From contig JAPKZO010000010.1 in the NCBI GenBank assembly GCA_026393755.1, forward strand, positions 1 to 52,493: a DNA stretch of 52,493 nt, written 5' to 3'. Positions 1-52,493 of the stretch are shown one piece after another. Numbering within the stretch: the stretch's first letter is position 1; every line of letters begins with the position of its first letter. The DNA comes from Acidobacteriota bacterium. GTDB lineage: Bacteria > Acidobacteriota > Vicinamibacteria > Vicinamibacterales > JAKQTR01. A model generated the notes under the pieces. It was not told where the DNA came from. It made no database searches and worked only from the letters and a program-made list of their open reading frames with translations. The position numbers and the translations under genes were made by a program.

Positions 1-140
1 ACAGACTCCCATAAAGTCAAGCCCTTTCTTCCGAATGCGACAATAGCGCCGCCCGGGCCAGCTGCCCCGTCAGCGCACCGGCGTCGACCCCGCCTGCTGT
101 TTCTCAGGGATCACTTACTATGGGTTCCGAAACGGCTGCC
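1..140. repeat. Left copy of a 140-bp terminal inverted repeat
   Basis: Bases 1-140 are the exact reverse complement of 52353-52492: position k pairs with 52493-k throughout, and the match breaks at 141 against 52352. Read on the minus strand, 104-140 carries the last 11 codons and TGA stop of rimO, with no rimO sequence beyond. The remaining ~100 bases hold no gene I recognise. It is either the edge of a dispersed repeat at which the assembly stopped, or an assembly fold-back. The length equals k-1 for a k-mer of 141, which would suit a graph-assembly breakpoint (inference). Confidence 0.95.
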
Positions 141-166
141 CCCGGGGAGGGGATCTTGACGGATTG

Positions 167-175
167 TGCTATGAT
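167..175 (+). promoter_or_regulatory. Possible extended -10 promoter for the RRM gene
   Basis: TGCTATGAT fits an extended -10 element (TGnTATAAT with one mismatch). No -35 hexamer stands at the usual distance; a TTGACG at 156-161 is too close. If used, transcription would start near 182 and leave a leader of about 200 bases before the RRM gene. Confidence 0.3.
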
Positions 176-228
176 TATCTGGTCAGGTGGAAGCCCGCAC
201 TCTGCAGTGACACGCGATAGAGACGAAT

Positions 229-309
229 CGAGTCGCCTTCGACTCGCTCCTGCGCGACGTTCTCGCCGAAGTCACGAGCTGCCATCGAAGGACGATCCGT
301 GGTGGATCG
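229..309 (+). promoter_or_regulatory. Structured 5' leader of the RRM gene, two stem-loops
   Basis: Two clean hairpins sit in the gene-free stretch before the RRM gene. The first has a 7-bp stem CGAGTCG/CGACTCG (229-235 with 240-246) around a CCTT loop. The second has a 6-bp stem CGATCC/GGATCG (293-298 with 304-309) around a 5-base loop. Long structured leaders are common on cold-induced RNA-binding protein genes, so a thermosensitive or autoregulatory leader is possible. That role is inferred from position only. No known riboswitch is recognised. Confidence 0.35.
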
Positions 310-381
310 CCGGTATTAGTCAGGTGACCTTCCTGCGGGCGGGTCACATCGGTCTCGTGGATGAGACGAGGAGCAGATGCA

Positions 382-714
382 ATGGGTAGAAAACTGTATG
401 TCGGCAACCTTCCGTACACGACGGGCGAACAGGACCTTCAGGAACTGTTCGGCAAGGCCGGCCAGGTCGATTCCGTCAGCGTAATGCGCGACATGGCCAC
501 GGGCCGGGCTCGCGGGTTCGCTTTCGTGGAAATGGCCACTGACGCCGATGCGCAGAAGGCCATCGCGGAGTTGCACGACCATCCATTCGGCGGTCGCAAT
601 CTGACCGTCAACGAGGCGCGTCCCCGCACCGAGCGGTCCGGCGGCTTCGGCAGCGGCGGCGGCAACAACCGCGGCGGCGGCGGTGGCGGCGGGCGTCGCG
701 AGTCGCGCTGGTAG
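382..714 (+). CDS. RRM-type glycine-rich RNA-binding protein
   Basis: A 110-residue protein made of one RNA recognition motif (about residues 1-80) and a Gly/Arg-rich tail. RNP2 is KLYVGNLPY near the N-terminus and RNP1 is RGFAFVEM in the middle. The tail is rich in GGG and ends in RRESRW. This matches the single-RRM proteins of cyanobacteria and other bacteria that bind single-stranded RNA and are often cold-induced. The ATG at 382 is chosen because RNP2 follows at once and a GAGGAG ribosome site lies just upstream; the in-frame ATG at 361 would only add residues unlike the family. It is monocistronic, with a structured leader before it and a strong terminator after it. Family assignment is secure; the RNA targets are unknown. 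Confidence 0.93.
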   Translation: MGRKLYVGNLPYTTGEQDLQELFGKAGQVDSVSVMRDMATGRARGFAFVEMATDADAQKAIAELHDHPFGGRNLTVNEARPRTERSGGFGSGGGNNRGGGGGGGRRESRW

Positions 715-740
715 TCTCGCGCTTCAATTGACCATGTTTC

Positions 741-774
741 CGGGGTCGGTGCTTCCTGCACCGGCCCCGTTTTT
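741..774 (+). terminator. Rho-independent terminator of the RRM gene
   Basis: A 12-bp stem (741-752 with 758-769, including a G-T pair) around the loop TTCCT is followed directly by TTTTT. It lies 27 bases after the RRM stop codon and is the clearest intrinsic terminator in the window. Confidence 0.9.
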
Positions 775-839
775 ATGCTCGCCTGATGGCGCCCTCACCT
801 TCTCCGGCCGATCGTGGTCAGGAAGCAGGAAGAGGTTCG

Positions 840-2966
840 CTATTTCAGTCCCCTCTTCTTCAGCAGCGGCTCCACGCTCGGCTCGCGGCCGCGGAAGGCG
901 ATGTACAGCGCCATCGGCTCCTCGGTCCCGCCCTTCTCGAGGATGGTCCGGAATCCCTTCGCCGTGGCCTGGTCGAACAGGCCCTTCTCCCTGAACGCCT
1001 GGAACGCGTCCTGGTCGAGCACCTCGCTCCAGATGTAGGCGTAGTACCCCGAAGCATAGCCGCCGCCCGGCCCGAAGATGTGGTTGAAGTACGGGCTGCG
1101 ATAGCGCGACACGATGTCGGGCGGCAGCTGAATCCTCGCGAGCGACGCATTCTCGAACGCCGTCGCGTCTTTCGGTGGCCCCGGCGGCAGCGTGTGCCAG
1201 TCCATGTCAAGGAACGAGGCCGCGAGATACTCCACGGTGATGAACCCCTGGTCGAACTGCGCCGACTTCTTGATCTTCTCAACCAGCGCCGCCGGGATCA
1301 CCTCGCCCGTCTTGAAGTGCTTCGCATACACCTGCAGCACCTCGGGCTCGAGCGACCAGTTTTCCATGATCTGTGACGGCACTTCGACGAAGTCGCGCGG
1401 GAAGCCGCCGAGTCCGCGATACGGCACCTTCGACAGCAGCGAGTTGAGGCCGTGACCGAACTCGTGGAACAGCGTCTCGACCTCCTCGAGGCTCAGCAGC
1501 GCCGGTTGGTCGCCCGTCGGTTTCGAGAAGTTGCAGACGTTGACGACGACCGGTGTCACACGCTTGCCGTCCTTGAGGCGCGTGCCGCGGAACGAGCTGC
1601 TCCAGGCACCGACGCGCTTGCCCGCGCGCGGATGGTAATCGGAGTAGTAGATGCCAAGGTGCGAGCCGTCCCTGTCCTTGACCTCGAACGCCTTCACGTC
1701 GGGATGGTAGACGGGCAGATCGGGCCGCGGCGTGAACGTCAGGCCGTAGAGCTTGTTGGCCACGTAGAAGGCGCCCTGCTGCACATTGTCAATCTTGAAG
1801 TAGGGCCGCAGCGCCTGCTCGTCGAGGTCGTACCGGGCCTTCTTGACCTTCTCCTGGTAGTAACGCCAATCCCAGGGTTCGAGTGTGAAGTTCGCGCCGA
1901 GCGACTTGATCAAGGTCTGCTGGTCGGCGGCCTCCCTCAGCGCCATCTCGCGGGCGGGTTTCCATAACTGATTGAGCAGGGCGTAGACCTTGTCTGGCGT
2001 CTTCGCCATGTTCTCTTCGAGCACGAAGTCGGCGTGGCTCTTGTAGCCGAGCAGTTGCGCCCGTTCCGCGCGCAGGGCGGCGGTCTGCGCAACGTTCACC
2101 TTGGTGTCGTACTGGTCGTTGTGATCGCAGCGCGTGATGTACGCCGTGAGGATCTGCCTGCGAAGCTCGCGATTGTCGGCGTACTGCAGGAACGGCCAGA
2201 TGCTGGGCGCTGCCAGCGTGTAGACCCACTTGCCGGGCTTCCCCGCTTCCCTGGCCGTCTCGGCCCCGGCCGCGACCACGCTTGGCGGCAGCCCGGCGAG
2301 ATCTTCCACCTTGTCGATCACCAGTTGGTAGCTGTTGGTCTCCTTGAGCAGGTTGTCGCCGAACTTGATGCCGAGCGTCGATAGTTCGGCATTGATCGCG
2401 CGGAACCGCTCCTTCTGCGCGGAAGTGAGATTCGCGCCACCGCGCACGAAGCTCTTGTAGTTCTCCTCGAGCAACTTGGCCTGCACGGGCGGCAGCTTCA
2501 ACGCGGCCCGCGCGTCCCACACGGTCTTGATCCGGGCCCACACATTCGGGTTCAGCCGGATGTCGTCGCGAAGAGCCGACAGCAGCGGCGCAATCTCGCG
2601 ATTGACCGCCTGCAGTTCGGCAGTCGTGTTAGACGACTGGAGGTTTGAGAACACGGGAGTCACCTTGCCAAGCAGATCGCCGGCGTTCTCGAGTGCCTCA
2701 ATCGTGTTGGCGAAGGTGGGCCGCTGCGGGTTGTTCGCGATCGCGTCAATTTCCTTACGCTGCTGCGCAATCGCTTCCTTGATCGCCGGCACGAAGTGCT
2801 CAGCCTTGATCTCCGAGAACGGCGGCACGCCGAACGGGGTCGTCCAATCCTTGAGCAGCGGGTTGTCGGCCAGCGGGGCCGCGGCCGGTTTCGCCGGCTG
2901 CTGCGCCACCACGGGCACGAACGGGACGGCGAGCAGGAGCATAAGCAGGATGATGCGTTTCGACAT
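840..2966 (-). CDS. dcp: Secreted M3 family metallopeptidase (peptidyl-dipeptidase Dcp type)
   Basis: A 708-residue zinc peptidase of the thimet oligopeptidase/Dcp family, which degrades short peptides. The zinc motif HEFGH lies at residues 501-505, with the usual M3 C-terminal region following it (GPGGGYASGYYAY). The length is normal for the family. The N-terminus is a signal peptide: a positive start (MSKR), a hydrophobic core and an AQQ cleavage region, so it acts in the periplasm. The start at 2966 is chosen because the signal peptide begins there; the reading frame stays open for another 126 codons upstream, but that part belongs to a KDPG-aldolase fragment and non-coding DNA. It stands alone, convergent with the RRM gene. 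Dcp is the nearest well-known relative; oligopeptidase A is the alternative. Confidence 0.9.
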   Translation of the reverse strand: MSKRIILLMLLLAVPFVPVVAQQPAKPAAAPLADNPLLKDWTTPFGVPPFSEIKAEHFVPAIKEAIAQQRKEIDAIANNPQRPTFANTIEALENAGDLLGKVTPVFSNLQSSNTTAELQAVNREIAPLLSALRDDIRLNPNVWARIKTVWDARAALKLPPVQAKLLEENYKSFVRGGANLTSAQKERFRAINAELSTLGIKFGDNLLKETNSYQLVIDKVEDLAGLPPSVVAAGAETAREAGKPGKWVYTLAAPSIWPFLQYADNRELRRQILTAYITRCDHNDQYDTKVNVAQTAALRAERAQLLGYKSHADFVLEENMAKTPDKVYALLNQLWKPAREMALREAADQQTLIKSLGANFTLEPWDWRYYQEKVKKARYDLDEQALRPYFKIDNVQQGAFYVANKLYGLTFTPRPDLPVYHPDVKAFEVKDRDGSHLGIYYSDYHPRAGKRVGAWSSSFRGTRLKDGKRVTPVVVNVCNFSKPTGDQPALLSLEEVETLFHEFGHGLNSLLSKVPYRGLGGFPRDFVEVPSQIMENWSLEPEVLQVYAKHFKTGEVIPAALVEKIKKSAQFDQGFITVEYLAASFLDMDWHTLPPGPPKDATAFENASLARIQLPPDIVSRYRSPYFNHIFGPGGGYASGYYAYIWSEVLDQDAFQAFREKGLFDQATAKGFRTILEKGGTEEPMALYIAFRGREPSVEPLLKKRGLK

Positions 2967-3096
2967 TGGAATCAGGCCTTCCGGGGGACTCGTACAAGAG
3001 AGGGACATCAGGGGGCCGGGCCGAAACAGGCGGCGGCTTCGCCGCCGGGACGAGCCGTCAATGTACTCGCCCCGGACACCAGACTGCAAGAGGCCG

Positions 3097-3117
3097 CTCT
3101 GGTAACACTTACTTATG
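3097..3117. other. Possible insertion-sequence end scar
   Basis: GGTAACACTTACTTATGGC lies exactly where homology to KDPG aldolase stops on the minus strand. It resembles the segment GGATCACTTACTATGGG at 107-123 in the terminal repeat. From memory, acidobacterial insertion sequences often carry terminal sequences of the form GTGTTACC. Reading it as the scar of a lost element that cut the aldolase gene is an inference; no transposase is present. Confidence 0.3.
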
Positions 3118-3122
3118 GCTCG

Positions 3123-3254
3123 ACAGGCGGGCATGGCTGGAACGTCCAGTTCGTGGCACGCGGTGATGACGTCGGGCCGGAAGATTGGCCCGGCCACGAA
3201 TCGCGGACCGGCCTCGATCTCCCGCACAATCTGTTCACGCCCGATGGATGTCAT
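3123..3254 (-). pseudogene. eda: Fragment of KDPG/KHG aldolase
   Basis: The minus-strand translation contains EAGPRFVAGPIFRPDVITAC followed by a HELDVPAMP segment. This matches the core of 2-dehydro-3-deoxyphosphogluconate aldolases (the GARFIVSP...PEVI..C...VPAMPG stretch). Only about 43 residues remain: the N-terminal half with the earlier catalytic region and everything after VPAMP are gone. The frame then runs through non-homologous sequence into the M3 peptidase. KDPG aldolase catalyses the last step of galacturonate and glucuronate breakdown, so finding its relic beside the polygalacturonase is meaningful. An intact copy must lie elsewhere if the pathway works. Recognition is by eye from conserved residues. 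Confidence 0.6.
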
Positions 3255-3354
3255 CTCGCGTTCCTTTCGCTGGCAGGCCATGGTAACCCGTCCCGGATTC
3301 AATCGGACCCAGCAGATGGATTCGAGGCGACATTTCTGGCACAATCGCGCCGTT

Positions 3355-4815
3355 ATGACTCAGACGGATCCATCGCGCCGCCGTTTTCTGAAACTGGTGG
3401 GAGCCGCAGGCCTCGTCGCCGCGTCTCCACTCTCGGCGTTCGGCTTCACCGACGCCGCATGGTCGACCATCTTCCCCTCCATCGGCGCCGACGACGCGTG
3501 GAAGGAAGCGGCGGCGATTGTGGCCCGTGTCGTCGCGCCGAAGTTCCCCAATCGGGATTTCGATATCACGAGGTACGGCGCGATCGGCGACGCCACGACG
3601 GACTGCACGGAGCCCATCGCGCAAGCCATCGCGGCGTGCGGGCGGGCGGGCGGCGGACGCGTCGTCGTGCCGAAGGGTGAGTTCCTCACCGGCGCGGTTC
3701 ACTTGAAGAGCCGTGTCAACCTTCACGTGGCGGCGGGCGCGGTGCTGCGATTCCAGCGCGATCCACGGCACTACCTGCCGCTCGTGTTCACGCGCTTCGA
3801 GGGCGTCGAGTGCATGAACTACTCGCCGCTCATCTACGCCTTCGAGCAGCAAGACGTTGCCGTCACGGGGACCGGGACGCTCGACGGCAACGCCGGCGAC
3901 GCGCACTGGTGGCCGTGGAAGGGACGGGACCCCAAGGAGAAGGCCAGCATGGCCAATCAACTGGCGGCCCGAGCGAAGCTGATCGACATGGCGGTCAAAG
4001 GGGTGCCGGTCGCTGAGCGCGTGTTCGGCGACGGCTCATATCTCAGGCCGAATTTCGTCCAGCCGTACCGCTGCAAGAACGTGCTCATCGAGGGCGTGAC
4101 GATCATCAACTCGCCGATGTGGGAACTGCACCCGGTGCTCTGCACGAACGTGACCGTGCGACAGGTCAACATCAAGAGCCACGGACCCAACAATGACGGC
4201 TGCGATCCGGAGTCGTGTCGCGACGTGCTCATCGAAGGCTGCACGTTCGACACGGGCGACGACTGCATCGCGCTCAAGTCGGGCCGCAACGATGATGGGC
4301 GAAGGGTCAACGTCCCGATCGAGAACGTCGTCATCCGCGATTGCGTGATGAAGGCCGGACACGGCGGCGTCGTGGTGGGCAGCGAGATTTCCGGTGGCGC
4401 CCGCAACATCTTCGCCGAGCGGTGCCGGATGGACAGCCCGAACCTGGACCGCGGGCTCCGGATCAAGACCAACTCGGTGCGCGGAGGCACGACCGAACAC
4501 ATCTACATGCGCGACTGCACAATCGGGTCGGTCACCGAGGCGGTCGTGACGGTGAATCTGTTCTACGAAGAAGGCGACACGGGCAAGTTCCCGCCGACGG
4601 TCCGCGATATTGAAGTGCGAAACGTCACCAGCAGGAAAGGCCAGTACGCGTTGCTGCTCCGGGGCTACACACGCACCCCCATCAGCGACATCAGGATCAT
4701 TGACTGCACGTTTGACGGAACGGAGAAACCGGATCTGATCGAGGGCGTCAAGGGCCTGGTGCTCACCAACACACGGATTAACCGCCGGTTGAGGAACGAG
4801 ACGATCAACAAGTAG
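3355..4815 (+). CDS. Tat-exported GH28 polygalacturonase
   Basis: A 486-residue glycoside hydrolase family 28 enzyme that hydrolyses alpha-1,4-galacturonan in pectin (polygalacturonase or exo-polygalacturonase). The start at 3355 gives a twin-arginine signal, RRRFLKL, and a hydrophobic stretch ending at SAFG, so it is exported folded. Parallel beta-helix repeats follow. The GH28 active-site groups are all present: NND with Asp281, GDD with Asp302/303, the GHGG histidine at 336 and RIK at 369-371. Its neighbours are pectin esterase, unsaturated-uronyl hydrolase and tagaturonate epimerase genes, which supports a pectin role. The relics of a pectate lyase and an aldolase flank it. Substrate detail (homogalacturonan or rhamnogalacturonan) cannot be told by eye. 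Confidence 0.93.
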   Translation: MTQTDPSRRRFLKLVGAAGLVAASPLSAFGFTDAAWSTIFPSIGADDAWKEAAAIVARVVAPKFPNRDFDITRYGAIGDATTDCTEPIAQAIAACGRAGGGRVVVPKGEFLTGAVHLKSRVNLHVAAGAVLRFQRDPRHYLPLVFTRFEGVECMNYSPLIYAFEQQDVAVTGTGTLDGNAGDAHWWPWKGRDPKEKASMANQLAARAKLIDMAVKGVPVAERVFGDGSYLRPNFVQPYRCKNVLIEGVTIINSPMWELHPVLCTNVTVRQVNIKSHGPNNDGCDPESCRDVLIEGCTFDTGDDCIALKSGRNDDGRRVNVPIENVVIRDCVMKAGHGGVVVGSEISGGARNIFAERCRMDSPNLDRGLRIKTNSVRGGTTEHIYMRDCTIGSVTEAVVTVNLFYEEGDTGKFPPTVRDIEVRNVTSRKGQYALLLRGYTRTPISDIRIIDCTFDGTEKPDLIEGVKGLVLTNTRINRRLRNETINK

Positions 4816-4869
4816 AGCGCACGCGTCAGTGACGGGCGGGCGGGACGTCTTCCTGCGCGGCCCAGCCCC

Positions 4870-5453
4870 TCAGCGATTCTGTCTCGCTCTCCAGGCCGGG
4901 CATTCGCGGTCGAGCAACTCGGTCGCCCAAGGTCCGAGCCAGCTGTACCCGGCACGGCGTTCGACTTCGATCTCGCTCAAGCTGAACTTGATAATCCCGT
5001 CGCGTCCGGAGTAGATGGGGCGGTTCGTCCCAATCTGGTAGAACCGCGCCCAGAGCGGCGGCGCCGCCGGGTCGGCCGCGGCGACGACGTCCCGACCGTG
5101 CGGACGCGCACCCGCGTCGCGTCGTCTACGAAGCCGAACGGGGCGCGCGACTCCCCGATCTCACGCAGCAGCCGCATGACGCCGATCATCGCATTGTCGT
5201 TGAACGTGATGCAGCGGGAGTAGTTGGTCCGAAGCGGATAGTACTGCGGCCAGCCGCCGTTCTTGTACTGCGCCGCGACGAGGTACGCGAGCCCCGAGTC
5301 GAATGCATCGCGGAAGCGCGCCTGCTTCGTCTGGTCGAACACTCGAGCGAGGTACCGCAGTTGAGTGTGGGTGGACCCGTTGTCGATCGTCGAATCGTTC
5401 AGCTCGCGCTCGTCGCGGCGTGTTACCTGGCCTGCGGACCCAGCCTCGCGCAC
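4870..5453 (-). pseudogene. Degraded PL10 pectate lyase
   Basis: Two pieces of a family PL10 pectate lyase lie in different frames. The upstream piece (about 5100-5410) reads NDSTIDNGSTHTQLRYLARV, then an AAQYKNGGWPQYYPLR segment and ITFNDNAM, all typical of PL10. The downstream piece (4870-5085) reads AAPPLWARFYQIGTNRPIYS, then GYSWLGPW, and ends at a TGA at 4870. The normal N-terminal third is absent, and the long stretch that should join the pieces, carrying the AWCAQHD-type motif, is deleted at about 5090-5110 with a frame change. It is not a working enzyme. It follows the CE8-CE12 gene on the same strand by about 65 bases, so it was probably once co-transcribed with it. Confidence 0.85.
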
Positions 5454-5518
5454 GACGAACCCGGCCTGCCGATCTATGGTTGCGGTCCCTCTTCCGGCGG
5501 CCGTTTACCGCCGACGAG

Positions 5519-7594
5519 CTATTTCAAGTACGGCGCGAGCGCCGGCACCAGACGCATAAGTTCGTCGGCGACGATGGCGCCGAAGGCCGTGCTCGCTGAC
5601 GTCGAGAGATGCGTGGTGTCCGGCGTGCCGTCCGCCTTCTCGATATTGAACGCCTCGGCTGCTGCCTCACCCATCCGGTCGAGCAGTTCGACGCTCCTGG
5701 CGTGCAAGTCGATCACGGCAACACCCTTCTCAGCCGCGACCGCCCTGGCGGCGGCGGCGTAGTCGCCAAGATCCGAGTGGATCTTTCCGTCCGGGCCGAA
5801 CAGCCGTCGAGTGAGCGGGGTCACGATGATCGGAGTGACACCGGCGGCTATGGCCTCATCGACGTACTGCCCGAGATACGCCCGGTACGTCGTCGTCGGA
5901 TCGGTCTCGCGGTCCGGCCCCTTACCTGGCATGTCGTTGTGTCCAAACTGGATCAGCGCGTAGTCGGCACGAGCCTTGAGCGCCTCGGTCCAATGCCCCT
6001 CAGCGATAAAGCTCTTCGAACTGCGGCCGTTGCGCGCCAGGTTGATGCAGTCGGCGCGATCCCCGAGCCGCTTCTTGAAGCCGGATCCCCATCCGGCTTT
6101 GTCTGTCACGGTCGAGTCGCCGACCAGGACGATGCGGACGCGCCAGGTGGGCGACTTCGCCGCGGATGGCGGCACAGGGCGCTCGGGTCGCGCAGGAGAC
6201 GTCGTTTGAGACGCGCCGGCAACGGCGAGTGGCGTACGCCCGGTGCGAAACGACCAGTCGGGCCCCACGATGATCCCGGACGCCGCGACCGAGTCCACGC
6301 GCCAGAAGTAGATCGTGCCTGGTGTGAGGGGACCCACCGGAAACCGGGTGGCACTGACGTCTCCGCGGACGGGCGGCGGGTTCGCCGTCCCGAACGACAC
6401 CCTGTACCGCTCCGCGTCTCGCGAACCGACCCATCGCAACGCGGCAAGATTCACGGGCACGTCGCGGTCGCCGTCCTCGGGCCGCGGCGTCGAGGTGAAC
6501 GGCAGCACCGAAGGCATGGTCTCCTCCGGATCCCACCGCCCCTGAAACGTCCAGACCGGCGTAATGTCGCCCGCGCGAGGCGCGCCGTCGGCGCTCTCCA
6601 GGTTGTCAGCGAACCACGCGAAGTTCCCGCTCTCGCGCTGGTTGTTCCAGAAGTAGCTGCGGGTCGGCCACTGATACGCGCTCTCTGCTGACGGCCGGTA
6701 GATCGGCCGGTTTGCCATGTTGGCCGAAAATCGATTGTCGAGGAGAAAGAACTGTCCATCGCGGTTGTTGCGGCCGAGCGGGAAGCCCGGCACGCCATCG
6801 AACGACGATCGGCGGATGACGAACCTCTGGTCCTTGTCCCTGCTGCCGTCGTGCCAGATGCTCGCCGTCAGGTTTCGCCCGAAGAACCGGCTGTTCGTGA
6901 TGTAGCACCAGCCGCGCGGGCACACGTAGTCGACCCATCCTTCGAAATCGCAGTCGGCGTGGTAGTACATCCCGTTGCCGGTGTTCCAGAGGCTCAACGT
7001 GTCACCGCCGTCGGCGATGATCTTCGCGTGCACGATGACGATCCGCGTCGCGATGCCGCCGCTTCGAACGGCAAACTGGTGGTCGTGGTCGCCGTGGAGG
7101 CGGCCGTAGTTGTTGTGGACGGTCAGGTTGCCCAAGAAGATGTCGCTCGATGTGTCGCCAATATTGACCACCGCGGCGCCCCAGTCGTCGGGATGATCGA
7201 CGCGCCAGTTCTTCCGGAGTTCGGCATACTGGACGACCGTCTTGTCGCGATCCTCACCGACGACCGCGACATGGCTCGACTTGATGAAGATCTTCTCGCG
7301 ATAGGTGCCGTTCCTGATCAGGATCGTCTTCGGCGTCCGGTTGTCCTGCGAGATCGCATCGAGCGCCGACTGGATCGTGCGGAACTGGCCGCTGCCATCC
7401 TGCGCGACCACCAATATCTGGCTCCGCGCCGCCGTCTCCTCCTGGCGTCCGGCCCGGGGAATCGGGCCTGACCCGATTTCAGGAAGGGACGACACCTGCA
7501 CAGTCAACGCCGCGGCCGCAACGACGCCCGCACACACACTCGCCGCGGCGGCGAGCGGCCGGCATCGCCGGACAGGCCTGTCATCCGTCGACAT
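5519..7594 (-). CDS. CE8 pectin methylesterase - CE12 acetylesterase fusion
   Basis: A 691-residue exported two-enzyme protein. After an Ala-rich hydrophobic signal region, residues ~60-350 form a CE8 pectinesterase beta-helix (GSGQFRTIQSALDAI; NLTVHNNYG; GWVDYVCPRG with the conserved Asp). Residues ~385-470 look like a fibronectin-type linker (AALRWVGSRDAERYRV...GTIYFWRVDS). Residues ~480-691 are an SGNH hydrolase of the CE12 rhamnogalacturonan acetylesterase type: GDS with Ser494, NLARNGRSS, FGHND, and a DTTH group with Asp659 and His662. It should remove methyl and acetyl groups from pectin so that the GH28 enzyme can act. It diverges from the GH88/105 gene across a 384-base gap holding a candidate operator, and is followed by the pectate lyase relic. 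Confidence 0.9.
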   Translation of the reverse strand: MSTDDRPVRRCRPLAAAASVCAGVVAAAALTVQVSSLPEIGSGPIPRAGRQEETAARSQILVVAQDGSGQFRTIQSALDAISQDNRTPKTILIRNGTYREKIFIKSSHVAVVGEDRDKTVVQYAELRKNWRVDHPDDWGAAVVNIGDTSSDIFLGNLTVHNNYGRLHGDHDHQFAVRSGGIATRIVIVHAKIIADGGDTLSLWNTGNGMYYHADCDFEGWVDYVCPRGWCYITNSRFFGRNLTASIWHDGSRDKDQRFVIRRSSFDGVPGFPLGRNNRDGQFFLLDNRFSANMANRPIYRPSAESAYQWPTRSYFWNNQRESGNFAWFADNLESADGAPRAGDITPVWTFQGRWDPEETMPSVLPFTSTPRPEDGDRDVPVNLAALRWVGSRDAERYRVSFGTANPPPVRGDVSATRFPVGPLTPGTIYFWRVDSVAASGIIVGPDWSFRTGRTPLAVAGASQTTSPARPERPVPPSAAKSPTWRVRIVLVGDSTVTDKAGWGSGFKKRLGDRADCINLARNGRSSKSFIAEGHWTEALKARADYALIQFGHNDMPGKGPDRETDPTTTYRAYLGQYVDEAIAAGVTPIIVTPLTRRLFGPDGKIHSDLGDYAAAARAVAAEKGVAVIDLHARSVELLDRMGEAAAEAFNIEKADGTPDTTHLSTSASTAFGAIVADELMRLVPALAPYLK

Positions 7595-7612
7595 GGCCGC
7601 AAGACTACACGC

Positions 7613-7623
7613 TGGTCATACCA
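7613..7623. promoter_or_regulatory. Candidate GntR-type operator in the divergent pectin promoter region
   Basis: TGGTCATACCA is a palindrome of the form TGGTnnnACCA, the half-site pattern bound by FadR-subfamily GntR regulators, many of which sense hexuronates. It lies 19 bases before the CE8-CE12 start codon, in the 384-base gap between two divergent pectin genes. I saw no second copy before the other pectin genes and no regulator gene in the window. The rest of the gap (7624-7978) shows no gene. Confidence 0.35.
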
Positions 7624-7978
7624 CTTTGCAACACTCCGAAGTTCGGCTATCATCCTGCCGGTCTTGCTTCGGCGGGCGCCGGTGCCTGATAACTGGCTCA
7701 ATATCTGAGTATTTCGAGAAGTCGTGATGGGTGAGCCCCCGCTCATTCCGTGCCGGCGAGGCACAAATGTCGAAGAAAGAAACCATGAGAGGAACGGCTG
7801 AGCTCGGCGAATTGGACAGCCCAATTGCCGTTCGACGTGTGCCGTAGTCGGAAGACGCGGTGGCGTCGCAGCCGTGGGTCAGGCAGTCCGGGTTTCGTCG
7901 GTGCTCGCAACCCACGTCAGTTCAGGGCTCAGTCGACGCCAGCGGCCGACGGTGCATGTGGCCAGGGAGAAACCGACC

Positions 7979-9397
7979 ATGACTCATGAACGCGTGAGAC
8001 AGGTGATTGCAGCCGGGATCGGCGCGCTGATTGTGGCTGGCGTGGTCGCGGGGCCAGCGGCCCGGCAGCAATCGCCCAAGCCCGCCGCACCGGCCGTCTC
8101 GATTGAAATGACCGGACGGTCGGACCCGTCGTTTGCGCAGCCATCGCTGGCCCCTGGCGTGGATTACACGGTGCCGGCCGAAGCCGACATCAAGCAGGTG
8201 CTCGATCGCGTGCGCGACTACTTCGTGACGAACACCCCGTACCGGATCATCGACGCGGTCACCAACCAGCCCATCACCGATTTTTCCAAACCTGTGAAGA
8301 CGGCGGGTATCGACTCCCGCATCAACGAATTCAACGACTGGACCTACTCGATGGGCGTGGTCCTGGCCGCGATGAACCACATCACCGACGTCACGGGCGA
8401 TCAGCGCTATCAGAATTTCAGCATCAGAAACTTCGACTTCATCTTCGACCACATCGACTACTTCAAACGTCAGGCGGCGGCGTTCGGCTCGCAACGGCTC
8501 GGCTATCGCCGCCTGATCGAGATGCGGGAGCTCGACGACGGCGGCGCGATGGGGGCGGCGCTCATCGAGACGTACGCGAAGAAGCCGGACCCGCGCTATC
8601 GGGCGGCCATCGACGCGGTGGATGCCCACATCTCGACCAGGCAGCTTCGCCTCGCGGACGGAACACTTGCCAGGCCTCGTCCCCAGAAGGTGGCCCTGTG
8701 GATTGATGACGCCTACATGAGCATCCCGTTCCTCGCCCAGATGGGCAAGCTCACCGGCCAGCGCAAGTACTTCGACGACGGCGCCCGGCAGGTGATCGGA
8801 ATGGCCGAGCGGTTACTGGACCGGACCACGGGCCTGTATGACCACTCCTGGTTCGAGAACAACGCGGCGGATCCGCGCTTCTACTGGGGCCGGGGCGCAG
8901 GATGGAGCCTGATGACCACGGCGGAACTCCTGAGCGTGATGCCGGACGACCACCCGGACCGTGCGAAGGTGCTGGCGATCTTCCAGCGCGCGGTGCAGGG
9001 CGTGACGCAGGTGCAAGGCAGCACGGGCCTCTGGCACCAGCTGCTCGACAGGACCGACAGTTACCTCGAGACGTCGGCCTCCGCGATGTTCACGTTCGCG
9101 ATTGCCCGTGGCGTCAACCGCGGCTGGCTGGCGCCTACCTACGCGCCGGTCGCCCAGACGGGATGGCAGGCTGTCGCGCGGCGCGTCCGTCAGGACGGCC
9201 AGATCGAAGGCATCTGCGTATCGACCACCGCCGCCTACGATGCGGTCTATTACTACAATCGGCCAACCGATCTGAAGGCCATGCAGGGATATGGCCCGGT
9301 GCTGATGGCGGGCGCGGAAGTCATCGCGATGCTTCGCGCGTTCGACATCGAGAAGTCCGTGAATACGTTCCACTATCGAGCGCGGGCCACCAAGTAG
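7979..9397 (+). CDS. GH88/GH105-type unsaturated uronyl hydrolase
   Basis: A 472-residue exported (alpha/alpha)6-barrel hydrolase of the YteR/YesR family. These enzymes remove the unsaturated galacturonyl residue left by lyases at the end of rhamnogalacturonan or other uronides, by hydrating the double bond. A signal region follows MTHERVRQ. Family signs are FNDWTYSMGVVLAAM, DDAYMSIPFLAQMG, FYWGRGAGWSLM and the late ETSASAMFTFAIARG segment. The start at 7979 is preferred because a signal peptide and the ribosome site AGGGAGA precede it; the open frame extends 35 codons further upstream. It opens a pectin run that continues with the DUF4861 and UxaE genes. It needs unsaturated substrate, yet the neighbouring lyase is a relic, so a lyase elsewhere or a neighbour organism may supply it. 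Confidence 0.9.
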   Translation: MTHERVRQVIAAGIGALIVAGVVAGPAARQQSPKPAAPAVSIEMTGRSDPSFAQPSLAPGVDYTVPAEADIKQVLDRVRDYFVTNTPYRIIDAVTNQPITDFSKPVKTAGIDSRINEFNDWTYSMGVVLAAMNHITDVTGDQRYQNFSIRNFDFIFDHIDYFKRQAAAFGSQRLGYRRLIEMRELDDGGAMGAALIETYAKKPDPRYRAAIDAVDAHISTRQLRLADGTLARPRPQKVALWIDDAYMSIPFLAQMGKLTGQRKYFDDGARQVIGMAERLLDRTTGLYDHSWFENNAADPRFYWGRGAGWSLMTTAELLSVMPDDHPDRAKVLAIFQRAVQGVTQVQGSTGLWHQLLDRTDSYLETSASAMFTFAIARGVNRGWLAPTYAPVAQTGWQAVARRVRQDGQIEGICVSTTAAYDAVYYYNRPTDLKAMQGYGPVLMAGAEVIAMLRAFDIEKSVNTFHYRARATK

Positions 9398-9487
9398 CCC
9401 GCTTCGTGCTGAGCGGACGTTCTGACCGGGCTGTCCAATGAAATCACGTCGCCGTAATCATCAGTCGAAGCACGAAGGAGCCAGCAT

Positions 9488-10663
9488 ATGACGCGTCTGA
9501 CCACTGCCCTGATCATCGCTGTCGGCGTGCTGCTCGCGGCGGCCGCGTTACCCGCAGCAGCGCCGGACGGCCTGGTCACGGTGCGCAATCCGATTGATCT
9601 GGCCCGCGCGAACGAGACCGTCGTGCTGCCGGCGACGGAACTGATGACGCTCCTCGCCGTCGACGATGTTCGGAAGGTGCATGTGCTCGACGGGGAGATG
9701 GAGGTGCTCGCTCAGGCGGTCGATCTGAATGACGACGGGAAGTTCGAGCAGCTGATTTTTCAGACCGACATCGGCCCGAACGCCACGAGGACCTTCAAGC
9801 TGGCGGCTGGCGCGCAACTGACGCCGAAGGTGTCGGACTTTAAGGCGTACGGCCGGTTTGTCCGCGAGCGCCGCGACGATTTCGCATGGGAGAACGACCG
9901 CATCGCGCATCGGATGTACGGAGCCGCACTCGAAACGTGGGCCCAGGAGCCGCTGACCAGCAGCGCGGTCGACGTCTGGACCAAACGCGTCCGGCGGCTG
10001 ATCATCAATGACTGGTACATGGTTGACGACTATCACCACGACAACGGCACGGGGGGCGACTTCTACTCGGCCGGAAAGAGTCGGGGCGGCGGCGGAAGCG
10101 GACTCTGGATCGACGGCACGCTCTACCCGTCCGCGAACTTTCGTGCCTCGCGTGTGCTGGCCAACGGCCCCATTCGCGTCCTGTTCGAGCTGACCTACCA
10201 GAACTGGGACGCCGCAGGCGCGAAGGTGTCGGAAGTGAAGCGCATCACGCTCGATGCCGGGCAGAATCTGGACCGCTTCGAGAGCGCGTACCTTGTCGAA
10301 GGCGCGTCACGCGACCTGGCCGTCGCTGCCGGCATCAAGAAGCAGCCGGGTTCGGAGATTGCGACGTCGAAGGAAACGGGAATCATGAGGGTGTGGGAAC
10401 CGGTCCAGGTGAAGGGCAACGGCAATCTCGGCCTCGGGGTCATCTTTGATCCGTCACAGACGTTGACGTTCACCGAGGGCGACGGCAACTACCTCGTAAT
10501 CGCACCCCTGCGTCCCGGCCGGACCGTCTCGTACTACGCCGGGTTCGCCTGGGACCGGAGCGGTGATGTGGCGAACGCCGCCGAGTGGGATGCGTACCTG
10601 AGCCAGTTCGCGCGGCGCCTGAAGTCCCCGCTGGAGGTGACGCTGGGTGCGCGGCCGCGGTGA
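9488..10663 (+). CDS. DUF4861 family exported protein
   Basis: A 391-residue protein with a clear signal peptide (hydrophobic stretch ending in AAALPAAAP) and the features of DUF4861. These include the AWENDRIAHRMYG segment, an Asp/His-rich patch NDWYMVDDYHHDN, GTGGDFYSAGKSRGGG and a late SYYAGFAWDRSG motif. DUF4861 proteins recur in pectin and rhamnogalacturonan loci of Bacteroidota and Acidobacteriota, and some are thought to act on unsaturated uronides; the activity here is unknown. The spacing of 90 bases after the GH88/105 gene suggests co-transcription. Confidence 0.8.
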   Translation: MTRLTTALIIAVGVLLAAAALPAAAPDGLVTVRNPIDLARANETVVLPATELMTLLAVDDVRKVHVLDGEMEVLAQAVDLNDDGKFEQLIFQTDIGPNATRTFKLAAGAQLTPKVSDFKAYGRFVRERRDDFAWENDRIAHRMYGAALETWAQEPLTSSAVDVWTKRVRRLIINDWYMVDDYHHDNGTGGDFYSAGKSRGGGGSGLWIDGTLYPSANFRASRVLANGPIRVLFELTYQNWDAAGAKVSEVKRITLDAGQNLDRFESAYLVEGASRDLAVAAGIKKQPGSEIATSKETGIMRVWEPVQVKGNGNLGLGVIFDPSQTLTFTEGDGNYLVIAPLRPGRTVSYYAGFAWDRSGDVANAAEWDAYLSQFARRLKSPLEVTLGARPR

Positions 10664-10673
10664 GACGGATTGA

Positions 10674-10751
10674 GATAATTGGACTTACCTCAGCTACATC
10701 GATACCAACACCACGGGCGACATCCAGCTCGGGGTTAAACTGACGTTCTAG
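10674..10751 (+). pseudogene. C-terminal remnant of an outer-membrane beta-barrel protein
   Basis: Immediately after the DUF4861 gene, the codons from 10674 to the TAG at 10751 read WTYLSYIDTNTTGDIQLGVK and then LTF. Alternating polar and hydrophobic residues with a terminal Phe is the signature of the last strand of an outer-membrane barrel recognised by the BAM complex. An in-frame stop at 10671 cuts it off and no start codon is present. It was probably the porin or transporter of the pectin locus, now deleted except for its end. Confidence 0.55.
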
Positions 10752-10772
10752 AGAGACGAACCCATCGGGAGC

Positions 10773-10798
10773 GGCCCCCCCTTCCTGGAGGGTGGGCC
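10773..10798 (+). terminator. GC-rich stem-loop before uxaE
   Basis: An imperfect hairpin (GGCCC and CCCT on the left arm, AGGG and GGGCC on the right arm, loop TCCTGG) lies just after the barrel relic and before the epimerase gene. It lacks a T-run, so it is a weak terminator or an mRNA-processing structure. Confidence 0.35.
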
Positions 10799-10823
10799 CG
10801 GCTGCCAATCTCGGAGCACATCG

Positions 10824-12362
10824 ATGAATTCCGCAGGTACGATCCTCACCGTGCCGAATCTCCATGTCCGGCCACAGTCGGTGGTGGCGGGCGACGACGG
10901 CGAGTGGGCACTCGCTCTGACGAATGACGATGTCCGGCTGTTGGTCTGTCCGGCGGCTGGTCACGAGGATGTCTTGCGGAGCTATGAGGGCGAATCCGGC
11001 GAGCATGACGGACACCGTCTCCTGATCGGACCGACCAGCGCCAGAAACGCCGCGGGGCTCCGCGCACACCTGTCCTGGCTGGCGCCACAGCCACTCGGCC
11101 TTTGCACGTCGTTTGGCTTCGGCGATCGTCTCGGTCTGGCGACTCCCGGGCACGTGAGGGCGCTGAAAGCGGCCGGCGGTCCCATCATCCCTGTGTTTGC
11201 GCAGCAGTCTGCCCGCGAGTTGACGCGAACCGGCCGCACGGCGCAAGACGTGCTGGACGCCGCGACGTGGGGAGCGTTCGCCGAGGGCTGGAAAGGCCGG
11301 CAGGGCGCCGACGCGGATCACCTGAAGACCACAGCCGACATTGACGACTACCTTGCCGCTGGCTTCACGATGTTCACGATCGATCCCGGCGAACATGTCG
11401 GACAGATCGAACCGGATGCGACGTCAAGTGATCTCCGGCTGGGATTTGACGCCCTCCCCTGGTCACTGATCGAGGAGACTCCCGCGGCGCTGCTGGCCCG
11501 ATACGCAGGCCGGGTATTCGACATCGAAGGTCACCCGATCCGTCTCGGCGAGGAGACGCTGGTTCGCGCAGCCATCAAGTACGCGCGCGCCGTCGTCCAC
11601 GTAGCGGTGATGTACAGGCACCTGCTCGCGGTTGCCGGGGCCCGATCGGTCGAACTCGAAGTCTCGGTCGACGAAACCGACTCGCCGACATCTCCGGCTG
11701 AGCACGTGTTCGTCGCGAGCGAACTGCGGAGGCTGGGCGTCACCTGGACGAGTCTTGCGCCGCGGCTGGTCGGACGGTTCGAAAAAGGCGTGGACTACAT
11801 CGGCGACGCCGCCGCATTCGAGGTCGATTGGAAGATCCACTCGGCCATCGCGCGCGTCCTGGGCCCGTACAAGTTGAGCCTTCACTCTGGGTCCGACAAG
11901 TTCAGCATCTATGCGGCCGTCGCCACCCACACGCGCGGCATCGTACACGTCAAGACAGCGGGCACCAGCTGGCTCGAAGCGCTTCGGACACTCGCCGCCA
12001 CCGACCCACCCCTCTTCCGTGAGCTTTACCGGTTCGCCAGAGGGCGCTACGACGACGATCGCGCCAGTTATCACGTCTCGGCCCGGCTGGACGCGATGCC
12101 GGATCCCGACAAGGGGACCCTCTCAGATGAGCAACTGCCTGCCCTGCTCGACCATTTCCACGCACGCCAGGTGCTCCACGTTACGTTCGGGTCGATCCTG
12201 ACCGCGACCGCTCCAGCGGGAACTGGCCGATTCTCTGACCGCATCATGGCAGGCCTGCGTGCCCACTCCGAAGCATACGCCGGCAATCTAGAGAGGCATT
12301 TCCTCCGTCATCTGGCGCCGTTCGCCGCATCGCACGATCGCCGGCTACTTCCCGAACGATAG
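10824..12362 (+). CDS. uxaE: Tagaturonate/fructuronate epimerase (UxaE family)
   Basis: A 512-residue cytoplasmic enzyme of the UxaE family, which interconverts D-tagaturonate and D-fructuronate. That step lets galacturonate enter the glucuronate branch and end as KDG. Recognisable stretches are CTSFGFGDRLGLATPGHV, ADHLKTTADIDDYLAAGFT followed by TIDPGEHV, SVDETDSPTSPAEHVF, LAPRLVGRFEKGVDYIGD and KLSLHSGSDKFSIY. The conserved His, Asp and Glu residues in these suit a metal-dependent sugar epimerase. There is no signal peptide. It is the only intact monosaccharide-level catabolic gene in the pectin locus; uronate isomerase, mannonate dehydratase, KDG kinase and KDPG aldolase are not in the window except for the aldolase relic. 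Confidence 0.88.
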   Translation: MNSAGTILTVPNLHVRPQSVVAGDDGEWALALTNDDVRLLVCPAAGHEDVLRSYEGESGEHDGHRLLIGPTSARNAAGLRAHLSWLAPQPLGLCTSFGFGDRLGLATPGHVRALKAAGGPIIPVFAQQSARELTRTGRTAQDVLDAATWGAFAEGWKGRQGADADHLKTTADIDDYLAAGFTMFTIDPGEHVGQIEPDATSSDLRLGFDALPWSLIEETPAALLARYAGRVFDIEGHPIRLGEETLVRAAIKYARAVVHVAVMYRHLLAVAGARSVELEVSVDETDSPTSPAEHVFVASELRRLGVTWTSLAPRLVGRFEKGVDYIGDAAAFEVDWKIHSAIARVLGPYKLSLHSGSDKFSIYAAVATHTRGIVHVKTAGTSWLEALRTLAATDPPLFRELYRFARGRYDDDRASYHVSARLDAMPDPDKGTLSDEQLPALLDHFHARQVLHVTFGSILTATAPAGTGRFSDRIMAGLRAHSEAYAGNLERHFLRHLAPFAASHDRRLLPER

Positions 12363-12389
12363 CGCCGCGCCGCGTCGGTCGTTCGCGGC

Positions 12390-12866
12390 CTACATCGACG
12401 CGTCCTGCACGAGGCGCCACCCAGCGGGCGTGCGGTGCCACACGATGAGGGTCAGCCCCGAGACTGGGGGTTTGATGGCGTACGTGAGGTGCCACCGTGC
12501 CGCCACAGTGACGGCAGACCCGCCGGGAGCCACGCGCGCTTCCAGCACGTCGAACGACAGGGTACCCATGGCAGTCGTTCCGGGGTAGCGTTGCTTGTAC
12601 CTCTCCAGAACAGCCTGACGCCCTCGCGTGATCCCACTCGGCGAGATGAACAGCGCGTCGACGGCGTAGACGGCACAGAACGCGTCGATGTCGCCGCGCG
12701 ACCAGTCGCGGGCGCTCTGCTCAAAGAGAGCGAGCACCTCGGCGCGCGGGTTGGAGGCGGGAGGCGCCTGCGCGGTCACAGAAATCCCAGGCGCCATCAC
12801 GGCGATCGTCACGACCGCCACGACCGTCATGACGCAGGATCGAATTGGCAGCGTGATTATGCTCAT
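12390..12866 (-). CDS. Exported DUF4440 / SnoaL-like protein
   Basis: A 158-residue protein of the NTF2-like fold (DUF4440, SgcJ/EcaC group). After a hydrophobic signal stretch ending near TAQA, the domain shows AEVLALFEQSARDWSRGDID, AVDALFISPSGITRGRQAV and a final LIVWHRTPAGWRLVQDASM. Most such proteins have no known reaction. The start at 12866 is chosen over the upstream 12902 because it begins just before the signal stretch. It converges with uxaE and is not clearly tied to pectin. Confidence 0.85.
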   Translation of the reverse strand: MSIITLPIRSCVMTVVAVVTIAVMAPGISVTAQAPPASNPRAEVLALFEQSARDWSRGDIDAFCAVYAVDALFISPSGITRGRQAVLERYKQRYPGTTAMGTLSFDVLEARVAPGGSAVTVAARWHLTYAIKPPVSGLTLIVWHRTPAGWRLVQDASM

Positions 12867-12928
12867 ACCGCGGAGTATACCCGCGGGAACGGGCGGCGCC
12901 ACCAGTCCGGCTGGTCCTGCCGTCGGTT

Positions 12929-12988
12929 CTTCCGCCCGTCTTCCCGCCCGTCTTCCCGTCCGTCTTCCCGCCGGTCTTCGGGCCGGTC
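12929..12988. repeat. Five imperfect 12-bp tandem repeats
   Basis: Five units of a 12-base pattern close to TTCCCGCCCGTC run end to end at 12929, 12941, 12953, 12965 and 12977, and the last units drift (TTCGGGCCGGTC). They lie in the gap between the DUF4440 start and the CBM9-like gene. There are no unique spacers between units, so it is not CRISPR. On the minus strand they would encode a charged GRED-type repeat, but no credible gene covers them. Confidence 0.85.
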
Positions 12989-13122
12989 CTTGACGCCCGC
13001 CCGGCCCAGTCCGATACTGGCCAGAACCGGTTTCACTATTCGTTCTGACGGTTGAGAGAGGTGCCGCCTCCGCAGGTAGTGAAGCCGTCTCCAGAAAGAC
13101 CCTTGAACCCGCGAGGACACCG

Positions 13123-13815
13123 ATGGCGCAGATCTATCGCGACTCCGAGGTACCCGGACCCGACGTGTCGTACCGGGTTGCCCGAACTGACGCGACGCCG
13201 AAGGCGCTGCTCCCCGGCCATCATCAAGACTGGGCCAGGGCTCAAGCGGTGTCGTGGGGACCGCATCAGTACCGAACGACCTTCAGGGCGGTGTGGAACG
13301 ATGCGGGGATGGCCGTCCGCTTCGATGCCATTGACGATCGTCCGTGGCACACGATGCTCCGACGCGACGACGCGCTCTGGGAGGAAGAAGTCGTCGAGAT
13401 CTTCCTCGACCCGACGCGCTCAGGGGCCCATTACGCCGAGGTGGAGATCAGTCCCATCAACATCGTCACCGACCTGCACGTCGTTACGCCGTGGCCCCAT
13501 CTGGAGAACGTGCGAGGGTGGGACTGGGCCGGCTTCGAATCAACGGTCATTCCGGGGGCGGCGTTCGGGCTGCCGGGAGGCAGCTGGACGGCGCTGGCCT
13601 GGCTGCCGTGGAGCGGGCTCGCGTCGATGACGCCGGCCGTGTCTCCACTCGTGCCGCCGACACGCCGGGACACGTGGCGCTTCAACGTGTTCCGGATCAA
13701 GCGTCCGCACGGTCCGGCCGAGCCGGAGCGTGATGCAATCTATGCAGCGTGGTCCCCGCCTGATGGCCCGAGCTTCCACGCGCCGGCGTTCTTCCGAGAT
13801 CTCGTCTTCGAGTAG
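13123..13815 (+). CDS. CBM9-like carbohydrate-binding domain protein
   Basis: A 230-residue protein that is essentially one family 9-like carbohydrate-binding beta-sandwich. Typical features are RTTFRAVWNDAGMAVRFDA, the DDALWEEEVVEIFLDP stretch, a YAEVEISPINIVTD core and the closing RFNVFRIKR...YAAWSPP. No signal peptide or lipobox is visible, and no catalytic domain is attached. It could be a cytoplasmic sugar-binding or sensing protein, or its true start may be missed. It sits between the pectin locus and an M14 peptidase with no clear operon partner. Confidence 0.8.
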   Translation: MAQIYRDSEVPGPDVSYRVARTDATPKALLPGHHQDWARAQAVSWGPHQYRTTFRAVWNDAGMAVRFDAIDDRPWHTMLRRDDALWEEEVVEIFLDPTRSGAHYAEVEISPINIVTDLHVVTPWPHLENVRGWDWAGFESTVIPGAAFGLPGGSWTALAWLPWSGLASMTPAVSPLVPPTRRDTWRFNVFRIKRPHGPAEPERDAIYAAWSPPDGPSFHAPAFFRDLVFE

Positions 13816-13972
13816 CCGCTCCGCCCCCGCGCGGCAAGCCGCTTCGACGCACCGTCGTCCTCGACATGGCCGCGTTGCTTGACAGCGTTGGCCGTCAACG
13901 AGATGATCCCGCCACGCGCTGACGGCCCCGTCTGCGCACGTGCCCCGGTCGACCAGAATGAGAGGGTGAGTC

Positions 13973-16732
13973 ATGATCGTACGCAACGTGACGCTGCGGA
14001 TGCTGGCAAGGTTTATGGCGGCTGGTGTCCTGGCGTCGCTGGCCATCGTCCCCGCCGTTGCTCAACAGGCCATCACCAGCCCGAAAGACCAGCTGGGCTT
14101 CGCGATCGGCGACGACTATCAACTCGCCAATTACACACGGCTTGCGGCGTATTGGCACACCCTGGACGAACAATCCGATCGGGTCTCGGTGGTCGAGTAC
14201 GGGAAGACGTCCGAAGGCCGTCCGATGTTGATGGCCGTGGTCACGTCGCCGGCCAATCACGCCAGGCTGGAGCATTTCAAGTCCATGGCGCGGCGCCTTG
14301 CGCTCGCTGACGGTCTGACCGACGCAGACGCAAAGCAGCTGGCGGCCGAAGGCAAGGCCGTCGTGTGGATCGACGCCGGCCTGCACGCGACCGAAGTCGC
14401 CAACGTGCCGGCCCTCACCGAGCTGGTGTACGAACTGGCCAGCCGCAATGATCCCGAAACGCTGAAGATTCTGGACAACGTCATCCTCCTTGCGGCGTTC
14501 TCCAACCCCGATGGCCTCGAGCTGGTGGCCGATTGGTACATGCGCGAGGCGGACCCGCTCAAGCGATCGATGGCGAACCTGCCCGTCCTTTATCAGAAGT
14601 TCATCGGCCACGACAACAATCGCGAGTTCCTGCTGATGAACATGCCGGAATCGGAGGCCGTTGGCCGCGTGCTCTACCGTGAATGGTTCCCGCAGATCAT
14701 GTACAACCAGCACCAGACCGGCCCCGCCGGCGCGGTGCTGTACGTCGGCCAGATGCGCGACCCATCCAATCCGTACCTCGATCCGCTGATGGCGCCGAGC
14801 ATGGAGCTGGTGAGCGCGGCGATTCACACGCGCTTTATCGCGGAAGGCAAGCCGGGCGCCACCAACCGATCGATGGCGAGCTACCAGAACTGGTGGAACG
14901 GGGGCATCCGCAGCACGGCCTGCTTCCACAACCAGATAGCGATCCTCTCCGAGATTTCGGGCAGCCCGACGCCGATCACAATCGACTTCGTGCCGAAGAA
15001 CCTGGTCGCGACCAATGACAACCCGTTTCCGGTCCAGCCCCAGACGTGGCACTTCCGCCAGACCATTGACTACCTGCTGACCGCCGATCGCGCCGTGCTC
15101 AGTGTCGCCGCCGAGCACCGTGAGGCGTTCCTCTTCAACATCTACCGGATGGGGAAGAACGCGATCGACAAGGGCACCCGGGATACCTGGACCGTGTCCG
15201 CAAAGACTGTGGCGACCGTCGAAGCCGCCGCTGTCAAGGACGGGGTGAGGAGTCAGGGCCGGGGCGGCACGCCCCTGAAGTACTACGAGGCGATGCGCAG
15301 TCCCGCGGCACGGGATCCTCGGGGCTACATCATCCCCGCCGATCAGGCCGACTTCCTGACGGCGACAAAGTTCGTCAACGCGCTCATCAAGAATGGCGTC
15401 GCGGTCGATCGCGCAACGCGGGCATTTGAGATTGGCGGCCGAACGTATCCCGCCGGCTCCTTCGTCGTCAAGACGGCGCAGGCATTCCGGCCGCACATCC
15501 TCGACAATTTCGAGCCGCAGGACTACCCCGACGATTTCGCCTACCCCGGCGGACCGCCGATCAGGCCGTACGATGTCACCGGTTATACGCTCGCGTACCA
15601 GATGGGCGTCCAGTTCGACCGCATGCTCGAGGCGTTCGACGGCCCGTTCGAGCGGATCGAGGGCTGGGCCATCCCGCCTGCCGGCAAGGTGACCGGACAG
15701 AAGGCTTCGGGATTCTTGCTCAGCCACCAGGTCAACGACAGCGTGGCCGCGGTGAACCGACTGCTCGCCGGCGGCGAGTCCGTGTATTGGCTCAAGCAGC
15801 CGTTCACGGTGGGTGGCAAGACCTATCCTGTGGGGACGATCTACGTGCCGGCCGCCAAGTCCACCGCCGCGCTCGTCGACAAGCTGGCCAGGGACATCAG
15901 CCTGACCATCGAGGGCATCAACGTGCGGCCCTCGGGAGACGCGCTTCGGCTGAAGCCCGTGCGCGTCGGCGTCGTTGACGTGTACGGCGGCTCGATGCCA
16001 TCGGGCTGGACGCAGTGGCTGCTGGGCCGCTTCCAATTCTCGTACGAGGTGATCTACCCGCCCGCTCTGGATGCGGGCGGCCTCGGGGCCAGATTCGATG
16101 TGCTCGTCGTCGACGCGGGGCTCGTGTCAGAACCGGGCCGCGGCGAGGGACGACAACCGCGTCTCGATCCGGCCGCGGCGCTGCCCGAGTATCGCGACCG
16201 CATCGGTGCCATCACCGAAGCGCGGACGATTCCCCAGCTCAAGCGATTCGTCGAGGAGGGCGGCACGATTATCGCCGTCGGCAGTTCAACGTCACTCGCT
16301 ACGGCGTTCGGCCTGCCGCTCGCCAACGCGCTCGTCGACCCGAACCAGTCGCGGCCGCTGCCGCCAGAGAAGTTCTACATCCCCGGGTCAATCCTGCGGG
16401 CTCACGTGAACACGATCGATCCCCTGGCCTACGGACTGCCGGAGATTCTGGACGTCTTCTACAGCAACAACCCGCTGTTCCGCGTGCCGGCCGGCGGCCC
16501 GGTCCGTTCGGTCGCCTGGTTCGGCCCCGACACCGTCGTCCGGAGCGGATGGGCGTGGGGGCTCGATGCCGTCAAGGGTGCGACCACTGTGGCCGAAGCC
16601 GATCTGGGCAAAGGCAGGTTGTTGCTGTTCGGACCGCCCGTGGCGTTCCGTGCTCACCCGCACGCCACGTTCAAGTTCCTGTTCAACGGATTGCACTATG
16701 CCAAGGCGGAGCCGGTGACGCTCCGTCACTGA
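13973..16732 (+). CDS. Exported M14 family zinc carboxypeptidase
   Basis: A 919-residue secreted metallopeptidase. A signal peptide ends near AVAQQ. The M14 domain follows: the zinc motif HATE gives His138 and Glu141, the third ligand is probably His247 (YNQHQTGP), and the catalytic Glu is probably 327 (SEISGSP). Residues beyond ~600 form a long region (VGVVDVYGGSMPSGWTQWLL and onward) of the glutamine-amidotransferase-like type found on acidobacterial M14 proteins. It probably trims peptides outside the cytoplasm. Its TGA overlaps the stop of the convergent S9 peptidase within the seven bases 16726-16732. Confidence 0.9.
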   Translation: MIVRNVTLRMLARFMAAGVLASLAIVPAVAQQAITSPKDQLGFAIGDDYQLANYTRLAAYWHTLDEQSDRVSVVEYGKTSEGRPMLMAVVTSPANHARLEHFKSMARRLALADGLTDADAKQLAAEGKAVVWIDAGLHATEVANVPALTELVYELASRNDPETLKILDNVILLAAFSNPDGLELVADWYMREADPLKRSMANLPVLYQKFIGHDNNREFLLMNMPESEAVGRVLYREWFPQIMYNQHQTGPAGAVLYVGQMRDPSNPYLDPLMAPSMELVSAAIHTRFIAEGKPGATNRSMASYQNWWNGGIRSTACFHNQIAILSEISGSPTPITIDFVPKNLVATNDNPFPVQPQTWHFRQTIDYLLTADRAVLSVAAEHREAFLFNIYRMGKNAIDKGTRDTWTVSAKTVATVEAAAVKDGVRSQGRGGTPLKYYEAMRSPAARDPRGYIIPADQADFLTATKFVNALIKNGVAVDRATRAFEIGGRTYPAGSFVVKTAQAFRPHILDNFEPQDYPDDFAYPGGPPIRPYDVTGYTLAYQMGVQFDRMLEAFDGPFERIEGWAIPPAGKVTGQKASGFLLSHQVNDSVAAVNRLLAGGESVYWLKQPFTVGGKTYPVGTIYVPAAKSTAALVDKLARDISLTIEGINVRPSGDALRLKPVRVGVVDVYGGSMPSGWTQWLLGRFQFSYEVIYPPALDAGGLGARFDVLVVDAGLVSEPGRGEGRQPRLDPAAALPEYRDRIGAITEARTIPQLKRFVEEGGTIIAVGSSTSLATAFGLPLANALVDPNQSRPLPPEKFYIPGSILRAHVNTIDPLAYGLPEILDVFYSNNPLFRVPAGGPVRSVAWFGPDTVVRSGWAWGLDAVKGATTVAEADLGKGRLLLFGPPVAFRAHPHATFKFLFNGLHYAKAEPVTLRH

Positions 16733-19005
16733 TCGAGCGTGTCGAGCACGGTGCGCCAGGAGAACTTCTTGCCGCTGCCGCGCACGTAGTAATCCATCCA
16801 CGCCATTTCGCTCATCGACTTGGCGAACTGATTGCGTGCGTCTGGGATGCCGTGTGTCTCGCCCGGGTACACGAACAACTCGGTCGGCACACCGAGCCGC
16901 TTGAGTGCCATGTGCAGTTCGATCGACTGCGGGCTCGGCACCCGCGGGTCGCCCAGGACCACATGGATCATGGTCGGTGTCTTCGCGTTCTTGATGTACT
17001 TCAGCGGAGACTGGCTCCAGTACGCCTCGAAATCGTCGTACGGGAGCTTGTTGCCCAGGTAGAACTGCCGGCTGCGCTGCGTGTCGCTCTCCGCGTACAT
17101 CGAGATCCAGTTCGATGTCCCCGCGCCCGAACTGATGGCCTTGAAACGGTCGGTATGCGTGAGAATCCAGTTCGACCAGTGACCTCCCGCGCTCCAGCCG
17201 AGCGCGCCCATGCGCGATCCGTCCACAATCCCCTGCGCGATCAGGAAGTCCACGCCCGTCATGATGTCGTCGAAGCCTGGCGGGAAGTAGTTGTTGACGA
17301 TGCCGTTCCTGTGCTGTTCGCCGTAATTGGTGGATCCGCGGTAGTTGGGCCTCAAGACCACGTACCCGGCTCCGGCGTACACCTGCGATCCGTACCCGCC
17401 GTTGAAGCTGAGCACGTCGGCCGACGCGGGCCCGCCGTGGATGGCGACAATCAGCGGATACCGCTGGCCGGGCTGGTACCCGACCGGCTTGACCAAGACG
17501 CCGCCGACCATGCGCCCGTCCTTTGACTTCCAGGAGATCTCCTCCTGCTCGCCGAGGGCGAACTGGCGCACCTGGGGGTTCGCGTCGGTCAATGCCTTCC
17601 ACGCGGACCGGGTCGCCACCTGATCGATGGCCGGCACCGTGAAGAGCGTTGAAGACGTGGTCCCGTCCGCATACGTGATGAGGAGCACGCCGCTCTCTTC
17701 GTCAAGCCGAACCGTTAGCGACGCCTTCTCGTCGGTCAACTGGCGAACGGCGTCCTTCGTCACGTCAAGCGCCAGCAGTTGATCGGTCGCGCGGACGCCC
17801 TCGTTGAAGTAGATCGTGTTGCCGTCCTTCGACCAGAACCCCACGGTGATGTCGCCGTCGAACGAGGCGCCGATCTTGCGCCACTTTCCACCGCGATCGG
17901 TCACGGCGCGGATGTACACGCGCCGGTTCTTCATGCTGAACTTCTCGAGATCGGCAGGCGCCGAGAACGCGATCCATCGCCCGTCGGGAGAGAAGCTCAA
18001 GGCGCTCTCACCCACTTCGGCATTGGTCACCAGCCGTTCGACCTGACCAGTGGCCGCCTCGAGCAGGTACGGATCGCTGTTGATGTTCTGTTCGTTGATG
18101 TTGCGGTCGTACCGGCCGGCAGAGATCCCGCGGAATCCAACCCACTTGCCGTCATCGGAGATCGAGACGTCCGATACGGTGATCGACGGGTCCTTGGTCA
18201 ACTGCGTCGTCTTCAGGGGATCGATGTCGACGGCCCAGAGGCTGGCCAACGGCGTTTCCGGGTTGCGGATGTCGACCGTGAACTTCTTCTCCCTGCGCTG
18301 TTTCTCGTCCGGGTCCGGTGTGTCCGGGCCGACAAAGTAGATGCGACGGCTGTCGGGCGCCCACTCCCACGCGCTGACGCCCGCAGCCTGTTTGGTCAAC
18401 TGCTCTGGTTTGGCGGTGTCAATGCCAGCGACCGGCAAGCGGTACAGCTGTTCCTCGGCCGACTTGCCGCTCCGATACGCCAGCCAGCGGCCGTCGCGGC
18501 TGAACGCAAACGTGGAAACGCCATCCTTGGCGTCCGTAATCCGCCTGGCTTCGCCACCGTCTGGCCGCATCAGATACAGCTGGTTCTGAGTCGCCGCCGT
18601 GGTGGGCGCTTCGCGGTTCGAGGCGAACACAAAGAAACTGCCGTCGCGCGCCCAACGCGGCTCGGTTTCGTTCTTGTCCTTGGTAAACGTCATCTGCCTG
18701 GTTGACGACACTCCCTGCTGCAGCGAGACGAGGTAAATGTCCGACTGCCGCTTGGCTTCCTTCCAATCTGGCGTCGTGATCGTGTAGAGCATCCATCGGC
18801 CGTCGGGGCTCGGGGCCACCGCTCCGACCTGCCTCATCTTCTGCATGTCGAGAAAGGTCATGGGCCGCTTCGCGGCCACGGTCTGGGATGACCCCGCCTG
18901 GGCCGCCGGTGCCTGCGACAAGAACAACGGCGCCGAGCCAATGGCGAGCAGCGCGATAATCAAGGTGAGGACGGTGCGCGCGGCGGTCGAACGAGAAGTG
19001 ATCAT
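16726..19005 (-). CDS. Exported S9 family prolyl oligopeptidase-type peptidase
   Basis: A 759-residue secreted serine peptidase of the S9 family (dipeptidyl-peptidase/acylaminoacyl-peptidase group). After a signal peptide ending near AQAG, several beta-propeller repeats appear (PSPDGRWMLYT, SRDGRWLAYRS, SPDGRWIAFS). The alpha/beta-hydrolase domain begins near 530. The catalytic triad is Ser605 (GWSAGG), Asp686 (GDPRVP) and His718 (ETHGIP). The start at 19005 is taken because the signal peptide begins there; the frame stays open for 77 codons upstream through palindromic repeats. It converges with the M14 gene, and the two probably share peptide scavenging. Confidence 0.9.
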   Translation of the reverse strand: MITSRSTAARTVLTLIIALLAIGSAPLFLSQAPAAQAGSSQTVAAKRPMTFLDMQKMRQVGAVAPSPDGRWMLYTITTPDWKEAKRQSDIYLVSLQQGVSSTRQMTFTKDKNETEPRWARDGSFFVFASNREAPTTAATQNQLYLMRPDGGEARRITDAKDGVSTFAFSRDGRWLAYRSGKSAEEQLYRLPVAGIDTAKPEQLTKQAAGVSAWEWAPDSRRIYFVGPDTPDPDEKQRREKKFTVDIRNPETPLASLWAVDIDPLKTTQLTKDPSITVSDVSISDDGKWVGFRGISAGRYDRNINEQNINSDPYLLEAATGQVERLVTNAEVGESALSFSPDGRWIAFSAPADLEKFSMKNRRVYIRAVTDRGGKWRKIGASFDGDITVGFWSKDGNTIYFNEGVRATDQLLALDVTKDAVRQLTDEKASLTVRLDEESGVLLITYADGTTSSTLFTVPAIDQVATRSAWKALTDANPQVRQFALGEQEEISWKSKDGRMVGGVLVKPVGYQPGQRYPLIVAIHGGPASADVLSFNGGYGSQVYAGAGYVVLRPNYRGSTNYGEQHRNGIVNNYFPPGFDDIMTGVDFLIAQGIVDGSRMGALGWSAGGHWSNWILTHTDRFKAISSGAGTSNWISMYAESDTQRSRQFYLGNKLPYDDFEAYWSQSPLKYIKNAKTPTMIHVVLGDPRVPSPQSIELHMALKRLGVPTELFVYPGETHGIPDARNQFAKSMSEMAWMDYYVRGSGKKFSWRTVLDTLDQ

Positions 19006-19123
19006 GGCTGCCTCGTCTGTCGTGTGATGGACCGTTGTCCTATGCCGGCGGCCTGGCCGGTGTCGATTGCCTATCATCGTCAATGCGGGAGGACTGTCAA
19101 GTGGGGCGACGGACTCCACCCCG

Positions 19124-19149
19124 GCCACGCTGGAGCGTGGCGATCCCAG
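19124..19149 (-). repeat. Type A palindromic element, copy A1
   Basis: Read on the minus strand it is CTGGGATC followed by the hairpin GCCACGC-TCCA-GCGTGGC. It is base-for-base identical over 26 bases to copy A3 inside rimO. It lies between the S9 gene and the TonB receptor gene. A second leader, CTGGGATCACC, stands at 19211-19221 next to type B copy B1, so the two types cluster here. Confidence 0.8.
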
Positions 19150-19225
19150 GCTCGCGACGGATAGGACAGGTGAGCGGCCTGACACCCGGCAGTTGGTCAG
19201 CGTAACACCCCTGGGATCACCGTAA

Positions 19226-19249
19226 GGGCACGGCATGCCGTGCCCCTAC
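19226..19249 (+). repeat. Type B palindromic element, copy B1
   Basis: A perfect 20-base palindrome (GGGCACGGCA and its complement TGCCGTGCCC) followed by CTAC. It shares the GGGC...GCCCCTAC layout with copies near 31809, 41840 and 48538. The surrounding gap 19006-19398 holds this, copy A1 and one stem-loop, and no gene. Confidence 0.8.
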
Positions 19250-19282
19250 CTTCGACGGGGCAGCACGAGCCAGGAAAACGAC

Positions 19283-19315
19283 GGGGTGGTGCCGGCACGC
19301 CTGCGGCACCACCCC
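19283..19315 (-). terminator. Probable terminator after the TonB receptor gene
   Basis: A 12-bp stem (GGGGTGGTGCCG at 19283-19294 with its complement at 19304-19315) encloses a 9-base loop. On the minus strand it is followed by GTCGTTTT and lies 84 bases after the receptor stop codon. On the plus strand only TTT follows. Confidence 0.6.
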
Positions 19316-19398
19316 TTTGGAGGCAGCTCACGAGAACACTCGAAGCTGACGACCGGGCGCGGCCCCTGGCGAGGGTCGCGCAAGGTCCCTTCCTCTCC

Positions 19399-22044
19399 TT
19401 ACAGTCCTTTCACGTGTACGCCGATTGTGAAGCTCCGGCCGCGAGCCGGCGCAAACTGGAACTGCTCCCGATAGAAGCGGTCCGCCAGGTTCTCGACGGC
19501 GAACACGAGCGACACCCGCCCGGTCTTCGGACTCAGGTTGACCCCGGCCGACAGGCGGTGCACCGTGAAGCCGCCCAGCCCTAACAGATCCTGGGCAATG
19601 AGGTACGGCGAGTCCAGCAGCGTCGGCGCGACGCGTGTGACCTTCGCCTGCACGCGGCCGTCGTACCCGATCCACCACCGATCGTGTGCGTCATTGAACC
19701 GCGCGCCGAACGTCACCTTGGCCGGCGAGATATTGTCTTGCGGCGTTCCCGCCAGTGAGACGCCAGTCAGCGGATTGGCGCCGGCGAGGACGGTCCCGCG
19801 CGTGAACGCGCCCGTGCCGAACAGCGTCACGACGCCGGCCCTCAGGACGATGGGCACATTCACGTCTCCTTCGACGCCCTGAATGCGGACATCGGAGAAG
19901 TTGATGGCCTGCGACAAAGGTCCCGAAGGTGTCTGAGACACGATCTCGGTCGAGATGAACCCGTGGTAGGTGTTGGTGAAGTATCCCGCTGACGCCGCGT
20001 ACCGGCCGCGGCGAATCTTCAGACCGACATCGACGTTGTCGCCGGTCTCGGGCCGGACGGTGACGTTCGGGGCGATGGCACCGACGGTGGCGGGGCCCGC
20101 AAACAGCAGTTCCTCGAGATTTGGATGACGGTAGCTCCGCCCGTAGCGAGCCAGCATCGTCACGCCCTCAGCCAGCTTGACAACGACGCCCAGGTCGCCG
20201 GTCAGCGCGCGGCGTGAGATGCGATCGCCGCCTGGGCTCGGCAGCGTCGCCGGGTCTATCGCCGGAACGGCGCCGGCGACGAGCGAGTCGACCGTGTACC
20301 CCGACGTGGCCTTCGTCGCCACACTGTACTGGTCCGCGCGAATGCCGGCGACGACACGGACGAATCGCGACAAATCCCATTCATCCTGCGCGTACGCACC
20401 GAGGTCGCGGAACGACGCGTTGGGCACGCGAACCGGATGAGTGATCGACGGCGCGCCCACCAGCGTCGGAGTGTCGAACACGTTCGCCTGTGGTCCGCGC
20501 GCGCCGAGCGCGACGTTCCCGATGATGGTGGATTGCGTCGAACTGGTGCGGCTGTCCTCGCTCCGGTCGTCGTAGGCCATGACGCCAGCCGTCACAACGT
20601 GGTGGCGGGCCGGCACGAACGTGGCCTGCACATCGACACCCGGGGTTCGCACGTGCTGCTGCGTATCGCTCACGATCTGGAGTTGATAGACGTTGATCGG
20701 GAAGAACGCGGGCGACGGCACGGGATATTGCACGGGGAACTGGTTGCGGAGTAGACGATTCTGATCCTGAAAATAACCCGACACCTTGAGGTTGGTGAAC
20801 CAGGGCGTAATCGCACGAACCTCGTACTTCATCGACAGGCGGTCGAGGTTGTTGAACGGCAACGACACCTGCTGGAAGAACGTCGGCTGCTGGAAATCCG
20901 GGAATCCGGCATTCTCAATCCGCCGGCGGATGTACTTGACCTGCAACGTCTGCTTGGCGCTGATGGCCAGCAGCCCGCCGATGTTCATGTTGTCGCTCGT
21001 CGCACCCGAAGTCGGGATGACGGCGGTCGTACGGGTATACGCCTGATTGAACGGGTCCGGAAACGCCTTGAACGCGAACCCGAAATACGTGTCGATGGTG
21101 TCGACGTTCTTGATCTGACCGGAGGCGAAATACGCGTTTGTGTTTTCGTTCTTCCCGGCGGCGCCTGCCGTGTAGTTGTCGAACGTGTCTTTCGAACCCG
21201 AGATCTGGAAGGCGAATCGAGGTCCGCTGGCGCCGAACGATACCGTGCCCCGGCGGCCGTTCTCGTTCGAGCTGTACAATCCGTCGAAGCCGTACGTCAG
21301 CCTGAGCGCGTCGCTGAACCGCGGCTGGTTGGTGATGATGTTGACGGTCCCGGCCAGCGCATCGGTTCCGTACAGCACCGAGCCCGACCCCCCAACCACT
21401 TCGATGTTGTCCACCGAGTTCACGTCGACCAGGCCGACCTCGGTGCCCGATCGATCCGTCGCCGTGCGGGCGTTGTTGAGGCGTTCGCCATCAACCAGCA
21501 CCAGCAGCCTCGTCGAATCGAGACCTCGCACTCGGGGCCGCACCTCGACCGGACCGCTCCCGACCGGCGTCACGCCGGCGGCCAGCATCAGCGCGTCACC
21601 GGTGGAGGCCGGCGCGCGCGACTCGAGGACATCCCGTGACAGGCTGTCGGTCCGGAGCGGCACCTGATTGCCATCGCGCTCGTTGCGCATGGCCGTCACG
21701 GTGACCCCGACCTGCACCGAGCCTGGCACCAGCGTGGCCGCCACCTTCTGCACCGACGAACTGTCGCCGACGTCGACGGTTCGCGCATCGGGCGAAAAGC
21801 CCTCGCGCTCCACGATGACGAGGTACGAGCCCGCCACCAGATTGCTCACGCGGAAGGCGCCGGTCGCATCCGTCCTGGTCACCGACTCCTCGTTGGTCGC
21901 GAGGTTCCGAACAACCACCCGCGCCGCCTGGAGCACGCCACCCGAGGCGTCTTTCGCCGTCCCGACAATATCGCCGGCCCATGCACAGGGGGCCAACGCC
22001 AGCATCACCACCACACTCCACCACACCGTCTGTCGTCTCAACAT
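19399..22044 (-). CDS. TonB-dependent outer-membrane receptor
   Basis: An 881-residue outer-membrane transporter. A signal peptide ends at CAWAG; then comes a carboxypeptidase-regulatory-like domain (residues ~25-105, SGGVLQAARVVVRN...GSYLVIVEREGF). A plug domain follows (~130-240; RPRVRGLDSTRLLVLVDGER, GSGSVLYGTDALAGTVNIIT), and a 22-strand-type barrel runs to the C-terminus (SAGVNLSPKTGRVSLVFAVE, GRSFTIGVHV). No TonB box is obvious. The plug is of the siderophore/vitamin-receptor type rather than SusC. The first ATG after the annotated GTG (22056) is preferred. Upstream on the same strand is an unrecognised membrane protein. The ligand is unknown; a metal or metal complex is a guess. Confidence 0.92.
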   Translation of the reverse strand: MLRRQTVWWSVVVMLALAPCAWAGDIVGTAKDASGGVLQAARVVVRNLATNEESVTRTDATGAFRVSNLVAGSYLVIVEREGFSPDARTVDVGDSSSVQKVAATLVPGSVQVGVTVTAMRNERDGNQVPLRTDSLSRDVLESRAPASTGDALMLAAGVTPVGSGPVEVRPRVRGLDSTRLLVLVDGERLNNARTATDRSGTEVGLVDVNSVDNIEVVGGSGSVLYGTDALAGTVNIITNQPRFSDALRLTYGFDGLYSSNENGRRGTVSFGASGPRFAFQISGSKDTFDNYTAGAAGKNENTNAYFASGQIKNVDTIDTYFGFAFKAFPDPFNQAYTRTTAVIPTSGATSDNMNIGGLLAISAKQTLQVKYIRRRIENAGFPDFQQPTFFQQVSLPFNNLDRLSMKYEVRAITPWFTNLKVSGYFQDQNRLLRNQFPVQYPVPSPAFFPINVYQLQIVSDTQQHVRTPGVDVQATFVPARHHVVTAGVMAYDDRSEDSRTSSTQSTIIGNVALGARGPQANVFDTPTLVGAPSITHPVRVPNASFRDLGAYAQDEWDLSRFVRVVAGIRADQYSVATKATSGYTVDSLVAGAVPAIDPATLPSPGGDRISRRALTGDLGVVVKLAEGVTMLARYGRSYRHPNLEELLFAGPATVGAIAPNVTVRPETGDNVDVGLKIRRGRYAASAGYFTNTYHGFISTEIVSQTPSGPLSQAINFSDVRIQGVEGDVNVPIVLRAGVVTLFGTGAFTRGTVLAGANPLTGVSLAGTPQDNISPAKVTFGARFNDAHDRWWIGYDGRVQAKVTRVAPTLLDSPYLIAQDLLGLGGFTVHRLSAGVNLSPKTGRVSLVFAVENLADRFYREQFQFAPARGRSFTIGVHVKGL

Positions 22045-22064
22045 GATTGCATCCACTGATTAGC

Positions 22065-22087
22065 GATCGGCACACGCAGCGCCGATC
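22065..22087 (-). promoter_or_regulatory. Stem-loop in the TonB receptor leader
   Basis: GATCGGC (22065-22071) pairs with GCCGATC (22081-22087) around a 9-base loop, about 20 bases before the receptor start codon. It could affect translation. It matches no riboswitch that I recognise. Confidence 0.3.
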
Positions 22088-22214
22088 AGAAGTTGTCCAT
22101 GAAGCCGTGCGGCTTCGACTGACGTTCGGCGGTCCTGCCTCGTGCGCAGACGCGCACGCGGCGCCAGACAGCCACACGCGAATTGAATTGGAAATCCGAG
22201 GAACGGCGAAGCCG

Positions 22215-22754
22215 TTAGACGAGCGGAGGCGGGCGCGGAGAGAAGCTGAAGACGTAGCCTGATGCGGGCAATCCCGCCATGCGAACAGGCTGTTCGCACG
22301 GCTGAGAGGCAGCGGTCCAGCACGCGAGGAGCGTCGCGAAGAGCCCGAGAAAAAAGAGACCGAGCACCGATGCAGCCGGCGCCGTCACCTGCGCGAGCAT
22401 CGTGATGGTCTCGGGAACGCCGAGTTCGACCGTAATCGGCTCACCGCTCCACACGGCATGACAGTGGATGACGACGACAAGCAGCCACAGCACGACCGCC
22501 CGCTTGCCCCAGAACAGCGACAGCCCGTGCCGCTGGAGCGCCCGGAACCCCACAAGGACCACGGCGGCCACGATCCAGCGCACGGCGATCTGCGGTTCGA
22601 GCGCCCGGCCACCGACGACATGCGTCCACAGCAACCAGGCGTGGAACGCCACCAGAACGGTGAACGCCAATTGGGCAGCCGCCCGCATCGACATCCGGGC
22701 CAGGTCTCCCGACCTGGTGACGGTTCGACGGTGGTGGGTGGCGTGAGAGGTCAT
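22215..22754 (-). CDS. Integral membrane protein, unrecognised
   Basis: A 179-residue protein with about four membrane segments: AQLAFTVLVAFHAWLLWTHV, WIVAAVVLVGFRAL, AVVLWLLVVVIHCHAVW and VLGLFFLGLFATLLACW. Several His and Cys residues (HCHAVW, CW, PCEQP) sit at segment ends, which could suit a metal-linked role, but this is only suggestive. The true start may be the Met at residue 21 or 23, since no ribosome site stands before 22754. It lies 170 bases upstream of the TonB receptor on the same strand, so the two may form a transport unit. Confidence 0.65.
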   Translation of the reverse strand: MTSHATHHRRTVTRSGDLARMSMRAAAQLAFTVLVAFHAWLLWTHVVGGRALEPQIAVRWIVAAVVLVGFRALQRHGLSLFWGKRAVVLWLLVVVIHCHAVWSGEPITVELGVPETITMLAQVTAPAASVLGLFFLGLFATLLACWTAASQPCEQPVRMAGLPASGYVFSFSPRPPPLV

Positions 22755-22882
22755 CTATCTATCATTCGACATTACGCTATGAAGGCTCTCGAGGGCAACC
22801 CGCAGCCGGCGGATTCCCGGCAGTTGGGACGGGCGCGTCTAAGAATAAAGCAATCTTCGTACCACTGCGCGTGGTTACAATT

Positions 22883-22910
22883 TTGTAATATTCGGAACGC
22901 CCTATAAATA
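22883..22910 (+). promoter_or_regulatory. Promoter candidate for the aminotransferase gene
   Basis: The gap 22755-22938 is unusually AT-rich for this genome. TTGTAA (22883-22888) and TAAATA (22905-22910) stand 16 bases apart, 28 bases before the ATG at 22939. An overlapping TATAAA at 22903 is an alternative -10. Confidence 0.45.
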
Positions 22911-22938
22911 ATTCGTCCCGACCCCTTATTCTTACACG

Positions 22939-24093
22939 ATGGACGTGAATGTCCCGGTCGATTCCAGACTGCCCGATGTCGGCGTCAGCATCTTTGCGGT
23001 GATGACGCGCCTGGCCAACGAGCACGGGGCCATCAATCTGTCACAGGGCTTCCCCGACTTCGATTGCGACCCCGAGCTGATTGCGACGGTGCACCGGTAC
23101 ATGCTGGCCGGCCACAACCAGTATGCCCCGATGCCCGGGGTGCTGGCGCTGCGCGAGGCGCTCGCCGCCAAGATCGAGCGCGCCTGCGGGGCACGCTACG
23201 ACCCGGTTTCCGAAATCACGATCACGTCCGGCGCCACCGAAGCGCTGTTTGACGTCGTGTCCGCGTGTGTGAGGCCCGGCGACGAGGTGGTACTGTTCGA
23301 ACCGTGCTACGACGCGTACGTGCCCGTGGTCCGCTTGAACGGCGGCACACCCCGCTTCGTCACGCTTCGCCCGCCGGACTATCGGATCGACTGGTCGGAG
23401 GTGCGCCGCGCCGTGTCGCCACGCACCCGTCTGCTCATCATCAACTCGCCTCACAACCCGACCGGCGCAGTCATCGACGCCGACGATCTTCGCCAGTTGG
23501 CTGAGGTCGTGGACGGGACACCCGTCATCGTGCTGAGCGACGAGGTGTACGAGCACATCATCTTCGACGGCCGCGTCCACGAGAGCATCGCCAGCCATCC
23601 GGCTCTCCGAGGGCGGAGCTGCGTCGTGAGCTCGTTCGGCAAGAGTTACCACACGACCGGCTGGAAGGTGGGGTACGTGGCGGCACCCCAGGCGCTCGCC
23701 GCCGAGATCCAGCGCGTCCATCAGTTCGTCACGTTCGCCACCAACACGCCTATCCAGCTGGCCTACGCCGACTTTACGCGCAGGCGCACGACGTACGACG
23801 ATCTGGCGACGTTCTATCAGGCCAAGCGGGACCGGTTCCTTCATCTGCTCGAAGGCTCGCGATTCCTGCCCGTGCCGTGCCATGGCACGTACTTCCAGAT
23901 TCTCGACTACTCGGCGATCAGTGACGAGCCGGACCACGCGTTCGCCACGAGGCTGCTGAAGGAACACGGCGTCGCCTCGATTCCGACGTCCGCATTTCTG
24001 TACACGAGTGACGCGCCGCGCGTACTCAGATTCTGTTTTGCCAAAAAGGACGAGACGCTGGCCGGCGCGGCGGAACGCCTGTTGAAGGTCTGA
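22939..24093 (+). CDS. PLP-dependent aminotransferase class I/II (methionine/kynurenine type)
   Basis: A 384-residue fold-type I aminotransferase closest to YbdL-like methionine aminotransferases and kynurenine-oxoglutarate aminotransferases. Evidence is NLSQGFPDFDCDPELI near the start, ITSGATEALFDVV, NSPHNPTG and the PLP lysine at 235 in SFGKSYHTTGWKVGY. A final RFCFAKKDETL carries the substrate-carboxylate Arg. It is cytoplasmic and of full length. It is followed after 22 bases by uridine kinase on the same strand, probably co-transcribed, though no pathway link is obvious. Confidence 0.88.
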   Translation: MDVNVPVDSRLPDVGVSIFAVMTRLANEHGAINLSQGFPDFDCDPELIATVHRYMLAGHNQYAPMPGVLALREALAAKIERACGARYDPVSEITITSGATEALFDVVSACVRPGDEVVLFEPCYDAYVPVVRLNGGTPRFVTLRPPDYRIDWSEVRRAVSPRTRLLIINSPHNPTGAVIDADDLRQLAEVVDGTPVIVLSDEVYEHIIFDGRVHESIASHPALRGRSCVVSSFGKSYHTTGWKVGYVAAPQALAAEIQRVHQFVTFATNTPIQLAYADFTRRRTTYDDLATFYQAKRDRFLHLLEGSRFLPVPCHGTYFQILDYSAISDEPDHAFATRLLKEHGVASIPTSAFLYTSDAPRVLRFCFAKKDETLAGAAERLLKV

Positions 24094-24115
24094 CCTGGTT
24101 TCCCGGGAGCGCACC

Positions 24116-24739
24116 ATGTCCACACGATCGGTCGTCATCGGCGTCGCGGGCGGATCGGGCTCAGGCAAGACGACGGTGGTACGCCGCATTGTCGAGAGCC
24201 TGGGCAACGATCAGGTCACCCTGCTCGAACATGATCGGTACTACCGCGATCGAAGCGAACTTCGCCTCGAGGAACGGGCGGCGCTCAACTACGATCATCC
24301 GGACTCGCTCGAAACCGATCTGATGGTGCGCCACCTTCACGAACTGCGTGAGGGCCGCAGCGTTGAGGTGCCGACGTACGACTTCGCGCGCTACGCCCGG
24401 ATGGCGACCACCGAGACGGCGCAGCCGCGGCGGGTCATTATCGTGGAGGGCATCCTGATCTTTGCCGACCCGGCCCTGCGCGCCCTGCTGGACGTCAAGG
24501 TCTTCGTGGACGCCGACGACGACATCCGTTTTATCCGGCGCCTCACCAGGGACGTCGCTGAACGCGGGCGGACGATGGAGTCGGTGGTCGAGCAGTATCA
24601 GTCAACGGTCAAGCCGATGCATCTGGAATTTGTCGAGCCGAGCAAGCGGTACGCCGACGTGATCGTGCCGCAGGGCGGGCACAACACCGTGGCGATCAAC
24701 ATGCTGCTCACGCTCATCCGAAGCCTGGCGGGACGCTAG
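24116..24739 (+). CDS. udk: Uridine kinase
   Basis: A 207-residue kinase that phosphorylates uridine and cytidine to UMP and CMP in pyrimidine salvage. The P-loop GGSGSGKTT lies at residues ~12-20. Other Udk signs are LLEHDRYYRDRSEL, NYDHPDSLETDLM, VPTYDFARY, IIVEGILIF and RRLTRDVAERGRT. The length is typical. It converges with and overlaps by four bases the metallo-hydrolase gene, which is coupled to uridine phosphorylase, so both arms of uridine handling meet here. Confidence 0.95.
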   Translation: MSTRSVVIGVAGGSGSGKTTVVRRIVESLGNDQVTLLEHDRYYRDRSELRLEERAALNYDHPDSLETDLMVRHLHELREGRSVEVPTYDFARYARMATTETAQPRRVIIVEGILIFADPALRALLDVKVFVDADDDIRFIRRLTRDVAERGRTMESVVEQYQSTVKPMHLEFVEPSKRYADVIVPQGGHNTVAINMLLTLIRSLAGR

Positions 24740-25482
24740 CCGAAGGTCACCACCAGCCCGTCGTGGGCTGTTTCGTCGTCGAGCCCATCGGCGCGGCGCA
24801 ACATGTCCTCGCCCATGTGCGTGAGCAACAGTCGGCGACACGTGAGTTCGGCCCGGTGCGCCTGGAGCGTCTGGTAGGTCAGATGGCCCGGCGGCGCCCA
24901 GTCGTAGCCGAAGCACTCGCACAGGAACAGATCGGCGTCGCGGGAGACACCCGGGAGTGTGTCGGCCCACTCTGTGTCGCCTGAGAACGCCAGTACGCGG
25001 CCGGCGAACTCGATCCGCAGCCCGAAGCACTGCATGCTGGGCGAGTGGCGCACCAGAGAGGGCGTGACCTGGCACACGCCGAGGTCGTGGCGGCTTCCGG
25101 CCTCCCATTCGACGAAGCGCAGGCCGAACCGGAACGACATCGGCCCGGTGCCGGGAAACAGCACGTCGTACGCGAGTTTGATCTGCCCTTCCAGGCCAGG
25201 CGGTCCCGCGATGCAGAGATCGCGCGTCCGCCCCGACGCGAAGTGCGCATCCATAAGGAAGTACGGCACGCCGCCGAAGTGATCGCCGTGCAGATGGGTC
25301 AACACGATGGTGTCCACGAGTCCGGGATCGAGTTGCTGGCCGCGCAACAGAGCGAGTGCCGACGGGCCGCAATCGACGAGGACGCTCTGATCAGCCGTCC
25401 TCAACAGTGTCGACGTGTGAAGGCGACCGCCGCTGCCGAACGCGTCACCGGTGCCGAGAAATCGTGCTTCAAGCGTACTCAT
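24736..25482 (-). CDS. Metallo-beta-lactamase-fold hydrolase (RNase Z-like)
   Basis: A 248-residue MBL-fold enzyme. The metal motif THLHGDHFGG lies near residues 62-71, followed by FSGDTEW (~168) and a late LTHMGED (~220), as in RNase Z and related phosphodiesterases. VDCGPSALALLRG near the start also fits. No exosite arm is evident, so a true tRNase Z is less likely than a small-molecule or cyclic-nucleotide hydrolase. Its ATG overlaps the stop of uridine phosphorylase (ATGA), which implies translational coupling. Confidence 0.82.
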   Translation of the reverse strand: MSTLEARFLGTGDAFGSGGRLHTSTLLRTADQSVLVDCGPSALALLRGQQLDPGLVDTIVLTHLHGDHFGGVPYFLMDAHFASGRTRDLCIAGPPGLEGQIKLAYDVLFPGTGPMSFRFGLRFVEWEAGSRHDLGVCQVTPSLVRHSPSMQCFGLRIEFAGRVLAFSGDTEWADTLPGVSRDADLFLCECFGYDWAPPGHLTYQTLQAHRAELTCRRLLLTHMGEDMLRRADGLDDETAHDGLVVTFG

Positions 25483-26267
25483 GACCGCTCACCCGCCTGC
25501 GCCACGAGGCGCTCGATGGCGCCAACCGCCACCCTGACGGCGTTGGCTTCGCCCGCCTTGAGACCGTCCATCGATACCACCTCACTGTGTGCGCGATTGA
25601 CCACCACCCCGGAGACGCAACCGCCACGCAGACCCATCGCGGCGCAGAGCGTCAACACCGTAGACGACTCCATCTCGTAGTTGAGGACGTGCAGCCTGCG
25701 CCATTCCTCCGTAATGCCCTGAAACCGCCTCGGAACGTATCCCGAGTAGGAGTCGTACCGCTCCTGCCCCGGGTAGAACGTATCGCACGAGGCACTGATG
25801 CCGGTCCGATGGGGCACGCCGAGGGCGCGCGCCGCGGCAATCGCCGCCTCCACAACCTCGTGGTCGGCCACCGCCGGGTACTCAATCGGCGCGTAGTGCG
25901 TGGACGCGCCGTCGAGCCGAACGGCTCCCGTGGTAACGATGACCGTGCCGACGTCGACATCGGGCTGGATGGCCCCGGTGGTGCCGACCCGCAGAAACGT
26001 CCGAATACCGAGTTGCGCCAGCTCGTCGATGGCGATCGAGGCCGACGGCCCGCCAATCCCTGTCGAGGTCACCAGCACTGGTGTGACACCCAGATAGGCG
26101 ATCCAGGTCCGGTACTCACGCTTGAAGGCGAGTTCGCGGCTGCGCGCGAAGGGCGCCGTCCTGGCAAGTGCCTCGACGCGTCCCGGGGCACCCGGCAGCA
26201 GCGCGACCGTCGCCCGCTCGATGTCGTCCGAGTTGATATTCAGGTGGTAGACGGTACGCGGCGGCAT
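25479..26267 (-). CDS. udp: Uridine phosphorylase-type nucleoside phosphorylase
   Basis: A 262-residue PNP/UDP family enzyme that splits uridine with phosphate to uracil and ribose-1-phosphate. Signs are ALLPGAPGRVEALA, VTSTGIGGPSASIAIDEL, FLRVGTTGAIQPDVDVG, and the nucleoside-binding NYEMESSTVLTLCAAMGLRG. The last fits uridine rather than purine phosphorylases. It lies 10 bases after aat and overlaps the metallo-hydrolase by four bases, giving an aat-udp-MBL operon. Confidence 0.88.
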   Translation of the reverse strand: MPPRTVYHLNINSDDIERATVALLPGAPGRVEALARTAPFARSRELAFKREYRTWIAYLGVTPVLVTSTGIGGPSASIAIDELAQLGIRTFLRVGTTGAIQPDVDVGTVIVTTGAVRLDGASTHYAPIEYPAVADHEVVEAAIAAARALGVPHRTGISASCDTFYPGQERYDSYSGYVPRRFQGITEEWRRLHVLNYEMESSTVLTLCAAMGLRGGCVSGVVVNRAHSEVVSMDGLKAGEANAVRVAVGAIERLVAQAGERS

Positions 26268-26277
26268 CTGTTCCTCC

Positions 26278-26862
26278 TCACGTTCGCTCGTCGAACCGGC
26301 AATCGAGCTGCATGGAGGCCTGGAGCTCGGTCAGGTAGAGGTCACGCGGAATCTCCACCGCGCCCATTGTGGCCAGAAACGGCGTCAGCCACTGGACGTC
26401 GAGCAGACGATAGCCGCACGCCCTCAGGATACCGCACAGGCGCCACAGCGCCACCTTCGATCCGTCGGTCACGCGGTGAAACATCGACTCGCCAAAGAAC
26501 GCGCCGCGCAAGCTGACTCCGTAGAGGCCGCCAGCGAGCGCGCCCTCGTGCCAGGCTTCGATCGAGTGCGCGAGGCCGCGTGCGTGCAGCGCGCAGTAGC
26601 TGTCGACAATCTCGCCGTTGATCCAGGTGCCGTCATCGCGGTCGGCGGCGCAGGCCAGCATGACGTCCCGGAAGGCGTGGTCCACCGTCACGTCGAACCG
26701 ACCGGACCGGACCACTCTCAGCAGCCGCCGCGACGGATGAAATGCCTCGATCGGGAGGATGCCGCGGGGGTCGGGCGAGTACCAGTGGATCTCGCCGCTA
26801 TCCTGCGCCATCGGGAAGTAGCCGGCCTCGTAGGCGGCGACCAGCAACGACGCCTGCAGCAT
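26278..26862 (-). CDS. aat: Leucyl/phenylalanyl-tRNA-protein transferase
   Basis: A 194-residue transferase that adds Leu or Phe to the N-terminus of proteins starting with Arg or Lys, marking them for ClpS/ClpAP. Key stretches are YEAGYFPMAQ, IHWYSPDPRGILP, TWINGEIVDSYCALHARGLA followed by HSIEAW, GGLYGVSLRGAFFGESMFH and YRLLDVQWLTPFLATMGAVE. It is shorter at the N-terminus than the E. coli enzyme, as in many relatives. It heads the aat-udp-MBL operon. Confidence 0.93.
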   Translation of the reverse strand: MLQASLLVAAYEAGYFPMAQDSGEIHWYSPDPRGILPIEAFHPSRRLLRVVRSGRFDVTVDHAFRDVMLACAADRDDGTWINGEIVDSYCALHARGLAHSIEAWHEGALAGGLYGVSLRGAFFGESMFHRVTDGSKVALWRLCGILRACGYRLLDVQWLTPFLATMGAVEIPRDLYLTELQASMQLDCRFDERT

Positions 26863-27046
26863 ATCGATTCTGACTCTGGGGCCACGGGGCTGCCGGTGTC
26901 AAGCCGCCCGCTGGAAGCTGCCGGTTGGAAGCCGGATCCCGAATGCCGGGTCTTCAGAGCCGGCGCCACAACAATACTGACCCGGTTGCGGTGGTTGGCG
27001 GTAGACTGACAGGATCGGTTGTCTTTGCAGTAAAGGACCAGCATTT

Positions 27047-28282
27047 ATGGTAACCGCTACGCTCCGTACTCACGTCACGACGACTGCCCTGCTGACATTC
27101 GCGCTGGTCACCGGACTGCCCGGATGCGGTGGAGCCGCCGGGGAGAGCGGCCGTCCCGCCGCGCCTCCCGTCACCCAGGAACCGGCGCCGAAACCGACCG
27201 TGGCCTATGATCACGGCCTGACCGATCAGGCTCGGGTCATTGCCGGGATGGATCCCGAGGATGTGCAGCGGTTCGCACCTGTCATCGCCCGTGCAAGCTG
27301 GAAGGCACACAAGAAGGAATTCGACGCGAACTGGGCACAGGTCGAGCAGCAGAGATTCGGGCTGATGCGCGAGTGGCGCAACAAGGAATTCAAGGCGATC
27401 GCCGACGGATGCGACACGCTCTTCTACCCGTTCGGGGGCCCCGACTTCCTCAACGCGTATCTGATCTATCCGTCGTGCAAGACCTACCTGCTATTCGGCC
27501 TTGAGTCGGTTGGATCGATTCCGGCCATCGAGAAGATGAAGGACGACAAGATTGATGCCGAGCTGGCGCAGTTGTTCGAGGCGCTCTCCGACATCTTCAA
27601 GCGCGATTACTTCATTACCAAGACGATGCAGTCGGAATTGCGCACGGCGGAAGTGGACGGCACCCTGCCCGTGATTCTCACGTTCCTCGCGCGGCTCGAC
27701 GCGAAGATCGTGCGCATCGAGACCGATGGCCCGTGGAACCGGCCGGCCGCAGCCGCGCCGGCCGCAGCAGCGGGGACCGACCCGGCGGGGACAATCCGGC
27801 CGCGCAGCGGGAGGCTGCCATCGGTGACGGTGTCGTTTGTCGGGCCGAACTCGGATCGGATCCAGCAGGTCACGTACATCCGCGTCGACATGATGAATCC
27901 GGCGTACTCGACACGCACCCAGTTGCTGAACTATCTGAAGGGCCTGGGGCCCCTCACGACGTTCGTGAAGTCGGCCTCGTACCTGATGCACGACGACCGG
28001 TTCTCCCTGGTCCGGAGCACGGTGCTGGAGCAGTCATCATCGCTGCTGCAGGACGACACCGGCGTGCCGTACAGATTCTTCGATGCCGCCAAGTGGAACT
28101 TGACCTTCTACGGGAAGTACTCGGCCCCAATCAAGGATTTCAACTACGGATTCCAGAAGGACCTGGACGCGGTCTATCAACGGCCGGGAGTCGCACGCGA
28201 ACTGCCCTTCTCCTTCGGTTACCACTGGCACGAGGGCACGTCGAGCGTGATGCTGGCTGTCAGGAAGACGGGATCTCTGTAG
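27047..28282 (+). CDS. Lipoprotein of unknown function
   Basis: A 411-residue protein with a lipoprotein signal: hydrophobic stretch TALLTFALVTG then the lipobox LPGC with Cys near residue 27. The rest shows no domain I recognise. It contains GCDTLFYPFGGPDFLNAYLI, a PSCKTYLLFGLESVG segment, an Ala/Pro-rich linker at ~228-245 and a conserved-looking C-terminal part (YHWHEGTSSVMLAVRK). It is probably anchored on the periplasmic side. The gap before it (26863-27046) shows no gene. Its last 23 bases overlap the convergent gene at 28260. Confidence 0.75.
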   Translation: MVTATLRTHVTTTALLTFALVTGLPGCGGAAGESGRPAAPPVTQEPAPKPTVAYDHGLTDQARVIAGMDPEDVQRFAPVIARASWKAHKKEFDANWAQVEQQRFGLMREWRNKEFKAIADGCDTLFYPFGGPDFLNAYLIYPSCKTYLLFGLESVGSIPAIEKMKDDKIDAELAQLFEALSDIFKRDYFITKTMQSELRTAEVDGTLPVILTFLARLDAKIVRIETDGPWNRPAAAAPAAAAGTDPAGTIRPRSGRLPSVTVSFVGPNSDRIQQVTYIRVDMMNPAYSTRTQLLNYLKGLGPLTTFVKSASYLMHDDRFSLVRSTVLEQSSSLLQDDTGVPYRFFDAAKWNLTFYGKYSAPIKDFNYGFQKDLDAVYQRPGVARELPFSFGYHWHEGTSSVMLAVRKTGSL

Positions 28283-28811
28283 CGATCGCTGCCAGGGCGC
28301 TCCACGTTTCCGGGTCCTGGCCGGCCAGCGTTCGAAGGTAGAGCCGCACCGCGCCGGCGGGGAATTCCGTGGCCAGCGCCGTCGCGGCGTCTCGTAACGC
28401 GGCCGGATCGGGTGGGGTCACGTGAGTGTCCGTGATCATGCCGTTTTCGTGATTGATGCCGAGGCGGGTCAGAAACGCTTCGAGCATGGGCCGTTGGCTG
28501 GTGAGATGGTAGACCACGAGCGCCCGGTCGGCCACGCTCTCTGACACGGTGTGCAGACTCGCCAGCTGGCGGGTGCGCTTCTCAACGGGCTCCGCGAGCA
28601 CGCTCTGAGGCCGGAATCTCAGCTGACGGGCAATCAACTGCACAGCGTCCATCTGCTGAGGCACGGACTCCTGATCCGCCCAGAGCGCCGCCGAGAGCGC
28701 CAGCCGTTGATCGATCGTCAGGTCGCGCCAGAGTCGGGCGGGGCCGAGCGGAGCGGCCTCGTTGGTCACGGATGCCTCCTGGATTGCGTCGCACGCCTCT
28801 CGCGCCGACAC
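28260..28811 (-). CDS. Hypothetical cytoplasmic protein
   Basis: A 183-residue protein without signal peptide or membrane segment, rich in helices and in Ala, Leu and Arg. Stretches such as LWRDLTIDQRLALSAALWAD, LHTVSESVADRALVVYHLTS and RPMLEAFLTRLGINHENGMI look like real coding sequence, but I recognise no family. It runs convergent to the lipoprotein gene and divergent from the small membrane protein gene at 28982. Confidence 0.6.
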   Translation of the reverse strand: MSAREACDAIQEASVTNEAAPLGPARLWRDLTIDQRLALSAALWADQESVPQQMDAVQLIARQLRFRPQSVLAEPVEKRTRQLASLHTVSESVADRALVVYHLTSQRPMLEAFLTRLGINHENGMITDTHVTPPDPAALRDAATALATEFPAGAVRLYLRTLAGQDPETWSALAAIATEIPSS

Positions 28812-28844
28812 CCTATTCTATCCCGGCGTGGGACGGCTGCCACG

Positions 28845-28873
28845 TTGCTTACGGGAGCACGGACGCATAAGAT
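28845..28873 (+). promoter_or_regulatory. Weak sigma70-like promoter candidate
   Basis: TTGCTT (28845-28850) and TAAGAT (28868-28873) are separated by 17 bases in the divergent gap, about 110 bases before the gene at 28982. Confidence 0.3.
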
Positions 28874-28981
28874 GCGCAAGCAGTCCGTGATGCCCGTCGG
28901 CCGTGGCGCCGCGAGCCGTGAGCCGTGCGGAGATCGGTGGACAAGGCGCAGGCGCCCGAAACCTCCGACCAGAGGTGGATC

Positions 28982-29428
28982 ATGAGTCTGTCCCGTTGGT
29001 GGCGCGAGCGTCGGTTCGAACGCTCCTATCGCATGGGCATCCGACGCGATCTTGAACGCATCGGCGCGACCTTCAAGCCGACGTTCAAGACCGCGTCAAC
29101 CGGCAACGACTTCGACGCCGCGATGACCTCGTATCTTGCGCAGTGCCGTCTTCCCGATCTGCGTCTCGAGACCATCGTGAGCCGCCGGCTCCGCCGCAGG
29201 GCCGAGCGATTCGGCATCGACCCGCCGCGCGACTGGTGGATTCACGACGAGGAATTCGACCTCTGGTACCTCACGCCCGATGGCAAGCGCCAGCTGAAGC
29301 GGCGCGTGACGCAGGAGCGGATCTGGACGTTCAAGCAGTGGGTCCACGCGCTCACGCCGGTCGTGGCTCTTCTGGCCGGGCTGATTGGCGTCATCATCGG
29401 CCTGATCGGCATCTGGCGCTGGAGATAG
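28982..29428 (+). CDS. Small protein with C-terminal membrane anchor, unknown
   Basis: A 148-residue basic protein (MSLSRWWRERRFERSY...) ending in one membrane segment, LTPVVALLAGLIGVIIGLIG, and a short basic tail. The soluble part includes WWIHDEEFDLWYLTPDGKRQ, which looks like a small folded domain. The start at 28982 is chosen because GAGGTGG stands just upstream; the frame is open to 28925. It lies 12 bases before the DmpA-type peptidase gene and probably shares its transcript. No family is recognised. Confidence 0.65.
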   Translation: MSLSRWWRERRFERSYRMGIRRDLERIGATFKPTFKTASTGNDFDAAMTSYLAQCRLPDLRLETIVSRRLRRRAERFGIDPPRDWWIHDEEFDLWYLTPDGKRQLKRRVTQERIWTFKQWVHALTPVVALLAGLIGVIIGLIGIWRWR

Positions 29429-29440
29429 CCTGGAGGGATT

Positions 29441-30622
29441 GTGATGAAGGGCATCGCGGCAGGGGTTGTCGCTGTGATTCTTGCGGTGGCGGCCATGGAC
29501 CTCGCCGCGCAACCAGCCCGGCCACGGGCCCGGGACCTCGGCATCGCGCCTGGCGTGCTGGCGCCGGGACCGCTCAATGCCATCACCGATGTTGCGGGCG
29601 TCCGCGTCGGTCATACGACGCTCCTGCAGGGCGACTCGGTTCGGACGGGTGTGACGGCCGTTCTGCCGCACGCCGGAAATCTGTTCCAGGACAAGGTGGC
29701 CGGCGCGGTATTCGTCGGCAACGCGTTTGGCAAGCTCGCCGGATCGACGCAGGTCGATGAACTGGGCACGATCGAAACACCCATCGTGCTGACCAACACC
29801 CTCGCGGTCGGTGTGGCGGTCGACGCGGTGGTCGCGTGGACCCTTGCTCAGCCTGGCAATGCCGATGTGGGCTCGGTGAATGCGCTGGTCGGCGAAACCA
29901 ATGACGGCGGCCTGAACGACATCCGCGGCCGTCACGTCACGCGGGAGCACGTCACGGCGGCGATTGCATCGGCCCGCGGGGGCGCTGTCGACGAGGGATC
30001 CGTGGGCGCCGGTACCGGGACTCAGTGTTTCGGGTGGAAAGGCGGCATTGGCTCGTCGTCTCGGCTCGTGCCCGCGCCAGCCGGCCCTGGCGCGCAGCCC
30101 GCCAGCGCCTACACGGTGGGCGTGCTCGTACAGACGAATTTCGGCGGCGTGCTGATGATGGATGGGCTGCCTGTCGGCAAGGCCCTCGGCCGCCATGCCT
30201 TCGCGCCAGCCCGGCCCGGCGCGGCCGCGTCCGATCCGGCCGACGGTTCCTGCATGATCGTGGTCGCCACCGACGCGCCGCTCGACGCGCGCGATCTCAA
30301 GCGGCTCGCCGCCCGCGCCGCTTTCGGCCTCGCGCGCACAGGCTCGTCCTACAGCAACGGCAGCGGTGATTTTGCGATTGCGTTCACGACCGCGCCGGCC
30401 TTACGGAGCCGATTCGGCGCCCGTCTGCCGGTGGCCCGGACCATTCTGCCGACCGACGGCGTCTCCGGATTGTTCGAGGCCGCCCTCGAGGCCACCGAAG
30501 AGGCGGTGTATAACTCGCTGCTGCGCGCGACGACGGTAACGGCGGGCACGCGGACGGTCGAAGCCCTTCCAATCGACCGGGTCCGCGAGCTGCTGGCGAC
30601 CTACCGGCATTCGCCGAAATAG
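29441..30622 (+). CDS. Exported DmpA/P1 family aminopeptidase (S58)
   Basis: A 393-residue self-cleaving Ntn-type aminopeptidase of family S58 (DmpA, BapA). It has a signal region (VVAVILAVAAMDLAAQP). Family signs are GPLNAITDVAGVRVGHTTL, NALVGETNDGGLNDIRGRHV, GSVGAGTGTQCFGWKGGIG and GVLVQTNFGG. The DGSCMIVVATDAPL stretch places the nucleophile Ser270 directly after Gly269, where the chain is cut. Such enzymes release N-terminal residues, including D- or beta-amino acids, from peptides. It probably works in the periplasm with the many other peptidases here. Confidence 0.9.
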   Translation: MMKGIAAGVVAVILAVAAMDLAAQPARPRARDLGIAPGVLAPGPLNAITDVAGVRVGHTTLLQGDSVRTGVTAVLPHAGNLFQDKVAGAVFVGNAFGKLAGSTQVDELGTIETPIVLTNTLAVGVAVDAVVAWTLAQPGNADVGSVNALVGETNDGGLNDIRGRHVTREHVTAAIASARGGAVDEGSVGAGTGTQCFGWKGGIGSSSRLVPAPAGPGAQPASAYTVGVLVQTNFGGVLMMDGLPVGKALGRHAFAPARPGAAASDPADGSCMIVVATDAPLDARDLKRLAARAAFGLARTGSSYSNGSGDFAIAFTTAPALRSRFGARLPVARTILPTDGVSGLFEAALEATEEAVYNSLLRATTVTAGTRTVEALPIDRVRELLATYRHSPK

Positions 30623-30655
30623 TGATCCTGTCGGAAACCCGACTCCGCCTTCTCG

Positions 30656-31786
30656 CTACAGTTCCGGCACCAATGGGGTGGGGATGAGCGGTTCGGTGTC
30701 GGCGGTCTGCGGGCCGGCTTCCGTGCACACGGCGTACTTCGAGGGGTACATGGAGACGCCCGCGAATTCGCCTTTCGCATTCAGAATGTAGAAGTTGATC
30801 GCGAAGTTCGGGTTGCCGCTCCTGGTCAGCAATCGCTTCTCTATCGTGTTCGCCTTGATGCGCTTGAGCGCGACCATCCCCGCGTCCTTGGGCGCGAGAC
30901 CCCGGCGCATTTCCTCGACGATCAGGAACGAGCACAGGTTATAGAGGTTGGCCTCGCCGCGTCCGGTTGATCCGGCCGCCCCGACCTCGCCATCGACGTA
31001 CAACCCCGCGCCGAGGATCGGCGAGTCGCCCACGCGGCCGGGGATCTTCCACGCCAGTCCGCTCGTGGTCGTCACGCCGCAGATCTCACCCTTCGGGCTC
31101 AAGCCGTCGCAGTTGATGGTGCCCCAGAAATGGTCCAGTTCGATCAGCCCGTCCTTCACCATCTGGAGCCCGCTCCGGTAGTACGCCTCCGACCGCTTGA
31201 TCGGGTCGAGATAGTGGTCCGGATCAGTCCGTCGTTTCCATTCCAGCCACAGGCCGCGTGACTTCTCGGTGTTCAGGTCGTCCTCGATGGTGAACCCCAG
31301 CGACCGCGCAAAATCCTGTGCGCCCTTGCCGGCGATCAAGTGATGGTCGGTCATTTCGGCGACAGCCTTGGCCACCAGCGATGGCGTTCGCACGCCCTCG
31401 ATGCAGGCGACCGCGCCGGCGCGCTCTTTCGGGCCGTGCATCACCGACGAGTCCAGCTGGACGATGCCATTCGCGTTCGGCAGGCCGCCGTATCCCACGC
31501 TGGTGTCGGTCGGATCGAGTTCGCAGAGGTTGACACCCGCGATGAGGGCGTCCAGCACGTCCGATCCGCCGGTGATCAGCTTGAACGCCTTCTCGACGCC
31601 GGTCACGTCCCCGCCATTCTTGAAGCGATTCCCGTTGGCCGACGAGACGACCACCGGCTTGACGGTCTTCTTCACGATCATCGTCGGGGCCTGCCCCATC
31701 ACGACATCCGGCGTCACGGTGGCAACTGCCGCGACCGCCGCGGCTCCCGACAGCACGAATTCACGACGATTGACTTTCCGGATCAT
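30656..31786 (-). CDS. Tat-exported N4-(GlcNAc)-asparaginase (glycosylasparaginase)
   Basis: A 376-residue Ntn hydrolase that splits the GlcNAc-Asn bond of glycoproteins or acts on related beta-aspartyl amides. A twin-arginine signal NRREFVLSG opens it. The chain should cleave itself before Thr223 in HFWGTINCDG, and the family core VTTTSGLAWKIPGRVGDSPI follows, then GAAGSTGRGEA. The human enzyme has HDT at the cleavage point; here Gly replaces Asp, as in other bacterial members from memory. The start at 31786 is taken from the signal; the open frame upstream crosses a palindromic repeat. It is convergent with the DmpA gene. Confidence 0.9.
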   Translation of the reverse strand: MIRKVNRREFVLSGAAAVAAVATVTPDVVMGQAPTMIVKKTVKPVVVSSANGNRFKNGGDVTGVEKAFKLITGGSDVLDALIAGVNLCELDPTDTSVGYGGLPNANGIVQLDSSVMHGPKERAGAVACIEGVRTPSLVAKAVAEMTDHHLIAGKGAQDFARSLGFTIEDDLNTEKSRGLWLEWKRRTDPDHYLDPIKRSEAYYRSGLQMVKDGLIELDHFWGTINCDGLSPKGEICGVTTTSGLAWKIPGRVGDSPILGAGLYVDGEVGAAGSTGRGEANLYNLCSFLIVEEMRRGLAPKDAGMVALKRIKANTIEKRLLTRSGNPNFAINFYILNAKGEFAGVSMYPSKYAVCTEAGPQTADTEPLIPTPLVPEL

Positions 31787-31808
31787 GGTTTGGCTCCTGA
31801 ATCCGTTC

Positions 31809-31835
31809 GGGCACGGCATGCCGCCGTGCCCCTGC
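31809..31835 (+). repeat. Type B palindromic element, copy B2
   Basis: GGGCACGGC (31809-31817) pairs with GCCGTGCCC (31823-31831) around ATGCC, followed by CTGC. The left arm is identical to copy B1. It lies 23 bases before the glycosylasparaginase start codon, in its leader. Confidence 0.75.
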
Positions 31836-31891
31836 TTGAGGTATAGATAACGCGCCGATTCTACCGCGCGGGGGAGTCGCCGACAACCGGT

Positions 31892-31920
31892 TTGACGGCC
31901 GGCGCCGGCGCCGGTACGAT
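31892..31920 (+). promoter_or_regulatory. Sigma70-type promoter of the glucan phosphorylase gene
   Basis: TTGACG (31892-31897) and TACGAT (31915-31920) are separated by exactly 17 bases, made of a GCCGGC-type repeat. The gene starts 45 bases downstream at 31965. Confidence 0.6.
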
Positions 31921-31964
31921 ACACACCTTCGCGCCTGCACACGAATGACACGGGGTTTTCAGGA

Positions 31965-34118
31965 ATGACGTCTTCGCTTCCGCCTGTTCCCGACCGAATC
32001 AAGGACATCGGCGATCTGGCCTCCGACATCTGGTGGAGCTGGAACGACCAGGCACGAGAGCTGTTCAGGCGACTCGACTACCAGTTGTGGCGTTCGACGG
32101 CCCACAACCCGGTGAAGATTCTGCGCCTGATCACGCCGGAGCGTCTCGAGGAGGTCTCGCGCGACCGCACGTTTCTCGCCATCTACGACGACATGATCCG
32201 CGGGTTGCGCGAGGCGCGTGCCGCCAAGGAGACGTGGTGGGCGCACACGAAGAACGGGCATCCGGTCGGCGCCATCGCGTACTTCTCTGCCGAGTTCGCG
32301 CTCCACAAGTCGCTGCCGATCTATGCCGGCGGGCTCGGTGTGCTGGCCGGTGACATCTGCAAGGAAGCCAGCGACCTCGGGCTGCCGTTTGTCGGCGTGG
32401 GCTTCATGTATCCCCAGGGGTACTTCCATCAGAAGGTGACGGCGGACGGCTGGCAACTCGAGGCCTCCGAGAAGCTCGACTGGAACGACGCCCCGATCGA
32501 GCCGGCCCTTCGACCCGACGGCGAGCCGTGCATCGTGGAGGTGCCGCTCGCCGATCGCACGCTGAAGGTGGCGGCCTGGCACGTTCGCGCGGGCCACGTG
32601 TCGCTCTACCTGCTCGACACCGATATCGAGGGAAATCCCGCCTGGGATCGCGAGCTGTCGGCGCGTCTGTACAGCGGGAACCAGGAAACGCGCATCCAGC
32701 AGGAAATCGTGCTTGGCCTCGGCGGCGTCCGCGTGCTCAAGGCCATGGGGCTCGCGCCGTCGCTCTACCACCTGAACGAGGGGCACGCGGCATTCGTCGT
32801 GCTCCAGCGACTCTGGGACCTGGAGGAGCGAGGGGCCTCGTTCGACGAGGCGCTGGCCGAGGTCCGCAGAACGACCGTCTTCACGACGCACACACCCCTG
32901 CCGGCCGGCCACGACGCGTTCCCGTTTCATCTCATCGAGACCTTCATCGGGCCGGCCCGTCCCGACCTGCGGGGATGGCGCGAGCGTTTCCTGGCGCTTG
33001 GCACCTTCGACAACGGACTTGGGCCGATGTTCAACATGACGGCCCTGGCCATGCGCTCGGCGTCTGCCATTAACGCCGTGAGCAAGACCCACGGCGAGGT
33101 CACCAGGAACATGTGGACGGGCCTCTGGCCTGGCATGCCAACCGATCAGATTCCGATCCGGCACGTCACCAACGGCGTCCACGTCGGCACGTGGCTGGCC
33201 ACGCACATGGCGCAGTTGTTCGACCGCACGCTCGGATCCCGCTGGCGCGATCGGATCGACGAGCCGGAGTTCTGGGACCGCGTGCTCGACATCCCGGACG
33301 AGGAACTGATGGCCGTCCGGTTCCAGCTCCGCGCCGATCTGTTTCAGTTCATCAGGGATCGGGCCCGATCGCGCTGGGGCGCGCAGCACGACAGCGCCGC
33401 CCAGGTCGTGGCTGCCGGGACCCTGCTCGATCCGCGAGCGCTGACGATCGGCTTTGCCAGGCGGTTCACCGCGTACAAACGGCCCGAGCTCATCTTCCAC
33501 GATCCGAAGCGTCTGGCGGCGATCGTGAACGGCTTCCGGCGGCCGGTGCAATTGGTCTTCGCCGGCAAGGCCCACCCGGCCGACGAGACCGGCAAGCACC
33601 ACCTGCAGCAGGTCTACACGAAAGCCACCGATCCGGCATTCGGCGGCCGCGTCGCGTTTGTCGACGACTACAACCTGCACGTCGCCCATTACCTCGTCCA
33701 CGGCTGCGATGTCTGGCTCAACAACCCCCGAAAGCCGCTCGAGGCCAGCGGCACCAGCGGCATGAAGGCGGCGATCAACGGGGTCCCTCACCTGAGCATC
33801 GGCGACGGATGGTGGGCCGAAGGCTTCCACGGGTCGAACGGGTGGCTCATCGACGGCCACGCGACCGGGACGGATCCGGCGGCACAGGATGCGGCCGACG
33901 CCGATGCCCTCTACGATCTGCTCGAGACGCGGATCGTTCCGGCCTTCTACGATCGCGATGCGAACGATCTGCCGCGCGCGTGGGTCCAGGTGGTCAAGCA
34001 GTCCATCCGGTCGGCGATGCCGGCGTTCACGACCCGGCGGATGGTGAAACAGTACGTAGAAGAGATGTACGGCCCGATGATGGGGCTCGGGAAGCGCGAC
34101 GGCCAGCCGCCCGTCTGA
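31965..34118 (+). CDS. glgP: Alpha-glucan (glycogen) phosphorylase
   Basis: A 717-residue GT35 enzyme that releases glucose-1-phosphate from glycogen or maltodextrin. It is of the shorter bacterial/archaeal type with the N-terminal DUF3417-like start (PPVPDRIKDIGDLASDIWWS). Features are AYFSAEFALHKSLPIYAGGL, GFMYPQGYFHQ, YHLNEGHAAFV and ARRFTAYKRPEL. The PLP lysine is at 601 in GTSGMKAAINGVPHLS. It is cytoplasmic. It has its own promoter and is followed after 21 bases by a zinc-ribbon protein gene. Confidence 0.94.
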   Translation: MTSSLPPVPDRIKDIGDLASDIWWSWNDQARELFRRLDYQLWRSTAHNPVKILRLITPERLEEVSRDRTFLAIYDDMIRGLREARAAKETWWAHTKNGHPVGAIAYFSAEFALHKSLPIYAGGLGVLAGDICKEASDLGLPFVGVGFMYPQGYFHQKVTADGWQLEASEKLDWNDAPIEPALRPDGEPCIVEVPLADRTLKVAAWHVRAGHVSLYLLDTDIEGNPAWDRELSARLYSGNQETRIQQEIVLGLGGVRVLKAMGLAPSLYHLNEGHAAFVVLQRLWDLEERGASFDEALAEVRRTTVFTTHTPLPAGHDAFPFHLIETFIGPARPDLRGWRERFLALGTFDNGLGPMFNMTALAMRSASAINAVSKTHGEVTRNMWTGLWPGMPTDQIPIRHVTNGVHVGTWLATHMAQLFDRTLGSRWRDRIDEPEFWDRVLDIPDEELMAVRFQLRADLFQFIRDRARSRWGAQHDSAAQVVAAGTLLDPRALTIGFARRFTAYKRPELIFHDPKRLAAIVNGFRRPVQLVFAGKAHPADETGKHHLQQVYTKATDPAFGGRVAFVDDYNLHVAHYLVHGCDVWLNNPRKPLEASGTSGMKAAINGVPHLSIGDGWWAEGFHGSNGWLIDGHATGTDPAAQDAADADALYDLLETRIVPAFYDRDANDLPRAWVQVVKQSIRSAMPAFTTRRMVKQYVEEMYGPMMGLGKRDGQPPV

Positions 34119-34139
34119 AACTGGGATAAGATTTCGTCA

Positions 34140-34598
34140 ATGGCGAAGAAGTCGGCGGAAAAAGTCCGGTGTGCGCTCTGCGGCGCGAAAGACGTCTCGG
34201 AACCGCGCGGCGACGAGCGCTACTGCTCCGATTGCTGGGACAAGAAGATCGCCGTCGAGGAAATCGTCGCGAAGGAATTCGCGGTCAAGCGCTATATCAG
34301 GGCACAGAGCGCCGAGAAGTACCTGGTCTATCACTCCACGCTCAAGCGGCCGTGCGGGCAGTTGATCGTGATTGACGACGGGTTCGACCTGTTTCTCACG
34401 CTCGTGCTGTATCCAACCTTCCTCTGGGACGACCCGGCGTACCATCTTGAAGGCGACCCGGAAACGCGGACGTTTTCTGAGATTGTGGTGGACGCGGTCG
34501 TCTCGGAAGTCGTCGAACCCTGGGGCGGAGGGAAGTGGCACCTCGAAGTGTATCGGTCTGCCAACCCTGAGCCCGAAGACTGGAACGGCGAGATGTAA
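34140..34598 (+). CDS. Zinc-ribbon protein of unknown function
   Basis: A 152-residue soluble protein. CALCG at residues ~11-15 and CSDCW at ~29-33 make two CxxC pairs, a probable zinc ribbon. The rest, with YLVYHSTLKRPCGQLIVIDD and FLTLVLYPTFLWDDPAYHLE, is a compact acidic domain I do not recognise. It follows glgP closely and may be read with it. A role in nucleic acid or protein binding would be a guess. Confidence 0.7.
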   Translation: MAKKSAEKVRCALCGAKDVSEPRGDERYCSDCWDKKIAVEEIVAKEFAVKRYIRAQSAEKYLVYHSTLKRPCGQLIVIDDGFDLFLTLVLYPTFLWDDPAYHLEGDPETRTFSEIVVDAVVSEVVEPWGGGKWHLEVYRSANPEPEDWNGEM

Positions 34599-34623
34599 CC
34601 GGCTCCGCTGTCGTGCCGCCTAT

Positions 34624-34652
34624 TTGAGCTTTCGGCCGCGGCGTCTTATAAT
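34624..34652 (+). promoter_or_regulatory. Strong sigma70-type promoter
   Basis: TTGAGC (34624-34629) and a perfect TATAAT (34647-34652) stand 17 bases apart, 54 bases before the ATG at 34706. It is the best -10 match seen in the window. Confidence 0.75.
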
Positions 34653-34705
34653 TCGGGGGGCTGGTTTGGTTGCCCGAGGCCTCATTGTTGCCCCCTGGAG
34701 GGAAT

Positions 34706-35125
34706 ATGATCCGTGTCGTTTACGCCGCCGCTGCGGTGCTCGTCATCCTCGCCCTGTCGGTCGGACCTGTTGTCGCCCAGACAAAGTACGTGGCGCCGCT
34801 CAAGGGAGAGGCCGAGATTCAGCTCATCCTGCCCGTCGCGGTGCCCGACTTCAAGGCCAACGTCATCCGCACCGTCATCAAGCTGAAGAACAACTCCCCG
34901 ACCGGGTCGATCGCCGGCCTCAAGGTCACCCAGTACTGGTGGGACAAGGCGAACAGCCCCCAGCCCGTGTCCGCCGTGACCCAGCGGGTCAGGAAGCCGA
35001 TTCAGCCTGGCGAAGAGGTGACGATCACCCTGGAATGCCCGCGTGATCCCAAGATGTTCAGGGATAGCTACCAGTTCGATCACGCCAACGGGAAGATCAA
35101 GATCAAGACGGTCAAGAAATTCTAG
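34706..35125 (+). CDS. Small exported protein, unknown
   Basis: A 139-residue protein with a clear signal peptide (MIRVVYAAAAVLVILALSVG, cleavage near VVAQT). The mature part of about 110 residues reads as one beta-sandwich-like domain: VIRTVIKLKNNSPTGSIAGL, then VTQYWWDKA, QPGEEVTITLECP and a Lys-rich end. It resembles the FxLYD-type or similar periplasmic beta domains in pattern, but I cannot name the family. The ATG at 34706 follows the ribosome site CTGGAGGG. A strong promoter stands before it, so it may be abundant. Its end overlaps the convergent VWFA gene by four bases. Confidence 0.75.
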   Translation: MIRVVYAAAAVLVILALSVGPVVAQTKYVAPLKGEAEIQLILPVAVPDFKANVIRTVIKLKNNSPTGSIAGLKVTQYWWDKANSPQPVSAVTQRVRKPIQPGEEVTITLECPRDPKMFRDSYQFDHANGKIKIKTVKKF

Positions 35126-37218
35126 GACGGCACGATCCGGAACTGGACTTCGCGGGCGACGCTCATGGGTTTGCCCAAGCTCGCCCGCGCCTCCACTTTC
35201 AGCACGTACAGTCCAGGCACCAGGTCGGTCAACGGCACCGTCGACGTATAACCGTAGCCGCCCCGCGCCCCCGCCAATTCTGAGTTCTGTCGTCGCTCCG
35301 TGTGGCTGAAGACGGTCCTTCCACCGTCAGATCGCAGCGTGGTCGTGATCTCGACCGCATGCGACTGCGCGCCGAGATTGTCGTAGACCTCGGCCAGGAC
35401 GGCGAGCTGATCGCTCGACGCAAACTCCCGCGCCGTGGTGGGCGGCGCCGGCAAGAGGTTGCGCAAGTCCGACGTCCCGGCGGTCGGGACCTGCCCCGCG
35501 GTTGCCGACGTCACGACCAGCCCGCTCATCGTCAGCGGCTCCTTCGAGAAGTCTGGCACCACCAGGTCGTCAAACACCGAACCGACGCGCCCGCCGCTCT
35601 CGTGCACGGCGAGCCTCAGCGAGTAGCGCCCGGGCGGCACGTCCACCTTTGACTGAAACCGGAAGCCCACTCGCCTGACCTGCCGGTAGGTCTCAGGCTT
35701 GAGGCCCATGGTGATGCTGTCCTTGTTCCCGGCGACGACCTTTCCCTGCGGGTCGACCAGGATGTAGGACAGATCGACGAGGTTGGTGAACTTGCCGTCC
35801 TTCTCGGTGAAGGCGAGATCCTGGCCGCTGAACTGCGCGACGATCGTCAGCGTGGCGTTGGGCGACGGCCCCCTGAACGGCGCGGCGAACATCGACAGGG
35901 TCAATCCCGTTGTCTGGAGCGGGCTGTTCAGCGCGTCCCGCACGGCGGGAGACGTCGTGTTGGTTGCGTCGGCTTTCCTGGCGGACGGCGCTTTTCCCGA
36001 GGGCGCGACATAGCCCTTGCGGGCATGCACGATCAGGCCGGGACGCGTCAACCGGACATCGAGCTTTCTGTACCGGCCGTCGCGCCGTTCGTTGGTCGGG
36101 TAGTACCCGAGCACGTAGTAGGCACTGTTGTCATCAACGATCTTCTGCAGCTGGCCGGCGGTGTCGTTCGTGGCCGTCACGGCAAAGCCGCCAGTCTCAT
36201 CGGCCAGGGTTCTGAGGCTGTCCTGCGACAGGCGAATCTCGCCGTAGAGCGAGGTCATCCCGAGGGTATTCGCGTTGGGATCGTCGGACGGCAGGCCGAT
36301 CAGGTTGATGTCATCACCACCTGCATAGGTCAGGCCTCGCGGATCGAGCGCGTAGATGTTGATATTGGCCCGGGTCGCGGCGCCAATCGCATCGGCGGTC
36401 TCCTGCCTGATCGTGGACGCCTCGGACATTTCTATCGGACGGTTGATGTCGTAGTCGATGCCTTCGCTCAGCAGCACGATGGCTTTGCGCCGGCCGTGGA
36501 TCGCGGACATGTACTCGGCCAGGTTGGCCATCGTCGAAAGCAGCGAGCGCGCATTGTACGCGCGTTCCTGTTCCTCCGGGTCGGCCGGCGCGCTGCTCCC
36601 CGCCATTGGCGTATTTCTCTTCATCAGGACGTCGTCGATCTTGTTGAGCGTGGCAGAGCGGAGCTTGCGCCCGGAGAACTGGTCAATCGCCCGATCGAGC
36701 AGACGCTTGTTGTTGGTGAAGTCCTGACCGGCGTCGGCGCGGCCGCTGGCATGAACCACCGCCGCGAGATCGTTGGCGCCAAGAAACCTGTCCACGAACT
36801 GCTTCGCGGTCCGCCGCACCTGACCTGTTCGACGGAAGTCGGTGTGGATGTCGTCGAGGAGCAGGACGTACATCCGGCCGTCGGGTGCTTTCGCGTTCGA
36901 GCGAACGTCGGGTTCCACGGCGCGGCCGAGAAACGCCGGTTGCTCGGTGCGTTCGACCGGGATGTCCACCAGCGAGAACGCCGACACCTTCTGCGGCTTG
37001 CCGTCCTCGAAGACCTGGAAATCACCCTGGCCGAGCGTCCGGACGAAGTTCCCCCGCGCGTCAACCACGACCGCGTCGACTTCGACGTAGCTGACTTCCG
37101 ATCGGAACGTGATGGGCGGAACCTGCTGCAATGGCTGGGTGGCTGGCGGCGGCGGCTGGCCGGCCAGCGTTGCGGAAACGAGACAAATCGTGACGGCCGT
37201 TGTCGCGGTTCTGAACAC
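35122..37218 (-). CDS. Exported VWFA-domain protein, acidobacterial type
   Basis: A 698-residue secreted protein of the VWFA-related acidobacterial family. After the signal peptide (ending near LAGQP) comes FRSEVSYVEVDAVVVDARGN, GDFQVFEDGKPQKVSAF, then a von Willebrand A domain with the metal-site start VLLLDDIHTDF. Further signs are RRKAIVLLSEGIDYD, ALDPRGL, LADETGGFAVT and YYVLGYYPTNERRDGRYRKL. The C-terminal 300 residues are beta-rich. Function is unknown; a surface adhesion or protein-binding role is likely from the fold. The GTG at 37218 is preferred over the upstream TTG at 37251 because the signal peptide begins there. A TATAAT on the minus strand at 37287-37292 may be its -10 box. Confidence 0.88.
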   Translation of the reverse strand: MFRTATTAVTICLVSATLAGQPPPPATQPLQQVPPITFRSEVSYVEVDAVVVDARGNFVRTLGQGDFQVFEDGKPQKVSAFSLVDIPVERTEQPAFLGRAVEPDVRSNAKAPDGRMYVLLLDDIHTDFRRTGQVRRTAKQFVDRFLGANDLAAVVHASGRADAGQDFTNNKRLLDRAIDQFSGRKLRSATLNKIDDVLMKRNTPMAGSSAPADPEEQERAYNARSLLSTMANLAEYMSAIHGRRKAIVLLSEGIDYDINRPIEMSEASTIRQETADAIGAATRANINIYALDPRGLTYAGGDDINLIGLPSDDPNANTLGMTSLYGEIRLSQDSLRTLADETGGFAVTATNDTAGQLQKIVDDNSAYYVLGYYPTNERRDGRYRKLDVRLTRPGLIVHARKGYVAPSGKAPSARKADATNTTSPAVRDALNSPLQTTGLTLSMFAAPFRGPSPNATLTIVAQFSGQDLAFTEKDGKFTNLVDLSYILVDPQGKVVAGNKDSITMGLKPETYRQVRRVGFRFQSKVDVPPGRYSLRLAVHESGGRVGSVFDDLVVPDFSKEPLTMSGLVVTSATAGQVPTAGTSDLRNLLPAPPTTAREFASSDQLAVLAEVYDNLGAQSHAVEITTTLRSDGGRTVFSHTERRQNSELAGARGGYGYTSTVPLTDLVPGLYVLKVEARASLGKPMSVAREVQFRIVPS

Positions 37219-37534
37219 AGTCTCTCTTTTCAGCGGCCCCCGGCACGACAAGGAGTCGTCGCCGCTGATGGCCGCAGGATCTCATAATTATAGACGCCTC
37301 CGACCTGCCGATGGTTTCGGAAGCCAAACTTCCCGAGCCAGGCTGGCGTCAGAACTGGAAACGTCATCAAGATCTGCGTGAGCAGCCCGTTCCAAGGACG
37401 CCAGAACGGGTTTTGAGACCGGTTCCAGGGACGGTCGGCGTATACTTTTGGTGGCCCCCTCGCTGGTCCGACGCGGTTGTTCGGGCAGGGCAGAGGTCGG
37501 ATCGCCGGGACCTGATCGATATTGGAGGGTTGGT

Positions 37535-39046
37535 ATGTCCAGTCGCAAGACCACGTTCTTCTACACCGGACTCATCGCCGTCGCGTCGGTGGCAGTGGGA
37601 ATGGTGGTTGCTTCGCGCCTTGATTTGTCGCCGCGCTCGGACGCCCAGACACTCGTGCCCCAGGTGGGCGCGAGCACGCCGACCGCGGGTCCGGTGGACG
37701 CGCAGACATTCCGGAATATTGCCAAGGCCGTGACACCCACCGTGGTCAATGTCCGGACCACGTCCAAGCGGGCGGCTCAGGATCTGACCGACCTGTTCGG
37801 CGGTAATGAGGATCAGCTCCGCCGGTTCTTTCCGCAGCCGCGCAACCGTCAGCCGCGTGAGGAAGTGACGCAGGCCGCCGGCACGGGGTTCATCATCAGC
37901 AAGGACGGGTACATCCTCACCAACAATCACGTGGTTGAGGGCGCGACCAAGATCGAGGTCGGCCTGTACGGCGAGGAGGACCAGGTCTACCAGGCCAAGG
38001 TCATCGGGCACGATCAGCTGACCGACTCGGCGCTCATTCAGTTGACCGACAAGGTCGGCCATCCGCTGCCTGAGGCCAGGCTTGGCGATTCCACCCAGAT
38101 GCAGCCGGGCGACTGGGTGATGGCGATCGGCAACCCGTTCAACTTGAGCCACACGGTGAGCGTGGGCGTCATCAGCGCGCTCGGGCGACCGATGTCGGTT
38201 GCAGACGGCCGTTACGAGGACATGCTGCAGACCGATGCCGCCATCAATCCGGGCAATTCGGGAGGGCCGCTGCTCAATCTGCGCGGCGAAGTGATCGGCA
38301 TCAACAGCGCGATCTACACCGACAGCGCGCGTGGCGCCAACATCGGGATCGGATTCGCCGTTCCGATCAACACGGTCAGGGACATCCTGCCTCAGCTCGA
38401 GAAGGGTAAGGTCGTGCGAGGCCGGATTGGCGTCACGGTGGCGGACCTGCAGCGGGGCGAATTGGCCGAGTTCGACCTGAAGGAGCGCAAGGGCGCGCTG
38501 GTGTCGGAGGTACTGGCGGGGCCGGCCGCCAAGGCCGGCATCGATCCGGGCGATCTGATCCTCGAGTTCAACGGAAAGCCGATCCCCAATCGCCAGGCGC
38601 TCATCAGTCTCGTGATGGCCACGAAACCCGGTGCCACGGTGCCGATGAAGGTACTGCGAGACAAGGTCGAGAAGAGCATGTCGGTCACCGTCGAGGAACT
38701 GGACCTCGACGCCGAGGCAAACCGTACTGCCACTGCGACAGCGAGCGACGCGGAAGTTGGCAGCGGCTTCGGCATCACGCTCGGCCCGCTCGGCGCGAAT
38801 GCGGCGCGCCAACTTCAGGTGCCGCCCGGCACACAGGGCGTGCTCGTGACCGATGTCGATCCGACCAGCAACGCGGCGCGCAAGGGAATTCGCCCCGGGG
38901 ATGTGATCCTGAGGATCAACCGGAACCCGGTCACCACCGTCGCGGAGGCCAGCAAGGCGATGGCGGCGGTGCGGGCGGGCGGCGCGGTTCAGCTCCTGCT
39001 CTTCAGCCAGGGGTCACAGCGATTCGTGGTCATCACGAAGGAATAG
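37535..39046 (+). CDS. HtrA/Do-like periplasmic serine protease
   Basis: A 503-residue S1C protease and chaperone for envelope protein quality control. An N-terminal hydrophobic segment (TGLIAVASVAVGMVVAS) anchors or exports it. The catalytic triad is His132 (NNHVVEG), Asp164 (TDSALIQ) and Ser242 (NPGNSGGPLL). Two PDZ domains follow (~290-385, GRIGVTVADLQ; ~410-500, GVLVTDVDPTSNAARKGIRP). The start at 37535 is preceded by TTGGAGGG. It opens a co-directional run of five genes to 43012. The gap 37219-37534 is otherwise gene-free. Confidence 0.94.
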   Translation: MSSRKTTFFYTGLIAVASVAVGMVVASRLDLSPRSDAQTLVPQVGASTPTAGPVDAQTFRNIAKAVTPTVVNVRTTSKRAAQDLTDLFGGNEDQLRRFFPQPRNRQPREEVTQAAGTGFIISKDGYILTNNHVVEGATKIEVGLYGEEDQVYQAKVIGHDQLTDSALIQLTDKVGHPLPEARLGDSTQMQPGDWVMAIGNPFNLSHTVSVGVISALGRPMSVADGRYEDMLQTDAAINPGNSGGPLLNLRGEVIGINSAIYTDSARGANIGIGFAVPINTVRDILPQLEKGKVVRGRIGVTVADLQRGELAEFDLKERKGALVSEVLAGPAAKAGIDPGDLILEFNGKPIPNRQALISLVMATKPGATVPMKVLRDKVEKSMSVTVEELDLDAEANRTATATASDAEVGSGFGITLGPLGANAARQLQVPPGTQGVLVTDVDPTSNAARKGIRPGDVILRINRNPVTTVAEASKAMAAVRAGGAVQLLLFSQGSQRFVVITKE

Positions 39047-39064
39047 CCTCAGCTGACGGCTACG

Positions 39065-40258
39065 GTGATGGAGCCAGACTGCCGCGCGTTGCTGGTTGAT
39101 CGCATCCGGCACGCGGGCCCGATCACGGTGGCCGAGTTTATGGAAGTGGCGCTCTATGCGCCGGGCGCCGGCTACTACGCCCGCGCGGTCCAACGATCGG
39201 GCCGCGCGGGCGATTTTGTCACCAGCGTCGACGTGGGTCCCCTTTTCGGCGAGTTGCTGGCGCTCCAGATCGCCGACTTCTCGCACCGCCTGCAAGCCGG
39301 CAGCAGCGCCCGACTCGAACACGTCCACGTTGTAGAAGCAGGCGCCGGAAACGGGCGACTGGCTCGGGACGTCCTCGACGCGCTTCGGCGACGGGAGCCC
39401 GCACTCTACGACACAATTCGCCTTCACCTGGTCGAACGAAGTGAGGCCGCCCGCGCCGCGCAGCTCGGCACGCTTGGCCCGCACGCATCGAGGATGGCCT
39501 CGTCGTCGCGAGACCTGCCAGACGTCGATGCCGGCGTACTGGTCGCCAACGAGTTGCTCGACGCATTTCCCGTGCATCTGGTCGTGATGACGCCTGCCGG
39601 ATTGGGCGAGATCTATGTCGACGCCGATGGCGATTCGCTGGTGGAACGTCTGGGACCGCCCTCGACGGAACGGCTGGCCCAGTACTTCGAGGATCTCGGC
39701 ATCGCCTTGCACGCCGGCGCCGCCGTCGACGTCAATCTCGCCGCGATCGACTGGATTCGCGACGTCTCACGCCATCTGGCACGTGGCTTCGTGATCCTCA
39801 TCGACTACGGCTACGAGGCCCAGACGATGTACGCCGGCCCGAACGCCGTCGGGACCTTGACCGCATTCTCGCGTCACATGGCCGATCCGCCGGCGGCGCC
39901 GGACCATCGGATGACGTCGCCGGCGTCAGTCCATCACGCCGCGCCGTCATGGCTCGTGGCGCCTGGCACGCGCGATCTGACGACGCACGTCGATTTCACG
40001 ACGCTTCGGCGCGAAGCGGCCCGGGTTGGCCTCGCGACGCTGTCGCTTTCCAGTCAGTCTCGATTCCTGCTCAATCTGGTGGAGCGCGGCGGACTGATTG
40101 GTGACTTGGAGCGCCCGGATCGGCTGCGCGATCGCCTCGCGCTCAAGTCGCTTCTCGTACCCGGGGCCTTGGGCAGCAGCCACAGCGTGCTCGTGCTCGG
40201 CAAGTCCGGCGAGGGAGGCGTCCTCCCGCCAGCGGCCGGCATTGTCACCGCGCACTGA
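39065..40258 (+). CDS. SAM-dependent methyltransferase, MidA/NDUFAF7 family
   Basis: A 397-residue class I methyltransferase of the PF02636 family, whose eukaryotic members methylate a complex I subunit. Signs are the opening ITVAEFMEVALYAPGAGYYA, GDFVTSVDVGPLFGELLALQ, the SAM motif VEAGAGNGRLARDVL, ANELLDAFPV, IDYGY and HVDFTTL. It is cytoplasmic. The start is the GTG at 39065 or the ATG that directly follows. It lies 18 bases after htrA, so it is probably in the same operon. The bacterial substrate is unknown. Confidence 0.88.
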   Translation: MMEPDCRALLVDRIRHAGPITVAEFMEVALYAPGAGYYARAVQRSGRAGDFVTSVDVGPLFGELLALQIADFSHRLQAGSSARLEHVHVVEAGAGNGRLARDVLDALRRREPALYDTIRLHLVERSEAARAAQLGTLGPHASRMASSSRDLPDVDAGVLVANELLDAFPVHLVVMTPAGLGEIYVDADGDSLVERLGPPSTERLAQYFEDLGIALHAGAAVDVNLAAIDWIRDVSRHLARGFVILIDYGYEAQTMYAGPNAVGTLTAFSRHMADPPAAPDHRMTSPASVHHAAPSWLVAPGTRDLTTHVDFTTLRREAARVGLATLSLSSQSRFLLNLVERGGLIGDLERPDRLRDRLALKSLLVPGALGSSHSVLVLGKSGEGGVLPPAAGIVTAH

Positions 40259-40279
40259 AACCGCGTACATTGATCAGGC

Positions 40280-40837
40280 ATGCTCGAACGGGAAGTGAAA
40301 CTCCGATTCGATACCCCCGCCGAGGCCCGCGCCGCCGTTGTCGCCGCCGGAGCCACGCCGATCCATGCCCGGCGGCTGCAGCAGGACAGCCTGTTGGACA
40401 CCGATGCCGAATCGCTTCGGCGCGAGCGGAACATGCTCCGCATCCGGCGAGACGGGCCGGCCAGCATCCTGACGTTCAAGGGACCGGTTCAGCCGGGGCC
40501 GATGAAGTTGCGCGAGGAGCTCGAAACGGCCGTGGCCGACGGCGACAGGCTTCGAGAGATTCTCGATCGTCTAGGCTTGCGCGCCTGGTTCCACTACGAG
40601 AAGTACCGCGAGGAGTTCACGGCCGATGGCGTCATCATCGCCGTCGACGAAACGCCCGTGGGCACGTTCGTCGAAATCGAGGGTACCTCCGATGGCATCA
40701 CGCGGATGGCCGCCGCGATGGGCAAGGGCACGAGCGACTACATTCTCGATTCGTACTACCGGCTCTTCATGAAGACGCGTGAGGCGCTCGGGTTCAAGGG
40801 CCAGGACATGGTCTTCGACGACCCGGGCCGTTCCTGA
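40280..40837 (+). CDS. CYTH-domain phosphohydrolase/cyclase (CyaB-like)
   Basis: A 185-residue CYTH protein. The signature ExExK is visible as EREVK at residues 3-7, followed by alternating charged strands (RNMLRIRRDG, ILTFKGP, KLREELET, EVxIxVDETPVGTFVEIEG type). Such proteins hydrolyse triphosphates (thiamine triphosphate, tripolyphosphate) or act as class IV adenylate cyclases. The activity here cannot be told. Its stop overlaps the murU start (TGATG), which implies translational coupling. Confidence 0.88.
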   Translation: MLEREVKLRFDTPAEARAAVVAAGATPIHARRLQQDSLLDTDAESLRRERNMLRIRRDGPASILTFKGPVQPGPMKLREELETAVADGDRLREILDRLGLRAWFHYEKYREEFTADGVIIAVDETPVGTFVEIEGTSDGITRMAAAMGKGTSDYILDSYYRLFMKTREALGFKGQDMVFDDPGRS

Positions 40838-41850
40838 TGACCGAGGCGAGCGGCGCGCGATCGGCGGGCGGCGCCACGTGGCCCTCGATGGTGCTGACAG
40901 CAGGAGTCGGTACCCGGCTGCGTCCGCTGTCCCTGCTCTGCGCCAAGCCGGCTCTACCGGTCGCCGGCGTGCCGCTCGTCGGCCGCATCCTCCGGTGGCT
41001 ATCGGCGTCGGGTGTCCGCTCGACCGTCCTCAATCTGCATCATCTGCCGGCGACGATTACGGCCGCCGTCGGAGACGGCACCGGGTTTGGGGTTCAGGTG
41101 CGCTACTCATGGGAACGCCGTCTCCTCGGAAGTGCGGGCGGCCCGGCGCGCGCCCTGCCGCTGTTGGCGGCCGACCAGTTCTATGTCGTCAACGGCGACA
41201 CGTTGACAGACGTCAACCTCGCCGAGCTCGCTGCCGACCACGAGCAGTCGAGCGCCCAGGTGACGCTGGCGCTGGTTGCCAATCCGGACCCGCTTCATTA
41301 CGGCGGCGTCACGGTTGACGGGACTGGACGAGTCACCGGGTTCACGCCACCCGGGTCGGCCAACACGGGTCTTCATTTCGTCGGCGTGCAGGCCGTGAAC
41401 GCGAATGTGTTCGTCCCGCTCAAGAAGGACGTTCCGGCCGAGACGATCACCGGCATCTACCGAGAGATGATGGCTCGACGGCCGGGCTGTGTGCGCGCGT
41501 TTGTCAGCGAGGCGTCTTTTCGCGACATCGGTACCGCGGCAGACTATCTCGATACGTGTCTCGACATCGCGCGGATCGAGGGCGCGGGCGACCGCCTGTT
41601 CGGGAGCGGCGTGGCCGTCGCTGACGACGCCCGCATCGCCAACTGCGTCCTGTGGGATGATGTGCGGGTGGGACGGGGCGCGCTGCTCGATTGGTCGGTC
41701 GTGGCGGGTGGCGTCTCGATCCCGGACGGCGCGCGCTACCGGCGATCGGTCATCCGGCCTTCGGATGGCCGCCCGACAGAACCCGGTGAGCGCGTGGTCG
41801 GAGATCTGCTGGTGTCGCCGATTGACGGATTCGGTCGGCGGGCGCGATGA
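40837..41850 (+). CDS. murU: N-acetylmuramate-1-phosphate uridylyltransferase-like (MurU)
   Basis: A 337-residue sugar-nucleotide transferase. The nucleotide-binding start is MVLTAGVGTRLRPLSLLCAK, then VPLVGRIL, NLHHLP, VVNGDTLTDVNL and GTAADYL; a short left-handed helix-like tail follows (IANCVLWDDVRVGRGALLDW). In Pseudomonas, MurU makes UDP-MurNAc from MurNAc-1-phosphate supplied by the kinase AmgK, which recycles cell-wall sugar. The next gene is AmgK-like, which supports this call over mannose-1-phosphate guanylyltransferase. The stop TGA at 41848-41850 lies inside palindrome B3, so the C-terminus was set by the repeat. Confidence 0.78.
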   Translation: MTEASGARSAGGATWPSMVLTAGVGTRLRPLSLLCAKPALPVAGVPLVGRILRWLSASGVRSTVLNLHHLPATITAAVGDGTGFGVQVRYSWERRLLGSAGGPARALPLLAADQFYVVNGDTLTDVNLAELAADHEQSSAQVTLALVANPDPLHYGGVTVDGTGRVTGFTPPGSANTGLHFVGVQAVNANVFVPLKKDVPAETITGIYREMMARRPGCVRAFVSEASFRDIGTAADYLDTCLDIARIEGAGDRLFGSGVAVADDARIANCVLWDDVRVGRGALLDWSVVAGGVSIPDGARYRRSVIRPSDGRPTEPGERVVGDLLVSPIDGFGRRAR

Positions 41851-41863
41851 ATCGCGCCCCTAC
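41840..41863 (+). repeat. Type B palindromic element, copy B3, overlapping murU stop
   Basis: GGGCGCGAT (41840-41848) and ATCGCGCCC (41851-41859) form a 9-bp stem with a two-base loop, followed by CTAC. The TGA of murU (41848-41850) is formed by the stem-loop junction, and the last codons of murU (RRAR) come from the left arm. Confidence 0.8.
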
Positions 41864-41886
41864 GAACTCCCGTTGGTGTGATACCC

Positions 41887-41912
41887 CTGGGATCGCCGGG
41901 CTCCAGCCCGGC
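41887..41912 (+). repeat. Type A palindromic element, copy A2
   Basis: CTGGGATC followed by GCCGGGC-TCCA-GCCCGGC. Leader and loop equal copies A1 and A3, while the stem bases ACG/CGT are replaced by GGG/CCC on both arms, so pairing is kept. It lies between murU and the kinase gene, 23 bases after B3. Confidence 0.8.
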
Positions 41913-41977
41913 ACGCGGTCCTGGCGGCGTGACGCCGTTGGGACCCGAAGAACAATCACTCCGGAGTGTTTGTGACC

Positions 41978-43012
41978 ATGGCGACGCTCAAGGGTGCCCC
42001 GGATGTCCCGCTGCCCGACCCGATCAACGCCTACCTCGCTCGCGCCGGCCTGACCGAGGCGGGCGCCCGGGTGCTGCTGCTGACCGGCGACGCGTCGGAC
42101 CGGCGGTACTTCCGGGTGATTCTGCGGGACGGCCAGACGTTCGTGCTGGCGCTGAACGCGACGCCCTTCAGTTACGATGCCCTTCCCTTCGTCAACGTCG
42201 CATCGCTGCTCGGCCAGGTCCCCGTTCCGATCCCGGGCATTCTCGGGCACGCCGAGGATCTCGGCATCCTCGTCCAGCAGGACCTGGGCGACGTCACGCT
42301 TCAGGCCCACGTGGGCGCGGCGGCCGAGGCGGCCCACGCGGCGCTCTACCGCCAGGCCATTCAGTTCATCGCGGCCATCCAGCAGCGGGGCCAGGAACTG
42401 GCATCCGACCGGTACATTCCGTACTCGGTCGCCTTTGACGTCGACAAGCTGATGTGGGAGTTCGACTTCTTCGTCAAGCACTTCGTCGTCGGATACCGCG
42501 GCGCGACGATCACGCCTGCCGCCCGTGACGCGATCAGCACCGAGTGCCGCGACATGGCGCAGGAACTCGCCGGAGAGGCGCGCGTGCTCTGCCACCGCGA
42601 CTATCACAGCCGCAATCTGATGCTCCGCGGAGACCAGCTCTTCATCATCGACTTCCAGGACGCCAGGATGGGCCCTGACACCTACGACCTGGTGTCCCTG
42701 TTGCGCGATTCGTACGTGGACATCGGCGAGGAAGACGTCCAGCAGTTCATCGCGTACTTCCTCGCATTGAAGGGTTGCCCGGCGTCGCAGACCGATCTCG
42801 ATGAATTCAGGCGACGATTCGACCTGATGGCGCTGCAGCGCAATCTGAAGGCGCTCGGCACGTTCGGCTACCAAACCGCGACGCGCCGGAACCCCGTGTA
42901 CATCCAGTACATGCCGCGCACGCTTCGCCACGCGCGCACCAATATTTGCAGATACGCCAGATTCGCGCGTCTGCGCGAACTGCTGGCCCCTCACATCGAG
43001 GAGTTGCGTTAG
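41978..43012 (+). CDS. amgK: AmgK-like N-acetylmuramate/glucosamine kinase
   Basis: A 344-residue aminoglycoside phosphotransferase-fold kinase. LLTGDASDRRYFRVIL forms the N-lobe start, then LVQQDLGDVTL, the catalytic HRDYHSRNLM (Asp in the Brenner motif) and metal-binding IIDFQDARMGP. These match AmgK, which phosphorylates MurNAc and GlcNAc at C1. Beside MurU it completes a route to UDP-MurNAc that bypasses de novo synthesis. The start is uncertain: GGAG lies nearer to a GTG at 41972 than to the ATG at 41978. A 127-base gap with two palindromes separates it from murU. Confidence 0.8.
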   Translation: MATLKGAPDVPLPDPINAYLARAGLTEAGARVLLLTGDASDRRYFRVILRDGQTFVLALNATPFSYDALPFVNVASLLGQVPVPIPGILGHAEDLGILVQQDLGDVTLQAHVGAAAEAAHAALYRQAIQFIAAIQQRGQELASDRYIPYSVAFDVDKLMWEFDFFVKHFVVGYRGATITPAARDAISTECRDMAQELAGEARVLCHRDYHSRNLMLRGDQLFIIDFQDARMGPDTYDLVSLLRDSYVDIGEEDVQQFIAYFLALKGCPASQTDLDEFRRRFDLMALQRNLKALGTFGYQTATRRNPVYIQYMPRTLRHARTNICRYARFARLRELLAPHIEELR

Positions 43013-43055
43013 CCCGCCTGCGAGGTTCACACGGAGTCACGGTGGGCCGTTCCCC

Positions 43056-43084
43056 TCGACAGGGTCTGGCGGGGGGTGTATATT
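43056..43084 (+). promoter_or_regulatory. Sigma70-type promoter of the sensory cluster
   Basis: TCGACA (43056-43061) and TATATT (43079-43084) each differ from consensus by one base and are 17 bases apart. The histidine kinase starts about 240 bases downstream, leaving a long leader. Confidence 0.6.
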
Positions 43085-43152
43085 GCCGCCGATCTGCGGT
43101 CCTGTTGCGAGCCATCGAGCGCACCAGGCCCAGACCATCATCTTCGTCCTGA

Positions 43153-43341
43153 CGAATTGCCCTTGCCCCCCCCAGTTACGAGCGAATCGCCAGGGCCGCC
43201 GGCGCGCGGGAGTTCCTTAACAAGGCGAAGGAGTTTGGCAGGTTGGCGGGCTTGATCCGGTCGTTCGAATTGGCGCCGCCTCGGAAGATGTCACAGGACA
43301 GTCGTGGGACTCAGTTCAACGGGTCGGACTATGCCGACTGA
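43153..43341 (+). pseudogene. Open-frame remnant before the histidine kinase, unidentified
   Basis: From 43153 to a TGA at 43341 one frame stays open without any ATG. It reads APPSYERIARAAGAREFLNK, then AKEFGRLAGLIRSFELAPPR, which looks like protein rather than chance sequence. It may be the tail of a deleted gene, or coincidence in GC-rich DNA. I recognise no family. The remainder of the gap 43013-43330 contains only the promoter. Confidence 0.3.
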
Positions 43342-46300
43342 ACCCAAGAACTCTCCATCGGTGTCATCGGAGTTCGTGGCGCGGCTCGCGGGCGTGGTGG
43401 CGTTTGTTGTCGGCGGACTGGTGCTCGTTGGCTGGACGCTGGATATCGCCACGCTGAAAAGCGTCGTGTCCGGCTCGGTTTCGGTGAAACCGAACACTGC
43501 CGTGGGCTTTGTCCTGATTGGTGTGGCGCTACTGCTATCCACGCTCCCGCGATCACCCATCACCCGGCAACCATCCACGATCTTCACGCGCCTCGCCCGA
43601 CTCTGCGCGCTGCTGGCCGGCCTGATCGGTGTGCTGACCCTGGCCGAATACGCCACTGACCTCAGCTTCGGCGTGGATCAATGGCTCTTCCACGAGACGG
43701 CCGAGACGGTGGGCACGTCGCAACCGGGCCGCATGTCACCCGAAGGGGCGCTATGCTTCGGGCTGCTGGCGGCAGCGATGTGGTTGGCCACTGCCTCCCG
43801 CAAACCACGCTGGACGCTGGTGGTGTCCGCGATGCTCGGTGTGGTGGTCGTGAGCATCGCGCTGTCGGCGTGTCTTTCGTATTCCGCGCTGAATCCCGGC
43901 GCCTATGGCTGGTGGAGCTTCACCATCATGGCGATGCCCGCTGCGGTCGTCTTCGCGGTGGTGGGGACGGTCGTCGTCTGGATCGCCTGGCAGGGTACGT
44001 GTTCGAGATGGTCACTGACGGGCAAGGCCACCGCCGCGTTCCTCTCTGGCGTGATGCTGTTCCTGATTATCGGCCTCAACACCAACCGGAATCTGATTCG
44101 GATGGGCGAATCAAACGTGTGGGTCTCGCACACGGAACAGGTGCTGTATACGGTCTCGCGCATCCAGGCCGAGATAGCCCAAGCCCAGGCCAGCGCCCGC
44201 GGCTATGTCATTACCAACGATGAACGGTACGCCACATCGTATGTTGCGACCGCCATCTCCTGCCGCGAAGGACTGGCGGGCCTGCGCCGCCTGACCGCCG
44301 ACAACTCCGACCAGCAGGAGCGGACTGCCCGGCTTGAAGCACAGGTGACCGAAGCGCTCCAGTGGTGGCAGCAGACCATTGAGATCAGCCGCACGCGCAA
44401 CGCCGCCGCCGTTCAACGCGTGGCATCCAGCGAGGGCCAGAGCTTGAAGGACAACGTCGACGCAACGATCGCGCAAGCGAACAGGGAAGAGCGCCGGTTG
44501 CTCCGGCAGCGCGAGCGGGAATCGGCCGACGCGACCCGGCTCTTGGTACTGGTCTTCTCCATCGGCACAGTCGCCAGCCTGATGATTCTTCTGACGGCGC
44601 TGGCGGGCCTCAACAGCGCCGTGACCGAGCGCATACGGACCGATGAGACACTGCGGCAGACCAGTGAGTACCTGGAGAACCTCTTCAACTACGCGAATGC
44701 GCCGATCATCGTCTGGGACCCGCAATTCATGATCACGCGCTTCAACCACGCCTGTGAGGCAATGACGGGAAGAGACAGCGCCGAGGTCATCGGTAAGTCG
44801 CTGGAGATTCTCTTCCCACCCGCTCTGGTGGAAGCCTCGATGGATCTCATCAGAAAGACGCTGACGGGCGAACGGTGGGAGACGGTCGAAATCCCCATCC
44901 TGCATCGCGACGGGTCAGTCCGGATCGCACTATGGAACTCTGCCACTCTGGTTGGCTCCGACGGCAAGACGCCCATCGCCACCATCGCGCAAGGCCAGGA
45001 CATCACCAAACGCAAGAACGCAGAGGACACCCTGCGCGCAAGCGAGGCGCGTTATCGGTCGTACGTTGACGTGACAGGTCAACTCGCATGGGTGACCAGT
45101 CCTGCCGGAGAGATTGTGGAGGATGTGCCGTCGTTGAGGAGGTTTAGCGGTCAGACCTATGAAGAGGCCCAGGGTTCAGGCTGGGCGACGACCATTCATC
45201 CGGATGACCTTGAACGCACACTGCAGGTGTGGAACAACGCTGTGACCACAAGAAGCAACTATGAGATCGAATACCGCATGCGGAGGCATGACGGAGTCTA
45301 TCGGCACCTTCTGGCCCGTGGTTTCCCTGTGTTTGGAGAAGACGGAAGTACTCGGGAATGGGTCGGTACATGTATTGACATCACCGAACGGAAGAATGCG
45401 GAGGGGGCGTTGCGCGAGAGCGAGAAGCGTCTCCGCGAATTGACGGAGTCGTTGCCTCAACTGGTCTGGACGTGCCGTGCTGACGGTCCGTGCGATTACC
45501 TCAGCCCTCAGTGGACGGCATATACCGGGATACCCGAGCAAGACCAATTGGGATCTGGCTGGCTCGAGCAGTTGCACCCGGAAGACCGCGCGCTCACGAT
45601 CGCTCGCTGGAACGCCGCGGTCGGGGCTGGGTCGTATTTCGATCTCGAGTTCCGCATTCGGCGAAACGATGGCGTTTACCGGTGGTTCAAGACCCGCGCG
45701 CTGCCTCTTCGCGACAGCGAAGGACGAGTGGTCAGGTGGTTTGGCACAAACTACGACATTGACGATCAAAAGCGTGCCGAGGAGCAACTCCGGCGATCGC
45801 TGGCGGACCTGCGGCGCTCTAACCAGGAGTTGGAGCAGTTCGCCTATGTGGCTTCCCACGACTTGCAGGAGCCTCTCCGGATGGTCGCCGCCTTCACGCA
45901 GCTGTTGGCCGAAAAGTACAAGGGACAGCTCGACGACAAGGCGAATAAGTACATCGACTACGCCGTCGACGGCGCGGTGCGCATGCAGCGGCTCATCAAC
46001 GACCTGCTGACCTACTCACGCATCAGCACGAAGGGGAACCCGCCGGAGGCCACCGACTCGCACGCGGTTCTCGGGGAGGCCCTGCGGAACCTGCAGGCCG
46101 CCATCCAGGAAAGCCGGGCGATGGTCACCAATAATGATCTGCCCGTCGTTCGGGCCGACGCGACCCAACTTGCGCAGCTGTTCCAGAACCTCATTGGTAA
46201 TGCCATCAAGTTTCGAAGGGCGGACCCACCGCGGGTCCATGTGTCTGCCCGCGATGTGGGCCACGAATGGGAGTTCTCGGTCAACGACAATGGCATCGGC

Positions 46301-46486
46301 ATCGACGCGCAGTACGCGGACCGGGTGTTCGTGATCTTTCAGCGTCTGCACACGCGGCCGGAGTACCCGGGCACAGGCATCGGTCTCGCCGTGTGCAAAC
46401 GGATCGTGGAACGCCACGGCGGAAGGATCTGGTTCGAATCCGAGCCCGGGAAGGGCTCGACCTTCTATTTTACGGTTCCCCAATAG
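43331..46486 (+). CDS. Membrane CHASE3/multi-PAS sensor histidine kinase
   Basis: A protein of about 1,051 residues counted from the ATG at 43331 (a GTG at 43304 is the alternative start). Residues ~15-265 hold six to eight membrane segments of MASE-like pattern. A CHASE3 domain follows (~270-405, QAEIAQAQASARGYVITNDE) and closes with another membrane segment. Three PAS/PAC units come next (~440-565, 570-695, 700-825; the last two carry YRMRRHDGVYRHLLARG and FRIRRNDGVYRWFKTRA). The kinase core has the phospho-acceptor His843 (ASHDLQEPLRM), the N box near LFQNLIGNAIKF, NDNGIGID and GTGIGLAVCKRIV. This core is of the phytochrome-like type that pairs with Rcp1 regulators, and such a regulator is the next gene, 21 bases on. 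Confidence 0.93.
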   Translation: MPTEPKNSPSVSSEFVARLAGVVAFVVGGLVLVGWTLDIATLKSVVSGSVSVKPNTAVGFVLIGVALLLSTLPRSPITRQPSTIFTRLARLCALLAGLIGVLTLAEYATDLSFGVDQWLFHETAETVGTSQPGRMSPEGALCFGLLAAAMWLATASRKPRWTLVVSAMLGVVVVSIALSACLSYSALNPGAYGWWSFTIMAMPAAVVFAVVGTVVVWIAWQGTCSRWSLTGKATAAFLSGVMLFLIIGLNTNRNLIRMGESNVWVSHTEQVLYTVSRIQAEIAQAQASARGYVITNDERYATSYVATAISCREGLAGLRRLTADNSDQQERTARLEAQVTEALQWWQQTIEISRTRNAAAVQRVASSEGQSLKDNVDATIAQANREERRLLRQRERESADATRLLVLVFSIGTVASLMILLTALAGLNSAVTERIRTDETLRQTSEYLENLFNYANAPIIVWDPQFMITRFNHACEAMTGRDSAEVIGKSLEILFPPALVEASMDLIRKTLTGERWETVEIPILHRDGSVRIALWNSATLVGSDGKTPIATIAQGQDITKRKNAEDTLRASEARYRSYVDVTGQLAWVTSPAGEIVEDVPSLRRFSGQTYEEAQGSGWATTIHPDDLERTLQVWNNAVTTRSNYEIEYRMRRHDGVYRHLLARGFPVFGEDGSTREWVGTCIDITERKNAEGALRESEKRLRELTESLPQLVWTCRADGPCDYLSPQWTAYTGIPEQDQLGSGWLEQLHPEDRALTIARWNAAVGAGSYFDLEFRIRRNDGVYRWFKTRALPLRDSEGRVVRWFGTNYDIDDQKRAEEQLRRSLADLRRSNQELEQFAYVASHDLQEPLRMVAAFTQLLAEKYKGQLDDKANKYIDYAVDGAVRMQRLINDLLTYSRISTKGNPPEATDSHAVLGEALRNLQAAIQESRAMVTNNDLPVVRADATQLAQLFQNLIGNAIKFRRADPPRVHVSARDVGHEWEFSVNDNGIGIDAQYADRVFVIFQRLHTRPEYPGTGIGLAVCKRIVERHGGRIWFESEPGKGSTFYFTVPQ

Positions 46487-46507
46487 CGACTGACACGGGA
46501 GGTCACG

Positions 46508-46966
46508 ATGTCATCATTGTCGCCAGGTAGGCCAATCGAGATTCTGTTGATCGAGGACAATCCCGGGGACGTGGATCTGACCCGTGAGGGCTTGGCGGGG
46601 TTCAAAGTCCTCAACACACTGCACGTGGCCGCAGATGGTATCGAGGCCATGGATTTCCTGCGCCGGACGGGACAATACGCAGACGTCCCGCGCCCCGACT
46701 TGATCCTGCTGGACCTGAACCTGCCCAGGAAGAACGGGCGTGAGGTCCTGGCGGAGGTCAAGTCGGACGACGAACTGCGACGCATCCCGATTGTGATCCT
46801 GACTACGTCGAAGGAGGAGGAGGACATTCTCAGAAGCTACAACCTCCACGCCAACTGCTACATTACCAAGCCGATCGATCTGACCCAGTTCATCAATGTC
46901 GTGCATTCAATCGAGGACTTCTGGCTGACCGTCGTGAAACTGCCGCCGAACGGGGCCGGGCAATGA
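46508..46966 (+). CDS. Single-domain response regulator (Rcp1-like)
   Basis: A 152-residue receiver domain without output domain. The acidic pocket is in [13 protein letters not shown], the phospho-acceptor is Asp69 (LILLDLNLP), and TTSKEEEDI and [11 protein letters not shown] carry the conserved Thr and Lys. The insert and tail ([12 protein letters not shown]) match Rcp1, the partner of cyanobacterial phytochrome Cph1. It overlaps the next gene by four bases (ATGA). It probably relays phosphate from the CHASE3/PAS kinase to the hybrid kinase or to a distant target. Confidence 0.94.
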
Positions 46967-48513
46967 AGCAGACCCTTTCGCTGCTGCTCGTCGAGGACAA
47001 TCCGGCCGACGTGGATATGATTCGGGATCTGCTGTCCGAGCCCGGCCCGACTCACTTCGAGCTGGAGGTGATCGACCGGCTGGCCGGGGCGATCGAGCGA
47101 ACGCAACGCGGAGACATCAACCTGGTGCTCCTGGATCTCGGACTGCCTGACTCCAATGGACTCGAGACCTTTGTCTCCTTCCACCGTGCGGCGCCCGAAG
47201 TCGCGACGATCGTGCTCACGGGCAACAACGACCAGGACGTGGCGGTCGCGGCGGTTGCGGCGGGCGCGCAGGATTTCTTCGTCAAGGGCGAGGTTCGCGG
47301 GAATCTGCTCGTGCGCGCGGCACGTTACGCGGTGGAGCGCAAACAGGCGGAAGAGTCGCGCAAGAAACTCCAGGCGCAGTTGCTCCAGGCCCAGAAAATG
47401 GAGAGTGTTGGACGGCTCGCCGGGGGAATCGCCCACGACTTCAACAACCTGCTCACCGTCATCAACGGCACGGCCGCGCTCGCCTCAATGGGTTTGGCGG
47501 GCGACGATCCGCTGCGGCTGGACCTGCAGGAAATCGGTCGAGCCGGCGAACGGGCCGCGGCGCTGACCCGGCAACTGCTGGCCTTCAGCCACATGCAGGT
47601 GATGCAGCCAATAGTGATGAACCTGGGCGCCGCCGTCGCGGACCTGCGCAGGATGCTCCAACGTCTGATCGGTGAAGACGTCGATCTCATTCTGAAGCCG
47701 GGGCCTGGGATGGGCTGTGTCCGGGCGGATCCCGGGCAGATCGAGCAGGTGATCATGAACCTGGTCGTCAATGCCCGGGCTGCCATGCCCACCGGCGGCT
47801 CGCTGACGATTGAGACGCGGAGCGTTGACCTTGACGAAGCCTTCGCGGCGAACCATCCGCCGATCCAACCGGGACCGCACGTACTGTTGGCGGTCAGCGA
47901 CACCGGCGTTGGAATGGACGAGGCAACGCGCGACCGGATTTTCGAGCCGTTCTTCACGACCAAGCCGCTGGGCCAGGGCACGGGGCTCGGCCTGGCCACG
48001 GTGCGCGGCATCGTCACACAGAGCCGCGGCAGCATCTGGGTGGACACCGAACTCGGCAGGGGAACACGTTTCGAGATCTATCTGCCGCGGATCGACGAGG
48101 CGCCATCCGTGGTTCGCCCGGCGCGAACGCGCGTCGTCGCTGGAGGCACGGAGACCATCCTGATCGTCGAGGACGATCTGGCGCTTCGCCATCTGGCCAC
48201 GCGCATGATTCAGGCGGCCGGGTACACGGTGCTGACAGCGAGTAACGGCGAGGAAGCCCTGCTGCGGATGGAGCGTCACCGTGAACCCGTGCATCTGATG
48301 CTGACTGACATGGTAATGCCGGGAATTCACGGCTCGGAACTCGCAACGCGCCTGGCTGAGACGCGTCCCGAGATCAAGGTCCTCTATATGTCCGGGTACA
48401 CCGACGACGCCGTCGCGCGCCATGGTGCGCTCGGCAGTGCCATCCACTTCATCGCCAAGCCGTTCACGGCCGGGAATCTGACACTCAAGATGCGGGAAAT
48501 GCTTGACGGATAG
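46963..48513 (+). CDS. Hybrid REC-histidine kinase-REC protein
   Basis: A 516-residue cytoplasmic signalling protein. The first receiver (~1-125) has Asp58 ([10 protein letters not shown]). A coiled stretch ([20 protein letters not shown]) leads to the kinase core with phospho-acceptor His158 ([14 protein letters not shown]), VNARAAM, DTGVGMD and [14 protein letters not shown] second receiver (~385-516) has Asp449 ([11 protein letters not shown]). It has no membrane segment or sensor domain, so its input is likely the first receiver, fed by the upstream kinase. This would make a three-gene phosphorelay. There is no DNA-binding output in the cluster. Confidence 0.93.
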
Positions 48514-48537
48514 GGCACGCGACCTCCGGCCTTGTCC

Positions 48538-48566
48538 GGGCGGGCCAGTATGGCTGCCGCCCCTAC
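48538..48566 (+). repeat. Type B palindromic element, copy B4, overlapping a stop codon
   Basis: GGGCGG (48538-48543) pairs with CCGCCC (48557-48562), with an inner GCCA/TGGC stem, followed by CCTAC. The CTA at 48563-48565 is the TAG stop of the minus-strand gene, so the repeat tail ends that protein. It lies 25 bases after the hybrid kinase stop and may also act as a terminator. Confidence 0.7.
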
Positions 48567-49441
48567 TTCGGCACGGCCAGGTCGATTGGCGTGAGGCGCG
48601 GGTTCGAATAGGTCGCGCGACAATCGAAGGACATGCGGGAGTTGAAACCTCCCGCGCCCATATTCTGGAGGCCTGCGGTGCGTTCAGTCATCTCGTAGGT
48701 GTCGCTCATCGACGCGGGCAGCCAGAGATCGAGCGCGGGATTGAAAGCGTAGGTCACCGCGATGCGCGCGGATTCGGACGGCGACTGCAGGGACAGTTCA
48801 GTCTGGTGAATCCTGCCCGTCAACGGGTCAATCCAGAGACGGCCGGACGCCTCGGCGTTCCCAGGCGTCTTGATGATGTACGACGGGTTCTTCGTCTTGG
48901 GCTCCTGGAACCGCAGGCCGACGACCTCCACGCCGTCCAGTCGCTTCCGGCCATCAATCTTGTAGCTCACGCGTGACTGGTTCTCGGGGGCAATAAGCTG
49001 CAGTGCGAGTGTCGGTTCATTCGCGCTGAGGATGAGTTCCGCCTGAAGGTGGCGGAAAGACTCGGCGGCGTACGCCTGGGCCTGCCCCCACGCGGCGGAG
49101 GTCGGCTTGGCCAGCAGCGCTGTGATACGTGGCTCCCTCTTGCGCAACGGGTTGCTGTCGATCGCGAATGCGTCTCTCAGCGCGATGACCTTGCCAGCCA
49201 GGTTAAGGAGAACGACATCTGAGGTGATCCGGCGCGTGTTCGCCAGCCGGCCGCCCGGCACCTCGAGCATCGTGTACTCTTCTTCGAGGGACACCCCCGA
49301 GATCCGCGGTGCGTACGCGGCAAGGTACTCGGCGGCGGCGCGGACGACGTCGGCAGACGCCGAGCCTTTCTGCGCGGCGACTGGCGGGCCCAGTACCGCG
49401 ATACCGACGAGCAGCGTGGCGGCGGAACGGACGATCGTCAT
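48563..49441 (-). CDS. Exported protein of unknown function, acidobacterial
   Basis: A 292-residue protein with a signal peptide (MTIVRSAATLLVGIAVLGPP, cleavage near VAAQK). The mature part contains YAPRISGVSLEEEYTMLEVP, RRITSDVVLLNLAGKVIALR, LQLIAPENQSRVSYKIDGRK and GRLWIDPLTGRIHQTELSLQ. This looks like an outer-membrane lipoprotein-sorting (LolA/LolB-like) or similar half-barrel with beta strands, but the match is weak. The ATG at 49441 is chosen because GAGGTG stands just upstream. It converges with the sensory cluster and diverges from asnS. The gap 49442-49636 shows no other gene. Confidence 0.7.
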   Translation of the reverse strand: MTIVRSAATLLVGIAVLGPPVAAQKGSASADVVRAAAEYLAAYAPRISGVSLEEEYTMLEVPGGRLANTRRITSDVVLLNLAGKVIALRDAFAIDSNPLRKREPRITALLAKPTSAAWGQAQAYAAESFRHLQAELILSANEPTLALQLIAPENQSRVSYKIDGRKRLDGVEVVGLRFQEPKTKNPSYIIKTPGNAEASGRLWIDPLTGRIHQTELSLQSPSESARIAVTYAFNPALDLWLPASMSDTYEMTERTAGLQNMGAGGFNSRMSFDCRATYSNPRLTPIDLAVPK

Positions 49442-49636
49442 TGAGCACCTCACATCGCATCGAAACCGGCGATCTCAGGCGGGCCTGATTCTACCTCACC
49501 TGCCGCCTGAGACGGTGGGAGGCGGACGCCTGGTGAGTTCGGCGGCTGCGCACGCGTCAGCCGCGACGCCTGAGGCGTAACGGCAGCCCGCTCGAATCCG
49601 CTACAATTAGGAATTCACGCTCGTGGGGAGTTTGTC

Positions 49637-50944
49637 ATGAAGCACGAAGGCACCGTTGCGTACATCGAGGACATCGCCCGGCACGACGGGCAGCAGGTCG
49701 TCATCCGCGGCTGGCTGCACAACCGCCGCTCGAGCGGCAAGATCCACTTCCTCACGATCCGCGACGGGAGCGGCTTCATCCAGGGCGTGATGTCGAAGGC
49801 GTCGGTCGACGAGGCGACGTTCCTGGCTGCCGATCACCTGACCCAGGAGACCTCGCTGATCGTCTCGGGCACGGTTCGAGCCGACAGGCGCGCGCCAGGC
49901 GGCTATGAACTCGACGTGTCGTCGCTGGAGATTGTCGGCGCCTCGGTCGACTATCCCATCACGCCGAAAGAGCATGGCGTCGACTTCCTGCTGGACCGGC
50001 GCCATCTGTGGATCCGCGCCGAGCGGCAACACGCGATCCTGCGTGTGCGCGCGGAGGTGATTGCGGCGGTGCGGAGCTTCTTCGACGACCGTGGATTCAT
50101 TCTGGCCGACACGCCGATTTTTACGCCGGCGGCCTGCGAGGGGACGACGACGCTCTTTCCGGTCCAGTACTTCGACGATGTCACGGCGTATCTGACGCAA
50201 AGCGGACAGCTCTACAACGAAGCCAACGCCATGGCGCTCGGCCGCGTGTACTGTTTCGGCCCCACGTTCCGCGCCGAGAAATCCAAGACCCGCCGGCACC
50301 TCACAGAGTTCTGGATGGTCGAGCCCGAGGTGGCCTTCGCCACGCTCGACGACGTCATCGAACTGGCCGAAGACCTCGTCGTCTACGTGGTGGGCCGGGT
50401 GCTGGATCGCCGGCGACTCGAGTTGACGAAGCTCGAGCGCGACATCTCGAAACTGGAGCGGGTCGGCAAGCCGTTCCCGCGTATTAGTTATGACGAAGCG
50501 GTCAAGATGCTGAACGACAAAGGCCAGCCGTTCGAGTGGGGCGGCGATTTCGGAGCGCCAGACGAGACGATCCTGGCCAACAGTTTCGATCGGCCCGTGG
50601 CGGTGCATCGGTACCCCTCACAGGTGAAGGCGTTCTACATGGAGCCCGATCCGCAGCGGCCCGACGTCGCCCTCTGCGTGGACGTGCTCGCGCCGGAAGG
50701 GTACGGCGAGATCATTGGCGGGAGCCAGCGTGTCGCCGATTACGACCTGCTGCTCAAGCGCATCCACGATCACAAGCTGCCGCCCGAAGCGTTCGAGTGG
50801 TACCTCGATCTGCGCCGCTTCGGCACGGTGCCGCATGGCGGTTTCGGTATGGGCATCGAGCGGGTCGTCAGCTGGATCTGCGGGCTCGATCACCTGCGCG
50901 AAGCCATCCCGTACGCCCGGATGATCCATCGGCTGTACCCTTGA
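49637..50944 (+). CDS. asnS: Asparaginyl-tRNA synthetase
   Basis: A 435-residue class IIb aminoacyl-tRNA synthetase. An OB-fold anticodon-binding domain (~1-105, [20 protein letters not shown]) precedes the catalytic domain. Class II motifs are visible: [20 protein letters not shown] with EPE (motif 2), and [13 protein letters not shown] near the end (motif 3). [14 protein letters not shown] is typical of AsnS and separates it from AspS. It is a single full-length copy. Its TGA overlaps the TTG start of rimO. Confidence 0.95.
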
Positions 50945-52389
50945 AAATTGGTTTCGTATCGCTCGGCTGTCCGAAGAACCTCGTCGACTCCGAGGTGATG
51001 ATCGGCCTGCTCCAGCAGGCCGGGCACGAGGTCACGCCGAATGCCGAGAGCGCGGACGTGCTGGTGGTCAACACCTGCGCGTTTATCGACTCGGCCAAGC
51101 AGGAATCGGTCGATGCCATTCTGGAGATGGCCGAACTGAAGCGGACGGGCCGCTGTCGGCGGCTCGTCGTCACCGGGTGCCTGGCAGAACGCTACCGCGC
51201 CGATCTGCGGTCCCAGATCGGCGAAATCGATGCCGTGCTCGGCACGGGAGAAATCCCGGCAATCGTGGGGGCGATTTCCTCCACGGCGCCAGCGCGGCCG
51301 GCGGCGATGCCGGTCACGCTGTACCGCGGTGCCTCCACACGGAGTGGGCGCACGAGGGACTCGAGTCTGGGATCGCCACGCTCCAGCGTGGCTCTCGCCG
51401 GGGCCGGGCTGGAACCCGGCTGCCTCTATGACGCCGACACGCCCCGCACACTGGTGACGCCGCATCACTTCGCGTACGTGAAAGTGGCCGAAGGGTGCGA
51501 TTACGCGTGCTCGTTCTGCATCATTCCGACGCTGCGCGGCGCGTACCGGAGCCGAACCGTCGAGTCGATCGTGACGGAGGCCCGCCTGCTCGCCGAACGC
51601 GGCGTGCGCGAACTCATCCTGATTTCGCAGGACACCACCTGCTTCGGCGTCGACCGCGGTGAGCGCGGTGCGCTCGCCACGCTCCTCCGCCAGTTGAATC
51701 AGGTGGAGGGCATCGAGTGGATTCGCCTCCTGTACCTCTATCCCACCACGATCCGTAACGATGTGCTCGACGCCATGGTGGATTGCGAAAAGATCTGCCG
51801 GTATGTCGACCTGCCGCTGCAGCACGCTTCCGCCGGCGTGCTGAAGCGCATGAAACGTCCGGGCACCGGCTCGTCGTACCGGCGGCTTCTCGACCGGATC
51901 CGGACCCGCGTGCCCGATGTCGCGCTCCGAACCACGCTGATCGTCGGCTTTCCTGGCGAGACCCGGGCCGATTTCAACGAACTGAAGGCGTTTGTCGCCG
52001 ACGTCCAGTTCGATCATCTCGGGGTGTTCACCTACTCTCACGAGGAGGGGACGGCGGCCTTCGGGCTGAAAGACGACGTGCCGGCGAGCCTCAAAGCGAA
52101 GCGCCGAGACACGCTGATGTCCCTCCAGAAGCGGCTGGTCCAGAAGGCCCAGCGGCGCCGGATCGGCCAGCGGGTCAGGGTCATGGTGGATGGCCCGGCT
52201 CCCGAGCACGGGCTGGTCGTGCGGGGACGGCTGGCCAGCCAGGCCCCAGACATCGATTCGTGCGTCTACCTCACCGATATCGACCCCGACGACTACTGTC
52301 CCGGGCAGGTGATCGAGGGCGTCGTGGTCGGGGCGCGCCAGTACGACCTGGTGGCAGCCGTTTCGGAACCCATAGTAAGTGATCCCTGA
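50941..52389 (+). CDS. rimO: Ribosomal protein S12 methylthiotransferase RimO, with internal palindromic insert
   Basis: A 482-residue radical-SAM enzyme that adds a methylthio group to Asp of ribosomal protein S12. The start is TTG at 50941, overlapping asnS by four bases; [20 protein letters not shown] opens it exactly as in the family. Cluster cysteines are C10, C46 and C80 in the N-terminal domain and C186, C190, C193 in the radical-SAM motif (GCDYACSFC). A TRAM domain closes it. Between C80 and C186 lie about 106 residues against roughly 68 in E. coli RimO. The extra part (about residues 130-160) is encoded by type A palindromes, in frame, just before the conserved LYDADTPR. The final 11 residues and stop lie in the terminal repeat. 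Both changes avoid the catalytic parts, so the enzyme may still work. Confidence 0.92.
51367..51420 (+). repeat. Double type A palindrome inside rimO (A3)
   Basis: The first copy, 51367-51392, is CTGGGATC plus the hairpin GCCACGC-TCCA-GCGTGGC, identical over 26 bases to A1 on the other strand. A second hairpin in opposite orientation, 51403-51420, is GCCGGG-CTGGAA-CCCGGC. Together they encode residues 143-160 of RimO ([18 protein letters not shown]) without shifting the frame. The open frame crossing A1 upstream of the S9 gene encodes the same [11 protein letters not shown] string, which confirms the match at protein level. Confidence 0.88.
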
Positions 52390-52492
52390 GAAACAGCAGG
52401 CGGGGTCGACGCCGGTGCGCTGACGGGGCAGCTGGCCCGGGCGGCGCTATTGTCGCATTCGGAAGAAAGGGCTTGACTTTATGGGAGTCTGT
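52353..52492. repeat. Right copy of the 140-bp terminal inverted repeat
   Basis: Exact reverse complement of 1-140. It begins at the third base of a Val codon of rimO, supplies residues [11 protein letters not shown] and the TGA, then about 100 bases with no recognised gene. That the repeat starts within the gene end suggests the C-terminus was rewritten by a repeat inserted there. Confidence 0.95.
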
Positions 52493-52493
52493 G

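Follow-up and report, generated by a model that had tools for sequence, protein, structure and literature searches.

The window, meaning the whole 52,493-nucleotide stretch of DNA that we analysed, contains an open GH28 gene on the plus strand (positions 3115–4815; PF00295, 109 bits, over the cut-off). Its true start is probably at 3355, just before a weak, sub-cut-off match to a TAT signal. The nearest solved structure is that of an exo-polygalacturonase (PDB ID 3jur, 450 bits), and we found in the protein the motifs NNDGCDPESC, DTGDDCIA and GHGGVV, which we take to be the GH28 motifs holding catalytic residues. A PDB chain named 'Pectate lyase' (5olp) also matches over most of the length (310 bits); the name may misfit the family. 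On the minus strand, an open frame (5519–7594) comprises a CE8-like pectinesterase, a fn3-like region and an SGNH/GDSL (CE12-like) esterase. The SGNH domain scores over the cut-off of PF13472, matches 1deo weakly (E 3e-4) and stays far under the cut-off of the NCBIfam model PaeY. Three further genes lie on the plus strand. The first, an open frame for a GH88/GH105-family hydrolase (7874–9397; PF07470, 261 bits, over the cut-off), bears out what an earlier note on this DNA had said of the adjoining gene; its nearest solved structure is 3k11, named only 'putative glycosyl hydrolase', followed by YteR. The others encode a DUF4861 protein (9488–10663; PF16153) and the tagaturonate epimerase UxaE (10824–12362; PF16257). 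With UxaE here and a UxaC on contig C9, the genome encodes the opening steps of galacturonate use. Together, the open exo-polygalacturonase-like GH28 gene and the epimerase point to a predicted hydrolytic route. Downstream of UxaE, a CBM9-like protein (13123–13815) falls just under the Pfam cut-off, and two long frames farther on (25587–26516 and 27047–28282) have no Pfam match at E ≤ 0.001.

Between the GH28 gene, which ends at 4815, and the CE8-SGNH gene, which ends at 5519, we located two pieces of a PL10 pectate lyase gene on the minus strand, in different frames. Piece A (5097–5420) matches PF09492 over positions 25–134 of 292 (132 bits, E 2.8e-38). Piece B (4870–5139), the C-terminal part in the other frame, matches positions 230–291 of 292 (67 bits, E 1.6e-18); the Pfam match spans 5106–4915, and tblastn similarity extends to 5139. 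The stop codon of the piece B frame (4867–4869) and that of the convergent GH28 gene are 51 bases apart. Both pieces pass the curated PF09492 cut-off of 22 bits, and profile searches of the window and of the genome agree with the earlier description of PL10 halves in different frames, with the middle and the N-terminus missing. Taken apart, the pieces miss the cut-off of the NCBIfam equivalog TIGR02474 (121.6 and 68.7 against 189.8 bits), because they are fragments and the cut-off is set for the whole protein. Our own PL10 profile, built from 85 homologue rows, scores 151.7 and 83.7 bits in this slot, compared with 1.6 bits for the best of 500 two-base-block shuffles.

Two lesions can be traced. 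An internal deletion has removed ∼99 codons present in the homologue of genome G004, which belongs to the same family, and has changed the frame. The presumed junction zone (5097–5139, minus strand) shows similarity in both frames, and since these overlap, the break can be placed only to within about 5097–5139; the earlier note had recognized the deletion and the frame change and had put the break at 5085–5110. The overall extent it gave, 4870–5453, does hold the remnant but at its upper end takes in ∼11 codons outside the Pfam match. The second lesion is at the 5′ end, where the upstream SGNH frame stops ∼125 bases short of a DSTIDN motif; the intact relative has ∼80 codons in this place, and the first 35–40 PL10 model positions are absent from the window. 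No single-frame catalytic domain is found, with positions before 40 and 147–239 of our own model unmatched. Scanned in three frames, the linker from the esterase stop to the remnant (5421–5518, minus strand) gave no hit in Pfam, and a genome search with the region 5400–5530 returned no further copy at E ≤ 0.1. By eye the linker resembled a plus-strand foreign fragment, a reading that was rejected on these two grounds.

We aligned 88 full-length PL10 proteins, drawn from 89 candidates after dropping the partial sequence L082. Of the 51 columns conserved in at least 90% of them, 18 are absent from the window. These include an arginine column that is invariant in the alignment (R185, 88 of 88) and, eleven positions on, a glutamate column (E196), which align with Arg524 and Glu535 of Cellvibrio Pel10A (1gxm alignment; spacing counted by hand). 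The published description of the enzyme (PMC10992409) gives Arg524 as the proposed catalytic base, Glu535 as a structural glutamate and Asp451 as a calcium-binding aspartate of Pel10A. The column of the calcium-binding aspartate (D114) is retained in piece A, which is unchanged in all 20 of its conserved columns. Having lost its N-terminus and the middle part that bears the catalytic arginine, the PL10 lyase of the window should be inactive.

The remnant as a whole retains 33 conserved columns, and only one of these is altered. Measured against G004, the differences at the three codon positions are 0.27/0.27/0.49 and 0.21/0.21/0.48 for the two pieces, a pattern resembling that of the SGNH domain (0.25/0.26/0.50) and of GH105 (0.23/0.21/0.46) in the same comparison. 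The loss is therefore due to deletion and recent, or else an artefact; such near-perfect conservation would equally fit an assembly collapse or a strain-level variant. We consider it improbable that an assembly or consensus error conceals an intact PL10 in the living organism: one changed column in 33 is what an intact gene would show, but the error would have to account for two lesions within ∼430 bases, a stop directly after the SGNH domain and a linker that has no second copy in the genome. Moreover, the slot has no intact PL10 in four of the five relatives with the locus either; their assemblies are separate, and the boundaries differ.

The intact counterpart in G004 is a single open frame (L016, 3322–5961) made up of a fn3-like region, an SGNH domain and a complete PL10 domain. 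The SGNH domain is 62% identical to that of the window, the PL10 domain 58% and 68% over the two pieces, and the two loci share the neighbours GH105, DUF4861 and UxaE. The G004 protein differs in being intact and in having no CE8 domain, and the eroded neighbour there is GH28. The esterase frame of the window ends where the G004 linker starts, and the window remnant and the G004 PL10 group together (SH-aLRT 95) in a quick tree that omitted five divergent rows (L010, L011, L012, L014 and L015). From these comparisons, the lost C-terminal PL10 domain of an esterase-lyase is the most likely origin of the pieces, and we infer that the frame at 5519–7594 is the former N-terminal part of that protein. 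A three-domain ancestor, CE8-SGNH-PL10, in the window lineage would be a further inference; no protein of this composition was seen in any genome examined, that of G004 included. Among the literature matches listed, we found neither a PL10 loss at such a locus nor an SGNH-PL10 fusion.

PL10 might instead always have been a separate gene behind the esterase, fused later in G004, with the window copy having lost its promoter, signal peptide, start and middle. Stand-alone PL10 is indeed the rule, an SGNH match being found in 2 of 89 rows scanned (four of them on the wrong strand; G004 is one of the two) and a pectinesterase in 5 of 89; genome G003 carries a stand-alone PL10 elsewhere, and a larger deletion could have taken the start. 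We regard this history as possible, if doubtful: the ∼125 bases that follow the SGNH end, up to the DSTIDN motif, leave too little room for a signal peptide and an N-terminus, and the nearest relative, with which the remnant groups, is fused at this very domain border. In another arrangement (L027, 119–3200, Acidobacteria MAG45), a PL10 gene is followed by one frame joining GH28 and SGNH, the same parts paired otherwise.

An orthologue of the GH105 gene (E ≤ 1e-100) is present in 6 of 193 genomes of the class, that of the window included, with the same gene order in all; the proteins of the other five genomes are 65–73% identical to the window's. As the six loci were picked via GH105, the retention of this gene is partly a matter of selection, and genomes that also lost GH105 would be missed. 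The slot between GH105 and GH28 shows graded erosion. G004 has an intact PL10, next to ∼61 remaining C-terminal codons of GH28 (L016, 5977–6162), the window has its two pieces, and G003 retains the last ∼98 PL10 residues (120 bits), with no SGNH detected. In G034, a PL10 tail of ∼36 positions is left (28.6 bits; shuffle maximum 1.9 in 500); with an earlier profile, which had 4 of its 89 rows on the wrong strand, the tail scored 30.6 bits and the best of 200 shuffles 9.8. The slot of G024 and that of G006 have no detectable PL10. An intact PL10 is thus missing from the slot in five of the six loci, the window included; GH28 is open with its three motifs in five of six and eroded in G004 only. 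Model positions 40–146 are kept in the window and gone in G003, and positions 215–239 are kept in G003 and gone in the window; as the retained positions differ, the two losses are independent.

All four broken genes keep the end that faces an open convergent neighbour (that of PL10 in the window, in G003 and in G034; the tail of GH28 in G004), a regularity that would suit pieces still serving some function, for example through expression as a short protein, or by shielding GH28 as a convergent 3′ untranslated region. Random deletion, however, also predicts leftovers beside a gene under selection. No terminator-like hairpin was found in 4500–7000 in a scan of 4500–8000, the catalytic arginine is absent, and we hold a remaining function of the pieces to be very improbable.

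The GH105 tree (100/99) and the DUF4861 tree (100/98) both place G003 and G004 as sisters. Because these sisters keep opposite genes, their sequences are most simply read as descending from an ancestor with both PL10 and GH28, of which each lineage dropped a different one. The rest of the six are not firmly resolved in the GH105, DUF4861 and GH28 trees (G034 being absent from the second and G004 from the third), and the placement of G006 differs among them. In the quick PL10 tree, the remnant of G003 was placed apart from G004, although its best identity (65%) is to G004. One could go further and regard lyase and exo-hydrolase as alternatives, the ancestor having had both and lineages repeatedly dropping one while keeping GH105; a lyase-less GH105 would then scavenge the unsaturated ends of neighbours or have shifted its substrate. 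We think this unlikely. The combination of intact PL10 and eroded GH28 occurs in one genome of the six loci, for which the chance is 1 in 6 and not significant. PL10 and GH28 lie close together in other bacteria too (for example L027, L059, L075 and L090).

GH105 enzymes act on unsaturated ends made by lyases. The earlier note had reasoned that loss of the lyase by itself changes how the locus can work; against this, five of six GH105 loci are without an intact slot PL10, and three of these genomes (G006, G024 and G034) have no PL10 anywhere at E ≤ 0.01. Since GH105 persists in such loci, it does not depend on a local PL10, and both another lyase and cross-feeding are candidates for its substrate source. 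The earlier suggestion to look for intact lyases elsewhere in the genome met with a mixed outcome. PL1 (PF00544) and PL11 (PF18370) were found in none of five genomes of the window's family at E ≤ 0.01; the search of the window genome covered PL1, PL10, PL11 and PL22. It did return one divergent PL10-like gene on contig C23 (L019, 8132–9742; 24% identity, partial profile, 80 bits), whose product is a putative lyase with the arginine motif lining up in a pairwise alignment. Two other candidates were rejected. A match to PL22 on contig C5 (PF14583; 27 bits, 30.9 with neighbours, cut-off 30) is the β-propeller (PD40) of an S58 peptidase, and a weak, sub-cut-off Pec_lyase match on contig C28 overlaps a squalene-cyclase-like match that is likewise under its cut-off. 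The C23 gene adjoins a 1657-residue SGNH/laminin-G frame and GH43, and distant matches in G004, G021 and G053 (27–34% identity to piece A) may be its relatives.

Beside GH28 in G024 and G006 we found genes for KduI/IolB-like, KduD-like and KDG-kinase-like sugar kinase proteins (L130, 10949–14353; L129, 3096–6465), none of which is present in the window. NCBIfam names were assigned for the G024 genes only; KduD alone is over its cut-off, and the best name for the KduI/IolB-like gene is IolB. Judged by this gene content, a route for unsaturated uronates may have been kept in G024 and G006 without PL10.

Overall, we put the probability at about 0.8 that the loss of the PL10 pectate lyase is real and recent; the lyase most likely belonged to an esterase-lyase, either CE8-SGNH-PL10 or SGNH-PL10, as its C-terminal domain. 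An internal, frame-shifting lesion and another at the domain's 5′ end would account for the missing catalytic arginine and for what is left, an open CE8-SGNH esterase frame followed by lyase debris. Today the locus would probably de-esterify pectin, by the predicted CE8 and SGNH activities, and exo-hydrolyse it by that of GH28, and the galacturonate released from pectin would pass to UxaC and UxaE. GH105 may have been retained to process unsaturated ends supplied from outside the locus, by another lyase or by other organisms.

As a single pseudogene, the remnant is ordinary, and the whole looks like ordinary gene loss caught in progress rather than a new system. It is also a small, clean case in which a degradative locus has lost its lyase but kept the enzyme for lyase products. 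Should lyase-less species rely on other organisms for unsaturated oligouronides, the six genomes would form a ready comparative set for studying reliance on shared products of pectin breakdown.

Compared with PL10 enzymes of known structure (PF09492; Cellvibrio Pel10A, 1gxm, and Azospirillum PelA, 1r76), the window retains the likeness in the sequence of both pieces, in the calcium-site aspartate column and in the C-terminal motifs, but is not one frame and has lost the N-terminus, the middle, the catalytic arginine and the structural glutamate. Differential loss of CAZyme genes in pectin loci is a general phenomenon, and the window is an instance of it, with a broken gene in an otherwise open locus. 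What sets it apart from the general case is that erosion of one slot can be followed through several stages and that two sister genomes have lost lyase and hydrolase alternately.
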